Positions 1 to 54,020 of a DNA stretch of 54,020 nt are shown here, one piece after another. The stretch is from Chromobacterium piscinae. GTDB lineage: Bacteria > Pseudomonadota > Gammaproteobacteria > Burkholderiales > Chromobacteriaceae. The stretch spans positions 1 to 54,020 of the forward strand of contig NZ_JAJOHV010000021.1 of the NCBI RefSeq assembly GCF_021129175.1, in the 5' to 3' direction. Made by a program: the position numbers and the translations under genes. The notes beneath the pieces were generated by a model. It ran no database searches, was not told where the DNA came from, and saw nothing but the letters and a program-made list of their open reading frames with translations. The first letter of the stretch is position 1, and each line of letters opens with the position of its first letter.

Positions 1-732
1 CCACAATAGCAGGCGGCCGGCGGCGGTGTCGGCGAACGCGCCGGGGAACGGCCGGGTCAGCGCGCGCGCGAAATCGTGCAGCCGCTCGGCCGAGGCCAGC
101 GAGTCGATGCGGCCGTCTTCCGGCTTGCGGCCGCCGAAGTAGCCGCCCAGGCTCAGGTCCTGTTGGACGTGCGGCGCGTCGCCGGCGATCAGGCCGGGCA
201 GGCTGCGCCACAGCACCATTTCGGCGGCGACGGTCACCTTGGCGAACACCTCGTCGGCGGAGTCGTCCGGCAGGATGGGCACCGCCATTTGGTCGACGAT
301 CGGGCCGTTGTCCGGCTTGACGTTCATCTGGTGCAGCGTGGCGCCGGTTTCGGTCTCGCCGTGGATGACGGCCCAGTTGATCGGCACCCGGCCGCGGTAC
401 TTGGGCAGCAACGAGCCGTGCATATTGTACGCGCCGCGCCGCGCGGCTTCCAAGAGCGGAGCCTTCAGCATGTGGCGATAGTAGAAGGAGAACAGAAAAT
501 CGGCCTGGCACGACTGGACCTGCTCCACTACTTCCGGCGCGTTGGGATCGTCCGGCGTGATGACCGGGATGCCGTAGTCGCGCGCGACTTGGGACACGCT
601 GGCGAACCAGATGTTTTCGTTCGGGTTGTCCTGGTGGGTGACCACCAGCGCGACCTCGACGCCGCGGCCGATCAGCGCCTTCAGGCAGCGCACGCCGACG
701 TTGTGGTAGGCGAAGACGACGGCACGGCTCAT
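1..732 (-). CDS. arnA: ArnA-type UDP-L-Ara4N formyltransferase, C-terminus beyond window
   Basis: The gene begins at an ATG at 732 and runs off the left edge, so 244 residues are visible. The visible part is a formyltransferase of the methionyl-tRNA formyltransferase fold. It carries the formyl-transfer triad N102, H104 (in YNMHGSLLPKYRG) and D140 (VKPDNGP), at the same numbers as in E. coli ArnA. The family N-formylates UDP-4-amino-4-deoxy-L-arabinose in the cytoplasm during lipid A modification. The start overlaps the arnC stop as ATGA, which implies translational coupling. Whether the ArnA dehydrogenase/decarboxylase half follows cannot be seen. The neighbours make an Arn role much likelier than a tRNA role. 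Confidence 0.85.
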   Translation of the reverse strand, partial: MSRAVVFAYHNVGVRCLKALIGRGVEVALVVTHQDNPNENIWFASVSQVARDYGIPVITPDDPNAPEVVEQVQSCQADFLFSFYYRHMLKAPLLEAARRGAYNMHGSLLPKYRGRVPINWAVIHGETETGATLHQMNVKPDNGPIVDQMAVPILPDDSADEVFAKVTVAAEMVLWRSLPGLIAGDAPHVQQDLSLGGYFGGRKPEDGRIDSLASAERLHDFARALTRPFPGAFADTAAGRLLLW

Positions 733-1679
733 GCCTGGCCTCCCTTTTGCTCCAGCACCGCCTGAATCACGTAGCGCGGGCGCGAGCGGACTTCCTGGTA
801 GATGCGGCCGATGTATTCGCCCAAGAGTCCGATGCCGAACAGCGCGAGGCCGATCAGGAAGAAGGCGATGGCGAACAGCGTGAACACGCCGCCCACTTCC
901 GGCCCCAGGATCAGCCGGCGCAGCAGCAGGTAGACCACCAACAGGCCGGAGCCGGCCGACACCGCCATGCCCATCAGCGAAAACCATTGCAGCGGGACGA
1001 TGGAGAAGCCGGTCATCAGGTCGAAGTTCAGCCGGATCAGGCTGTACAGCGAGTACTTGGATTCGCCGGCGAAGCGCTCTTCATGGCCGACGACGACTTC
1101 GGTCGGATGCTGGGAGAACTGGTAGGCCAGCGCCGGAATGAAGGTGTGCAGCTCGTTGCACTGGTTGATGGTGTCGATGATGCGGCGGCTGTAGGCGCGC
1201 ATCATGCAGCCCTGGTCGGTCATCTTGATCCGGGTGAGCTTCTCGCGCAGGCGGTTCATCGCCCGGCTGGCCAGGTGGCGCCACATGCTGTCGTTGCGCT
1301 GGCGGCGGATGGAGCCGACGTAGTCGTGGCCCTTGTCCATTTCGGCCAGCAGCAGTTGGATGTCTTCCGGAGGATTCTGCAGATCGGCGTCCAGCGTCAC
1401 CACGCGCTCGCCGCGGCTGTGCTCGAAGCCAGCCAGGATCGCGCGGTGCTGGCCGAAGTTGCCGTTGAACAGCACCACGCGGGTGACGTCGGGCCGCAGG
1501 CCGAACTGGTCGGCCAGCATGGCCGCGCTCTTGTCGCGGCTGCCATCGTTGACGAACACGATCTCGTAACGCAGGTTCAGCGCGTCCAGTGCCGGGTACA
1601 GGCGGTCGAACAGCGCCTGCAGCACGTCCTGTTCGTTGTAGACCGGGATGACGACGGAAAGGTTGATGGCGGTATTCAT
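729..1679 (-). CDS. arnC: ArnC-like undecaprenyl-phosphate Ara4N(-formyl) transferase
   Basis: This 316-residue protein (E. coli ArnC is about 322) has an N-terminal family 2 glycosyltransferase domain. It shows VVIPVYNEQ near residue 10, FVNDGSRD near 42 and the metal-binding TLDADLQNPPED near 95. Two hydrophobic segments at about 230-260 and 265-295 anchor it in the inner membrane. ArnC moves formyl-Ara4N from UDP to undecaprenyl phosphate. It sits 5 bases after arnB and overlaps the formyltransferase gene, so it is part of one operon. Dolichyl-phosphate-mannose-synthase-like proteins of other pathways look similar; the surrounding arnB and arnT genes decide the assignment. Confidence 0.88.
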   Translation of the reverse strand: MNTAINLSVVIPVYNEQDVLQALFDRLYPALDALNLRYEIVFVNDGSRDKSAAMLADQFGLRPDVTRVVLFNGNFGQHRAILAGFEHSRGERVVTLDADLQNPPEDIQLLLAEMDKGHDYVGSIRRQRNDSMWRHLASRAMNRLREKLTRIKMTDQGCMMRAYSRRIIDTINQCNELHTFIPALAYQFSQHPTEVVVGHEERFAGESKYSLYSLIRLNFDLMTGFSIVPLQWFSLMGMAVSAGSGLLVVYLLLRRLILGPEVGGVFTLFAIAFFLIGLALFGIGLLGEYIGRIYQEVRSRPRYVIQAVLEQKGGQA

Positions 1680-1684
1680 GTCTC

Positions 1685-2809
1685 TCAGTGTAAAACGGCG
1701 CGCAGCGCGGCGCTGAAGGTTTGGCAGACGCGGAGCACGTCTTCGTCGCGCATCGCGGGGAACAGCGGCAGCGTGACGGTGCGCGCGCCGATGTCTTCGG
1801 CTACCGGATATTGCCCTGCGGCGTAGCCTTTGTAGCGGAACAGCGCGAACAGGTGCATCGCCGGATAGTGGACGCCGACGCCGATGTTCTCCGCCTTCAT
1901 CCGGGCGATGAACTCGCCGCGGCCTATGCTCATCCGCTCCAGCGGCAGCAGCGGCTGGAACATGTGCCAGTTGCTGTTAACAAAGTCTTCCGGCGGCAGT
2001 TCGCAGCCGAGCGAGCGGTCGAAATGCTGGAAATACAGGCGCGCCAGTTCGCGGCGGCGGGCGTTGAAGCGGTCCAGCTGTTTCAGCTGGCCGAGGCCGA
2101 TCGCCGCGGCGATGTCGGTCATATTGGCCTTGCCGCCCAGCACGTCCACGTCCATGGTGCCGTCCGGCAGCCGGGTGACACCCTGCAGCCGCAGCTTCTC
2201 GAACAACCGCGCTTCTTCCTCGTTGTTCAGCACCAGGCAGCCGCCTTCGCCGCTGGTCATGTTCTTGTTGGCGTGAAAGCTGAACGAGATCAGGTCGCCG
2301 CCGCGGCCGATGGCCTCGCCGTTCCAGCCGGCGCCCATCGACTGGGCAGCGTCTTCGACCACGCGCAGCTTGTGGCGGCCGGCGATGTCGTACAGCCGGT
2401 CGCGGTCCACCGGCAGGCCGGCCAGGTCCACCGGGATGATGGCGCGGGTGCGCGGCGTGATCGCGGCTTCGATTTTGGCCAGGTCGATGTTGCGGGTGGC
2501 GGGGTCGGCGTCGACGAACACCGGCGTCGCGCCCACCTTCATGATCACGTTGGCGGTGGCGATCCAGCTCAGCGGGCAGGTGATGACCTCGTCGCCGGGG
2601 CCGATGCCGGCGATTTGCAGCGCCATCTCGAGCGCGGCGGTGGCCGACGCCGCCAGCCGCACCGGGCGGCCGCCGCAGAAGGCCGACAGCTCGGCTTCCA
2701 GCTGCAGGCAGCGCGGGCCGGTGGTGATCCAGCCGGAGCGCAGCACGTCGCCGACGGCGGCGATGGTGTCCTCGTCTATCGAGGGACGGGTGAAGGGCAG
2801 GAATTCCAT
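1685..2809 (-). CDS. arnB: ArnB-like UDP-4-amino-4-deoxy-L-arabinose aminotransferase
   Basis: The product is a 374-residue PLP-dependent aminotransferase of the DegT/DnrJ/EryC1/StrS family, close to the ArnB length. The start resembles ArnB (EFLPFTRPS, then SGWITTGP). The PLP-binding lysine is K182 in SFHANKNMTSGEGG, and VVEDAAQSMG supplies the cofactor-ring aspartate. ArnB converts the 4-keto pentose nucleotide to UDP-L-Ara4N using glutamate. It lies between the SMR flippase gene (18 bases upstream) and arnC. Sugar aminotransferases of O-antigen loci are the main alternative, but the gene set here fits lipid A aminoarabinose. Confidence 0.9.
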   Translation of the reverse strand: MEFLPFTRPSIDEDTIAAVGDVLRSGWITTGPRCLQLEAELSAFCGGRPVRLAASATAALEMALQIAGIGPGDEVITCPLSWIATANVIMKVGATPVFVDADPATRNIDLAKIEAAITPRTRAIIPVDLAGLPVDRDRLYDIAGRHKLRVVEDAAQSMGAGWNGEAIGRGGDLISFSFHANKNMTSGEGGCLVLNNEEEARLFEKLRLQGVTRLPDGTMDVDVLGGKANMTDIAAAIGLGQLKQLDRFNARRRELARLYFQHFDRSLGCELPPEDFVNSNWHMFQPLLPLERMSIGRGEFIARMKAENIGVGVHYPAMHLFALFRYKGYAAGQYPVAEDIGARTVTLPLFPAMRDEDVLRVCQTFSAALRAVLH

Positions 2810-2827
2810 GTCGGACCTTTGCGAAAA

Positions 2828-3199
2828 TCAGCTGCGGGCGACCAGCACCACGCCGACGATGATGACGGCGATGCCGACGAGCTTCTGCGCGGCCAGCGCC
2901 TCGCCGAACATCCAGTAAGCCAGGAGCGCGTTGACCACGTAGCCGATGGATAGCATCGGGTAGGCGACGCTGACTTCGACCCGCGACAGCGCCATGATCC
3001 ATACCACCACGCTGATCGCGTAGCAGGACAGGCCGCCGATGATGGGCAGGTTGGTGGCCAGCGACCAGGCTGTCGGCCAGGCGTTGGCCAGCGAGAAGTC
3101 GAAGTGGCCGATCTGGCGCACGCCGGCTTTCAAGCACAGCTGCGCGGCGGCATTGAGCAGCACGCCGAACAGTATCAATCCGAATTCAATCAGTTTCAT
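2828..3199 (-). CDS. SMR-type small membrane protein, ArnE/ArnF-like flippase subunit
   Basis: The product has 123 residues with four predicted hydrophobic helices (about 3-20, 47-68, 76-95 and 103-121), the layout of the EmrE/SMR superfamily. ArnE (111) and ArnF (128) of E. coli are of this type and are thought to flip undecaprenyl-phosphate-Ara4N to the periplasmic face. Only one such gene is present here, where enterobacteria have two. The protein may therefore act as a homodimer or pair with a partner elsewhere. It lies between arnT and arnB on the same strand. I leave the symbol open because ArnE and ArnF cannot be told apart by eye. Confidence 0.75.
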   Translation of the reverse strand: MKLIEFGLILFGVLLNAAAQLCLKAGVRQIGHFDFSLANAWPTAWSLATNLPIIGGLSCYAISVVVWIMALSRVEVSVAYPMLSIGYVVNALLAYWMFGEALAAQKLVGIAVIIVGVVLVARS

Positions 3200-3238
3200 G
3201 CATTCATTTCCAAAAACAGACTCCCCCTATGGGAGGAA

Positions 3239-4891
3239 TTAAGGCTTGGCCACCACCATCCGCCGCGGGTCCTGGTAGATCACCTTCATCGGCAGGCCCT
3301 GCTTTTGCAATTCCCGGTAAGTGTCGTCGCCCAGCATCGCCACCGCCTTGGGCGCGGCGCGCCAGCGTTCGGCGAATTGCTCGAGGCGCGGCAGCCAGTG
3401 TTGCGGCTCTTGCCCCTCGCCGAATTCGAACTCGTCGACGAAGTCCACCAGCGTCACCGGCCGGCCGACATAGTAGGGGAAGGTCTGATCGTAGTAGCGC
3501 ACCGAGTAGATTTCGCTGTCCGGCGTCAGGTAGGGCTGGATCTGCACGACGATCTCCTTGCTGCCCTTCAGGCGGCCATAGCTGTCGTGGCCGCTGGCGG
3601 CCAGCGTCACCGCGATCAGGCTGCCGAAGGACAGCGCGGCGAGGGCGGCCAGCATCCGTTCCTTCCCCAGCGCGTGCCAGGAGAACACGGCCGCGATCAG
3701 GAACGCCGCCGCGCCGGCGGCGATGAAATGGGCGAAGGGCAGGATCACTTCCGGCGGCGAGTCGACGCTGGCGAAGCGGCCGGCGAACGGCCAGGCGGCC
3801 AGCAGCGCCAGCCACAGCAGCGCGGGCATGGCGATGTGCTTCTTCAGTTCGGCCGGCGCCATGCGCGACAGGCTGTGCGCCAGCATCAGCGCCAGCGCCG
3901 GGAACATCGGCAGGATGTAGGACGGCAGCTTGGAGCTGGACTTGCTGAAGAAGGCGAAAATGAACACGCACCAGATCAGCAGCAGGCGGCCGATGCGCAG
4001 ACCGGCGGCGCGGTCAGCCCAGGCATCCCTGACCATGCGCGGCAGCAGCGTGGTCCACGGCAAGAGGCCCAGGATCAAATAGGGCACGAAGTACCACGGC
4101 GCGCCGGTGCGCTTGTGCTCGGTGGTGAGGAAGCGCTCGAAGTGCTCGCGGATGAAGAAGAAGTGGGCGAAGTCCGGATTGCGTTCAGAAACCAGCACAA
4201 ACCACGGCGCGGTGAGCGCGAAAAACAGCGCCAGGCCGCTGAGCCAGTGCATCCGTTTCCAGAATGCCCATTGCCAGTTGACCAGGCTGTACAGCACCAG
4301 GGTGGCGCCGGGGATCAACAGGCCGATCAGGCCCTTGCTCAGCGTGGCGCCTGCCATCGCCGCCCAGGTCAGCCACATCGCCCAGCGGGTTTCCTCGCGG
4401 CTGGCCTCTTCGCGTTGCGCCAGCAGGAAGCCGCACAGCGCTACGGTCAGGAAGAAGCTGACGCCCATGTCCAGCGACAGGAAATGGCTGTTGGCGACGA
4501 TCCAGGCCATGCCGCCGGCGGCCAGAGCCGCGTAGCGCTCGGCGTCGATGCCCCACATCCGCCGCGCGGTGAGCGACACCGCCGCCACGCTGAGGAAGCC
4601 GGTGAGTCCTGGCCAGAAGCGGGCGGCGAATTCATTGACGCCGAAGGCGGCGAAGCTCAGCGCCCCCATCCAGTATTGCAGGATGGGCTTCTCGAAATAG
4701 AGCAGGCCGTTGAGGCGGGGCGTGATCCAGTCGCCGCTGTGCAGCATGAACAGCGAGATCGTCGCGTAGCGGCCCTCGTCGGCATGGATCAGGCCGCGGT
4801 AGCCCAGGCTGCCGAACCAGATCAGCGCGAACAGCAGCCATAGCGCGATCTCCTGCGCGCGCGGCACGACGGTGGCCTTGGTGGTGTGCAT
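3239..4891 (-). CDS. arnT: ArnT-like lipid A aminoarabinose transferase
   Basis: The product has 550 residues, the same length as E. coli ArnT, and is a GT-C (family GT83) integral membrane transferase with about 11-13 hydrophobic segments. The first periplasmic loop has HADEGRYA, with the acidic residues expected in this family, followed by YFEKPILQYW. ArnT moves L-Ara4N from undecaprenyl phosphate onto lipid A phosphates in the periplasm, lowering affinity for polymyxin and cationic peptides. It is the first gene of the arn operon in this window; the arnE/F-like gene starts about 39 bases after its stop. I saw no clear PmrA-type repeat in the 103 bases upstream. Confidence 0.85.
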   Translation of the reverse strand: MHTTKATVVPRAQEIALWLLFALIWFGSLGYRGLIHADEGRYATISLFMLHSGDWITPRLNGLLYFEKPILQYWMGALSFAAFGVNEFAARFWPGLTGFLSVAAVSLTARRMWGIDAERYAALAAGGMAWIVANSHFLSLDMGVSFFLTVALCGFLLAQREEASREETRWAMWLTWAAMAGATLSKGLIGLLIPGATLVLYSLVNWQWAFWKRMHWLSGLALFFALTAPWFVLVSERNPDFAHFFFIREHFERFLTTEHKRTGAPWYFVPYLILGLLPWTTLLPRMVRDAWADRAAGLRIGRLLLIWCVFIFAFFSKSSSKLPSYILPMFPALALMLAHSLSRMAPAELKKHIAMPALLWLALLAAWPFAGRFASVDSPPEVILPFAHFIAAGAAAFLIAAVFSWHALGKERMLAALAALSFGSLIAVTLAASGHDSYGRLKGSKEIVVQIQPYLTPDSEIYSVRYYDQTFPYYVGRPVTLVDFVDEFEFGEGQEPQHWLPRLEQFAERWRAAPKAVAMLGDDTYRELQKQGLPMKVIYQDPRRMVVAKP

Positions 4892-4994
4892 CGGTATTCC
4901 GGAATCGTCGATCGAAATCGGTCAAAAAAGCGAACTGGCTAGGATAACCGATCCGCAAGTTTCTGTGCGTTGCCCGTTTGTAACCAGCGGCGGC

Positions 4995-6621
<1,627 letters not shown>

Positions 6622-6799
6622 TTTAATCATTAGGTTTTATTAATAGAGTAAACATTCTCTAGGAAGAACGCGGCTGATTTGTCTGGCTTGTGATGGGGGT
6701 GAGAGTAGGTTCTGTAACTAAATGTAAAACAGGACTTACATGAACAATCTGTCATGAAGAGGTTGGCCGGGATTTGTCTCTAGTATCCGGGCGCAAACA

Positions 6800-6826
6800 A
6801 AACCGCCCGCGGACGGCGGGCGGTTT
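6800..6826 (-). terminator. Rho-independent terminator after the hydrolase gene
   Basis: A perfect 11-base-pair stem (6800-6810 and 6816-6826) with a 5-base loop is followed on the minus strand by TGTTTG. It lies about 22 bases after the stop of the hydrolase gene at 6848. Confidence 0.8.
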
Positions 6827-6847
6827 GATTGACGGGGAGGGGAGGCT

Positions 6848-7669
6848 TCAGGCCGCCGCGAATGCGGTCCAGCCGCAGGCCTGTTCGACCGGTTGCGTCG
6901 GCTTGGGCTGGCTGTTGAAGAACTTCAGGCTGCGCTGCAGCACTTCGGCGCGCTCGTTGTCCACCATCACCATATGATAGCTGTTGGACAGCGGCATGAA
7001 GTCCACCGGGCCGCCCAGGTATTGCATCAGGTGGTGGGCGGACCTCGGGCTGGTGATGTCGTCCTCGTCGGCGTGGACGATCAGCGTGGGACAGGTGATC
7101 TCGGCCAGGCGCGGCAGCAATTGGCGGCGCAGGCGGTCCACTTCGCGGATGCACATCAGCGGGATGTAGGCGTAGTGGAAACGGTCGCCGCGTTCGAAGC
7201 GCTGCTGGATCGCCTTGCGGATGCGGGCGTTCTTGATGCCGAATGGCGACACCTCGGGCACGCGCATTTTCTTGGCCAGCCGGGGAACGTGATACACGGC
7301 GTGGCGCAGCCAGGTCAGCTTGGGCAGGCTCCAGCCGTCCAGAAACACCGGAGGCGCGTACAGCGCCAGCTTGTCCTGATGCTTCTCGCGGCGCGCCACT
7401 TCCAGCGCTACCAGGCCGCCCAGGCAGACGCCGGCCAGGTGCACCACTTTGTGCTTGGCCTTCAGCGCGCGGTATTCGGCGCGAATGCTTTCCACCCAAT
7501 CTTCCCAGCCTACGCCGAGCAGGTCTTCCGGCGAGCCGCCGTGACCGGGCAGCACCGGGGAGTGGGTAACGATGTCGGCGTCTTCCAAAGTGCGGCCCAG
7601 CGCGCCCAGATCATAGGCTGTGCCGCCGAGTCCATGCACCAGCAACGCCGCCGGTCGTGAGGAAACCAT
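6848..7669 (-). CDS. Alpha/beta hydrolase with a cysteine nucleophile
   Basis: The product has 273 residues from the ATG at 7669, chosen because AGGA precedes it; an ATG 6 codons upstream has no such site. The fold is the carboxylesterase/monoacylglycerol-lipase type. It shows an oxyanion-hole HGLGG near residue 12, a nucleophile elbow, an acid in HADEDDITSP (about D203) and a catalytic His in SNSYHM (about H232). The elbow reads GVCLGG, so the nucleophile is Cys82 in place of the usual Ser, as in dienelactone hydrolases. The product is probably cytoplasmic, since no signal peptide is seen. The substrate is unknown. It is a single-gene unit with its own terminator. Confidence 0.8.
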   Translation of the reverse strand: MVSSRPAALLVHGLGGTAYDLGALGRTLEDADIVTHSPVLPGHGGSPEDLLGVGWEDWVESIRAEYRALKAKHKVVHLAGVCLGGLVALEVARREKHQDKLALYAPPVFLDGWSLPKLTWLRHAVYHVPRLAKKMRVPEVSPFGIKNARIRKAIQQRFERGDRFHYAYIPLMCIREVDRLRRQLLPRLAEITCPTLIVHADEDDITSPRSAHHLMQYLGGPVDFMPLSNSYHMVMVDNERAEVLQRSLKFFNSQPKPTQPVEQACGWTAFAAA

Positions 7670-7766
7670 TCTGCATATTCCTGTCATTTCTAATGATGGG
7701 AATTATCGGCAAATGGCGGCAAGCGGTCTGTGGGCTTCCTGTCGATGCTTTGTGACAATGAGTGAC

Positions 7767-9119
7767 TTATTGCCCGCTAGGGGCCGGCTGCGCAATGATC
7801 ATGCGAAAACGCGCGCCGCCCAGCTCGCTGGAGCCGGCGCTGGCGTGGCCGTGGTGGTGTTCGGCGATCAGGCGCACGAAGGACAGGCCCAGACCGTGGC
7901 CGCCGGTGGCGCGGTCGCGGCTGCGGTCCAGCCGCAGAAAAGGCTCGAACACTTTGTCGCGGTCTTCCTCCGGGATGCCGCAGCCGTCGTCGTCCACTTC
8001 CATGATCAACTGAGAGCCCTGGTGGTAGACCCGCATCCTGACTTGAGATTGAGCGTACTTGAACGCGTTCAGCAGCAAATTGCGGGTGGCGATGTACATC
8101 AGCTTGCGGTCGAAGGCGCCGTCTTCGCGCGGGCATTCCAGCGACAGCGACAAGTGCGCCGGCTTCAGCGGCGTGACCAGATCGATCAGATCGTCGAACC
8201 AGTCGAACAGGTCCACGGTTTCCAGGTGCAGCGGCACCTCGCTGCGGCGCAGCTTGGCGAACTCCATGCTGGTGCTGATCAGCTCCTCCAACTCCAGCAT
8301 GTCGCGTTCCATGCCGTCGCGGTAGCGCTTCCACTCCGTCGGGTCTTCTTCCTCTTCCAGCATGGTCAGGCCGAAACGCAGCCGGGCGATGGGCGTGCGG
8401 ATTTCGTGGGCAATGGCGTGCGACAGCGCCTGACGGGTTTCCAGCTGGCGCTCCAGACGCGAGGCCATGCTGTTGAAGGCCAGCGGCAGCGGCGCGAACA
8501 GCCGGCTCTTGGCCGAGCGGGCGCGGGCGCTGAAATCGCCCTCGGCGAACACTTCGGCGGTGCGCCGCACTTCCAGCAAGTCGGTCCACAGCGGGCGCAG
8601 GATGAAGTAGAGCAGGGTGCCCAGCGTGGCGCCGGACAGCAGCATCCAGATCAGCAGCACCTCGATGTCCTCGCTGATCCAGTTGCTGTCGTTGGACTGC
8701 ATGTCCAGCGGGCCCAGCGCCAGCAGCCCGGGGCGGGACGGCGCCGACGCGTACAGGATTTGACTGTCTGCGTCGAGGTAGGGCTGGCCGTGGCCCAGCA
8801 CCGCCAGCGCCTTGTCGCCCAGCTCGGCAGGGGGCTGGTCCAGCAGTCGGATCGGGTAGCTGAAGCGGCTGGCGATGGAGGCCAGCTCCGCGTTCCAGCG
8901 CTGCGGCGGCTGGTCCCGCAGCCTGTCTTGGATCAGCGCCACCGTGCCGCGCATGAACAGGGTCTTGCCGGCCTGGTCGCTGTTCTCGTACAGCTTGGTC
9001 ACCAGGAAGCCGAAGCCGATGATGATCAACAGCTGTATCAGCATGGTGATCAGGAAGTAGCGGGCGAACAGCGTACCCAGCGATGGGCGCAGCCAGCCGC
9101 GGAGGTTCTTGGACGGCAT
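7767..9119 (-). CDS. Sensor histidine kinase, RstB/EnvZ-like
   Basis: The product has 450 residues. TM1 is at about 20-42 and a periplasmic sensor domain follows to about 152. TM2 is at about 153-175, followed by a HAMP linker. The dimerization domain has phospho-acceptor His238 in AIAHEIRTPIARL. The ATPase domain has N-box NLLLNAFKYA, G1 DDGCGIPEED and G2 GGHGLGLSF. It autophosphorylates and signals to the response regulator encoded 3 bases upstream in the same operon. The pair resembles E. coli RstA/RstB, but the stimulus cannot be deduced. The neighbouring divergent cstA gene is a possible target, which is an inference from position only. Confidence 0.92.
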   Translation of the reverse strand: MPSKNLRGWLRPSLGTLFARYFLITMLIQLLIIIGFGFLVTKLYENSDQAGKTLFMRGTVALIQDRLRDQPPQRWNAELASIASRFSYPIRLLDQPPAELGDKALAVLGHGQPYLDADSQILYASAPSRPGLLALGPLDMQSNDSNWISEDIEVLLIWMLLSGATLGTLLYFILRPLWTDLLEVRRTAEVFAEGDFSARARSAKSRLFAPLPLAFNSMASRLERQLETRQALSHAIAHEIRTPIARLRFGLTMLEEEEDPTEWKRYRDGMERDMLELEELISTSMEFAKLRRSEVPLHLETVDLFDWFDDLIDLVTPLKPAHLSLSLECPREDGAFDRKLMYIATRNLLLNAFKYAQSQVRMRVYHQGSQLIMEVDDDGCGIPEEDRDKVFEPFLRLDRSRDRATGGHGLGLSFVRLIAEHHHGHASAGSSELGGARFRMIIAQPAPSGQ

Positions 9120-9122
9120 CGG

Positions 9123-9836
9123 CTATTCCCAGTCGCTGCGCGAGAACAGATAGCCCTTGCCGCGCACGGTCTTGATCCGCGCCGGCGCGTCCGGATTGTC
9201 GCCCAGCTTGCGGCGCAGCCGCGAGATGCGGGCGTCGATCGAGCGGTCGAGGCCGTCGAAGCCGATGCCGCGCAACTCGCTCATGATGTCGTCGCGCGAC
9301 AGCACCTGGCCGGCATGGGTGGCCAGCAGCCACAACAGGTCGAACTCGGCGGTGGTCAGCTCGATCTGCTCGTCGCCCAGCAGCGCTTCGCGGGTGGCCT
9401 GGCTGATGCTGAACTGGCCGAAGGTGATGCCGTCGTTTTCGATGGCGACACCGCCGCTCTCCTGGCGGGCGCCGCCGCTGCGGCGCAGCAGCGCGCGGAT
9501 GCGGGCCAGCAGCCGGCGCGGCTCCACCGGCTTGGCCAGATAGTCGTCGGCGCCCAGCTCCAGGCCCAGAATCTCGTCCACGTCCTCGTCGCGCGCGGTC
9601 ATCATCAGGATGCGGCCGCCGTAGTGGGGGCGGACATCGCGGCAGACGTCGAAGCCTTCCTTGCCCGGCAGCATCACGTCCAGCACCACCAGGTCCGGAC
9701 GGGTTTCCAGGATGAAGGCGGGCGCGGTGTCGCCGCGTCCGTGCAGGCTGACCTGGTAACCGTGCTTGGTCAGGTAGGCGGCGATCAGTTCGGCCAGTCT
9801 GGCGTCGTCTTCGACAATCAGAATGTGTTGTGGCAT
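9123..9836 (-). CDS. OmpR/PhoB-family response regulator, RstA-like
   Basis: The product has 237 residues. Residues 1-120 form a receiver domain with acidic pocket EDD (9-11), phospho-acceptor Asp53 in VVLDVMLPG, Thr80 and Lys102 in DDYLAKP. Residues about 135-235 form a winged-helix DNA-binding domain with DRSIDARISRLRRKLGD and a terminal VRGKGYLF. The GRGDTAPAFI and DLVVLDVMLPGKEG stretches resemble RstA. It is the first gene of a two-gene operon with the kinase. The 177-base divergent gap to cstA must hold its promoter; a weak TACTAT -10 element was seen there but is not listed. Confidence 0.93.
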   Translation of the reverse strand: MPQHILIVEDDARLAELIAAYLTKHGYQVSLHGRGDTAPAFILETRPDLVVLDVMLPGKEGFDVCRDVRPHYGGRILMMTARDEDVDEILGLELGADDYLAKPVEPRRLLARIRALLRRSGGARQESGGVAIENDGITFGQFSISQATREALLGDEQIELTTAEFDLLWLLATHAGQVLSRDDIMSELRGIGFDGLDRSIDARISRLRRKLGDNPDAPARIKTVRGKGYLFSRSDWE

Positions 9837-10013
9837 TGCGAGGTATCCCGATTTCCCAGCAAAAATAGTAACACGGGCGCATCGGGCTGGCAGGCTTGTG
9901 TTTCGGCTGCTATGCCGACAGAATCAAAGCAGCAGTACCCAAGCCGGACCGCGGCGGACAGATGGGCTGCCGCCGCAAGCGCCGGGAGAAATAGAGAGAA
10001 CAGGGACATCCTT

Positions 10014-12080
10014 ATGCAACAGGTCAAACAGTGCGTGGTCTGGCTGCTGGTGGCGCTGGCGGGGGCGACGGCCTTCGCCATGGTGGCGCTCAACCGCGGC
10101 GAGACGATCAACGCGGTGTGGCTGGTGGTGGCCGCCTTGTCGGTCTACGCGATCGCCTACCGCTTCTATGGCCGCTTCATCGCCGACAAGGTGCTGGAGC
10201 TCGACGCGCGCCGGCTGACGCCGGCTGAGAAATTCAACGACGGGCTCGATTACGTGCCCACCAACAAGTGGGTGGTGTTCGGCCACCACTTCGCCGCCAT
10301 CGCCGGCGCCGGCCCGCTGGTGGGCCCGGTGCTGGCCGCGCAGATGGGCTACCTGCCGGGCACGCTGTGGATTCTGGTCGGGGTGATGCTGGCGGGGGCG
10401 GTGCAGGATTTTCTCACCCTGTTCCTGTCGATGCGCCGCGACGGCAAGTCGCTGGGCGAGATGATACGCCAGGAGATGGGCGACATCGCCGGCGTGATCG
10501 CCTCCATCGGCGTGCTGATGATCATGGTGATCCTGCTGGCGGTGCTGGCGCTGGTGGTGGTCAAGGCGCTGGCCGACAGCCCGTGGGGCACCTTCACCAT
10601 CGCCTGCACCATTCCGATCGCGCTGTTCATGGGCGTGTACACCCGCTTCATCCGTCCGGGCAAGATCGGCGAGGTGTCGGTGATGGGCTTCATCCTGTTG
10701 ATGCTGGCCATCGTCTACGGCGGCGACGTCGCCAAGAGCGCGACGCTGGCGCCGCTGTTCACGCTGAAGGGCACCACGCTGGCCTGGACACTGATCGGCT
10801 ACGGCTTCATCGCCTCGGTGCTGCCGGTGTGGCTGCTGCTGGCGCCGCGGGACTACCTGTCCACCTTCCTCAAGATCGGCACCATCGTCGGTCTGGCCAT
10901 CGGCATCCTGGTGGTGGCGCCGCCGCTGCACATGCCGTCGGTCACCAAGTTCATCGACGGCAGCGGCCCGGTGTTCGCCGGCAACCTGTTCCCCTTCCTG
11001 TTCATCACCATCGCCTGCGGCGCGGTGTCCGGCTTCCACTCGCTGGTGGCTTCCGGCACCACGCCTAAGCTGATCGAGAACGAATCCCACGCCCGCATGA
11101 TCGGCTACGGCGCGATGCTGGTGGAAAGCTTCGTCGCCATCATGGCGCTGATCGCCGCCTGCGTGCTGGACCCGGGTGTCTATTTCGCGATGAACAGCCC
11201 GGCGGCCCTGATCGGCAAGACCGCGGCGGACGCCGCCCAGGTGATCTCCGGCTGGGGCTTCGTCATCACGCCGGACGCGCTTACCCAGTTGGCGGCCGAC
11301 GTCGGCGAGCATACCGTGCTGTCGCGCGCCGGCGGCGCGCCGACGCTGGCGGTGGGCATGGCCCATATCCTGTCCGGCGTGATCGGCGGCAAGACCATGA
11401 TGGCGTTCTGGTACCACTTCGCCATCCTGTTCGAAGCGCTGTTCATCCTCACCACCGTCGACGCCGGCACCCGCGTGCTGCGCTTCATGATCCAGGACCT
11501 GCTGGGCGTGTTCATCAAGCCGATGGCCAACACCGAGTCTTGGGCGGCCAACTTCGTCGCCACCGGCCTCGCCGTCGCCGCCTGGGGCTATTTCCTGTAC
11601 CAGGGTGTGGTGGATCCGCTGGGCGGCATCAACACGCTGTGGCCGCTGTTCGGCATCGCCAACCAGATGCTGGCCGGCATCGCGCTGACGCTGGCCACTG
11701 TGGTGTTGGTGAAGATGCAGAAGACGCGCTACGTGTGGGTGACCGCGCTGCCCACTGTCTGGCTGCTGCTGGCCACGCTGACCGCCGGCTGGCAAAAGCT
11801 GTTCGCCACCAGCCCCAAGATCAGCTTCCTGGCCCACGCCGACAAGTTCTCCGCCGCCGCGGCCAAGGGCGAGCTGCTGGCGCCGGCCAAGAACATGGCG
11901 CAAATGCAGCAGATCATCTTCAATGATTATGTGGACGCCACGCTGACCGCGCTGTTCATGGCGGTGGTGCTGGCGATGCTGGTGTTCGGCATCCATGTGA
12001 TCCGCAAGTCGCTGGCGGTGAAGTGGGTGACGGCCAAGGAAGTGCCGGCGGTATACCGGCAGGAGGGCGCCAATGGCTGA
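10014..12080 (+). CDS. cstA: CstA-family peptide/pyruvate transporter
   Basis: The product has 688 residues from the ATG at 10014; the open frame extends far upstream but without homology. Hallmarks of the CstA/BtsT family run throughout: ALNRGE, NDGLDYVPT, FGHHFAAIAGAGPLVGPVLA, RRDGKSLGE, LAPRDYLSTFLKIGT, CGAVSGFHSL, SRAGGAPTLAVGMA and DPLGGINTLWPLFG. It has about 16 or more membrane segments. E. coli CstA (701 residues) is linked to peptide use in carbon starvation, and BtsT (716) imports pyruvate. The two cannot be separated safely by eye, though the N-terminal region reads closer to CstA. It is followed by its usual small partner gene. Confidence 0.93.
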   Translation: MQQVKQCVVWLLVALAGATAFAMVALNRGETINAVWLVVAALSVYAIAYRFYGRFIADKVLELDARRLTPAEKFNDGLDYVPTNKWVVFGHHFAAIAGAGPLVGPVLAAQMGYLPGTLWILVGVMLAGAVQDFLTLFLSMRRDGKSLGEMIRQEMGDIAGVIASIGVLMIMVILLAVLALVVVKALADSPWGTFTIACTIPIALFMGVYTRFIRPGKIGEVSVMGFILLMLAIVYGGDVAKSATLAPLFTLKGTTLAWTLIGYGFIASVLPVWLLLAPRDYLSTFLKIGTIVGLAIGILVVAPPLHMPSVTKFIDGSGPVFAGNLFPFLFITIACGAVSGFHSLVASGTTPKLIENESHARMIGYGAMLVESFVAIMALIAACVLDPGVYFAMNSPAALIGKTAADAAQVISGWGFVITPDALTQLAADVGEHTVLSRAGGAPTLAVGMAHILSGVIGGKTMMAFWYHFAILFEALFILTTVDAGTRVLRFMIQDLLGVFIKPMANTESWAANFVATGLAVAAWGYFLYQGVVDPLGGINTLWPLFGIANQMLAGIALTLATVVLVKMQKTRYVWVTALPTVWLLLATLTAGWQKLFATSPKISFLAHADKFSAAAAKGELLAPAKNMAQMQQIIFNDYVDATLTALFMAVVLAMLVFGIHVIRKSLAVKWVTAKEVPAVYRQEGANG

Positions 12081-12261
12081 GTTATGGAGGGCGGTGGTGC
12101 GCACCGCCCGGCTGATGGTGGGCCAGCGCGACTACGATGTCTATGTCAGCCGTCGCCGTCGTTTCGATCCCGAGGCCCAGGTGATGAGCCGCGAAGCGTT
12201 CTTCCGCTATTGCCAGGAGCAGCGCTACGGCGGCAAGGGCGTGAGGAAGTGTCCGTGCTGA
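12073..12261 (+). CDS. YbdD/YjiX-family small protein (DUF466)
   Basis: The 62-residue basic product overlaps the end of cstA by 8 bases. Its stretches RLMVGQRDYDVYV, FRYCQEQRYGG and CPC are typical of the small proteins encoded directly after cstA (ybdD) or btsT (yjiX). This partner is conserved and has been tied to activity of the transporter in related systems. The tight overlap implies coupled translation. The CPC ending is kept here. Confidence 0.88.
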   Translation: MAELWRAVVRTARLMVGQRDYDVYVSRRRRFDPEAQVMSREAFFRYCQEQRYGGKGVRKCPC

Positions 12262-12281
12262 GCCCTCTCGGCTCGGCATAG

Positions 12282-12308
12282 AAAACGCCCGGCTTGGCCG
12301 GGCGTTTT
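12282..12308. terminator. Bidirectional Rho-independent terminator
   Basis: A perfect 12-base-pair stem (12282-12293 and 12297-12308) with loop TTG ends in runs of T on both strands. It serves the cstA unit from the left and yeiH from the right. Confidence 0.9.
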
Positions 12309-12333
12309 TCATTCATCTTCCCTTGGCGTGGGG

Positions 12334-13359
12334 TCAATGCAGCAGCGTCGCGACGCCGGCGTTGATCAGGCCGCCGCCGACGATCAGCCAGCCGAACAGC
12401 GCGCTGGCCAACAGCAGCGGCTTGGCGCCGGCCTGGCGGATGGCCGAGATGTGGGTGGTCAGGCCCAGCGCGCCCATCGCGGCCGCCAGCAGCAGGTTGT
12501 CCAGCGAGATGATTTGTTGCAGCAGCGCGCGCGGCAGCAGGTCGAAGGAGTTGAAGCCGGCCACTATGAGGAAGGCGACGGCGAACCAGGGGATGGAGAT
12601 CGGTTGCTTCTGCGTTTTGCTTCCGCTGTGCTTGGCCGCAAGCCAGGCGGACAGGGCGATCAGGAACGGCGCCAGCATCATCACGCGGATCATCTTGGTG
12701 ATCACCGCGGTGTTCATCGCCGCGTCGCTGACCGATTTGCCGGCGGCGACGGCCTGCGCCACTTCGTGGATGGTGGAGCCGGCGAACAGGCCGTAGCTGA
12801 ATTCCGAGATGCCCAGATGGCGCACCGCGTCGTACATCAGCGGCCACAGGAACATCGCCGCGGTGCCGAACACCACCACGGTGGCCACCGCGACGGCCAC
12901 TTTCTCCGCATGGGCCTTGATCACCGGCTCTGTGGCCAGCACCGCGGCCGCGCCGCAGATCGAGCTGCCGGCGCCGATCAGGATCACGCTCTGCTCATCC
13001 AGGCCCAGTTTTTTGCGGCCCAGCCAGAAAGCCAGCAAGAAGGTGGAGGTCAGCACCAGCGCGTCGATCAGCACGCCGGAGAAACCGACGGCGGCGATGT
13101 CCTGGAACGTCAGCTTGAAGCCGAACAGAATGATGCCGGCGCGCAGCAGCTTCTGCTTGGAGAAGGTCACGCCGTGGTGGCTGGGCTCGGCAATGAAACG
13201 GTAGACGGTGTTGCCGACGATCATGCCGCCGACGATGGCGAGGGTGAGGGCCGACAGGCCCAGGCTTTTCATCGCCGGAAGCTCCGCGGCCCAGATGGCC
13301 GCGCCGGCCAGGCCCAGCGACAACGCCAGGCCGGGAATCAGGTTGCGATAATTGGTCAT
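12334..13359 (-). CDS. yeiH: YeiH-family (UPF0324) inner membrane protein, putative sulfate/sulfite exporter
   Basis: The product has 341 residues with about 10 hydrophobic segments. Family motifs include [25 protein letters not shown] and [14 protein letters not shown]. Members are annotated as putative sulfate exporters, and in enterobacteria yeiH sits beside the LysR gene yeiE. Here too a LysR gene is divergent, with 104 bases between the starts, so regulation by that protein is likely. Export of sulfite or sulfate is a family-level idea, not shown by this sequence. Confidence 0.85.
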
Positions 13360-13424
13360 ATGTTAATGCCTCTTTGGTATATGCCCAAGATACGCCACTG
13401 TTGATAAGTAAAAAAACGGATAAA

Positions 13425-13443
13425 ATTAATAGATATCATTAAT
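13425..13443. promoter_or_regulatory. Candidate LysR operator in the yeiH/yeiE-like divergent gap
   Basis: Two ATTAAT arms (13425-13430 and 13438-13443) flank 7 bases in a strongly AT-rich patch inside GC-rich surroundings. The arms form an inverted repeat of the kind LysR regulators bind. It lies 20 bases before the LysR start codon, so autorepression is possible. Confidence 0.4.
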
Positions 13444-13463
13444 AAAACTGCTTAGGAGCCGGC

Positions 13464-14333
13464 ATGAGCCTGCGCATCAGCCTGCGGGAGCTGGAGGTGT
13501 TCGTCGCGGTGGCGGAACTGGACACGGTGACGCGCGCGGCCGAGCGGGTGGCGCTGACGCAGTCTGCCGCCAGCCAGGCGCTGGATAAGCTGGAGCAAGG
13601 GCTGGGCGCCAAGCTGTTCGATCGCGTCGGGCGGCGGCTGCTGATCAACGAGCACGGCCGCCTGCTGTTGCCGCGCGCCCGCGCGCTGCTGGATGCCGCA
13701 GGCGATGTACAGGGCCTGTTCGACGGCGGCGGGCTGGCCTTGCGCATCGGCGCCAGCACCACCATCGCCAACTACCTGCTGCCGCCGTTGCTGGCCGCTT
13801 TCCGCCGGGATTGGCCGCAGGCGCGGCTGGAGCTGGAGGTGGCCAATACCCGCGACATCGTCGAGGCGGTGGCGGCGTTCCGCGTCGATTTCGGCCTGAT
13901 CGAGGGTCCGTGCCACCATCCGGAACTGTTGGCCAGCCCCTGGCGGCAGGATGAGTTGCTGGTGTTCGCCGCCGTATCTCATCCGCTGGCCGGCCGCAAG
14001 GTGGCGGCGGCAGAGCTGGCCGAGGCGGAATGGATACTGCGCGAGGCCGGCTCCGGCACCCGCGAGGAAGTGGAGCGGGTGCTGCTGCCGCATCTGATGC
14101 GGCTATCGATCAGCATGGAACTGGGCCACTCGGAGGCGATCAAGCACGCGGTGGCGGCGGGGCTCGGCGTCAGTTGCCTGTCGCGGCACGTGGTGGCCGA
14201 TCTGCTGGCGACCGGCAGCGTGGTGGAGGTGGATGCCGACCTGCCGTTGCTGACTCGGACGCTGTACCGCGTCCAGCACCGCGACAAGGCGATCGGCCGT
14301 GGGATGGCGGCTTTTGATCGCCACCTGAAATGA
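13464..14333 (+). CDS. LysR-family regulator, YeiE-like
   Basis: The product has 289 residues with AGGAG about 6 bases before the ATG. Residues 1-62 form the LysR winged helix-turn-helix (LRELEVFVAVAELDTVTRAAERV, abbreviated, then QSAASQALDKLE). Residues about 90-285 form the substrate-binding domain. Its divergent position next to yeiH matches the yeiE-yeiH arrangement of other proteobacteria, so it probably controls yeiH. The inducer is unknown from sequence. Its stop codon lies at the edge of a strong terminator. Confidence 0.9.
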   Translation: MSLRISLRELEVFVAVAELDTVTRAAERVALTQSAASQALDKLEQGLGAKLFDRVGRRLLINEHGRLLLPRARALLDAAGDVQGLFDGGGLALRIGASTTIANYLLPPLLAAFRRDWPQARLELEVANTRDIVEAVAAFRVDFGLIEGPCHHPELLASPWRQDELLVFAAVSHPLAGRKVAAAELAEAEWILREAGSGTREEVERVLLPHLMRLSISMELGHSEAIKHAVAAGLGVSCLSRHVVADLLATGSVVEVDADLPLLTRTLYRVQHRDKAIGRGMAAFDRHLK

Positions 14334-14366
14334 AAACGGGCAAGACCGTGAGGTCTTGCCCGTTTT
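14333..14366. terminator. Bidirectional Rho-independent terminator
   Basis: A perfect 15-base-pair stem (14333-14347 and 14352-14366) with loop GTGA and T-runs on both strands. Its left edge shares the last base of the LysR stop codon. On the minus strand it ends the emr operon. Confidence 0.92.
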
Positions 14367-14411
14367 GCAGCCCGCGAGGCAACGCGGCATCTGGGATTTT
14401 CTTGGTCTGTC

Positions 14412-15944
14412 CTAGTGCGCGCCGCTGTCGCCGCCGGATGCAGTGAACGGCGGCTTGGCGAACCATACCAGGCCGATCAGCAGGACGAACAGGATGCCGC
14501 AGAACCAGAAGATCTCGTTGGCCGCCATGATGTAGCCCTGCTTGGTGATCTGCAGCTGGGTCAGCGCCTGCTGTTGGCTGGGTCCCAGGCCGAGCTTGCC
14601 CATGGTATCGAACCACGACACCGAAGCCGGATCGTACTGCGTCACATGCTCGGTCAGCTTGGAGTGGTGCTGCGCCTCGCGGCGATCCCACATCGTCGTC
14701 GTGATCGAGGTGCCGATGCTGCCGGCCAGAATCCGCAGGAAGTTGGACAGGCTGGACGCGCTGGCGATCCGCGACGGATGCAGGCCGGACAGCGTGATCG
14801 TCGTCAGCGGCATGAAGAAGCAAGCCACGCCTATGCCTTGCACCACCTGTGGCCACACCACGTAGGAGAAGTCCATGTCGGTGTTGAAGGTGCTGCGCCA
14901 GAAGAAGCAGATGGCATACACGCTGAAGCTTACGGTGACGATCCAGCGCATGTCCCAACGGTGGGCGTTCTTGCCGATGATGGGCGACAGCACTACCGGG
15001 ATCAGGCCGATCGGCGCGGCGGCGAGGCCGGCCCAGGTGGCGGTGTAGCCCAGCTGGGTTTGCAGCATCAGTGGCAGCAGCACCACGGCGCCGAAGTACA
15101 GCATGAAGCCCAGGCTGATGGCGACGGTGCCGACGGTGAAGTTGCGCTGGCTGAACAGCGACAGGTCGACGATGGGGTGTTCCTCGCCCAGTTCCCAGAT
15201 CACTAGGTAGGTCAGCGCCAGGAAGGCGATCACGGCCAGGGTGAGAATTTCGGCGGAGTTGAACCAGTCCAGCTCCTTGCCGCGGTCCAGCACCATCTGC
15301 AGCGAACCGACTCCGATTACCAGCAAGGCCAGGCCGAGCTTGTCGATGGGCAGCTCGAAGGTGTCGGTTTCGCGGCTCTTCAGGATGCGCCAGGAGATGA
15401 AGGCGGCGGCGAGCCCCACCGGCACGTTGATGAAGAAAATCCAGCCCCAGTGCCAGTTGTCGCTGATCACGCCGCCCAGAATCGGGCCGAACACCGGCGC
15501 GACGATCACTGTCATCGCCCATAGCGCCAGCGCCATGCTCTTCTTGGCTGGTGGGTAGCATGACATCAGCAAGCTCTGCGACAGTGGAATCATCGGACCG
15601 GCCACCGCGCCTTGCAGCACGCGGAAGAAAATCAGCATTTCCAGGCTGCCTGACATGCCGCACAGCCAGGAGGTCAGCACGAACAGCAGCGTGGACGCGG
15701 TGAACAGCTTCACCTCGCCGAAGCGTTTTGCCAGCCAGCCGGTCAGCGGCACGGCGATGGCGTTGGCGACGCCGAACGAGGTGATCACCCAGGTGCCCTG
15801 GCTGGTCGCGGCGCCGAGGTTGCCCGAGATGGTGGGCAGCGCCACGTTGGCGATGGTGGTGTCCAGCACTTGCATGAACACAGACATCGACAGCGCCAGC
15901 GTGATCCAAACCAGTTTCGAGCCGCTCAGTGGCGGATGGTTCAT
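14412..15944 (-). CDS. emrB: EmrB-like MFS drug efflux permease (DHA2, 14 TM)
   Basis: The product has 510 residues with 14 predicted membrane segments. It carries the DHA2-family signature LDTTIANVALPTI in helix 1, GWLAKRFGEVKLF in loop 2-3 and the helix 5 motif GPILGGVI. EmrB-type pumps use the proton gradient to push hydrophobic drugs into the periplasmic adaptor. It is the last gene of marR-OMF-emrA-emrB, 12 bases after emrA, so the whole tripartite pump is encoded together. Confidence 0.92.
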   Translation of the reverse strand: MNHPPLSGSKLVWITLALSMSVFMQVLDTTIANVALPTISGNLGAATSQGTWVITSFGVANAIAVPLTGWLAKRFGEVKLFTASTLLFVLTSWLCGMSGSLEMLIFFRVLQGAVAGPMIPLSQSLLMSCYPPAKKSMALALWAMTVIVAPVFGPILGGVISDNWHWGWIFFINVPVGLAAAFISWRILKSRETDTFELPIDKLGLALLVIGVGSLQMVLDRGKELDWFNSAEILTLAVIAFLALTYLVIWELGEEHPIVDLSLFSQRNFTVGTVAISLGFMLYFGAVVLLPLMLQTQLGYTATWAGLAAAPIGLIPVVLSPIIGKNAHRWDMRWIVTVSFSVYAICFFWRSTFNTDMDFSYVVWPQVVQGIGVACFFMPLTTITLSGLHPSRIASASSLSNFLRILAGSIGTSITTTMWDRREAQHHSKLTEHVTQYDPASVSWFDTMGKLGLGPSQQQALTQLQITKQGYIMAANEIFWFCGILFVLLIGLVWFAKPPFTASGGDSGAH

Positions 15945-15956
15945 GGGTGGGCGTCC

Positions 15957-17105
15957 TTACTTGCCGGCGTTGGCGGCCAGGATTTCGGCGACCAGCTTGT
16001 CGGCCTGTTTCAGGTCCGGCAGGGTGCCGTTGTGCTCGCTGACCACGGTCGCCGGGGCGGCTTCGGCCAGCGACTTGCCGTCCTGGTTGCTAGTGTCCAC
16101 CACCGCGTCGATAGACAGGCCGACGCGCAGCGGGTGCTCCTGCAGATCCTTGGGGTCGAGCGCGATGCGAACCGGCACGCGTTGCACCACCTTGATCCAG
16201 TTGCCGGTGGCGTTTTGCGCCGGCAGCAACGAGAAGGCGCTGCCGGTGCCGGCGGACAGGCCCTGCACTTTGCCGTGGTAGACCACCTTGCCGCCGTACA
16301 GGTCTGACTTCAGTTCCACCGGCTGGCCGATGCGGATTTTGGCCAGCTGGCCTTCCTTGAAGTTGGCGTCCACCCACAGGTGCTCCAGCGGCACCACGGC
16401 CATCATCGGCGTGCCGGCGGCGACGCGCTGGCCCACCTGCACGTTGCGGCGGGCGACGGTGCCGTTCACCGGAGACTTGATCTCGGTGCGCTGCAGCGCG
16501 AGCCAGGCTTCCTTCAGGCGGCTGGCGGCGGCTTTGACCGCCGGCTGGTGCGCGAGCTCGTCCTTGCCTACCAGCGCCAGGCCGGCCTTGGCCTGCTCCT
16601 GGGCCGCGGCTAGCGCGGCCTGGGCGGCGGCGGCGGCGTCGCTTGCGTGCCCCAGTTCCTCCGCGGACATCGCCTCGCTGCCGGCCAGCTGCTTGCGGCG
16701 CTTCAGGTCGGATTCGGCGCGGGACAGCTCGGCTTGGCGCAGCGCCACCTGGGCGTCAAGCTGCTGGCTGTTGGCCATCAGTTGGCGGGTCTGGCGCACG
16801 GTTTGGGCGAATTCGTTGCGGGCGCGTTCGAAAGCCAGTTGGGCATCGCTGTTGTCGTAGCTGACCAGCACCTGGCCGGCCTTCACCGCCACGGTATCGT
16901 CAACCAGGATCTTGGCGACGGTGCCGCCCACTTCCGGGGTGACCTGCACCAGGTGGCCGCCGACATAGGCGTCGTCGGTGTCTTCCTGGTGGCTCAGCAC
17001 CAACGACCAGTAAGCGCCGTAGCCGATGGCGATGGCGGCGAACAGGGTGGTGGCCACCAGCAGGTTGCGTTTGCGGCTCTTCGCGGTTTCCAGTTTCTGA
17101 TCCAT
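15957..17105 (-). CDS. emrA: EmrA-like membrane fusion protein
   Basis: The product has 382 residues. One N-terminal membrane helix (about 14-34) precedes a HlyD-type adaptor: a beta-barrel/lipoyl half near 45-80 (DTDDAYVGGHLVQVTPEVGG, abbreviated), a long alpha-helical hairpin at about 85-205 and the second lipoyl half with IKSPVNGTVARRNVQVG. The adaptor bridges EmrB and the outer membrane factor. It is encoded between the two, with gaps of 12 and 13 bases. Confidence 0.93.
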   Translation of the reverse strand: MDQKLETAKSRKRNLLVATTLFAAIAIGYGAYWSLVLSHQEDTDDAYVGGHLVQVTPEVGGTVAKILVDDTVAVKAGQVLVSYDNSDAQLAFERARNEFAQTVRQTRQLMANSQQLDAQVALRQAELSRAESDLKRRKQLAGSEAMSAEELGHASDAAAAAQAALAAAQEQAKAGLALVGKDELAHQPAVKAAASRLKEAWLALQRTEIKSPVNGTVARRNVQVGQRVAAGTPMMAVVPLEHLWVDANFKEGQLAKIRIGQPVELKSDLYGGKVVYHGKVQGLSAGTGSAFSLLPAQNATGNWIKVVQRVPVRIALDPKDLQEHPLRVGLSIDAVVDTSNQDGKSLAEAAPATVVSEHNGTLPDLKQADKLVAEILAANAGK

Positions 17106-17118
17106 TTGATGTGTGTCC

Positions 17119-18549
17119 TTAGCGGGTGGCGGTCTGGTTGTCGAAACCGCCGCCCAATGCGGTGTTCAGGGTGGCCCAGGCCAGGCGGCTGGCGGCCTTG
17201 GCGTCGATGTTGGAGGATTGCTGGCTCAGCAGCGCATCCTGGGAGTCCAGCAGCGACAGTTTGTTGATCAGGCCGGCGCGCAGGCGGGAGGCCATCGATT
17301 CATTGGCTTTGCGGCTGCTTTGCAGCGCGCGTTCGGTCTGCCGCAGCTGGCGCTGGCTGTTCTGCCAGCCGGACACCGCGTCGGCGGCGTCGCGGAGCGC
17401 GTCGAACACCGCCTGGTTGTATTGCTGCACCGCCATGTCGTATCCCGCCTGTTGTTTGGACAGGTTGGACTGCAGCTGGCCGGAGTGGAAGATCGGCAGG
17501 CTGATGGCCGGCATGAAGCCCCACAGCGACGATTCGCTCTTCCACAGCTGGTCCATTTGCAGCGAGCTCTGGCCGGCGAACACGGTCAGCTTGACGTTGG
17601 GGTAGAACTCGGCGCGCGCTTCCTTGACCGAAGCGGACATCGATTCGACGCGGGCGCGCTGGGCGGCGATGTCGGGACGGCGGCCCAGCAGGTTGGCGTC
17701 CAGCTTGTCCAGCGCCGGTTCCGGCGCGGCGTCCAGCAGGCCGGGATTCAGGCCGTCCTGCTGTTGCGGCGCCTGGCCGGTCAGCGCGGCCAGCGCGTGG
17801 CGGCTGCGGGCGATGTCGTTGTCCAGCGCGCTCTGCTGCTGCTGCAGGCGCTCGATCGACACTTCGTTGCCGCGCTGGTTGTCGCCTGGCAGCAGGCCGG
17901 CGTTGATGCGGGCCTGGGTCAGCTTCTGGCGGCTCTGGGCGATGGCCAGGCGCTGGGACAGCAGCTTGGATTGGGCCAGGCCGCGTTGCAGCTGGGTGTA
18001 TTGGGCGACGACGGCCTGGGTCAGCAGCAGTCGGGTCTGCTGGCCTTCGTAGGCGATGGCCTGCTGTTGGCCGAGCGCGGCGCTGACGGCGGAGTGGTTC
18101 TTGCCCCAGAAGTCGAATTCCCAGCTGCCCATCAGCGCCGCGGTGTAGGCGTTGATGTAGTCCTTGTCATTGTGCGGGATGGCCTTGAGCGGGTCGGCGT
18201 GGATCTGCACGGCGTTGGCCAGCGCGTCCAGCTGCGGGCCGTCCTTGCTTTCCACGATGCCGACGGCGGCGCGCGCCTGGCGCAGGCGCGCGTCGGCCAG
18301 CTTCAGCGACGGCGAATCTTTCAGCGTCGCCTCCACCAGGCGGTCGAGCTCGGAGTCGTTCAATTGGCGCCACCAATCGGCGCGGATGTTCTGCTGGCCG
18401 GCGACGGCCAGCTTGAGCTGGTCGGCGCCCACCATCTGGTCGGGGGCGGCGTCTGGGCCGAAGCTGGCGCAGCCGCTCAGCACGGCGCTGATCAGCAACA
18501 CCCCGGCGGCTTGTGGCCAGGATTTCTTGTTCACCTTGTCGGTCTCCAT
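17119..18549 (-). CDS. Outer membrane efflux lipoprotein, NodT/OprM family
   Basis: The product has 476 residues from the ATG at 18549; a GTG at 18534, preceded by GGAG, is an equally good start. Both give a lipoprotein signal with lipobox LSGC, so the mature protein starts at Cys and is anchored in the outer membrane. The rest is the duplicated alpha-barrel repeat of TolC-like factors, with WWRQLNDSELDRLV near the start and GRRPDIAAQRARVE in the middle. It provides the exit duct for the EmrAB pump encoded just downstream. Confidence 0.93.
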   Translation of the reverse strand: METDKVNKKSWPQAAGVLLISAVLSGCASFGPDAAPDQMVGADQLKLAVAGQQNIRADWWRQLNDSELDRLVEATLKDSPSLKLADARLRQARAAVGIVESKDGPQLDALANAVQIHADPLKAIPHNDKDYINAYTAALMGSWEFDFWGKNHSAVSAALGQQQAIAYEGQQTRLLLTQAVVAQYTQLQRGLAQSKLLSQRLAIAQSRQKLTQARINAGLLPGDNQRGNEVSIERLQQQQSALDNDIARSRHALAALTGQAPQQQDGLNPGLLDAAPEPALDKLDANLLGRRPDIAAQRARVESMSASVKEARAEFYPNVKLTVFAGQSSLQMDQLWKSESSLWGFMPAISLPIFHSGQLQSNLSKQQAGYDMAVQQYNQAVFDALRDAADAVSGWQNSQRQLRQTERALQSSRKANESMASRLRAGLINKLSLLDSQDALLSQQSSNIDAKAASRLAWATLNTALGGGFDNQTATR

Positions 18550-18588
18550 CAATGATGCGTGTCGGTCCGGGGCTGATTAATCCAGTAG

Positions 18589-18608
18589 ATAATCACCCAA
18601 GTTATTAT
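18589..18608. promoter_or_regulatory. Possible second MarR-type operator before the outer membrane factor gene
   Basis: ATAAT (18589-18593) and ATTAT (18604-18608) form an inverted repeat with 10 bases between, in the 79-base gap between marR and the next gene. The CAAG followed by TTATTAT resembles the palindrome upstream of marR. This is suggestive only. Confidence 0.3.
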
Positions 18609-18628
18609 GTGAGCGAAAAAGCGCGGGC

Positions 18629-19129
18629 TCAGCCGCCGAGCTTGCTCAGCAGCTTGCGCATCAGCCGTTCCAGTTCGGCTTTCTCATCGGCGTCGAAGTC
18701 CGTCCACAGCGAGCGATGGATTTCGCGCGAGTAGGGCAGCAGGCCTTCCACCAGCGCCACGCCGGCGGGGGTCAGCTCCAGGACGATCTTGCGTCTGTCC
18801 TCGGCGCTGGCCGAGCGGGCGGCCCAGCCGTTCTTCACCAGCTCGTCCGCGATGCGGGTGGCGTTGGTGCGCGAGGAATCCAGCGTTTCGCTGATATCCG
18901 ATGGATTCAGCATCTGGTTCGGACAGGCGTACAAGGCCAGCAGCGCCATCCACACCGTCTCGTTCAGGCCATGTTGCCTCAGGGACTCGCATAGATGGGA
19001 GGTCAGCCGCGGCACGATGTGGAAGATCAGACGGGTCAGGATCACTTCCTGGCGGGGCACGCCGGGGAAGCGAGCCTCGACGCGGTTGATCGCTTGCTCC
19101 AACTGGGAAAAGGACTTGTTTGGACTCAT
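18629..19129 (-). CDS. MarR-family repressor, EmrR-like
   Basis: The product has 166 residues. A central winged helix-turn-helix covers about 60-120 (NPSDISETLDSSRTNATRIADEL, abbreviated) and ends with the wing SAEDRRKIVLELT. The long N- and C-terminal helices form the dimer interface typical of EmrR/MprA. It is first in an operon with the tripartite pump, the arrangement of emrR-emrAB, so it most likely represses its own operon and is released by pump substrates. An AT-rich palindrome lies 24 bases before the start. Confidence 0.93.
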   Translation of the reverse strand: MSPNKSFSQLEQAINRVEARFPGVPRQEVILTRLIFHIVPRLTSHLCESLRQHGLNETVWMALLALYACPNQMLNPSDISETLDSSRTNATRIADELVKNGWAARSASAEDRRKIVLELTPAGVALVEGLLPYSREIHRSLWTDFDADEKAELERLMRKLLSKLGG

Positions 19130-19152
19130 GCGGCTATTTTAGTAACGCACGG

Positions 19153-19174
19153 TATTATTTTTCAAGTAATAATA
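19153..19174. promoter_or_regulatory. Candidate MarR operator upstream of the emr operon
   Basis: Arms TATTATT (19153-19159) and AATAATA (19168-19174) surround 8 bases in an AT-rich patch. On the minus strand TTGAAA, a possible -35 element, lies within it, and TAAAAT follows 18 bases later. A repressor bound here would block the promoter. Confidence 0.5.
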
Positions 19175-19264
19175 ACCTTGTTAATGAATTGGAAGAGTGA
19201 AGTGTGGTGAAATGACAATGAGCTTGATGGGGGGCGGGGCGGAACGACGAGGGGAAAAGGCGAG

Positions 19265-19288
19265 CGGCGGCGATCGGGAGCGCCGCCG
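19265..19288 (-). terminator. Possible terminator after the ArsC-like gene
   Basis: An 8-base-pair GC stem (19265-19272 and 19281-19288) with an 8-base loop lies 17 bases after the ArsC-like stop. On the minus strand a TTTT follows after five other bases, so termination may be weak. Confidence 0.4.
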
Positions 19289-19305
19289 TGGTTTGGACTG
19301 CGGAT

Positions 19306-19656
19306 TTACTCGCTTAGCAGCTTAAGGACTTGCTCCGGCGGGCGGCCGATCACGGCGCGGCTGCCGGCGATTGCGATGGGGCGCTCGATCAGGTTGGGAT
19401 TGTCCACCATCGCGGCGATCAGGTGCTTGCGCTCCAGCGTGATGTCGTCCAGATAGAGGTCGGCGTATTCTTCCTCTTTCTGGCGCATCAGTTCGCGAGG
19501 CTCCAGGCCCAGCATGCCCAACAGCTGGTCTAACTCTTCATAGCTGGGGGGATGCTTAAGATATTCGACGACTTCGATCTGAGCGCCGGCTTCCTCCAGC
19601 AAGCTGAGGGCGGCGCGGGATTTCGAGCACTTGGGATTGTGATAGAGACGGATCAT
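19306..19656 (-). CDS. ArsC-family glutaredoxin-type arsenate reductase, YfgD-like
   Basis: The product has 116 residues with a thioredoxin fold. The catalytic Cys10 lies in HNPKCSKSRAAL near the N-terminus. RQKEEEY, AMVDNPNLIERPI and the terminal RPPEQVLKLL are ArsC/YfgD signatures, including the arginine of the anion-binding site (ERPI). It is a cytoplasmic protein. Members use glutaredoxin/glutathione to reduce arsenate, but YfgD-type proteins without an ars operon may have other reductase roles. No arsB, arsR or acr3 gene is nearby. Confidence 0.88.
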   Translation of the reverse strand: MIRLYHNPKCSKSRAALSLLEEAGAQIEVVEYLKHPPSYEELDQLLGMLGLEPRELMRQKEEEYADLYLDDITLERKHLIAAMVDNPNLIERPIAIAGSRAVIGRPPEQVLKLLSE

Positions 19657-19786
19657 GTGGCTTCTCCCTTATCGTTGATCCGGGCTGCTGCGGCATGATG
19701 GGCAGCATAACCCGCTGCAGGTGGGTTGGGAAGGGGGCGCGCATCGTGGCATGAAAGCGCCAGCCTGCCAAGTTTCCCGACTGGGT

Positions 19787-19815
19787 TTGGCAAGTGCGGC
19801 ATCAACCGTTAACAT
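19787..19815 (+). promoter_or_regulatory. Candidate sigma70 promoter for the Bcr/CflA gene
   Basis: TTGGCA (19787-19792) and TAACAT (19810-19815) are separated by 17 bases and lie 28 bases before the start codon. They match the consensus at five and four of six positions. Confidence 0.35.
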
Positions 19816-19842
19816 TCGAACATTATCCGAGATTCTTACGTC

Positions 19843-21051
19843 ATGTCCCGCACTTCCCGCACTCACTTCGGCTTGGCCGTGCTGCTGGCTGGCTTGTCCA
19901 CCCTGGGCCCGTTTTCCATCGACACCTTCCTGCCGGCCATGCGGGCCATCGGTTCTTCGCTGTCCGCGTCGCCGCTGGAGATGCAGCAGGCGCTGACGGT
20001 CTATCTGTTCTGCTACGCGTTGATGATGCTGTGGCATGGCTCGATTTCCGACGCGGTTGGCCGTCGGCCGGTGATCCTGGCGACCACGCTGTTGTTCGGC
20101 CTGGCTTCGGTCGGCTGCGCGATGTCGGATACCCTGGGCTCGTTGTTGCTGTTCCGCGCGCTGCAGGGGCTGTGCGGCGGCGCCGGCCTGGTGGTCGGTC
20201 GAGCCATCATCCGCGACCGGCTGGAGGGCGCGGCGGCACAGCGGCTGATGTCGCAGGTGACCATGCTGTTTTCCTTGTCCCCGGCGATCGCGCCGGTGGT
20301 GGGCGGTTGGCTGTTCGGCGCTTTCGGCTGGCATTCCATTTTCGCGTTCATGGCGCTGATCGGCTTCGCGCTGTTCGCGCTGTGCTGGTTCGGCCTGCCG
20401 GAGACCCATCCGAAGGCGGCGCGGCAGCCCTTGCATCCGCGCCCGCTGCTAGCCAGTTATTGGAGAGTGGGGCGCACGATCAATTTCCAGTTGCTGACCG
20501 CGGCGGTGTCGTTCAATTTCGCCGGTTTTTTCCTGTACGTGCCTTCGGCGCCGGTGTTCCTGATGCAGCATTTGCATCTGGGGCCGTCTGAGTTCCTGTG
20601 GCTGTTCGGGCCCGCGGTGTCGGGGATCATGTTCGGCGCTTACCTGTCGGGGCGTATGGCCGGGCATTTCTCGTCGCGGGAGGTGGTGACGCGCGCCTAC
20701 TGGCTGATGTTTGCCGCGGCGCTGGCCAATCTAGGGTACAACCTGCTGGCTCCCGAACAGACGCTGCCGTGGGCGGTGCTGCCGCTGGCGTTGTACACCA
20801 CGGGCATGTCGCTGGCCGCGCCATCGATCACGCTGAACCTGATGGATCAGTTTCCGGAGTTACGCGGGACCGCATCGTCGCTGCAGGGCTTCTGCCAGAC
20901 CATGGTATCCAGCTTAGTGGCCGGCGTGGTCGCGCCGCTAGCCTGGGCCAGCCCCTTGAGGCTGGCCCTGGTGATGAATCTGTTGCTGGTATTGGGCTTC
21001 ATCTGCCGGATGGGATACCGGCGGCGGATTCAGGCCGCGGAGAGGGCGTGA
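19843..21051 (+). CDS. Bcr/CflA-family MFS drug exporter
   Basis: The product has 402 residues with 12 predicted membrane segments. It shows the DHA1/Bcr signature STLGPFSIDTFLPAM in helix 1, GSISDAVGRRPVIL in loop 2-3 and the helix 5 motif SPAIAPVVGGWL. Relatives export bicyclomycin, chloramphenicol or other small molecules by proton antiport. It is a single gene, convergent with the Wzz-like gene 27 bases away; no clear terminator lies between them. Confidence 0.88.
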   Translation: MSRTSRTHFGLAVLLAGLSTLGPFSIDTFLPAMRAIGSSLSASPLEMQQALTVYLFCYALMMLWHGSISDAVGRRPVILATTLLFGLASVGCAMSDTLGSLLLFRALQGLCGGAGLVVGRAIIRDRLEGAAAQRLMSQVTMLFSLSPAIAPVVGGWLFGAFGWHSIFAFMALIGFALFALCWFGLPETHPKAARQPLHPRPLLASYWRVGRTINFQLLTAAVSFNFAGFFLYVPSAPVFLMQHLHLGPSEFLWLFGPAVSGIMFGAYLSGRMAGHFSSREVVTRAYWLMFAAALANLGYNLLAPEQTLPWAVLPLALYTTGMSLAAPSITLNLMDQFPELRGTASSLQGFCQTMVSSLVAGVVAPLAWASPLRLALVMNLLLVLGFICRMGYRRRIQAAERA

Positions 21052-21078
21052 GCCGACAGGAAAGATTGGTTGCGCTTC

Positions 21079-22269
21079 TCAGTGCTCGTTGCGCAGGGCG
21101 AGAGAAGGGGTTGGTTCCAGTCTTTTGAGCGCTTGTTTATCGAAGAGCTTGGCGTGCAGCAAGGAGCTCAAGGCGCCGAACAGAAAGCCTAGCAGAAGCC
21201 CTGCGACCATGATCAGGCTGCGGCTGGGCTTGCTTTTCAGTTCCGGGGGGACGGCGCTATCCAATACCTGGATCAGTGACGAATCCTTGGCTTCGTCTAT
21301 CTTGGCTAGTTCGTATTGCTTGGCCAAGAGTTCGAAAATGGTTTCCTGATATTTAACTTCTCTCAGGCTGCGCAGGTACTCCAGGCCGCTTTGCGCGACT
21401 TTGCCGGTGGGGACCATCAGGTCACCGCGGCCTTCTCTTCCGGTTTCCAGTTTTGTCAGTTGCTCACGCAGCCCGCTTAACTCCTGCTCCGTGCGGATAT
21501 ATAGCGGATTTTGCTGCGTGGCGTAGCTGCGCATCGCCTCCAGTTGAACCTCCTTGGCGGCGATGCTGGCGCGCAGCTGAGTCACTGAGCCGACAATGGC
21601 GGGCAGCTGGCCTTCCGGTTGGATCAGGCCGGTTTTTTCCTGGGTTTGGCGCAAGGCGGTTTCCGCGTTGGTCAATTGCTCTTTGGTTTGCTTCAATTGT
21701 TGCTCGAAAAATAGCCGCCGTTTGGCTGCATCCGTCATGGCTAGAACCTGATTAAGTTGTTTCAATTCGTCGATGTAGGCATTGGCGAGTTGGGCTGCGA
21801 AGTTTGTATCAGTATCATCGACATTGATGTTGATCAGTCCATCTTTGCCGTTGATGATCACTGTTCGGCTTTTTAGGACTCTACGGGTCCCATCCAGAGT
21901 TTCCTGCTGATAACGCTCCTTCAATTGAAAGCGTCTGATCAGGCGATCGGCAACGGTGCGGCTTTGCAGCATGCCAATGTAGAGGTCATTGGGGTTTTTT
22001 AAACTGCTGATTCCTCCGACTCCGGCCATGCCCGCCAGTCCGCCCAATTGTCCCAGCAGGGCGTTCATGCCATTGTTTTGCTGCTGAGGAGGCATGATGG
22101 AGCTAGTGGCGGTAAAGATGGGTTTGGTTAGCAAGCAGTAGGCTAATGCGGCGCTGCCGAACAGTACGGTGCTGATGGCGATCCAACGCTTGTATTTCTG
22201 CAGCGTTGACAGCAGTGCCAGCAGGTCGATTTCATCACTGGCCTGGGGGGTATTAGTCTGGCTCGTCAT
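21079..22269 (-). CDS. Wzz-like polysaccharide chain-length/co-polymerase protein
   Basis: The product has 396 residues from the ATG at 22269, which has GAGGG at good spacing; another ATG lies 6 bases upstream. One membrane helix is at about 30-50 and another near the C-terminus (LIMVAGLLLGFLFGALSSLL, split by eye). Between them is a large periplasmic domain with coiled-coil helices (about 170-260). This is the PCP/Wzz topology. No Walker motifs or tyrosine tail follow, so it is not a BY-kinase fusion. Wzz-like proteins set polymer length and dock to Wza-type exporters. It is the last gene of the export module and starts 30 bases after the Wza-like stop. Confidence 0.85.
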   Translation of the reverse strand: MTSQTNTPQASDEIDLLALLSTLQKYKRWIAISTVLFGSAALAYCLLTKPIFTATSSIMPPQQQNNGMNALLGQLGGLAGMAGVGGISSLKNPNDLYIGMLQSRTVADRLIRRFQLKERYQQETLDGTRRVLKSRTVIINGKDGLININVDDTDTNFAAQLANAYIDELKQLNQVLAMTDAAKRRLFFEQQLKQTKEQLTNAETALRQTQEKTGLIQPEGQLPAIVGSVTQLRASIAAKEVQLEAMRSYATQQNPLYIRTEQELSGLREQLTKLETGREGRGDLMVPTGKVAQSGLEYLRSLREVKYQETIFELLAKQYELAKIDEAKDSSLIQVLDSAVPPELKSKPSRSLIMVAGLLLGFLFGALSSLLHAKLFDKQALKRLEPTPSLALRNEH

Positions 22270-22298
22270 TTTCATTCCCTCATGCTGGATATTTGAAC

Positions 22299-24281
22299 TT
22301 ATTTCAATACCTTTAAGCCGGCAGCGCCAAGGCCAAACTGGTACAGAATGCTTGTCCACTCCTTCAGGGATTGGGTCCAACTACCGGTGTTGAGCTCTTC
22401 TGGAACCACGATGGTGTCGCCCGGATTGACACGTTTGCCGCTGACGCCGGAGAACCAGCCCCCGCTGTCGCTGCTGGCGACAGTTCCGTCGGCGCGCAAT
22501 ACATAAGTGGACGATTTATCGCCGGAGTTTGTCACGCCTCCTGCGAGCGATAGGTAATCGCCGACCGATCGCTGTGAGCGGTAGATGAAGGCATTATTCT
22601 GGTAGACGGCGCCCAGCACGTAGACGGTACCCGGGCGACGGGGGATTTCGATTTGGTCGCCATCCTGCAGTTCCAGATCGGGTAGGTCTTTGGTTTGTGC
22701 GTCTGCGTCTTTCAATTCCAGCACCACGCGGCCTTCCGATTTGATCGCGCGCATTTTTTTCGCAATTTGGCGTTGGCCTTCGACTTCGGCATTGACGGCG
22801 GCGATGGTGTCCTTGTCAGTGAGCTTGGCGAGTTTCATTGATGCGTTTTGTTCCAGCTCTCTTTCAAATCGCGTGGCAACCTCATCCAGCTTTTGTTGCT
22901 GCATTTGGCGTATGCTTTCCCGTTTGAGAATGGTCGCGAAGGTATAGCCGTCTTCATCCACACCGCCCAATCGCATGATCAGCTGGCGCAGCGTTTCGCC
23001 ACGGCGGATCTGGAAGGTTCCGGTTTGTTTGACCTCCCCGCCGACAGTGACGAACTCATCCCCTCTCAGCACGCCAACTGCTTGTGCCCCCGGGACATGT
23101 AGGCGGAAGATGTCTCCCGCGCTGAGGGCGATGGCGCTCAGGCTTTGGGTGGAGTTCTGGTTGCGAACCAAATTGACGAAGCGGTTGTTTACGCTTTTTT
23201 CCAGCAGCAACTCTTTGCCTTCGGCAGCGGACTCCAGGCCACCGGCCCAATGCAGCAGGTCGCCGGCGGTCTCCCCGGGGCGAAATTCGTAGATGGCCGG
23301 TGTCTTGACGTCGCCCAACAGCGCGACGCGCGGACCGGCGGAGGGAATCTGGATCACGTCGCCGTCGCGCAAGGTCTGATCGGTGGACTTGTCGCCGTTC
23401 ACTAGGATGCCGTACAGGTCGACTTTGGACACTGCGCGGCCGCCGCGCAGCAGCGTCACGTTGCGCAGGCTGCCGCTGTCGTCTGGCCCTCCCGCCTTCA
23501 GTACGGCGTTGAATAGGGTGCTCATCGCATTCAGCGTATAGCTGCCTGGCTGGCGCGCATGGCCGACGACATAGACTTGAACCGCCCGACTTTGCAGCAG
23601 GCTGACGCTGAGGTCGAAATTATTGAAGACGCGGCTGACGCTCTTTTTCAACGTCGCCTGAAGATCCTGGTAGCGCAAGCCCGCCACGGCAACGCTGCCT
23701 ACCCGCGGGAGGTAAATCGCGCCGTTGCGATCGACCGTCACGGTTAGATCGATATCCACCATGCCCCAGCCTTTGACCTGCAATTGGTCGCCGCTGCCGA
23801 TCACATAGTCCGGATTGACCTGCACGCCGTCCGGCGCTTCGAAGGCGTTGGCCGGATTGCGGAACAAACGGCTGCCGAATAGCGGCAGTGTCTGTTCCGT
23901 GGCTTTCCGAACATAATCAGTGAACGGAGGAAGCTTGGGTTTGCCGTCGAGAGGGTTGATCACATAGTCATTTTGGTCTAGCAGACGCCAGGATTGGCCG
24001 TTCTGTTGAGGATAGCTGGCTTGCCCATAGCCAGATAGGGATGGTGGGCGGTTGTCGCCGGTTTTCCTATCAGCTGCCTGGTTTGAGCTGGGGAGGCTGT
24101 TTATGGATGGCAGGCTGTTTATGGACGGCAGGCCGTTGGCGTTGTCTGTCTCGTAGTTGGGCATGCTGGGGTTCGGATAGTTGACCGTACCGGATCCGGC
24201 CGCATGGAGGTTGACGCTGCCGCTCAGCAAGCAGAGAGCCAACAGGGTTTTGCCACTCGATTTTAGGAGACGCGCAGTCAT
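22299..24281 (-). CDS. Wza-like polysaccharide export protein with multiple SLBB domains
   Basis: The product has 660 residues, much longer than Wza (379). A signal peptide (cleavage near LHAAGS) is followed by a low-complexity stretch with tandem LPSINS repeats (about 53-68). The Poly_export domain is at about 135-225 (NPDYVIGSGDQLQVKGWG, DRNGAIYLPRVG) and is followed by several SLBB domains up to about 600 (VYVVGHARQPGSYTL, VALLGDVKTPAIYEF, VTVGGEVKQTGTFQI, VYVLGAVYQNNAFIY). Unlike Wza there is no lipobox Cys. A hydrophobic C-terminal segment is present, as in Wza's barrel helix. It probably forms the outer membrane or periplasmic conduit for a polysaccharide, between the YjbH-PAP2 and Wzz-like genes. 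Confidence 0.87.
   Translation of the reverse strand: MTARLLKSSGKTLLALCLLSGSVNLHAAGSGTVNYPNPSMPNYETDNANGLPSINSLPSINSLPSSNQAADRKTGDNRPPSLSGYGQASYPQQNGQSWRLLDQNDYVINPLDGKPKLPPFTDYVRKATEQTLPLFGSRLFRNPANAFEAPDGVQVNPDYVIGSGDQLQVKGWGMVDIDLTVTVDRNGAIYLPRVGSVAVAGLRYQDLQATLKKSVSRVFNNFDLSVSLLQSRAVQVYVVGHARQPGSYTLNAMSTLFNAVLKAGGPDDSGSLRNVTLLRGGRAVSKVDLYGILVNGDKSTDQTLRDGDVIQIPSAGPRVALLGDVKTPAIYEFRPGETAGDLLHWAGGLESAAEGKELLLEKSVNNRFVNLVRNQNSTQSLSAIALSAGDIFRLHVPGAQAVGVLRGDEFVTVGGEVKQTGTFQIRRGETLRQLIMRLGGVDEDGYTFATILKRESIRQMQQQKLDEVATRFERELEQNASMKLAKLTDKDTIAAVNAEVEGQRQIAKKMRAIKSEGRVVLELKDADAQTKDLPDLELQDGDQIEIPRRPGTVYVLGAVYQNNAFIYRSQRSVGDYLSLAGGVTNSGDKSSTYVLRADGTVASSDSGGWFSGVSGKRVNPGDTIVVPEELNTGSWTQSLKEWTSILYQFGLGAAGLKVLK
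24095..24130. repeat. Tandem 18-base repeat inside the Wza-like gene
   Basis: Two copies of an 18-base unit (24095-24112 and 24113-24130) differ at one base, and a degenerate third copy follows. They encode the repeated hexapeptide LPSINS in the linker after the signal peptide. Slippage could change its length without a frameshift. Confidence 0.8.
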
Positions 24282-24305
24282 GGTCGAGATTCCTATTGTT
24301 CAGAC

Positions 24306-27161
24306 TTATCGGAGGGGAACATCTATTTGCATGCCCAGTTGTTTGGGCGTGGCTATCAGGCTGCTGCGGTATCGGCTGTCATTGCGCTGGGCTTGCCACA
24401 GCCAACTGCCCATCGCGTAGCCAAGCAGGCCGCCTGCCGTGACATCGGACAGCCAGTGATCGCGGCTGGCCATGCGGCCGGCTGCGCCTAGCGCGGCCAC
24501 GCCGTATAGCCAAGGCTGATCGTATTCTTTGGCGAAAGGCGTGACGGATGCGAACAGTACGGCTGAGTGGTTGGAGGTGAAGCTGCTTTGTAGTCTCGAC
24601 TGTCCTGTGTCCTGAGAGCGCCATGTGCTGTCGCCGCCGCTGCCCGGGCGGGCGCGGTTGACCGCCAATTTCAGCATCGAATTGCCGGCAACCGCCGCGA
24701 TGCTGGACTCCAGCGCGATCAAACCGGTGTTGCTCAGCCTGTCGTCGCCCAGCGCGAAGGCCGCTCCTGACAGGGCTGCCGCGGCGATTGGCAAATCCTT
24801 GCCCAGCGTGCCCCAATTGCGTATCAGTCGGTTGCTCTGGTGCCTGTCGAAGAATCGATCCGCTGGTCGATCCAATCCCGTTGCTGCCAGGGTGGCGACG
24901 GACGCGGCCATCAGCGCCGCCGCTTTGTCATCCAGCTCCAGCCAGCGGTTGCCGCTGTCTTCAAGGCGCAGGCGTATCATCGGCCAGGGATGATAGCTAG
25001 GCAGCGGCGGCGTGACCTGAGGCAGGCTTTGCTCGTCGGGCCGTTCCGCGAAGTTTCCAAGTCCGTCGTAGTTGTCGATGTCGCGCTTGGGATCGTTGAG
25101 GATTTCGTAAAGGTCACCCGGCGTCATGACCATTTGGCCGACGTCCCGCGTCCATGGCGACAGGGAGAAATCGCCCGTGGTGCGGCTGTCGAAAGTCAGC
25201 AGGCTGTTGAGTGGAATCGACAGGAACATGCCCTTGTCGTTGTAGGGCTTGGCCGGACTGCCGGGGTTGGTGATGTCATTGCCATTGGTTTTGGTGTACC
25301 AGAACCCGGCTTCGATGCCGGAGCGGAATCGGCGCTTGAGTTCCAGTCGCACGCCATCGTCTTTAGCCAGGAAACGGCCGGCGCGCATGGTCGCCGTGAC
25401 GCCCATCGGTAGTTTGTAATGGAGCGAGGCCAATGCGGTGACGGTCTGGTAGTCGCGTTTGCCAAACCAGCCTTTGACATCGCGTTGCTGCAGCGCATCC
25501 ACCGACAGGTCTACCGCCCAGTTTTTATTGAAGCCAGGGTAATACAGAACCTGGCCGCCTGCGCCGCGAAACATTTCTTCATAAAAACCGGCAGATAGGC
25601 GGGCGTATGTGTCCGGTGACAGGGTCAAGTATTGGTTCAGCAACAGTCGGTTGAGTTTGGGGGATTTGACGCGCTTGTAATCTGCGATGTCTGAGCGGAC
25701 GTGCGGCAGCAGGCTATTGGAAGACTGCCTTACTTCGGTGATGGTGTTGTACAAATCGGCGCTCAGGGCGCTGTCCAAGTACAGCCCCTTGCCCAGGCGG
25801 CGTTTGTACGTGGCCTCGGCCATGATGTCGTAGTGGAACGCGCCGCTGGGGTCATTGAAGTAGACGCCCATTTTGGGGGCGAAATGGAAGCGGTTGTCCT
25901 CGGTGTCGTCGCTGGTGACCTGTATCAGATCGCCTTCCTGATTGGTCAGCAGGTTGACGTTTATGCCTTCGCGAAGTGTTAGCGCCAGAGTCCTGCTGTC
26001 CAGAGGCTTCACTTCCTCATCTCGTCCGGATTTGATGTTGACGGTTTGCAGGAAGCGATCGCGGCTGGCCTTGCCCAGCAGATAGTCATTGAGTGTCGAC
26101 AGGTCGTAGAAGCTGTAAGTGGCGACCGGCTGTTCCAGCTCGGTGTAGACCACTTTGATTTCCCGCGTTTCCAGCGGAGCGAAATACAGCGCGGTGCGCA
26201 CGGCCCGGCCGACTGCTCTGCCGACGTTGGAAATGCGGCTGTTGCCCAGTTCCATGACCAGGTTGTCGCGTTGCATCGCGATGCGGATGTTTTTGAACTC
26301 CTGCTTGCCGAGCGCAGTGGCCAGGGCCCTGGCCCTATCCGGATCGTTTTGCCATTGGCTAAGCGTCGGCCTGCTTGGAAGATCCGGCGCGCCGGTGTAA
26401 TAGGCGGGTTCCTGTATTTTGGGAACAAATTCCTTTAGGTTCAGTGGAATATCTATCTTGGCATTGATGCTGGAGTGGGTCTTTTGCCGTGCTACTTGAA
26501 GCCCAAGCCAACCCCATTGGTATTCCACTCCAATCGCAGGTCCTTTGTCTCTTTGCGCGGTGAATGTTTGTCCGGCGAATGGATCGGCTCGATAGTCGTT
26601 GGCGTCATATTCCGCAACCAGCGACCAATTAGGCAGGATGGACGGTGTGAAACGGATGCCGCCAAAGGCACCTTGAATGCGACCTGTACCCATGCCCAAT
26701 GAGGCTTCTAGTCCTGGCAACACGTTTTTGCTTGCTACCAGGTAGTGTCCTTTCCAGAGCCGGTTTCCCTGGACGTCTGTCGTGCCAAAAGAAATTTCCG
26801 GCAGGAAAGATGACTCTTCCAGCAGTCGGAATTTCAAATCGATGGCCTTATCCTTGTAGCGGCCATAGCCGCTGCCATATTGCGGGTCGGAAAAGCCTGA
26901 CACGCCGGCAATGGATGTGTAGCGGCCTGACACCTCAAGCCAGGGCAGAACTGTGGTCGAGGTCCAGAGAATGCCGTAAGGCTTGTCATAGCCATAGCCA
27001 AGACTGAACGTACCGTCCTCGCCAACTCTGGCTGATGGCATGTTGATATAGCCTATTTGCCCTGTTAGCGATGGCTGGGCAAGCGCGTTGCAGGCGAGGA
27101 AAAACGGCAGTCCTCCCCAAAAAGCCCCCGTAACCAGATAAAACCTGGATTTATTATGCAT
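24306..27161 (-). CDS. YjbH-like outer membrane protein fused to a PAP2 phosphatase domain
   Basis: The product has 951 residues. The signal peptide ends near ALAQPS. Residues about 28-715 are a YjbH/GfcD-type protein (DUF940), with GQIGYINMPSARVGEDGTF near its start; these are predicted outer membrane barrels of exopolysaccharide loci, about 700 residues long in E. coli. Residues about 745-930 are an extra PAP2 domain with a full set of phosphatase motifs: K831-x6-R838-P839, SNH with H865, and R896-x5-H902-x3-D906. It is therefore probably active. It may dephosphorylate a polyprenyl or sugar phosphate in the periplasm, which is an inference. It lies 24 bases before the Wza-like gene in one operon. 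The usual YjbF and YjbG partners are absent. Confidence 0.85.
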   Translation of the reverse strand: MHNKSRFYLVTGAFWGGLPFFLACNALAQPSLTGQIGYINMPSARVGEDGTFSLGYGYDKPYGILWTSTTVLPWLEVSGRYTSIAGVSGFSDPQYGSGYGRYKDKAIDLKFRLLEESSFLPEISFGTTDVQGNRLWKGHYLVASKNVLPGLEASLGMGTGRIQGAFGGIRFTPSILPNWSLVAEYDANDYRADPFAGQTFTAQRDKGPAIGVEYQWGWLGLQVARQKTHSSINAKIDIPLNLKEFVPKIQEPAYYTGAPDLPSRPTLSQWQNDPDRARALATALGKQEFKNIRIAMQRDNLVMELGNSRISNVGRAVGRAVRTALYFAPLETREIKVVYTELEQPVATYSFYDLSTLNDYLLGKASRDRFLQTVNIKSGRDEEVKPLDSRTLALTLREGINVNLLTNQEGDLIQVTSDDTEDNRFHFAPKMGVYFNDPSGAFHYDIMAEATYKRRLGKGLYLDSALSADLYNTITEVRQSSNSLLPHVRSDIADYKRVKSPKLNRLLLNQYLTLSPDTYARLSAGFYEEMFRGAGGQVLYYPGFNKNWAVDLSVDALQQRDVKGWFGKRDYQTVTALASLHYKLPMGVTATMRAGRFLAKDDGVRLELKRRFRSGIEAGFWYTKTNGNDITNPGSPAKPYNDKGMFLSIPLNSLLTFDSRTTGDFSLSPWTRDVGQMVMTPGDLYEILNDPKRDIDNYDGLGNFAERPDEQSLPQVTPPLPSYHPWPMIRLRLEDSGNRWLELDDKAAALMAASVATLAATGLDRPADRFFDRHQSNRLIRNWGTLGKDLPIAAAALSGAAFALGDDRLSNTGLIALESSIAAVAGNSMLKLAVNRARPGSGGDSTWRSQDTGQSRLQSSFTSNHSAVLFASVTPFAKEYDQPWLYGVAALGAAGRMASRDHWLSDVTAGGLLGYAMGSWLWQAQRNDSRYRSSLIATPKQLGMQIDVPLR

Positions 27162-27181
27162 TTACCGCAGCCCAAACTCGG

Positions 27182-27205
27182 GTGTAGCTGATGCCGCCGC
27201 TACAC
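27182..27205. other. Stem-loop in the leader of the YjbH-PAP2 gene
   Basis: A 7-base-pair stem (27182-27188 and 27199-27205) with a 10-base loop lies 20 bases before the start codon. The start has no obvious Shine-Dalgarno, so this structure could affect its translation. That role is an inference. Confidence 0.4.
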
Positions 27206-27392
27206 TTAATCTGTATGCACGCCGACAGGCGCCCCCTGATGCAATCAAAGCTGTAGGTGTAGGTTTTAAGTTATTGAGTTGCGAATAGCTCAAAAAGTTA
27301 TTTTGCCTTTATTTTTAATGCGTTTGTCATTATTTGTGGCAAAATATCACTGCGTATGTAAAGCGTCGAAAGCTAGCTATAGCAACAGCCAA

Positions 27393-27431
27393 GCCAAGTG
27401 ATTCGACTTTGCTCAAGTCGTTTCACTTGGC
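27393..27431. other. Long stem-loop between the YjbE-like and YjbH-PAP2 genes
   Basis: Arms of 17 bases (27393-27409 and 27415-27431) pair at 15 positions around a 5-base loop. Further pairing of GCAACAG with CTGTAGC extends the structure to about 27383-27438 with a bulge. It lies 26 bases after the YjbE-like stop. No T-run follows on either strand, so it is not a standard terminator. It could stabilise the 3' end of the short upstream message or attenuate read-through. The rest of the 296-base gap (27162-27457) is AT-rich and shows no gene. Confidence 0.65.
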
Positions 27432-27457
27432 CTGTAGCAAAGTGCAGCTGCTTAGTT

Positions 27458-27730
27458 TTAGTGGTGGGTTGCTGCCGAGTGGGACGAAGAAGAATTGCTG
27501 TTGCTCGACACAGCGACAGCTGCGGCGACAGCTGCGCCGATGGCCGCGATGGTGCCTACGCTCAGGCCGGCGATGCCGGCAGTGGTACCGGCAGCGCCTG
27601 CGGCGGCGGCGCTGGTAGTGCCTGCAGCCGACGAGCCTGCAGCGGAAGTCGCGGCAGCTTCCTCAGCGGCGAAGGCCGAGGTGGCCAGCATGGAGGCGAG
27701 GGCAAAAATGGCGATTTTTTTCAGCAGCAT
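27458..27730 (-). CDS. Small Ala/Ser-rich exported protein, YjbE/GfcA-like
   Basis: The product has 90 residues with AAAGGA 7 bases before the ATG. Its signal peptide is cleaved near SAFAAEEA. The mature part is almost only Ala, Ser, Thr and Gly, then a hydrophobic stretch (about 53-73), and a Ser/Asn/His tail ending in HH. The E. coli yjbEFGH and gfc loci also begin with a tiny, low-complexity exported protein (YjbE, GfcA) of similar length, so position and composition, not sequence identity, suggest the link. It is first in the export module, behind its own promoter. Its role is unknown. Confidence 0.7.
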   Translation of the reverse strand: MLLKKIAIFALASMLATSAFAAEEAAATSAAGSSAAGTTSAAAAGAAGTTAGIAGLSVGTIAAIGAAVAAAVAVSSNSNSSSSHSAATHH

Positions 27731-27791
27731 GGGTGAATCCTTTGCTCAAGTTGAACCACGGGAATCAGAAACAAGCTACTACTCGTCTTTG

Positions 27792-27819
27792 ATGATATGT
27801 GAATTCTCACAATTTTCAA
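27792..27819 (-). promoter_or_regulatory. Candidate promoter with palindromic operator for the export module
   Basis: On the minus strand TTGAAA (27814-27819) and TATCAT (27792-27797) are 16 bases apart, each matching the sigma70 consensus at five of six positions. The spacer carries the inverted repeat TGTGA-N4-TCACA (27798-27811). A protein bound there would sit between the -35 and -10 elements. The spacing of 4 differs from the 6 of CRP sites. The start codon is about 55 bases downstream of the expected transcription start. Confidence 0.55.
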
Positions 27820-27884
27820 GATAAGCCTGATGACATTATCGTGAATCCCTGGCCCGACTCGCACAACACGGCCTTCGGACAGTG

Positions 27885-28826
27885 TTAATCCAACCAGAAG
27901 TCCTGCCTGCGGCGGTGGTCCAGCAACAGGTTCTGGAACACGGCCGGATCCTTGGTGTAGGTGAGCTCGCCGCTCGCCGGCTGATAGAGGTCTTGCAGGC
28001 GGGATACCCAGAAGCGCAGCGCGGCTGCTCTCAGCATGACAGGCCAGCAATCGCGTTCGGCAGCTTCAAGCGGCCTTTCCGATTGATAGCCTGCGAGAAA
28101 GGCTTTCGCTAGTCCGCCATCGAGCTCGCCGTCGTCTAGCCTCGCCCAGTCGTTGATCGCGATGGCAACGTCGTACAGCAGGATGTCGTTGCAGGCGTAA
28201 TAAAAGTCGATGAAACCGCTGATGTGGCTTCCATCCAACAAAACATTATCGCGGAACAGGTCGGCGTGGATCACGCCGCTGGGCAGGTGGTCGAAGCGAT
28301 GTCCATCCTGGAACTGGATTTCTTCGCTCAGCAGCGCGGCTTGCTCGGCTGGCAGCTGCGAGTACAGCTGCTGGGCAGTCCGGCTCCACCAGCGCGGGCC
28401 GCGTGGATTCTTCATTTGCAGCGGGAAGGTGGCTCCGGCCTTATGCATCTGGGCCAGCATCTCGCCCACCGCGCGGCATTGATCTGGGGTGGGATGGCTG
28501 ACGTCTTTTCCTGACAGACAACTGACCAGGCAGGCTGGTTTGCCGGCCAGCGTCGACGCGAAGCGGTCGGTGTGATCGGCGACAGGCGCAGGGCAGGCGA
28601 CGCCGTGCTTGGCCAGATGGCTCATCAGCGTCAGGTAGTAGGGCAGCTCGTCCAGATGCAGCGTTTCGAACAGCGTCAACACGTAGCGGCCATGTGTGGT
28701 GGTGACGAAATAATTGGTGTTGGTGATGCCCGCCGCGATGCCTTGAAGCTCCTGCAATTGCCCCAGCGCGTAGCCTTGCAGCCAGTGTTGCAGCGACTCT
28801 CGGCTGACTGTTGTATAGACCGACAT
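27885..28826 (-). CDS. thrB: Homoserine kinase, APH-fold type
   Basis: The product has 313 residues of the aminoglycoside-phosphotransferase-like ThrB family found in many proteobacteria, unlike the GHMP-type E. coli enzyme. Visible are GITNTNYFVTTTHGRYVLTLFE (N-lobe, abbreviated), the catalytic loop VIHADLFRDNVL near residue 190 and the metal-binding GFIDFYYAC near 208. It phosphorylates homoserine in threonine synthesis. It follows the DUF2782 gene by 10 bases on the same strand, so they form one unit. I saw no strong terminator in the 154 bases before the export module. Confidence 0.93.
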   Translation of the reverse strand: MSVYTTVSRESLQHWLQGYALGQLQELQGIAAGITNTNYFVTTTHGRYVLTLFETLHLDELPYYLTLMSHLAKHGVACPAPVADHTDRFASTLAGKPACLVSCLSGKDVSHPTPDQCRAVGEMLAQMHKAGATFPLQMKNPRGPRWWSRTAQQLYSQLPAEQAALLSEEIQFQDGHRFDHLPSGVIHADLFRDNVLLDGSHISGFIDFYYACNDILLYDVAIAINDWARLDDGELDGGLAKAFLAGYQSERPLEAAERDCWPVMLRAAALRFWVSRLQDLYQPASGELTYTKDPAVFQNLLLDHRRRQDFWLD

Positions 28827-28836
28827 GCCGCCTCCG

Positions 28837-29169
28837 TCAGAATCGAACCAGAACCCAGCGCGGGATCACGATGCGGGTGGCGGGGTCGATCTGTCGCATG
28901 TTGCCGGAGCCATTGTCGTCTATCAGGTAATAGGGCACGCCGTGGGCCGGCGTGACTTTGACCATGTACAGCTGGCCGTTCAGGCGGTACTCCTCGATCT
29001 TTTCATCGCCCTTTTGGATCAGGCGCACTTCTGGTTCCGGTTCGGCCGCATTGGACGGGCTGATCGCAGGCGGCGGGGGCACCACGGCCTTGGGCGGAGT
29101 CGTGGGCGTTTCTGCGGCCAGGGCGGGGGCCAATGGCAGAAGGAGCAGCAGGGCGGTGAGGCGGCGCAT
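28837..29169 (-). CDS. DUF2782-family exported protein
   Basis: The product has 110 residues with AAGGA 7 bases before the ATG. The signal peptide is cleaved near ALAAETP. A proline-rich linker (about 22-45) follows, then a compact C-terminal domain with EVRLIQKGDEKIEEYR, LYMVKVTPAHGVPYYLIDD and PRWVLVRF. DUF2782 proteins are small periplasmic proteins of beta- and gammaproteobacteria, often encoded near polA and thrB, as here. Their function is not known. Confidence 0.82.
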   Translation of the reverse strand: MRRLTALLLLLPLAPALAAETPTTPPKAVVPPPPAISPSNAAEPEPEVRLIQKGDEKIEEYRLNGQLYMVKVTPAHGVPYYLIDDNGSGNMRQIDPATRIVIPRWVLVRF

Positions 29170-29228
29170 GGTTTATCCTTTTCATATGCGATTCTTGGCG
29201 TTTGTTTACGGTCTTTGTCGCCAGCGAT

Positions 29229-29263
29229 GCAGCCCAGCCGTCGGGTTTTGATGGCTGGGCTGC
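29229..29263. other. Stem-loop between the LOG-family and DUF2782 genes
   Basis: An 11-base-pair GC-rich stem (29229-29239 and 29253-29263) has a 13-base loop. It lies in the 206-base gap 29170-29375. No T-run follows on the minus strand, the direction of both flanking genes, so termination is uncertain. Confidence 0.45.
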
Positions 29264-29375
29264 GGTTGTTTGCCGGCAGGTGGCTCCGTCAGAGGCCTAT
29301 GATACTGCGGGTGGGCGTTTTAGAACCCCGCGTTGGGCGGAAAACGGCCTTTGCCGGAAAAAGACCGCAAGCAGG

Positions 29376-30104
29376 CTACAGGTTGAGCAGTTGTTCGCGT
29401 TCTTCGGGCAGCGCGTCGAAGCCGCGGGTTTCGTAGTGTTTGAAAATAGTGTCGACGATCTGCTGCGGGTCGTCGATCAGTTGGATCAGGTTGAGGTCGT
29501 CCGGATTGATCATGCCTTCGCTGACCAGACGGTCCTTCACCCAGTCCAGCAGGCCGGTCCAGAACTCGCTGCAGCACAGGATGATGGGAATTTTGCGGCT
29601 CTTGCCGGTCTGGATCAGCGTCAGCGCCTCGAACATTTCGTCCAGCGTGCCGAAGCCGCCGGGCATCACCACATAGGCGATGGCGTGCTTGACGAACATC
29701 ACCTTGCGGCTGAAGAAGTGGTTGAATTTGACCGACAGGTCCTGGTAGTCGTTCGGTTTTTGTTCGTGCGGCAGCACGATGTTGAGCGCCACTGACGGAC
29801 TTCTGCCGTAAAATGCCCCCTTGTTGGCGGCTTCCATGATGCCGGGGCCGCCGCCGGATATCACCGAGAAGCCGGAGTCGGACAGACGCCGCGCCACGTC
29901 CTCGGTCAATTTGTAGTATTTGTGATCGCGCGGCGTGCGCGCGCTGCCGAATATGCTCACCGCCGGGGTAATGCCTTGCAGTTCCTCGGCCGACTCGACA
30001 AACTCCGACAATATCTTCATCACGTGCCAGGCCTCGCGGGAACGGAAGCGCTGCATCATGGCGTGACGGTCACTGGTCTGCGGCAACTTATCGGACAAGC
30101 TCAT
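29376..30104 (-). CDS. LOG-family protein (TIGR00730), nucleotide phosphoribohydrolase-like
   Basis: The product has 242 residues with a Rossmann-like fold. Family motifs are GGGPGIMEAANKGA and PGGFGTLDEMFEALT, the second being the LOG PGGxGTxxE motif. Relatives cleave the base from cytokinin monophosphates or AMP-like nucleotides; bacterial members such as PpnN act on nucleotide monophosphates. Residues before about 60 are an N-terminal extension. It is divergent from polA with only 14 bases between the start codons. Confidence 0.88.
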   Translation of the reverse strand: MSLSDKLPQTSDRHAMMQRFRSREAWHVMKILSEFVESAEELQGITPAVSIFGSARTPRDHKYYKLTEDVARRLSDSGFSVISGGGPGIMEAANKGAFYGRSPSVALNIVLPHEQKPNDYQDLSVKFNHFFSRKVMFVKHAIAYVVMPGGFGTLDEMFEALTLIQTGKSRKIPIILCCSEFWTGLLDWVKDRLVSEGMINPDDLNLIQLIDDPQQIVDTIFKHYETRGFDALPEEREQLLNL

Positions 30105-30118
30105 ACTTCTGCCTCTTT

Positions 30119-32917
30119 ATGAAAACATTGTTATTGATCGACGGCTCTTCTTATTTGTACCGCGCCTTTCACGCGATGCCCGATTTGCGTTCCCCGGATG
30201 GCCGCCCGGTGGGGGCTGTCTATGGCATGGTGAACATGCTCAGGCGGCTGGAGAAAGAAGTTGAATTCGATTATAGCGCCTGCGTCTTCGACGCGAAGGG
30301 CAAGACCTTCCGCGATGACCTGTACCCCGAATACAAGGCCAATCGCCCGTCGATGCCCGAGGAGCTTGCTTCCCAGATTACGGCGGTCCACGACGTGGTG
30401 CAAGCATCCGGCTGGCCGATGCTGGTGGTGCCGGGAGTGGAGGCCGACGATGTGATCGGCACGCTGGCGCGGCTGGGGGCGGCGGCCGGCATGAAGGTGA
30501 TCGTCTCCACCGGCGACAAGGACATGGCGCAGCTGGTGACGCCGGACGTCACCCTGGTCAACACCATGACCAACGAGCTGCTGGACGAGGCCGGGGTAAA
30601 GGAGAAGTTCGGCGTGCCGCCGAACCGGATCATCGATTACCTGACCCTGATCGGCGACAAGGTCGACAATGTGCCCGGAGTCGACAAATGCGGGCCGAAG
30701 ACCGCGGTCAAGTGGCTGGAGGAATACGGCAGCCTGGACGCCATCGTCGCCCAGGCTGATAGCGTCGGCGGCAAGGTGGGCGAGAATCTGCGCGCCGCGT
30801 TGGACTGGCTGCCGATGGGCAAACGGCTGATCACCATCGATTGCGAGGTTAACCTGGCGACCGATCTGCCGCATGGCCTGCCGGGCCTGCAGCATGGCCG
30901 GAAGGATAAGCCGCGCCTGGCCGAGCTGTTCCAGAACCTGGGCTTCCGCACCTTCTACCGTGAGGTGACCGAGGGTTCTGAGATGCCGGCTGTCGCCCAG
31001 CGCGGCGAGGACGCGCCCGCCGCGCCGCGCGGCGATCAGGCCCAGGGCGACATGTTCGCCGAACCGGCGGCCGCGCCGTCGGACAAGGCAGCGCCGGCAG
31101 AAGGCGCGCTGGCGCGCCATTACGAAACCATTCTCACCGCCGCGCAGCTGGACGCCTGGCTGGCCAAGCTGGCGGCGGCCCAGGTGGTGTCGTTCGATAC
31201 CGAAACCACCAGCCTGGATCCGATGCAGGCGCGCATCGTCGGCGTCAGCTTCTCGGTGGAGGCCGGCCATGCCGCCTATCTGCCGCTGGACCATCACTAC
31301 GCCGGCGCGCCGGAGCAGTTGCCGCTGGACGCGGCTTTGGCCAAGCTCAAGCCGTGGCTGGAGGACGCAAGCCAGAAGAAGTGCGGTCAGAACCTGAAAT
31401 ACGATTGCCATGTGCTGGCCAACCACGGCATCGCCCTGCGCGGCATCGCCGATGATTCGATGCTGGCTTCCTACGTGCTGGAGAGCCACCAGCGGCACAA
31501 TATGGACGACCTGGCGCGCCGGCACCTGGGCGAGAACACCGTCAGCTACGAGGACATCTGCGGCAAGGGCGCCAAGCAGATCGGTTTCGGCGAGGTGGAC
31601 GTCGACATCGCCGCCAACTATTCGGCCGAGGATGCCGACATCACGTTGCGGTTGAACCAGTACTTCGCCGGCGAACTGTCCGGCGATCTGGAAAAGGTCT
31701 ACCGCGACATCGAGCTGCCGGTGGCCGAAGTGCTGTTCAAGATGGAGCGCCACGGCGTGCTGATCGACCGGGACAAGCTGATCGCGCAAAGCCACCAGCT
31801 GGGCAGCCAGATGCTGGAGCTGGAGCAGCGGGCCTATGAGCTTGCCAGTCAGCCGTTCAACCTGAATTCGCCGAAGCAGTTGCAGGAAATTCTGTTCGGC
31901 AAGCTGGCGATCCCGACCAAGGGCGTCAAGAAAACGCCGAGCGGCGGTTATTCCACCGACGAGTCGGTGCTGGAACAGCTGGCGCTGGATCACCCGCTGC
32001 CGAAGTGCATCCTGGAGTACCGCGGCCTGGCCAAGCTGAAGTCCACGTATACCGACAAGCTGCCGACGCTGATTTATCCACAGACCGGTCGAGTGCACAC
32101 GACTTATGCACAGGCGGTGGCGATCACCGGCCGCCTGGCCAGCAACGATCCCAATCTGCAAAACATTCCGGTGCGCACCGCCGAGGGCCGCCGCGTGCGC
32201 GAAGCCTTCATCGCGCCGGCCGGCTGGCAGATCGTGTCGGCCGACTATTCGCAGATCGAGCTGCGAATCATGGCCCACCTGTCCGACGACGAAGGCATGC
32301 TGAAGGCGTTCGCCAGCGGCGAGGACATCCACCGCGCCACCGCGGCCGAGGTGTTCGGCGTCGATCTCGGCGCGGTCACGTCGGACCAGCGCCGCGCCGC
32401 CAAGGCGATCAACTTCGGCTTGATCTACGGCATGAGCGCGTTTGGTTTGGCCGCTCAGCTGGACATCGAGCGCAGCGCCGCCCAGCAGTACATCGATCGC
32501 TACTTCATGCGCTACCCGGGCGTGGCCGAGTATATGCAGACCACGCGCGAGAAGGCGCGCGAGCAGGGCTATGTCGAAACCGTGTTCGGCCGCCGGCTGT
32601 ACCTGCCGGATATCAAGCTGTCCAATCCGGGTCGGCGCGCCGGCGCCGAGCGCGCGGCGATCAACGCGCCGATGCAGGGCACGGCAGCGGATCTGATCAA
32701 GCTGGCGATGATCGCGGTGCAGGCTTGGCTGGAACGCGACGGTTTGCAGAGCAAGCTGATCATGCAGGTGCACGACGAACTGGTGCTGGAAGTGCCGCAG
32801 GCCGAGCTGGAGCTGGTCAAGCGCCGTCTGCCGGAAATCATGGCCGGCGCGGCTGAACTGAAGGTGCCGCTGTTGGCCGAGGTGGGATCCGGCGACAGCT
32901 GGGAAGCCGCGCACTGA
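30119..32917 (+). CDS. polA: DNA polymerase I
   Basis: The product has 932 residues (E. coli PolA has 928). The 5'-nuclease domain is at about 1-290 (LLLIDGSSYLYRAFHAMP, abbreviated, and STGDKDMAQLV). The 3'-5' exonuclease domain is at about 335-520 with an intact metal site, SFDTETTSLDP. The polymerase domain follows with motif A ADYSQIELRIMAHLS, motif B RRAAKAINFGLIYGM and motif C QVHDELVLEV. Proofreading therefore appears functional. No Shine-Dalgarno is visible in the 14 bases before the ATG, so the leader and promoter must lie within the divergent LOG gene. A strong terminator follows. Confidence 0.98.
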   Translation: MKTLLLIDGSSYLYRAFHAMPDLRSPDGRPVGAVYGMVNMLRRLEKEVEFDYSACVFDAKGKTFRDDLYPEYKANRPSMPEELASQITAVHDVVQASGWPMLVVPGVEADDVIGTLARLGAAAGMKVIVSTGDKDMAQLVTPDVTLVNTMTNELLDEAGVKEKFGVPPNRIIDYLTLIGDKVDNVPGVDKCGPKTAVKWLEEYGSLDAIVAQADSVGGKVGENLRAALDWLPMGKRLITIDCEVNLATDLPHGLPGLQHGRKDKPRLAELFQNLGFRTFYREVTEGSEMPAVAQRGEDAPAAPRGDQAQGDMFAEPAAAPSDKAAPAEGALARHYETILTAAQLDAWLAKLAAAQVVSFDTETTSLDPMQARIVGVSFSVEAGHAAYLPLDHHYAGAPEQLPLDAALAKLKPWLEDASQKKCGQNLKYDCHVLANHGIALRGIADDSMLASYVLESHQRHNMDDLARRHLGENTVSYEDICGKGAKQIGFGEVDVDIAANYSAEDADITLRLNQYFAGELSGDLEKVYRDIELPVAEVLFKMERHGVLIDRDKLIAQSHQLGSQMLELEQRAYELASQPFNLNSPKQLQEILFGKLAIPTKGVKKTPSGGYSTDESVLEQLALDHPLPKCILEYRGLAKLKSTYTDKLPTLIYPQTGRVHTTYAQAVAITGRLASNDPNLQNIPVRTAEGRRVREAFIAPAGWQIVSADYSQIELRIMAHLSDDEGMLKAFASGEDIHRATAAEVFGVDLGAVTSDQRRAAKAINFGLIYGMSAFGLAAQLDIERSAAQQYIDRYFMRYPGVAEYMQTTREKAREQGYVETVFGRRLYLPDIKLSNPGRRAGAERAAINAPMQGTAADLIKLAMIAVQAWLERDGLQSKLIMQVHDELVLEVPQAELELVKRRLPEIMAGAAELKVPLLAEVGSGDSWEAAH

Positions 32918-32939
32918 CGCATCCATCGCATCCGTCCGG

Positions 32940-32961
32940 AACGGCGCCATTCGGCGCCGTT
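32940..32961 (+). terminator. Rho-independent terminator after polA
   Basis: A perfect 9-base-pair stem (32940-32948 and 32953-32961) with loop ATTC is followed by TTGTTTTTG. It separates polA from the minor-pilin cluster. Confidence 0.92.
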
Positions 32962-33098
32962 TTGTTTTTGCGTCAGCGCCGACCTGCACTTTCGGATATG
33001 AGCGCCGCGCGGCGGCTCCGGCTTTGGTACAGGCGGCGCTGAGCATTGGCGTAGGCGCTCTCAGACTGGAGACTTCCCATATCGGAACGGGGCGCGCG

Positions 33099-33641
33099 AT
33101 GGACAAGCCGCGTCAGGCTGGACTGAGCTTGCTGGAAATGATGGTCGCGCTGGCGATCGCCGCCATCGGCGCATGCCTGGCCCTGCCCGCGCTGGGACAG
33201 GCGGTGGAGCGGCAACGGCTGCGCGGCCAGGCGATGGCGTTGATGGGTTGCCTGGAGCATGCGCGCGCGGAGGCCTTGCGGCTTAACCGGCCGGTGTATC
33301 TGTGCGCGGCCAATCTGAAAGTGAACCGCGAGTTGCAGGGCTGCCTGCCGCCGGAAGGCGGCAGCGGACAATCCTGGCCCGAGGGCGTGCTGGTGTATGC
33401 GGATCAGGGCGCGGCCAACGGCTATTACGACAGCGGCGAGCGCCTGCGCCTGGCGATGTTCGATGGCGACCGGGTGGCGGTGCGCGCGGATGCCAGGCAA
33501 CTGGCGCTGACGGCCGAGGGACGGCTGCAGGCATCGAAGGCGATGCATTTCTATCTGAATGGCCGCAGCCAATGCCTGACGCTGACTGTGGCGGCCAATG
33601 GCCGCGCCCGGCTGGGGGAGGTGGGCGATGCCTGCGCCTGA
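33099..33641 (+). CDS. Minor pilin, FimT/GspH family (PilH-like)
   Basis: The product has 180 residues from the ATG at 33099. A type IV prepilin leader ends at Gly8; the mature N-terminus LSLLEMMVALAIAAIG has Leu at +1 and the key Glu at +5. A GspH/FimT domain follows (about 45-170) with LMGCLEHARAEALRLNRPV (abbreviated) and a C-terminal cysteine. It starts the five-gene cluster, in the position of pilH in Neisseria and fimU in Pseudomonas. It helps prime pilus assembly at the inner membrane. The next gene overlaps by 14 bases. Confidence 0.87.
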   Translation: MDKPRQAGLSLLEMMVALAIAAIGACLALPALGQAVERQRLRGQAMALMGCLEHARAEALRLNRPVYLCAANLKVNRELQGCLPPEGGSGQSWPEGVLVYADQGAANGYYDSGERLRLAMFDGDRVAVRADARQLALTAEGRLQASKAMHFYLNGRSQCLTLTVAANGRARLGEVGDACA

Positions 33642-34122
33642 GCGGGGATTCAGCCTGGTCGAGGCGCTGGTCGCATTGCTGATCTGGATGGTGGCGGTGC
33701 TGGCGTTGAGCGGAGTCCAGGCGCGGGCCTTGCTGCATGCGCGGGAAACCGAGCTGAGCAGCCGCATCGGCGACGCGGCCGCCAATCTCTCCAGCGCCAT
33801 CCTGGCCAGTCCGGAAAGCCTGTGGCCGCTGTATCTGGAACAGGGCTACGACGACCATCGCGCCGGCGGCGCCTGCGCGGCCAGTTGCTCGGCGCAGCAG
33901 CTCGCCGACGCTAATCTTGCCCGCTTCAAGCGCGAGTTGGGCCAGGCAGGCCGGAGCGAGCAGGCGCGCGGTGTCGTGTGCCGCGGCGACAGCCGGGTGC
34001 GGCCGACGCTGGGCAAGCCGGGCTGCGACGGCAAAGGAGAGCTGGCGATACGGGTGGCATGGCGTACCCGGCTGGACGGCGGCTGGCGGGAGCACGCGGG
34101 TGTCTGGCCGCTGCGGCCCTGA
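33628..34122 (+). CDS. Minor pilin, PilV-like (PilI-like)
   Basis: The product has 164 residues from the ATG at 33628. The leader MPAPERG is followed by FSLVEALVALLIWMV with Glu at +5, the PilV pattern. Several cysteines in the middle (GGACAASC, CRGD, GCDG) probably form disulfides. It overlaps the gene before by 14 bases and the one after by 23. Together the minor pilins form a priming complex at the tip of the type IV pilus. Confidence 0.83.
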   Translation: MPAPERGFSLVEALVALLIWMVAVLALSGVQARALLHARETELSSRIGDAAANLSSAILASPESLWPLYLEQGYDDHRAGGACAASCSAQQLADANLARFKRELGQAGRSEQARGVVCRGDSRVRPTLGKPGCDGKGELAIRVAWRTRLDGGWREHAGVWPLRP

Positions 34123-34969
34123 GCGGCAACGCGGCGCCCTGCTGCTGAGCGTGTTGCTGGCGGCGGCGCTGACGTCGCTGGTGCTGGTGTTGTCGCTGAC
34201 GGCGCTGGCCGCGGTGCAACGCGGAGCGAGCGTGGCCGAGCAAAGGTTGAGCCGGAGCCAGGATGCGCGCTGGGTCTTGCGGCAACTGGCGAGGGATCTC
34301 GCCGGCCATGGGCGTTCGGGTTGCCGATCGCTGCCATGGCGGGCCGGGGATTTCGCCGCCGGAGAATGGCGGCTGCAATTGCCGGGGCGGGAGCTGGAGA
34401 TCATCCGTGTCAGCCGGTCCGGAGACGACTTGGCCGGCGTGAGCTTGGCGCCGCAGCCGCCAGAGGTCTGGCGGCCGTGGTCCAGCGTCTGGCTGGGCAG
34501 TTGCGGCGGCGGCTATGCGCTGCAGGGGAGTCGCGCGCACTGGCGAGGCGGAGCCGGCGCGCCGGAACTGGCGCTGACGCCGCCGTTGCCGGTGTCGCCG
34601 CGGGCGGAGGGCGTACACCTGTCCTCGCTGCAGCTGTGGCTGCCGAGGGAGCGGCGCTACCGTCTGGAGGCAGCCGCGCGCGGCCATCGGTTGCTGGCGC
34701 GCGACGTCGAAGGCGGATTGGCCGATGGCGGGGAGAGGGTTTTGCTGGAAGGCGTGCAAAGCCTGGGCTTGCGGCTGCTGGCGCGGGACGGTTGCGGCGA
34801 GTCCGCCCGCTGGAGCTGGCGGGAAGCGTCGCAGTGGCCTTCCGGGCTATCGCCGCAGGCGGCCCGTGTGAGTTTGGCATGGTATCCCGACGACAAGGAG
34901 AACGAGGTGAGTGTGTTGAGTCTGGATCTGGCGTTGGAGCCGGTTCCGTCTTGCGGGGTGTCGCCGTGA
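34100..34969 (+). CDS. Minor pilin, PilW-like (PilJ-like), without Glu5
   Basis: The product has 289 residues from a GTG at 34100. This start is chosen because it gives a short prepilin leader (MSGRCGPERQRG) before the hydrophobic ALLLSVLLAAALTSLVL; the open frame upstream has no homology. The mature +5 residue is Ser, not the usual Glu, as known for some tip-located pseudopilins. The rest is a large, cysteine-poor globular domain. Position after the PilV-like gene and length fit PilW/PilJ. Confidence 0.75.
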   Translation: MSGRCGPERQRGALLLSVLLAAALTSLVLVLSLTALAAVQRGASVAEQRLSRSQDARWVLRQLARDLAGHGRSGCRSLPWRAGDFAAGEWRLQLPGRELEIIRVSRSGDDLAGVSLAPQPPEVWRPWSSVWLGSCGGGYALQGSRAHWRGGAGAPELALTPPLPVSPRAEGVHLSSLQLWLPRERRYRLEAAARGHRLLARDVEGGLADGGERVLLEGVQSLGLRLLARDGCGESARWSWREASQWPSGLSPQAARVSLAWYPDDKENEVSVLSLDLALEPVPSCGVSP

Positions 34970-35601
34970 ACGCGCGGCGCCTGGGCGGCGGCGCGCTGCC
35001 GCTGGTGATGTCGCTGCTGGCGGTGCTGGGCTTGCTGGTGCTGAGCTCGTCGCGCCAGCTGACCGGCGCGGGCCGGCTGGCGGCCAACGCCCAGGACAGG
35101 CAGCGGGCCGAGATGCAGGCCCGCCAGGCCTTGTCGGGGGCGGAGCAGTGGGTGTGGCGGATGGACCGCCGCCTGGGGCTGGATGCCGCCGATCCGGCGA
35201 AGCTATATGGGGAGGGCAGGCTGTTCCCGCCCAGTTGCGAGGGGACCGAAGGCAAGGGCCTGTGCGAGCCGATGGCTCCGCCTCACCGGCGCCGCGTCGG
35301 CGGCCAGCCGCTGCTGCATCCCTGCGGCAACAGCCGCGAATACGCGCTGGAACCGGGATTGCCGCAGACCGGCTGCCCGCAGCGGGTGCGCGGCGGCGCG
35401 CTCAGCTGGGCCAATCCGCGCTATGTGGTGGAACTGGTCGACCCGCGTTTCGGCGACGCGGCCAAGGACAGGCTGTACCGGATCACGGTGCGCGCCTGGG
35501 GCCATCATCCGCTCAGCGTGGTGACGCTGCAAAGCTGGTATCGGGTGGGCCAGGATGCGGACGAAGGGCGGCGGCTGGACTGGCGCGAGGTGGCGGAGTG
35601 A
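34966..35601 (+). CDS. Minor pilin, PilX-like (PilK-like)
   Basis: The product has 211 residues from a GTG at 34966 that overlaps the previous stop as GTGA. The leader MNARRLGGG is followed by ALPLVMSLLAVLGLLVL; +5 is Val, and PilX/GspK-type proteins often lack Glu5. The pattern QARQALSGAEQWVWRMD after the helix is the PilX N-terminal domain. Cysteines in the C-terminal half may pair. Its position before the last minor pilin fits PilX or Neisseria PilK. Confidence 0.77.
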   Translation: MNARRLGGGALPLVMSLLAVLGLLVLSSSRQLTGAGRLAANAQDRQRAEMQARQALSGAEQWVWRMDRRLGLDAADPAKLYGEGRLFPPSCEGTEGKGLCEPMAPPHRRRVGGQPLLHPCGNSREYALEPGLPQTGCPQRVRGGALSWANPRYVVELVDPRFGDAAKDRLYRITVRAWGHHPLSVVTLQSWYRVGQDADEGRRLDWREVAE

Positions 35602-36026
35602 AGCGGGGACTGGGGCAGGGATTCAGCCTGATGGAGCTGGCGGGCTGTATGGCCATTCTGGCCATCCTGCTGGCGCTGGCGGTGCCGAGTTATCGGCAGT
35701 ACCTGCAGCGGGCGCGGATGGAAGAGGCCAGGGCGGCCCTGATGGAAAACGGCCACTTCATGCAGCGCTGGTACCAACTGCGCGGCGTCTACCACCAGGA
35801 AGGACCGCTATCCTGGCCGCCGCTGCCGGTGCTGGAAACCGGCGCCTTCGTGATCGGCTTCAGCAGCGCCGGACCGTCCTCGGACAATATCGATCAAGCC
35901 AGCTTCATCATCGAGGCCAGGGCCAAAACCGGATCGGGCCTGGAGGAGTGGCTGCTGAAGCTGGATCAGGACGGCAACATCCGCCAGTGCCGGCAGGAGG
36001 ATGGCGTCGAGAATTGCCGGCTCTAG
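35598..36026 (+). CDS. PilE-like minor pilin (PilX/PilL position)
   Basis: The product has 142 residues from a GTG at 35598 overlapping the previous stop as GTGA. The leader MKRGLGQG is followed by FSLMELAGCMAILAILLALA with Glu at +5. The body has the PilE-type pattern RARMEEARAALMENGHFMQRWY, abbreviated, and ends with a cysteine pair (CRQEDGVENC) forming the D-region loop. No pilY1 gene lies in the cluster. It is convergent with ampG, with only 9 bases between the stops. Confidence 0.85.
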   Translation: MKRGLGQGFSLMELAGCMAILAILLALAVPSYRQYLQRARMEEARAALMENGHFMQRWYQLRGVYHQEGPLSWPPLPVLETGAFVIGFSSAGPSSDNIDQASFIIEARAKTGSGLEEWLLKLDQDGNIRQCRQEDGVENCRL

Positions 36027-36035
36027 CTCAGCGGC

Positions 36036-37313
36036 TCAGGTTTTCTGCGGTTCGGGGTCGTCGCCCCACGGCGCCACTTTGACCAGCAGCATCATCCCGG
36101 GCAGCGCCAGCGCCGTGCACAGGAAGAAGAACGAGGTCCAGCCCACCGAGTCGACGATGTAGCCGGTGGCGGCGTTGGCCAGCGTGCGGGGCACCGCCGC
36201 CAGGCTGGTGAACAGCGCGAACTGGGTGGCGGTGTAGGCCGGGTGGGTGCTGCGGGCGATGAAGGCGACGAAGGCCGCGGTGCCGAGGCCGACGCCCAGC
36301 GCCTCAAAGGCGATCACCACCGCGAGCATGGACAGCTCCGTCGCGCCGACGCTGCCGAAGCGTCCGTAGCTGGACAGCCAGGCGAAGCCCAGAATCGATA
36401 CCACCTGCACCACGCCGAAGGCCCACAGCGCGCGGTTGATGCCCAGCTTGATCATCCACAGGCCGCCCAGCAGGCCGCCTATCACCGCCGGCCATAGCGC
36501 CGCGTGCTTGGCCACCAGGCCGATCTGCGACTTGGCGTAACCCATGTCGAGATAGAATGGCGTCGCCAGCGAGGTGGCCATGCTGTCGCCCAGCTTGTAC
36601 AGGAAGATGAAGCCCAGTATCCACAGCGCGCCCTGCCAGCCCTGGCGGGTGAGGAATTCGTGGAAGGGCTCCACCACCGCTTCGCGCAGCGTTTTCGGGC
36701 TGCCAGGAGCCTGGGCGGGCTCTTTCACCATCAGCGTCATCAGCGCGCCGGGCAGCATGAACAGCGCGGTGACCACGAACACGCTGCCCCAGTCCAGGTG
36801 GTCGGCCAGGATCAGCGACAGCGAGCCAGGCACCAGGCCGGCCAACCGGTAGGCGTTGATGTGCACAGTGTTGCCCAGACCCAGCTGGACGTCGCTGAGG
36901 ATCTCGCGGCGGAAGGCGTCCAGCACGATGTCCTGGCTGGCGGAGAAGAAAGCTACCGCTAGCGCCAGCCCGGCGATGCTCCAGATGTCCTGCCTTGGAT
37001 CGAACAGTCCCAGCAGCGCCAGGCTGCCCAGCAGCGCCAGCTGGGTGGCCAGCATCCAGCCGCGGCGGCGACCCAACAGCGGCAGCGCGTAGCGGTCCAG
37101 CAGCGGCGACCACAGGAATTTCCAGGTGTAGGGCAGGCCGATCAGCGCGAACAGGCCGATGGATTTGAGATCGACGCCTTCGCTGCGCAGCCAGGCCGGC
37201 AACAGGTTGATCAGGGTGTATAGCGGCAGGCCGGAGGCGAAGCCGGTGAACACGCAGACGAGCATGGTGCGCGAGAACACGTCGCGCCGCCAGTTGATGG
37301 TGGCCAGGGTCAT
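36036..37313 (-). CDS. ampG: AmpG-like muropeptide permease
   Basis: The product has 425 residues with 12 or more membrane segments. AmpG traits include GFASGLPLYTL near residue 25, LPYTWKFLWSPLLDRY near 62 and ASQDIVLDAFRRE near 135. AmpG brings anhydro-muropeptides from the periplasm into the cytoplasm for recycling, which also feeds AmpR signalling in species with inducible beta-lactamase. It shares the acetyl-CoA transporter branch of the MFS. No recycling gene is adjacent. Confidence 0.9.
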   Translation of the reverse strand: MTLATINWRRDVFSRTMLVCVFTGFASGLPLYTLINLLPAWLRSEGVDLKSIGLFALIGLPYTWKFLWSPLLDRYALPLLGRRRGWMLATQLALLGSLALLGLFDPRQDIWSIAGLALAVAFFSASQDIVLDAFRREILSDVQLGLGNTVHINAYRLAGLVPGSLSLILADHLDWGSVFVVTALFMLPGALMTLMVKEPAQAPGSPKTLREAVVEPFHEFLTRQGWQGALWILGFIFLYKLGDSMATSLATPFYLDMGYAKSQIGLVAKHAALWPAVIGGLLGGLWMIKLGINRALWAFGVVQVVSILGFAWLSSYGRFGSVGATELSMLAVVIAFEALGVGLGTAAFVAFIARSTHPAYTATQFALFTSLAAVPRTLANAATGYIVDSVGWTSFFFLCTALALPGMMLLVKVAPWGDDPEPQKT

Positions 37314-37340
37314 GTGCTTGTTGTCGTGGTGGTGGACGGG

Positions 37341-37365
37341 CCGCCCGCGCGAGTGGCGCGGGCGG
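37341..37365. other. GC-rich stem-loop between the YqaE-like gene and ampG
   Basis: A 10-base-pair stem (37341-37350 and 37356-37365) with loop GAGTG lies in the 91-base gap 37314-37404. It has no T-run on the minus strand, so it is not a clear terminator. Confidence 0.45.
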
Positions 37366-37404
37366 ATGTCGGCGGAGGCGGACGCGGGGTCCGCCGGGGC
37401 GGGG

Positions 37405-37593
37405 TCAGCGCCGCAGCGCCTGCTCTATCTTTTGGTCGGTCTTGTACTGGCTGAGCGCGTACACCGACCACAGCGCGGCCGGCAGCCAGCCGATCAGCGT
37501 CAGTTGCAGGATCAGGCAGATCACGCCGGCGAAAGGCCGGCCTATGGTGAAAAACTGCAGCCAGGGCAGGAAAATGGCCAACAACAGGCGCAT
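37405..37593 (-). CDS. Pmp3/YqaE-family (UPF0057) small membrane protein
   Basis: The product has 62 residues with two hydrophobic helices (about 2-19 and 22-45). The Pmp3 pattern is partly kept: FLPWLQFFTIGRPFAGVI then LTLIGWLPAALWSVYAL. Relatives are stress-induced inner membrane peptides that affect membrane potential. It lies 25 bases after the metW stop on the same strand and may be co-transcribed with metX-metW, though a functional tie is not apparent. Confidence 0.75.
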   Translation of the reverse strand: MRLLLAIFLPWLQFFTIGRPFAGVICLILQLTLIGWLPAALWSVYALSQYKTDQKIEQALRR

Positions 37594-37618
37594 GCGTCTC
37601 TCCTTGTGCGAGGCGGAA

Positions 37619-38212
37619 TCAGTCGCGGGCCACCCGGTAAAACGCCAGGCTGCCGCGCAGGTTAGGCAGCAAGGATACCCGCTTGCCCTTGTCCATGACC
37701 ACCCTCTGCACCACTCGGATGCCGTTCTTGGCGCAGAGTTCCTCGAAGTCGCCCAGCATGCACCAGTGGATGTTGGGGGTGTCGTACCACTGGTAGGGGA
37801 TGGTGTCGGACACCGGCATGTGGCCCTTCAGGATCTGCAGCCGGTTCTGCCAGTAGCCGAAATTGGGGAAGGTGACGATGGCTTCGCGGCCGACGCGCAG
37901 CATCTCGTTGAGGATGGCCTCGGTGTGGCGCATCGCCTGGATGGTCTGCGACAGCACCACGTGGTCGAAGCGTTGGTCGCCGAACTCGCACAGGCCGGTT
38001 TCCAGGTCGCCCTGCACCGCGTTGACGCCGGCTGCGACGCAGCGCACCACGTTGGCGACGTCGAAGTCCACGCCGTAGCCTTGCACCTGTTTGCCATCTT
38101 GCAGCGCCGCCAATAGTTCGCCCTGGCCGCAGCCCAGGTCCAGCACCCGGCTGCTGGGCGATATCCAGTCGTAGATCATCCGCAGGTCGGGACGGAGAGT
38201 CAGTGGTTTCAT
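37619..38212 (-). CDS. metW: MetW, methionine biosynthesis protein
   Basis: The product has 197 residues from the ATG at 38212, overlapping the metX stop as ATGA. It is a class I methyltransferase fold with [17 protein letters not shown] near residue 21, YGVDFD near 48 and [13 protein letters not shown] near 82. In proteobacteria metW nearly always follows metX, and the pair makes the activated homoserine used for methionine. The exact role of MetW is partner or activator of MetX rather than a known methyltransferase. Confidence 0.93.
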
Positions 38213-39351
38213 GCGTTCACCTCCTTGGCCACGCGGTCCAGGTAGGCGCGCATCAGGTCCACATACGGTTGGTCGGTCATCAGGAAGGCGTCGTGCCCAT
38301 GCGTCGATTCGATCTCGGCGTAGCTGACGCGCTTGCCGGCGGCGATCAGCGCCTTTACCGTCTCGCGCGAGCGCTCCGGCGAGAAGCGCCAGTCGCTGGT
38401 GAAGCTGGCCACCATGAATTGCGCCTGGGCCGGCTTCAATGCCGCAGCCAGATCGCCGCCGCAGTCCTTGGCCGGGTCGAAGTAATCGAGCGCCTTGGTC
38501 ATCAGCAGATAAGTGTTGGCGTCGAAGTAGTCGGAAAACTTGTCGCCCTGGTAGCGCAGATAGCTCTCGATCTCGAATTCCACGTCGTAGCCGAAGCGGT
38601 ATTCGCCGGAGCGCAGCATGCGGCCGAATTTCTCGCCCATGCCGTCGTCGGACAGATAGGTGATGTGGCCTAGCATCCGCGCCAGCCGGAGGCCGCGGCG
38701 GGGGATGGCGTTTTGCTGGTAGAAATCGCCGCCATGGAATTCCGGATCGGTGAGAATGGCTTGGCGCGCCACGTCGTTGAAGGCGATGTTCTGCGCCGAC
38801 AGCTTGGGAGCGGAGGCGATCACCAGCGCGTGGGCGACGCGCTGCGGGTAGGCGATGCTCCAGTGCAGCGCCTGCATGCCGCCCAGCGAGCCGCCGATCA
38901 CCGCCGCCCAGCGGTCTATGCCCAGCCGGTCGGCCAGCCGCGCCTGCGACGTCACCCAGTCCGGCACCGTCACCACCGGGAAGGCCGAGCCCCATGGCTG
39001 GCCGGTGGCCGGATTGACGCTGGAAGGGCCAGTGCTGCCGTGGCAGCCGCCCAGGTTGTTGACGCCGACCACGAAAAAACGTCGGGTGTCTATCGGCTTG
39101 CCGGGGCCTATCATATTGTCCCACCAGCCTAGCGCCTTGTCGTCGTCGCGGTAGCGTCCGGCGACGTGGTGGTGGCCGGACAGCGCGTGGCAGATCAGGA
39201 TGGCGTTACTCTTGTCGGCGTTGAGTTCGCCATAGGTTTCGAAGCGCAGCTGATAGCCGGGCAGCGCGGCGCCGCTGGCGAGCGGCAGGGGGGCATCGAA
39301 TGCGGCATCCTGGGCCGCGACGATGCCTACCGAACAGTTGGTGTCGGTCAT
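38209..39351 (-). CDS. metX: MetX, homoserine O-acyltransferase
   Basis: The product has 380 residues of the alpha/beta-hydrolase MetX family. The catalytic triad is visible: Ser in [13 protein letters not shown] near residue 151, Asp in FTSDWRFSP near 315 and His in STHGHDAF near 350. [14 protein letters not shown] is the family oxyanion region. It acylates homoserine with acetyl- or succinyl-CoA; many proteobacterial MetX enzymes use succinyl-CoA and the sequence cannot settle this by eye. It is first in the unit with metW. Confidence 0.95.
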
Positions 39352-39430
39352 TAGGGCCTCTTCTATTTGTCCGCGTCCGCCGCCCTCTGCCGGGGCTGGT
39401 CTGGATGCGGTCTCCTGCGGCTACCGGTCG

Positions 39431-39436
39431 ATTATA
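39431..39436 (-). promoter_or_regulatory. Candidate -10 element for metX
   Basis: A perfect TATAAT on the minus strand lies 80 bases before the metX start, with a TG two bases further upstream instead of one. No good -35 is present at 16-18 bases, so an activator may be needed. No methionine or SAM riboswitch fold was recognised in the leader. Confidence 0.4.
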
Positions 39437-39508
39437 TCCATAACATAAGCTTGCGCGGGAGTATGGCGCGCCGGGATAATCGGCCGGGTTTCCGCCACGG
39501 TCCCCATC

Positions 39509-39691
39509 ATGTTCGGACGTCTGTTCAAATTCTTCGCGCTGTGCCTGCTGGCCTGGGCGGTCGCCCGCTGGTTTCTCAAGCCCAGCCAGCGGCGCAACCT
39601 GCATGAGCTCATTTCCGCGCTGGCCATCGCGCTGTTGATCAGCGCCGGCCTGTTCTGCGTGCTGTACTGGCTGGGCTGGCGCAATATCTGA
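39509..39691 (+). CDS. Small membrane protein of unknown function
   Basis: The product has 60 residues with two hydrophobic helices (about 5-22 and 36-56) joined by a basic, polar loop KPSQRRNLHE. I do not recognise the family. It is divergent from metX and lies 76 bases before the radical SAM gene. TTGCGC (39451-39456) and GATAAT (39475-39480), 18 bases apart, form a possible promoter. The codon use matches neighbouring genes, and no longer frame competes, so it is probably real. Confidence 0.55.
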   Translation: MFGRLFKFFALCLLAWAVARWFLKPSQRRNLHELISALAIALLISAGLFCVLYWLGWRNI

Positions 39692-39767
39692 ATCAACCAG
39701 TCCTTGATCGCGCGCATTCAGCCGCCGCCGGCTCGGCGCTAGACTGCGGCCTTTTGTCTGCAGCGCG

Positions 39768-40685
39768 ATGGATCTCACCCGCCATATCCACACTTTCGGC
39801 CATTATCTGAAACGCCGCTTCGGCGAGACTGTGCACAAACTGTCGCTGGCCGGCGATTTCACCTGTCCCAACCGCGACGGCACGCTGGGGCGTGGCGGCT
39901 GCACCTTCTGCAATGTGCGCAGCTTCGGACGCGAGGCCGCCAGCCTGTCCATCGCCGCGCAGATCGCGCGGGAAAAGACCAAGACCGGCCGCGCCCGGCG
40001 TTATCTCGCCTATTTTCAGGCTTATACCAGCACCTATGCCGAGGTGGAGACGCTGCGCGCGCTGTACGACGAGGCGATGGCGGCGGCCGATGTGGCGGGC
40101 CTGTGCGTCGGCACCCGGCCAGATTGCGTGCCGGACGCCGCGCTGGACTTGCTGGCCTCGTACCAGGATGGCGGCGCCGAGGTATGGCTGGAGCTGGGGT
40201 TGCAGACCGCGCATGACCGCACCCAGACCTTGATCCGCCGCGGCCATGGGCTGGCCGACTATCGCGACGCCGTCGCCCGCGCCCATGCGCGCGGCCTCAA
40301 GGTGTGCGCGCATCTGATCGCCGGCCTGCCCGGAGAGAGCGCCGATGATGCGCATGAGACCCTGCGGACGGTGCTGGACATCGGCGTGGAGGGGGTGAAG
40401 CTGCACCCGCTGATGATAGTCCGCGGCAGCCGGATGGCGGCGCAATACCGGCGCGGCGAGATCGCGCCGATGAATCTGGACGCCTACGCCGAACTCGCCG
40501 CCGATCTGATCCGCCATACGCCGCCGGAGGTGGTTTATCACCGGATTTCCGCCACCGCCCAGGCGCCGACGCTGATCGCGCCGGATTGGTGCGGCCCGCG
40601 CTGGGCGGCCTTGCAGGCGATAGGCGAGCGATTGGCGCGGAACGGCGGGCAGGGGGGCGCGCTTGGCCGCGAATGGCGGCCTTAG
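39768..40685 (+). CDS. YhcC-like radical SAM protein (TIGR01212)
   Basis: The product has 305 residues. The N-terminal motif [19 protein letters not shown] carries the three cysteines of the 4Fe-4S cluster in the spacing typical of the YhcC branch. [15 protein letters not shown] and [10 protein letters not shown] are the SAM-binding beta-strand motifs. The C-terminal third is shared with the same family. The substrate is not known; tRNA modification or cofactor-related roles are proposed for related Elp3-like enzymes. Confidence 0.88.
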
Positions 40686-40833
40686 CATCGCGCGCGTCTG
40701 GCGCCGGCAGGCCTTGGCTCAGGTATTTTGCGAGGTTTTGTTAGCGCGGCTTGGCCGGACAAAACTGTTTACATGCGCTACTGTCAGAATCCGGAGGATT
40801 GTTCGACCAAATGGAAACGACAGGAGAGCCGCC

Positions 40834-41751
40834 ATGCTGATCAGGAAACCCGCCGACCATTTGCCGTCGGACATCACCAGCGAATCGGTGTATTTCAATC
40901 GCCGCCAATTCATGGCCGGCGCCGCCGGCCTGCTGCTGTCGGCGGAGACATTGGCCGGCCTGGCCGCCAAGAAGAGCCCGCTGTCTCAGCTGGCCGGCAA
41001 CGACAAGCTCAACAGCCTGAAAGACATCACCAGCTACAACAATTTCTACGAGTTCGGCACCGACAAGTCCGATCCGGCGGAGAACGCGCACACGTTGCGC
41101 ACCCGGCCGTGGAGCGTGCTGGTGGACGGCGAGGTGGCCAAGCCGCGCCGCTTCTCCATCGAGGAGTTGCTGAAGTTTCCGCTGGAAGAGCGCGTCTACC
41201 GGCTGCGCTGCGTCGAAGGCTGGAGCATGGTCATTCCCTGGGTGGGCTTTCCGCTCGCCAGCCTGATCAAGCAGATGAATCCCACCTCGCGCGCCAAGTA
41301 CGTGTCGTTCGAGACGCTGCAGCGGCCGAGCGAGATGCCGGGCCAGCGCCAGGCGGTGCTGGACTGGCCGTACCGCGAGGGCTTGCGCATCGACGAGGCG
41401 ATGCATCCGCTGGCCATCCTCGCCGTCGGCCTGTACGGCAATGCGCTGCCCAATCAGAACGGCGCGCCGATCCGGCTGGTGGTGCCGTGGAAATATGGCT
41501 TCAAGAGCATCAAGTCCGTCGTGCGCATCCGGCTGCAGGAAACGATGCCGGCCACCAGCTGGAATATGGCCAACGCCCATGAGTACGGCTTCTATTCCAA
41601 TGTGAATCCGGATGTCGACCACCCGCGCTGGAGCCAGGCTTCCGAGCGCCGCATCGGCGAATTCTTCAAGCGCAAAACATTGCCTTTCAACGGCTACGCC
41701 GAGCAGGTGGCCGGCCTGTACCGCGGCATGGATCTGAGGAAGAACTTTTGA
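40834..41751 (+). CDS. msrP: MsrP, periplasmic methionine sulfoxide reductase, molybdenum subunit
   Basis: The product has 305 residues from the ATG at 40834; AGGAGAG precedes it. A Tat signal is visible, [17 protein letters not shown], so the folded molybdo-protein is exported. The Mo-pterin ligand cysteine lies in [14 protein letters not shown]. Family motifs [14 protein letters not shown] and [12 protein letters not shown] follow. MsrP (YedY) repairs oxidised methionines in periplasmic proteins, taking electrons from MsrQ, whose gene follows in a TGATG junction. Confidence 0.95.
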
Positions 41752-42368
41752 TGACGACGCTGCGCATGAAACTGCCCGCCTCCGCGGCCGACCGCCGCCT
41801 CGCCGCCGGCAAGGTCCTGCTGTTCATCGCCTGCCTGTTGCCGCTCATGCGTGCGGCGTGGATCGTGCTGATGGGGGAGGCGGTGAATCCGGTGGAGTTC
41901 ATCACCCGCTCCACCGGCACCTGGACGCTGGTGTGGCTGCTGGCCACGCTGGCGATGACGCCGCTGCGCCGCCTCACCGGCCAGGCCTGGCCGCTGAAAT
42001 GCCGGCGCATGCTGGGCCTGTTCGCCTTTTTCTACGCCAGCCTGCATTTCACCACCTATGTTTGGCTGGACCAGTTCTTCGACTGGCATCACATCCTGAA
42101 GGACATCGCCAAGCGGCCGTTCATCACCGTCGGCTTCGCCGCCATCGTGCTGATGTCGCCGCTGGCGCTGACTTCCACCCAGGGCTGGATGCGGCGCCTG
42201 AAGCGCAACTGGGGCAAGCTGCACCGGCTGGTCTACCCGGTGGCCATCCTGGCGGTCACTCATTACTGGTGGCTGGTGAAGAAGGACATCACCCAGCCGC
42301 TGATCTACGCCGCCGCGCTGGCCGTGCTGTTGGGGCTGCGGTTGTGGTGGCGCGCGCGCAAGGCTTGA
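41751..42368 (+). CDS. msrQ: MsrQ, haem membrane subunit of methionine sulfoxide reductase
   Basis: The product has 205 residues from the ATG at 41751, which shares the last base of the msrP stop; a TTG one codon earlier is less likely. Five or six membrane helices are predicted, with histidines for b-type haem in FYASLHFTTYVW and LAVTHYWWLV and in the loop KLHRLVYP. It belongs to the ferric-reductase-like YedZ family and passes quinone or flavin electrons to MsrP. Confidence 0.94.
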   Translation: MTTLRMKLPASAADRRLAAGKVLLFIACLLPLMRAAWIVLMGEAVNPVEFITRSTGTWTLVWLLATLAMTPLRRLTGQAWPLKCRRMLGLFAFFYASLHFTTYVWLDQFFDWHHILKDIAKRPFITVGFAAIVLMSPLALTSTQGWMRRLKRNWGKLHRLVYPVAILAVTHYWWLVKKDITQPLIYAAALAVLLGLRLWWRARKA

Positions 42369-42433
42369 TCCCGCCGCTTGGCAAGGGGGCGGCTGGGTTT
42401 TAAAGTGTGGCGTTTCGCATCGGAAAGAACGTC

Positions 42434-42913
42434 ATGTCCAGCAAGGCCCCCGTCACCCAGGCCGTCCGCGTGCTGCGCGAGCACAAGGTCGATTACACCG
42501 AACACCTGTACAAGTACGAGGACAAGGGCGGCACCACGGTGTCGGCGCGCGAGCTGGGCGTCGACGAGCACTGCGTGGTGAAGACGCTGATCATGGAGGA
42601 TGAGAACAAGCGTCCGCTGATCGTGCTGATGCACGGCGACTGCGAGGTGGGAACCGGCATGCTGGCCAAGCAGATCGGCGCCAAGAAGATCCATCCCTGC
42701 GATCCCAAGACCGCCGACAAGCACAGCGGTTACCAGGTGGGCGGCACCAGCCCCTTCGGCACCCGCCACCCGATGCCGGTGTATATGGAGGCAGGCATCG
42801 CCGAACTCGATACCATCTACATCAACGGCGGCAAGCGCGGCTTCCTGATCGGCGTCAGCCCGCGCGACGTGATCCGCGTGCTGAACCCTACCCTGGTCAA
42901 CGCGGCGGCGTAG
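42434..42913 (+). CDS. ybaK: YbaK/EbsC-family Cys-tRNA(Pro) deacylase
   Basis: The product has 159 residues from the ATG at 42434, the exact length of E. coli YbaK; GGAAAGA precedes it, and an ATG 9 codons upstream is rejected. The conserved lysine lies in VVKTLIME, and GYQVGGTSPFGTR and GGKRGFLIGVSP are family motifs. It clears cysteine mischarged on tRNA-Pro. Its last 17 bases overlap, tail to tail, the end of the solute-binding gene on the other strand. Confidence 0.93.
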   Translation: MSSKAPVTQAVRVLREHKVDYTEHLYKYEDKGGTTVSARELGVDEHCVVKTLIMEDENKRPLIVLMHGDCEVGTGMLAKQIGAKKIHPCDPKTADKHSGYQVGGTSPFGTRHPMPVYMEAGIAELDTIYINGGKRGFLIGVSPRDVIRVLNPTLVNAAA

Positions 42914-43661
42914 CCTCGGGGAAGTGGCGCTGGTAGATCGCCTTCAGGCTGCCGTCCTTCTCCATCTGCGCCAGCGCCCGACCGAAGTCCTCGCGTATTT
43001 TCGCCGCCTGCGGATAGCTGCGGGAGAACATCAGCGCCAGCGCCGTTTCTTTGTCCAGTGGGGTTGATATGTAGCTAAACTCTTTCTCGCGCCCCGGGAA
43101 AACGTGGTGGATCTGGTAGAGTCCGCGCTCCAGCACCATGGGCACCAAGTCGAGATGCCCCAGGTAGAGCTGCCGCAGCGCGTTGGTCTCGTCGCTGGTC
43201 ATCAGCGTGTTGAGTCGGTGCCGCTGGAACAGCGGCAGATACCAGTAGCCCAGTTGTATGGCGATGCGATAGCTTCGCAACTCATCCAGCGACTGGAACT
43301 GTTGCGGTGGGTTCGGCAGGTGGGGTTTGTGATAGAACAGGTAGCTGGTGGAGTGCATCAGCGGAACGGAAAAGTCGAAGTCCTTTTCCCGCTCGGGCGT
43401 CGGGCGGTAGGGGAAGGCGGCGGCGGCCTTGCCGGATTTGGTCAGCAGCTCTGTTTGCGGCCAGCTCTGGAAGGACATGCGGGCCTGGTAGCCGGCGCGG
43501 CGGAAGGCCTCGCGGACGATCTCGGCGAACACGCCCTGTTCCGGGAGTTGCTGGGATACGTAGGGCGGCCACTCCCCGGTGGCCAGGTCCACTGTTTGCT
43601 CGGCAGCTTGGGCGCGGCAGGCTAAGGACAAGGCGATAGCGGATAGCAGCAGACGCCACAT
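42897..43661 (-). CDS. Periplasmic solute-binding-like protein (SBP family 3)
   Basis: The product has 254 residues from the ATG at 43661, with AGGAAAAG before it; a longer start lacks a signal peptide. The signal is cleaved near CRAQAAEQ. LATGEWPPYVSQQLPEQGVFAEIV is the family 3 opening (abbreviated). The ligand cleft pattern is kept only partly. No permease or ATPase gene is next to it, so it may be an orphan sensor or binding protein. It is 60 bases after ftrD on the same strand, past a stem-loop. The ligand is unknown. Confidence 0.8.
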   Translation of the reverse strand: MWRLLLSAIALSLACRAQAAEQTVDLATGEWPPYVSQQLPEQGVFAEIVREAFRRAGYQARMSFQSWPQTELLTKSGKAAAAFPYRPTPEREKDFDFSVPLMHSTSYLFYHKPHLPNPPQQFQSLDELRSYRIAIQLGYWYLPLFQRHRLNTLMTSDETNALRQLYLGHLDLVPMVLERGLYQIHHVFPGREKEFSYISTPLDKETALALMFSRSYPQAAKIREDFGRALAQMEKDGSLKAIYQRHFPEATPPR

Positions 43662-43674
43662 GGCTTTTCCTAGC

Positions 43675-43711
43675 GGGGGGACACTGTAGTTATCGCACAG
43701 TGTCATCCCCC
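43675..43711. other. Stem-loop between ftrD and the solute-binding gene
   Basis: An 8-base-pair stem (43680-43687 and 43697-43704) with a 9-base loop is extended, past a 2-base bulge, by five G:C pairs (43675-43679 with 43707-43711). It begins 11 bases after the ftrD stop. No T-run follows on the minus strand, so it may be a weak terminator or an RNA-stability element. Confidence 0.5.
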
Positions 43712-43721
43712 TACCAAGGTT

Positions 43722-45173
43722 TTACCACCACCAGAACATGAAGCCCCAGGCGCAGTCCACCAACGCCAGCGCGCCGCAGAACGGCAGTAGCGCGGTCCAG
43801 CGGCGCAGGCCGCCATTCCAGCGCGACAGGATGCCGAACGCCAGGCGCAGCGCCCACAGATTAGCCCCCGCCAGCAGGGCCAGGCGCGCGTCGTTGACCC
43901 AGTGCATGCCGAAGCCTTCGGTTTTCAGCAGCGTCACCGTCAGCGCCGACAGGCCGAGGAACACGCCGCAGCCGGCCAGCGGGATCAGCGCCTGCGCCAG
44001 GTGGTGCAGTCGTTGGGTTCGCCAGCGGCCGGACGCGATCACCGCCAGCGCCAGCGAGATTAGGATGCCGGTGCCGAGCACCAGCGCGGTGGCGGCGACG
44101 TAGGCGATCAGCGACGCGCCGTCCAGCCAGGAGAACACGTCGTTGTGCTGCGGGTAATGGGTGAGCAGCCACCACGGCGCCTCGGTGTCCAGCGGCCACA
44201 TGATGTCGCGGTCCACCAGCCATTCCGCCGCGGCCTGTTTCAGCGCGACGAACCAGGGGCTCATGGTCCAGTGGAAGGCACCCATCGCCACGCCGAGCAG
44301 GCCGTAGACGATCAGCGCGGTCTGCCAGCCGTCGGCTTCCTTCTCCGCCACGCGCACCACCTCGTCGCTGGACGAGCGCAGGCTCAGTTCGATCGCGCCG
44401 CGGTGGTCGCTGCAGCGGCCGCACATATGGCAGCCGCTGCCGCCCTGCATATGCCGCAGCGGCTGCAGCGGCGCGCAGTCGACGGCCGGCGTTCGTTCAT
44501 GCGAGGCTTTCCAGGCGGCCTCGTCGACGCGGTAGTACAGCGGCGCCAGCTTGGACAAGAGGCCGAACACGCCGTTGACCGGGCACAGGTGGCGGCACCA
44601 GGCGCGCTTGCCGCGGGTGTAGATGAAACCGACGGCGATGGCGGCCACGGTGGAGCCGCCCAGCACCAAGAGCGCGGCTTTCGGGTATTGGTAGACGCTG
44701 ACCAGCTGGCCGTAGACAGTGGTGAGGACGAAGGCGACGAAAGGCCAGCCGCCCCAGCGCATCCAGCGTGGAATCGGCTTGCCCATGCCCTTGCGCGCCG
44801 CCCATTCAGACAAGGCGCCCTCCGGGCACAGCACGCCGCACCACAGCCGGCCGAACAGCACCATCGACAGCAGCACGAACGGCCACCAGATGCCCCAAAA
44901 CACGAACTGGGCGAAGATGGTCAGGTTGTCCCACATCCGCGCGGTGTCTTCAGGTAAGGACAGGCAGGCGGGGATGATCAGCAGGAAAGCGTAGACCAGC
45001 ACCACCGCCCATTGCAGCTTGCGCAGCAGGGCGGCGTGGTCGCGCAGCCAGGCGCCCGCGAGCGCCAGCATGCCGCGCGGCTGCCGCTCAGGGCTACAGG
45101 AGCCGCCGCCTGACGGGGCGGCGACGATGGGAATCACCCGTTGCGGCGGGCGCTGGGCGCGGCCGGATTTCAT
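43722..45173 (-). CDS. ftrD: FtrD-like polyferredoxin membrane protein
   Basis: The product has 483 residues from the ATG at 45173, overlapping the ftrC stop as ATGA. Membrane helices alternate with NapH-type iron-sulfur motifs: GRLWCGVLCPEGALSEW, RAWCRHLCPVNGVFG (both CxxxCP) and GCHMCGRCSD. In Bordetella and Burkholderia FtrABCD, FtrD is thought to take electrons from the periplasmic oxidation step or recycle them while FtrC imports iron. It is the last gene of the four. Confidence 0.88.
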   Translation of the reverse strand: MKSGRAQRPPQRVIPIVAAPSGGGSCSPERQPRGMLALAGAWLRDHAALLRKLQWAVVLVYAFLLIIPACLSLPEDTARMWDNLTIFAQFVFWGIWWPFVLLSMVLFGRLWCGVLCPEGALSEWAARKGMGKPIPRWMRWGGWPFVAFVLTTVYGQLVSVYQYPKAALLVLGGSTVAAIAVGFIYTRGKRAWCRHLCPVNGVFGLLSKLAPLYYRVDEAAWKASHERTPAVDCAPLQPLRHMQGGSGCHMCGRCSDHRGAIELSLRSSSDEVVRVAEKEADGWQTALIVYGLLGVAMGAFHWTMSPWFVALKQAAAEWLVDRDIMWPLDTEAPWWLLTHYPQHNDVFSWLDGASLIAYVAATALVLGTGILISLALAVIASGRWRTQRLHHLAQALIPLAGCGVFLGLSALTVTLLKTEGFGMHWVNDARLALLAGANLWALRLAFGILSRWNGGLRRWTALLPFCGALALVDCAWGFMFWWW

Positions 45174-45994
45174 GCGGCGACGGCCTGGCGGCGGTTGCGC
45201 CACTGGAACAGCGACCAGATCGCCGCCCAGAACAGCGCGTAGGCGATCAGGCTGGTCAGCGCCGGGTGCGAGCGGTAGCCGGTCAGCGCGGCCACCACGC
45301 CGCCGAAGGGGCTCATGTCGTCAAGCAGCGCCGAGCTGTCCCACAGCGGGTCCACCAGCGCCGGCAGCACGTCCATCGAGATCAGCTTCTCCACGCCGGA
45401 CAGGAACAGCGAGGCACCCAACAGCAGCAGCATGATCTCGGTGACGCGGAAGAACAGCCGCCAGGACAGCACCTTGCCGCCTAGTTGCAGCAGGTAGAAG
45501 GTGAGGAAGGCCAGCAGCAGGCCGATCAGGCCGGCGACGCCCATCTTGGCGAGCTCCATGCCCTGGGCCTCGGCCAGCATGCCATACAGGAAGACTACGG
45601 CTTCGCTGCCTTCGCGGGCGATGGCCAGCGCGGCCAGCACGGTCACGCCCCACCAGTTGTTGCTGGCGGCTTTTTCAGACAAGCCGCTTTCCAGCTCTTT
45701 CTTTAGCGTGCGGCCGTGCTCGCGCATCCACAGCACCATCTGCACGATCAGCGCGGCGGCGATGAACACCATGCCGGTCTGGAAGTAGTCCTGGGCGCCG
45801 GCCATCAGGCTGCCGGCGGTGAACAGCGCCACGGCCAAAGCCACGGCCATCGCCAGGCCCAGCGCCACGCCGCCCCACAGATAGGGCTTGCCGGCGCGGC
45901 CGGCCGGGTTGTGGTTCATCCAGGCATTGAGGATGCCGACCACCAGCAGCGCCTCGACGCTTTCGCGCCAGACGATGAAGAGTACCTGTCCCAT
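45170..45994 (-). CDS. ftrC: FtrC-like iron permease (FTR1 family)
   Basis: The product has 274 residues with seven predicted membrane helices. Both FTR1 REXXE iron-relay motifs are present: RESVE near residue 10 (WRESVEALLVVGIL) and REGSE near 127 (AREGSEAVVFLYG). It imports iron across the inner membrane after oxidation by periplasmic partners. It lies 19 bases after ftrB and overlaps ftrD. Confidence 0.93.
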   Translation of the reverse strand: MGQVLFIVWRESVEALLVVGILNAWMNHNPAGRAGKPYLWGGVALGLAMAVALAVALFTAGSLMAGAQDYFQTGMVFIAAALIVQMVLWMREHGRTLKKELESGLSEKAASNNWWGVTVLAALAIAREGSEAVVFLYGMLAEAQGMELAKMGVAGLIGLLLAFLTFYLLQLGGKVLSWRLFFRVTEIMLLLLGASLFLSGVEKLISMDVLPALVDPLWDSSALLDDMSPFGGVVAALTGYRSHPALTSLIAYALFWAAIWSLFQWRNRRQAVAA

Positions 45995-46013
45995 TCGCGT
46001 TTACCTTCTTGTG

Positions 46014-46349
46014 TTACTTGGCGACGATCACGCCCTGGCCGGTTTTCATGTGGAATTCGTCGAAGAACTTGTATTCGCCCGGCGCCAGCGGCTGGAACAC
46101 CAGGAAGGATTCGGCGCCGGGGCCCAATACCTTTTCCTTGCGCAGCGGGGTACTTTCGAACTCGGCAGGGGTTTTGCCGATATTCATCACTTCGATCTTG
46201 AATTTCTTGTTGGCCGGCACCACCAGGCGGGCCGGAATCAACTGGCCGTCCTTCATTTGCAGCTTGAATACCGGCATGTCTTCGGCGAAGGCCGGGGAAG
46301 AGAGCAGGCCGGCCAGCAGGGCGGCGGCCATCAGGCGCAGAACAGTCAT
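46014..46349 (-). CDS. ftrB: FtrB-like periplasmic cupredoxin
   Basis: The product has 111 residues. The signal peptide is cleaved near PAFAEDMP; the mature 89 residues form a cupredoxin-like beta-sandwich (VVPANKKFKIEVMNIGKTPAEFES, abbreviated, then PGEYKFFDEFH). It resembles the cupredoxin domain of EfeO/FtrB. No cysteine is present, so a classic type 1 copper site is impossible; His and Met in DEFHMKTG and Glu residues could bind metal. It probably oxidises or hands over Fe(II) to FtrC. Confidence 0.85.
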   Translation of the reverse strand: MTVLRLMAAALLAGLLSSPAFAEDMPVFKLQMKDGQLIPARLVVPANKKFKIEVMNIGKTPAEFESTPLRKEKVLGPGAESFLVFQPLAPGEYKFFDEFHMKTGQGVIVAK

Positions 46350-46450
46350 CGTTTCGGAGTCCCGGAATGAGAAACAGCGCGGCAGGCCCGCGCCGTCTCC
46401 AATTGTATCGCAGTCAAGAATGCTTTGCGTTCACATTCTCACTATGCGGA

Positions 46451-46996
46451 TCAGTAGCCGCCCTTCTTGCCGATGCCGGCGAAGGTGAACTCGTAGTTGA
46501 GGTCGAACGGCTTGAACCAGGCGGCGACGCCGGTTTCCTTGTCGACGTGGCGGCCGAAGTGGGCGTGCTCGTTGGCGGTCGGCGGCATGATGGTGTACTT
46601 CAGCTTGTACTTGCCCGGGCCCTGCAGCTTGATGTTGTCACCGTAGTGCGGGCCGTCGTTGGCCACCATCGGCATCAGTTCGCCCTTCTGGGTCTTGCCG
46701 CCGACCTTGGTCAGTTCGTACTTGACCACCAGGTATGGCATCCAGGCGCCTTCTTCGAAGCCGTTCGGGTTGTTCTTGGTGGCGTGGATGTCGGCTTCCA
46801 GATGCACGTCGGACGCTTCCGGCTTCAGCATCATGCCTTCAGGCTCCATCTTGGTCGGCTGCAGGTAGACGGCACCGATTTCCATGCCGTTTTTCAGGGC
46901 AGGCTTGCCGATTGGGTATTCCTTGGCCATGGCAGCGAAGGAGGCGGACAGGGCGATGCTGGCGATAGCCAGCTGGCAGACAAAGCGACGCATCAT
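46451..46996 (-). CDS. ftrA: FtrA-like P19 periplasmic iron-binding protein
   Basis: The product has 181 residues; AAGGA stands 5 bases before the ATG at 46996. The signal peptide is cleaved near AAMAKEYP. It is a P19/Tpd family protein with conserved metal-site patterns KNGMEIGAVYLQP, DVHLEADIHATKNN and TANEHAHFGRHVD. P19 proteins bind copper and iron as dimers and feed FTR1-type permeases. It is first in ftrABCD, right behind a Fur-box promoter; a 101-base gap without a recognisable feature separates it from ftrB. Confidence 0.92.
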   Translation of the reverse strand: MMRRFVCQLAIASIALSASFAAMAKEYPIGKPALKNGMEIGAVYLQPTKMEPEGMMLKPEASDVHLEADIHATKNNPNGFEEGAWMPYLVVKYELTKVGGKTQKGELMPMVANDGPHYGDNIKLQGPGKYKLKYTIMPPTANEHAHFGRHVDKETGVAAWFKPFDLNYEFTFAGIGKKGGY

Positions 46997-47040
46997 GTTT
47001 TCCTTATTAAGTAGGGCGGCAGTACCGGCCGCTGAACTGC

Positions 47041-47069
47041 ATGATAATGCTAGTAATTATCGTTTGCAA
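47041..47069 (-). promoter_or_regulatory. Fur box overlapping the ftrABCD promoter
   Basis: On the minus strand TTGCAA (47064-47069) and TATCAT (47041-47046) are 17 bases apart, a good sigma70 promoter. A 19-base Fur box at 47043-47061 matches the classical consensus at 16 of 19 positions and covers the spacer and most of the -10 element. Iron-loaded Fur bound there should repress the operon. Confidence 0.85.
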
Positions 47070-47206
47070 ACCTCGGTCGGCTGGAAATGACTTGAAAAAT
47101 CATGAATATATATGAATTCGTCAATTTATTTCACGAATGGCATCTCAGATGTCTTGCCGACTGCTGCGGCGGCCGGATTTGGCGCCGCCGGGAGGAGGGG
47201 CGCTGA

Positions 47207-49063
47207 TCAGCGCAGGGTTAGGCGCAGCTGCCGCAGCTGGGCCAGACTCTGGTCCAGGATCAGCAGTTGCAGCATCTGCTCGGCCAGATGGCCAGCGCCG
47301 TCGCGATAGGCTTGGGCGAAGGCGTCCACCGCCGCGGCGTCCAACTGCCCCTCGGTGGCCGCGGCCAGCCGCGCGCCCAGGTCGTCGAAGCGCGGGGCCA
47401 GGCTTGTTTGCAGCCAGCCGGACAAGGGCGGGTTGAAGCCGCGCTTCTTGCGCTGGAAGAAGTCGGCCGGCAGCGCCGGGTGGATTGCGCGGCGGAAAAT
47501 CAGCTTGGCCGGCTTGGTGTAGCGTTCGGCGGCGGAGGTCGCCAGCAGACGTTGGTAGAAGCGGTGGTCCAGCAGCGGGGCGCGGCCTTCGAGGCCGTGG
47601 GCCATCGTGCACAGGTCGGACTTTTGCAGGATGTAGTCGGGCAGATAGTTGGCGAAGTCCAGCTCCAGCAGCTGGTGCAGGCCGGGCGCGCCGTCTTTGG
47701 GCGCCGGGCCGATGTCGTCGGGCGCGCGCCAATGGCACAGCTTTTCCAGTTTGCGGCCGCCTTGCAGGAAGCTGCGCTGTCCCGGCGTGAAGCCGGAGAA
47801 ACGCAGCGAATAGGCGTTTTTCCAGTCCATCGCCAGTTCGGTGGCCAGCTTGCCGCGCTTGCTGTCCAGCTGCGGCTTGATCGGCAGCGGCAGACGGATG
47901 TTTTGCCGCCAGCGGGTACGCAGATGCTTGCCCATGCGCTTGTAGCCGGCCAGCATTTCATCGCCGCCGTCGCCCACCAGCACCACCTTGACGTGCCGGG
48001 TGACTTCCCGCGCCAGATACCAGGTGGGGAAGCTGGACGGATCGGCGAAAGGCTGGTCCAGGTCGGCGACGATGCGATCGAAATCGGCGGCCAGGTTTTC
48101 CGGCATCTCCACTCGCACATTGGGCAGGCCCATCCGCTGGGCGGAATCCGCGGCGTCGCCGGACTCGTCCATGCCCGAGCCGGGAAAGGCGGCGGTGAAG
48201 CTGGAGAATTGCGTCAGCTGCTGGGTGGCCAGTCGGCTGGCGATCACGGTGGAGTCGATGCCGCCTGACAGCAGCACGCCCAGCGGCCGGTCGGCCACGG
48301 TGCGCATCGCCACCGCGCGGTCCAGCTCCGGCAGCCAGTCGCCGGATTCCGCCTTCGGCTGCCAGTAGCGTTGCTTGCTCAACTGGCGGCTGTTCAGGTC
48401 GAATTCCAGCCGGTATCCGTTTTCCAGCCGCTGGATGTGGCTGAACACGGTGGCCGGCGACGGGATGTAGCGGTGGGCGAGGTAGGCGTCGATGGCCTCG
48501 GCGCTGAAGCCGCGCTGCTCGGCCGGCAGGAAGGGCAGCACCGCCCGCACCAGCGAGCCATAGGCGAAATTACCGTCCAGCAGCGAGTACAGCAGCGGCT
48601 TCTCGCCCATGCGGTCGCGCGCCAGGTGAACCTTGCCGCTGCGCGAATCCAGGATGGCGAAGGCGAACATGCCGCGCAGCCGCGCGAGCAGGCCTTCGAT
48701 GCCCCAGGCCTGATAGCCGCGCAGGATGAATTCAGTGTCGGCATGGGTGCGGAAGACGGCGCCGCCGGCTTCCAGTTCGGCCTTGCCGGCTTCCCAGTCG
48801 TAGACCTCGCCGTTGTAGCAGATCCAGACCTGGCCGTCGTCGCTGGCCATCGGCTGGTTGGCCACCGGACGCGGGTCGATGATGGCGAGGCGGGCGTGCA
48901 GCATCGCGTTGTGGATGGCGTCGTCGCCGGCCGGGTTCAGCGCCGCGTCCAGCAGCAGCCGGCTGGCGTCATCCGGGCCGCGGCGGCGCAACTCGTCCAG
49001 CATCGCTTGCGGGACGGCGGGGTTGACGGGGCGGCGCGAGAAAAATCCGGCGATTCCACACAT
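47207..49063 (-). CDS. asnB: AsnB-like asparagine synthase / class II amidotransferase
   Basis: The product has 618 residues from the ATG at 49063, chosen because it exposes the catalytic Cys2 in MCGIAGFFSRR; an upstream ATG would mask it. The N-terminal glutaminase domain (1-210) has RLAIIDPRPVANQPM and CYNGEVYDWE. The C-terminal synthetase domain has the pyrophosphate loop LLSGGIDSTVIASRL near residue 245 and VVLVGDGGDEMLAGYKR near 350. It could make asparagine or amidate another carboxylate, as AsnB paralogues in surface-sugar loci do. It stands alone here, so general asparagine synthesis is the simplest view. Confidence 0.88.
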   Translation of the reverse strand: MCGIAGFFSRRPVNPAVPQAMLDELRRRGPDDASRLLLDAALNPAGDDAIHNAMLHARLAIIDPRPVANQPMASDDGQVWICYNGEVYDWEAGKAELEAGGAVFRTHADTEFILRGYQAWGIEGLLARLRGMFAFAILDSRSGKVHLARDRMGEKPLLYSLLDGNFAYGSLVRAVLPFLPAEQRGFSAEAIDAYLAHRYIPSPATVFSHIQRLENGYRLEFDLNSRQLSKQRYWQPKAESGDWLPELDRAVAMRTVADRPLGVLLSGGIDSTVIASRLATQQLTQFSSFTAAFPGSGMDESGDAADSAQRMGLPNVRVEMPENLAADFDRIVADLDQPFADPSSFPTWYLAREVTRHVKVVLVGDGGDEMLAGYKRMGKHLRTRWRQNIRLPLPIKPQLDSKRGKLATELAMDWKNAYSLRFSGFTPGQRSFLQGGRKLEKLCHWRAPDDIGPAPKDGAPGLHQLLELDFANYLPDYILQKSDLCTMAHGLEGRAPLLDHRFYQRLLATSAAERYTKPAKLIFRRAIHPALPADFFQRKKRGFNPPLSGWLQTSLAPRFDDLGARLAAATEGQLDAAAVDAFAQAYRDGAGHLAEQMLQLLILDQSLAQLRQLRLTLR

Positions 49064-49152
49064 GATGACTGCGTTTCCGAACGCGCGGGGCGGCAAGGCG
49101 CCCCGCTTGGGTTTTCAATGCCGCGCAGTATCCGGCGCGCCGCCGGACGGTG

Positions 49153-50352
49153 TCAAACCCTGGCCTTGCGATGCAGGTCCGGCAGCGCCACCGCCGCGAT
49201 GCCTAGCAAGGGGAGGAAGGCGCACAGCTGGTAGACGAACTCGATGCCTTTGAGGTCGGCCAGCTCGCCCAGCACCGCGGCGCCGATGCCGCCGATGCCG
49301 AAGGCGAAGCCGAAGAACATGCCGGATACCATGCCTACCTTGCCTGGCAGCAGCTCCTGCGCGTAGATCAGGATGGCCGGGAAGGCCGAAGCCAGAATGA
49401 AGCCGATGGGCAGCGACAGCGCGGCGGTCCAGAACAGATTGGCGTGCGGCAGCGCCAGCGCCAGCGGCGCCACGCCCAGGATGGAGAAGCCTATCACCCG
49501 CTTGCGGCCGATGGCGTCGCCGATCGGACCGCCCAGCACGGTGCCGGCGGCCACTGCGAACAGGAACAGGAACAGATACAGCTGCGCCGACTGCATGCCC
49601 ACCTGGAAATGGTGGATCAGGTAGAAGGTGTAGTAGCTGGTGATGCTGGCGAGGTAAAAGTGCTTGGAGAATACCAGCAGCAGCAATAGCAGCAGCGTCA
49701 GCTTGACCCGGGCGGAGGACAGGTCGGGCGGGGCGACGACGCTGGCTTTCTTGGCCTGGCGCTGCTGATGCGCGTACCACTGGCCGACGCGGAACAGCAC
49801 GTACATCGCCAGCAGCGCGGCCAGGCCGAACCAGGCCACGCTGCGCTGGCCCAGCGGAATCACGATCAGAGCCGCCAGCAAGGGTCCGGTGGCGCTGCCG
49901 GCGTTGCCGCCCACCTGGAAGATGGATTGGGCGAGGCCGGGGCGGCCGCCGGACGCCATCCGCGCCACCCGCGACGACTCCGGGTGGAAGATGGACGAGC
50001 CGGTGCCCACCAGCGCGGCGGCCAGCAGCAGCAGCGGGAAGCTGGAGGCGCTGGACAGCAACAGCAGGCCGATCAGCGTCGAACTCATGCCGAATACCAG
50101 CGAGTAGGGCTGGGGACGCTTGTCGGTATAAATGCCCACCAGCGGCTGCAGCAGCGAGGCGGTGCACTGGTAGGTGAAGGTCATCAGGCCGATCTCGGCG
50201 AAGCTGAGGTGGTAGTTGCCCTTCAGCAGCGGATATAGCGCCACCAGCAGCGACTGCAGCATGTCATTGAGAAAATGGGAAAAACTGATCGCGCCGAGCA
50301 CGCGGAAGCGGGGGTCCTGCGCGGCGGCGAGTGTGGGACTGCTGGTAGTCAT
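49153..50352 (-). CDS. fsr: Fosmidomycin-resistance-type MFS exporter
   Basis: The product has 399 residues with 12 membrane segments. Family traits are SFSHFLNDMLQSLLVALYPLL (abbreviated), GLMTFTYQCTASLLQPLVG, GSSIFHPESSRVARMASG and SIFQVGGNAGSATGPLL. E. coli Fsr exports fosmidomycin. The gene is divergent from an AraC-family regulator with 96 bases between starts, a usual arrangement for local control. The natural substrate is unknown. Confidence 0.88.
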   Translation of the reverse strand: MTTSSPTLAAAQDPRFRVLGAISFSHFLNDMLQSLLVALYPLLKGNYHLSFAEIGLMTFTYQCTASLLQPLVGIYTDKRPQPYSLVFGMSSTLIGLLLLSSASSFPLLLLAAALVGTGSSIFHPESSRVARMASGGRPGLAQSIFQVGGNAGSATGPLLAALIVIPLGQRSVAWFGLAALLAMYVLFRVGQWYAHQQRQAKKASVVAPPDLSSARVKLTLLLLLLLVFSKHFYLASITSYYTFYLIHHFQVGMQSAQLYLFLFLFAVAAGTVLGGPIGDAIGRKRVIGFSILGVAPLALALPHANLFWTAALSLPIGFILASAFPAILIYAQELLPGKVGMVSGMFFGFAFGIGGIGAAVLGELADLKGIEFVYQLCAFLPLLGIAAVALPDLHRKARV

Positions 50353-50448
50353 CGTGCGATACTCATTCTGGGTGGTAGGACCATGCTAGCAAGCACGTTT
50401 CCGCCAGTCCTGCGAAAATGAGGCAATCATCTTATCGAAAGAGGCAGA

Positions 50449-51222
50449 GTGGACAGCCTGGAACCACGAGACGAGTTCGACCTGGGCCTGGAGCCGGTGG
50501 TGGGCAAGCCGCGCGACTACCCGGCCGGCAAGGAAACCGAACGCCATCGCCATCCCACCGCCCAGCTCTTGTACGCGGTGGAGGGCCTGATGCTGGTCGG
50601 CACAGAGCGCGGCCAGTGGGTGGTGCCGCCGACGCGCGCCATCTGGCTGCCGATCGGCACCTGGCACCAGGTGAGCATGGTCAGCCCGGTGCGGATGCGC
50701 AGCATTTACGTGCGCGGCGACCGGCTGGAGGGCCTGCCCGCCGACTGCTGCGTGCTGGAGGTGTCGCCGCTGCTGCGCGAGCTGATCGTCGCCGCGGTGG
50801 CGGTGGGGCGCGTTTGCCAGTCCGGTTCGCGCGACGAGAAGGTGATGGATCTGCTGCTGGCGGAAATCGGCCGCGCGCCGGTGTTGCCGCTGTCGCTGCC
50901 GCAACCTGCGTCCGCCGCGCTGCGCCAGCTGTGCGACGTCTGGCTCGCGCATCCAGACGACGCGCGGGGCGCGGCCGAGTGGGCGCGCGAGCTGGCGCTG
51001 GACCCGCGCACGCTGCAGCGCCGCTTCCGCCGCGAAACCGGCCTCAGCTTCGGCCAGTGGCGGCGCCAGGCGCGGCTGATGCGGGCGCTGCAGCGGCTGG
51101 CCTGCGGCGACAGCGTATTGAAGGTGGCGCTGGACCTGGGCTACGCCAGCCCCAGCGCCTTCGCCACCATGTTCAAGCGCGAGCTGGGCGCACCGCCGAG
51201 CAGCTTCTTCGCCGCCTCGTAG
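50449..51222 (+). CDS. AraC-family regulator with N-terminal cupin
   Basis: The product has 257 residues from a GTG at 50449, with GAGG 5 bases before it. The N-terminal half is a cupin sensor (ERHRHPTAQLLYAVEG, PTRAIWLPIGTWHQV). The C-terminal half (about 160-257) has the two AraC helix-turn-helix motifs, ending DLGYASPSAFATMFKREL and PPSSFF. It probably controls the divergent exporter. The inducer is not predictable. Confidence 0.9.
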   Translation: MDSLEPRDEFDLGLEPVVGKPRDYPAGKETERHRHPTAQLLYAVEGLMLVGTERGQWVVPPTRAIWLPIGTWHQVSMVSPVRMRSIYVRGDRLEGLPADCCVLEVSPLLRELIVAAVAVGRVCQSGSRDEKVMDLLLAEIGRAPVLPLSLPQPASAALRQLCDVWLAHPDDARGAAEWARELALDPRTLQRRFRRETGLSFGQWRRQARLMRALQRLACGDSVLKVALDLGYASPSAFATMFKRELGAPPSSFFAAS

Positions 51223-51251
51223 GGTGCGTCACCCCGTAGGGGCGACGCACC
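51223..51251. other. Long palindromic stem-loop directly after the AraC gene
   Basis: An 8-base-pair outer stem (51223-51230 and 51244-51251) and a 4-base-pair inner stem (51232-51235 and 51239-51242) enclose GTA. It follows the stop codon immediately. Only GTGTTGTT follows, so it may be a weak terminator or a dispersed palindrome. Confidence 0.6.
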
Positions 51252-51674
51252 GTGTTGTTCCCGCTTTGCGGAGAATGTTTTTCATGGCGGGGCTGACCGC
51301 CGAGTAGGCAGGTCGTGTTGGCTAGGGGGATGCGCAGCAACGCGCGATGTTGTGTCCGCTGCGCGGACGATGTGTTAGGTGCGGGTTCCGCCCAGGGACG
51401 GGCCTGGGGCTGTGCGGCTAGAGTCTTGGCGATCCCAGGCCGCCCCGACAGCGCTGCGAAACCCCGTCTCCAAAGCCATTCTCAAGGCGCCGCCGGAACT
51501 AGCCGCGCGCTAATGTCGCGGGGCGTCGAACAGCCGGCGGCTTAAAACCTTGGACATGGCTTCGGAGCCGGCGTGCGCTGAATGGGGGAAATGGCGCGCC
51601 GACTCGACTCAAATCATTATCGATTGCGTTTTGCCCCATCGGGTTCCGGATAACGTCGTTGCTGGCAGTTCCAT
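51252..51674. other. Non-coding stretch of about 420 bases
   Basis: No convincing gene is present: the short open frames lack homology, ribosome sites and plausible composition. A small GTCCGC/GCGGAC hairpin lies near 51354-51368 and a Fur-like half-site AATCATTATC near 51611. It may be eroded sequence or contain a repeat copy found elsewhere in the genome. Confidence 0.5.
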
Positions 51675-52355
<681 letters not shown>

Positions 52356-52369
52356 TTACCTTTGCCGCC

Positions 52370-53578
52370 ATGCAAGTCCAACGCCTAGAACCCTATTTCG
52401 GCTTCGCCCGCTTCATCGCGCGCCGCATGAGCTGCCTGCGCATGCTGCAGATATCAGGCAGCCTGACTTTCACCACGCTGCTGGCGCTGGTGCCGCTGTT
52501 CACCATCGCGCTGACGGTGCTGTCGGCGTTCCCGGTGTTTTCCGATTACAGCGCCCGCTTCAAGATCATGCTGCTGTCGACGCTGGTGCCGGAATTCGCC
52601 GGCAAGGTGATCACCGTCTACATGCGCCAGTTCGCCGACAACGCGGAAAAGCTCACCGCCGCCGGCATCGTGATGCTGGGCGTCACCGCGCTGATGCTGA
52701 TGTCCACCATCGAGCGCACCTTCAACGCGATCTGGGGCGTGCGCCGCGGGCGGCCGTGGCTGCAGCAGAGCATGGTGTACTGGACGGTGCTGACGCTGGG
52801 GCCGCTGGTGTTGGGCGGCAGCCTGCTGTCCTGGCGCTGGCTGTTCAAGGCCACCCGGCTGGAGAAGAACCTGCCGCTGCTGGCCAGCCTGCTGGAGGCC
52901 GGCGGCACCATCGTGCTGACCGCGCTGGTGCTGGTGCTGCTGTACCGCATCGTGCCCAACCGCTTCGTGCCGTTCCGCCACGCGGTGTGGGGCGCGCTGG
53001 TCACCGCGGTGCTGCTGGAACTGACCAAGATGGGCTTCGGCTTCTACATCGGCCAGGTGGCCAGCTATCAGCTGGTGTACGGGGCCTTCGCCAGCGTGCC
53101 GATCTTCCTGCTGTGGGTGTATTGCCTGTGGCTGGTGGTGCTGGCCGGCGCGGTGTTCACTTCGGCGCTGTCTTATTGGGAGGGCGGCGCCTGGCGCCGC
53201 CGCAACGAGCCGCACCGACGCTTTCAGGACGCGCTGGAACTGTTGCTGCTGCTGGACGCCGCCCATGAGCGCGGCGAGGCGCTGACGCCGCGCCAGCTGC
53301 GGGAGCAGGTGAAGGTGGGGTATGACGAACTGGGCCTGGTGCTGGACCGGCTGGCGTTGCGCGGCTATGTGCAGAAGGGCCACGGCGACGCCTGGGTGCT
53401 GATGCGGCGCGCGTCGGCCATCAATCTGTCGGATCTGTTCCAGCTCTTCGTCTACCGCCGAGACGCCAGCGGCGGCGATGCGCTGGACCAGACCCTGGCC
53501 GAGTTGCTGGGGCCGCTGACCGACCAGCTTCAGGCCGTGACGGTGGCCGACTTGGCGCGGCGGGTCGGCCGGAAGTAG
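52370..53578 (+). CDS. YihY/BrkB-family inner membrane protein
   Basis: The product has 402 residues from the ATG at 52370; an upstream ATG adds 15 unmatched residues. Six membrane helices lie in residues about 30-275, with the family patterns SGSLTFTTLLALVPLFTI and YGAFASVPIFLLWVYCLWL. The C-terminal 120 residues are soluble and look like a winged-helix domain (TPRQLREQVKVGYDELGLVL, abbreviated). The family was once mislabelled ribonuclease BN; its function is not established. Its last 49 bases overlap the DUF3025 gene tail to tail. Confidence 0.88.
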   Translation: MQVQRLEPYFGFARFIARRMSCLRMLQISGSLTFTTLLALVPLFTIALTVLSAFPVFSDYSARFKIMLLSTLVPEFAGKVITVYMRQFADNAEKLTAAGIVMLGVTALMLMSTIERTFNAIWGVRRGRPWLQQSMVYWTVLTLGPLVLGGSLLSWRWLFKATRLEKNLPLLASLLEAGGTIVLTALVLVLLYRIVPNRFVPFRHAVWGALVTAVLLELTKMGFGFYIGQVASYQLVYGAFASVPIFLLWVYCLWLVVLAGAVFTSALSYWEGGAWRRRNEPHRRFQDALELLLLLDAAHERGEALTPRQLREQVKVGYDELGLVLDRLALRGYVQKGHGDAWVLMRRASAINLSDLFQLFVYRRDASGGDALDQTLAELLGPLTDQLQAVTVADLARRVGRK

Positions 53579-54020
53579 TCGGCATTGTCGTAGAAGGCCG
53601 GATCTTCGTTGTCCGGCCACCAGCCCGGAATGCCCAGGAGCGGCAGCGGGCACAAGGCGCGCGGGCTGGCGAGAAAGCCGTCGTCGTCCAGCCGTGCGGC
53701 CAGTTCCGCGTCCAGCAGGGCGGTCTGTCCGTCGCCGTCCAGTCCGAAGAAATCCTCCCCCACTTCCACGATCAGTGCCTTGCCGCACCAGCCCAGGTGT
53801 GGCGCTAGCCCGGTCTCCATCAGCGCGTGGCCCAGCGTGCGGGCGGCGATGCGCCGTCCCCAGTCGTCACGGCTCTCGATGAACAGCTCGCGCCAGCGCA
53901 TATCGTCCAGCAATTGGCCCAGTCGCGGATCGGCGACGGCCACGATGACGCCGCATTCGTCGAGCAGGGTGGCGGCGTCGCGCAGCGGGCCGCGCTTGGC
54001 CTCGCCGCGCGCGATCGCGC
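53530..54020 (-). CDS. DUF3025-family protein, N-terminus beyond window
   Basis: At least 163 residues are visible, open to the right edge; an internal GTG at 53943 is unlikely to be the start because KRGPLRDAATLLDECG upstream of it is a family motif. Further family features are GHALMETGLAPHLGWCGKAL and LPLLGIPGWWPDNEDP. DUF3025 proteins of beta- and gammaproteobacteria have no known function. No signal or membrane segment is visible in this part. Confidence 0.8.
   Translation of the reverse strand, partial: AIARGEAKRGPLRDAATLLDECGVIVAVADPRLGQLLDDMRWRELFIESRDDWGRRIAARTLGHALMETGLAPHLGWCGKALIVEVGEDFFGLDGDGQTALLDAELAARLDDDGFLASPRALCPLPLLGIPGWWPDNEDPAFYDNADYFRPTRRAKSATVTA

Follow-up and report, generated by a model that had tools for sequence, protein, structure and literature searches.

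The route of lipid-anchored polysaccharides through the outer membrane and the function of GfcD/YjbH proteins are presented as open questions in the available portions of two accounts (PMC8592465, PMC11494523). A gene of Chromobacterium piscinae adds the question of what a phosphatase domain might be doing on such a protein. The gene lies on contig NZ_JAJOHV010000021.1, of which a stretch of 54,020 nucleotides (the window) was analysed; its features are collected in Table 1. A first-pass annotation, made from the letters of the DNA, had described a YjbH-type protein joined to a PAP2 phosphatase, and this description holds. The open reading frame begins with ATG and continues through 951 codons without an internal stop, and the protein matches both Pfam families well above their curated cut-offs: YjbH (PF06082) with 536.6 bits (cut-off 24 bits, E 1.5e-160, best stretch residues 164-689) and PAP2 (PF01569) with 59.1 bits (cut-off 27.2 bits, E 4.8e-16, residues 814-927). 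NCBIfam gave no match to the protein at E 0.1. YjbH occurs a single time in this genome, as two pieces within one frame. A C-terminal extension relative to the E. coli proteins had also been noted and is indeed present; its size, put at about 235 residues, comes closer to 253 when measured against the 698 aa of E. coli GfcD.

Table 1. Features of the YjbH-PAP2 gene and its neighbours (window positions; residue numbers refer to the fusion protein)
Feature	Position	Strand	Basis or remark
YjbH-PAP2 fusion CDS, 951 aa	24306..27161	-	ORF list and Pfam
Putative Sec signal peptide, residues 1-28	27078..27161	-	Inferred from a by-eye reading of the sequence
N-terminal barrel, 12 predicted strands, residues 51-239	26445..27011	-	AlphaFold2
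Middle (M) domain, residues 267-405, limits set by the authors	25947..26363	-	AlphaFold2
C-terminal barrel, 13 predicted strands, residues 424-667	25161..25892	-	AlphaFold2
PAP2 helical domain, residues 746-926	24384..24926	-	Pfam, AlphaFold2, Foldseek
PAP2 motif 1, K831-x6-R838-P839	24645..24671	-	K, R and P invariant in 68/68
PAP2 motif 2, T862-S863-N864-H865	24567..24578	-	S863 in 68/68, H865 in 67/68
PAP2 motif 3, R896-x5-H902-x3-D906	24444..24476	-	R, H and D invariant in 68/68
OPX polysaccharide export protein, 660 aa (Poly_export and SLBB)	22299..24281	-	Pfam; 24 bases downstream of the fusion
Wzz/PCP chain-length protein (Wzz and GNVR), ATG picked by eye	21079..22275	-	Pfam; follows OPX
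Small Ala/Ser-rich ORF, signal-like start, in the GfcA/YjbE place	27458..27730	-	Upstream of the fusion

Two genes joined by a sequencing error or a frameshift could give the same picture, and this is ruled out by conservation. When the own genome was compared with 40 relatives, a full-length fused frame was found in the own genome, in 16 of its 18 congeners and in two more genomes, G021 and G035; among these 41 genomes, the two remaining congeners (G010 and G011) gave no match. A scan of named genomes yielded 259 pattern matches that were reduced to 142 relatives, of which 80 were kept, and the PAP2 domain shares a frame with YjbH in 67 of the 80, a proportion biased toward fusions since the patterns were built from the fused alignment A1; the other 13 are unfused. 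The architecture thus recurs across many genera. The closest kept relative is Chromobacterium vaccinii (90%), and fused proteins were found in Chromobacterium, Pseudogulbenkiania, Vogesella, Crenobacter, Craterilacuibacter, Massilia, Janthinobacterium, Duganella, Telluria, Noviherbaspirillum and Chitinimonas as well as in several metagenome bins.

The association looks different from the side of the barrel and from the side of the phosphatase. Among 369 genomes sampled from the class, 28 encode YjbH, and a frame longer than 900 aa exists in the own genome only; the YjbH proteins of the other 27 are unfused, with frames of up to 824 aa. Judged from these sequences and from the 13 unfused loci among the 80, the barrel would commonly work without a PAP2 domain. 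No PAP2 gene was detected near YjbH in the 13 unfused loci (3.2-22 kb each), and in 28 genomes that have YjbH and lack the fusion the best PAP2 match reached 52.7 bits and none lay near YjbH. Conversely, a profile of the fused PAP2 part (alignment A4) found matches at E ≤0.001 in 82 of 250 genomes of the order, including 23 matches of at least 200 bits in 22 genomes, the own genome among them, and all 23 stand in frame with YjbH-family sequence. The next match, of 91.7 bits, lies in a 271-aa frame. Neither the class sample (369 genomes) nor a phylum sample (398 genomes) gave a PAP2 match of at least 160 bits from outside the order. The order, class and phylum scans scored no more than 11 or 7 candidates in each genome, and weak matches may escape them. 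Plasmid records gave 194 partial matches, none of which reached 80% query coverage. One of the 23 strong matches of the order (L156/L183) is cut by a contig end and displays only the M domain beside PAP2.

AlphaFold2 predicted the full protein with a pLDDT of 78.3 and a pTM of 0.73 from an alignment of 68 rows, as two barrels with the M domain between them, followed by a helical PAP2 domain; in counting the strands of the C-terminal barrel, two short strands at residues 401-418 were assigned to the linker. Modelled alone, the PAP2 part reached a pLDDT of 89.3 and a pTM of 0.83. The PAP2 fold does form in the model, and the top Foldseek matches of this part are PAP2 enzymes (B. subtilis PgpB, an acid phosphatase, LpxE and G6PC1) with probabilities of up to 1.00 but a best E of only 1.3e-3; the comparison with BsPgpB (5jki) gave a probability of 1.00, TM-scores of 0.48/0.54 and this same E. 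The full model retrieved mostly outer-membrane barrels at low TM-scores, with BsPgpB at rank 8. The idea that a hairpin at residues 932-947 completes the second barrel as its 14th strand is unsupported, the pLDDT there being below 50. The PAP2 domain would lie on the periplasmic side of the barrel, and homology together with the OPX and Wzz neighbours points to an outer-membrane location and a role in polysaccharide export. Sequence and model lend support to the proposal, made in the first-pass annotation, of a phosphatase domain on a predicted outer-membrane polysaccharide-export protein.

The helices of this domain are weakly hydrophobic. The maximum KD19 value of the PAP2 part is 1.29, compared with 2.37 in E. 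coli PgpB, which has four segments above 1.6. No segment exceeds this value in 45 of the 68 aligned fusion proteins, and one or two do so in the other 23. The strongly hydrophobic transmembrane helices characteristic of PgpB and LpxE are accordingly missing from the fusion protein. Such weak hydrophobicity would fit a protein that has to pass through the Sec system on its way to the outer membrane, and reduced helix hydrophobicity is argued likewise for the LpxE of Porphyromonas gingivalis in the available part of its description (PMC12704123).

A PAP2 fold might have been kept for reasons other than catalysis, and the conservation of the motifs bears on this directly. The PAP2 signature is given as KX6RP, PSGH and SRX5HX3D in the accessible text of PMC11784228. 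The fusion protein departs from it at three residues, P and G in PSGH and S in SR; the remaining ones (K, R, P, S, H, R, H, D) are all present. The motif residues K831, H865, R896, H902 and D906 had been assigned correctly at the outset, as had the change from PSGH to TSNH, to which the replacement of the S of S-R (G895) has to be added. In the 68 aligned fusion proteins (alignment A2), K831, R838, P839, S863, R896, H902 and D906 are invariant, and H865 is replaced once, by Leu (L067). Invariant columns number 19 among the 230 of the PAP2 part, and seven of the eight canonical positions are among them (hypergeometric p 6e-8), with a mean column identity of 55% in alignment A4, which comprises 41 of the 68 rows of A2. 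Since seven of the eight canonical positions are invariant and the fusion recurs across genera, the observed arrangement is not a product of chance. The intervening positions vary: residue 862 is P in 56 proteins, T in 11 and V in one, residue 864 is N in 41 and G in 10, and residue 895 is G in 65 and A in three. The TSNH form of motif 2 is thus a local variant among the fusions. In E. coli YbjG, which carries the annotation undecaprenyl pyrophosphate phosphatase, this motif reads PSDH, and a residue other than Gly therefore need not abolish activity. By analogy with PAP2 enzymes in general, we take H902 to be the nucleophile, H865 the acid, and K831, R838 and R896 the phosphate cage.

With respect to the neighbouring genes, 64 fused loci have at least 1.5 kb of downstream sequence, and 37 of these show an OPX gene no more than 1 kb downstream, versus 7 of 11 unfused loci. 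Because OPX is equally common next to unfused genes, this neighbour speaks for the barrel and not for the PAP2 domain. Three fused genes of other genera sit in polysaccharide clusters, as seen in partial scans of two Massilia loci, where NeuB, epimerases and a glycosyltransferase precede the fusion (L044) or a glycosyltransferase and epimerases lie upstream of it (L034), and of a Janthinobacterium locus (L086) in which the fusion is followed by OPX, Wzz and a Polysacc_synt protein. No glycosyltransferase was found among the genes scanned in the window, which make up part of it. The small ORF upstream of the fusion is of low complexity and has no Pfam match; a similar small ORF lies just upstream in ten Chromobacterium loci, a weak indication that it might be a GfcA/YjbE counterpart. 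The ORF at 19672-20436 was considered as a GfcB-like partner and rejected, as it has no Pfam or NCBIfam match and overlaps the opposite ORF at 19843-21051. The latter, judged by eye, is a putative transporter.

The same PAP2 domain was also found on a second, longer type of protein. Eight frames of 1224-1524 aa, of which the shortest is truncated at a contig end, combine a GfcD-type double barrel with this domain and keep all three PAP2 motifs; in the seven uncut frames, comparison with E. coli GfcC revealed a GfcC-like N-terminus. Three of these proteins were examined with Pfam, and YjbH and PAP2 were above cut-off in all three and GfcC_C in two. A YjbH-type M domain precedes PAP2 in 10 of the 11 rows of the long type, three of which are fragments, with 51.5-94.6 bits against the M profile; the extra M domain is absent from one protein (L175). 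Other matches of this profile in the long proteins scored at most 4.3 bits, and in unfused GfcD-type proteins the M domain reached no more than 23.9 bits (L112). A FastTree phylogeny of YjbH, built without E. coli GfcD, L035 and L075 and without fragments or short search loci, is deeply split in two. The long proteins form a single clade within one of the two parts, a placement that carries a long-branch warning; E. coli GfcD scores far higher with that part. The extra M domain could be accounted for if a YjbH-type exporter had donated an M-PAP2 piece to a GfcD-type one, and such a transfer, if it took place, would suggest that M and PAP2 work together. In a first tree of PAP2 domains, which did not include the closest free-standing relatives, ten free-standing domains stood apart from those fused to either type of exporter (94/98). 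With the closest relatives added, the deep forks of a second tree lost resolution, and the fused domain may have had one origin or come from separate captures. A single clade for the long type was not rejected by the AU test (p 0.407).

The best free-standing PAP2 proteins of the class sample scored 159.6 bits (G066) and 158.1 bits (G212). Both genes adjoin a gene similar to the OPX gene of the window, confirmed by Pfam in G066 only, and YjbH was not found in either genome. Since PAP2 genes linked to OPX occur without YjbH, the lateral gate of the barrel is not the only place where the enzyme might act. Surroundings were fetched for five free-standing relatives, of which three lie beside polysaccharide genes, namely these two and G307, where PAP2 adjoins a Bac_transf sugar transferase; the surroundings fetched and scanned for the other two (G249 and G377) contain no polysaccharide genes. 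Sixteen weaker free-standing PAP2s have no OPX gene within flanks of up to 1.5 kb.

Phosphate removal is probably part of the export of a polymer or of its lipid anchor. In the mechanism that we favour, and which we judge about equally apt to be right or wrong, an outer-membrane double barrel of the YjbH/GfcD type would carry a C-terminal PAP2 domain facing the periplasm, which would strip a terminal phosphate from the lipid anchor (a lipid A 1-phosphate or a similar or other lipid phosphate) or alternatively act on the reducing end of the polymer while OPX and PCP hand the polymer over. The chemistry would be the usual phospho-histidine mechanism of PAP2 enzymes. We infer the periplasmic position, the catalysis and the coupling to export, and guess at the substrate, for which lipid A 1-phosphate is a concrete candidate because of P. 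gingivalis LpxE and of the lipid A-anchored model of GfcD. A more elaborate and rather doubtful version would have an M-PAP2 cassette, moved at least once between two deep branches of the GfcD/YjbH barrels, trim the phosphate of the lipid anchor where the lateral gate opens to the periplasm; loss of the phosphate would then permit or power the escape of the anchored polymer into the outer membrane. A conserved enzyme built into an exporter would offer a handle, as its substrate would reveal what the barrel lets through, and mutating one catalytic residue would tell enzyme and pore apart.

Recycling of the polyprenyl carrier, proposed in the first-pass annotation, would make the domain an undecaprenyl-pyrophosphate phosphatase acting during export. 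PAP2 enzymes such as YbjG are annotated with this activity, YbjG likewise has a residue other than Gly in motif 2, and the fused loci of other genera belong to surface-polysaccharide clusters, whose carrier would presumably be Und-PP. A protein with weakly hydrophobic helices that is tethered to an outer-membrane barrel is, however, unlikely to have access to Und-PP in the inner membrane, and the own genome already contains, besides the fusion, two BacA matches and three PAP2 matches, of which one PAP2 match falls below the Pfam cut-off; recycling is left without support, and we consider it improbable. Somewhat better placed, if still distinctly unlikely, is a general periplasmic acid phosphatase of the class A type that scavenges phosphate and was fused to a barrel and kept. 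The solved proteins closest in sequence to the PAP2 part are in fact class A acid phosphatases (9htz, E 3.8e-6) and not lipid phosphatases, and class A enzymes appear among the Foldseek matches too. Against scavenging stand the YjbH/GfcD-family sequence that accompanies every one of the strong members in the order (23 of 23), the presence of the domain on two exporter types, and the polysaccharide genes beside three of the five free-standing relatives with fetched surroundings.

A phosphotransferase that adds phosphate to lipid A or to the polymer has a parallel within the superfamily, E. coli LpxT being annotated as a lipid A-core phosphotransferase (PMC2229476), yet nothing in the sequence points to such an activity and we rate it as very improbable. 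Lowest of all we place a PAP2 fold that serves for binding or gating without catalysis; the one protein that has lost H865 and the description of the C-terminal end of GfcD as a plug in the accessible text of PMC11494523 would agree with it, but all 68 proteins agree at seven of the eight catalytic positions, against the far lower average identity of the domain.

Several known systems share parts of this arrangement. As described in the available portions of PMC11494523 and PMC8592465, GfcD/YjbH of E. coli likewise have a double barrel of 12 and 13 strands, a periplasmic middle domain and an OPX gene in the cluster. GfcD-N has 12 strands and GfcD-C 13 with a lateral gate, and the C-terminal end is a plug (PMC11494523, same portions); in contrast to the fusion protein, GfcD stops at this plug and lacks PAP2. 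P. gingivalis LpxE and 21 similar proteins are reported, in the accessible part of PMC12704123, to combine PAP2 with a predicted beta-barrel part and a predicted outer-membrane location. There, however, PAP2 comes first and is followed by about 200 residues with eight predicted strands, whereas the fusion protein has the reverse order and barrels of 12 and 13 strands; that enzyme is a lipid A 1-phosphatase tied to type IX secretion, and its barrel is not of the polysaccharide-export kind. In MapA, a part resembling class A acid phosphatases sits on an outer-membrane barrel, which is an autotransporter beta domain and not a YjbH/GfcD exporter (PMC5424252, available part). YfiM-Griddle operons encode outer-membrane barrels together with lipid-head-group enzymes that include a PAP2 phosphatase, but the link is through the operon and the barrels are of other types, and YjbH is not mentioned in the accessible text of this lipocone survey (PMC12419801).

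As for the free enzymes, class A nonspecific acid phosphatases (PhoN, PhoC, 9htz) provide the nearest solved sequences and differ in having been solved without a barrel and in motif 2, PSGH versus TSNH here. An unchanged PSGH signature is usual for that class; its Gly occurs in 10 of the 68 fusion proteins. BsPgpB (5jki) and LpxE (6ebu) rank within the top three Foldseek matches for the PAP2 model and differ as transmembrane lipid phosphatases, a contrast for which helix hydrophobicity was measured in E. coli PgpB alone. In the open-licence papers searched, YjbH and PAP2 are mentioned together only in an irrelevant Staphylococcus context, and the matches listed contain no joint account of GfcD and PAP2. 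The joining of a barrel to a PAP2 enzyme has precedents, and the new combination is that of a YjbH/GfcD exporter with PAP2.

Substitution of the catalytic motif 2 histidine (H865) by leucine was seen in only one of the 68 aligned fused proteins, that of locus L067, which retains the remaining catalytic residues. Among the long GfcC-GfcD proteins, those of loci L174, L176-L180 and L185, together with the fragments L182-L184, carry an additional YjbH-type M domain between the barrel and the PAP2 domain; the long protein of L175 is without it. A frame of 1018 aa, similar to YjbH but with extra length, is present at locus L022 (G027:C24), and no match to the fusion-type PAP2 was found within it.

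Several PAP2 proteins (L200, L202-L204), whether fused or free, have an aromatic last residue, F, Y or W, preceded by an apparent beta hairpin. Unlike these, the window protein has no aromatic end residue, and its C-terminal hairpin is a low-confidence prediction.

Coordinates of the features in the window
Feature	Position	Content
C-terminus of the window protein	24306-24365	hairpin (predicted, low confidence)
Efflux genes in a row	14412-19129	MFS pump, HlyD-type adaptor, OEP outer-membrane protein, MprA-like MarR regulator (MprA-like match below the NCBIfam cut-off)

Judged by its gene content, the row of efflux genes is a predicted EmrAB-TolC-like efflux cluster.
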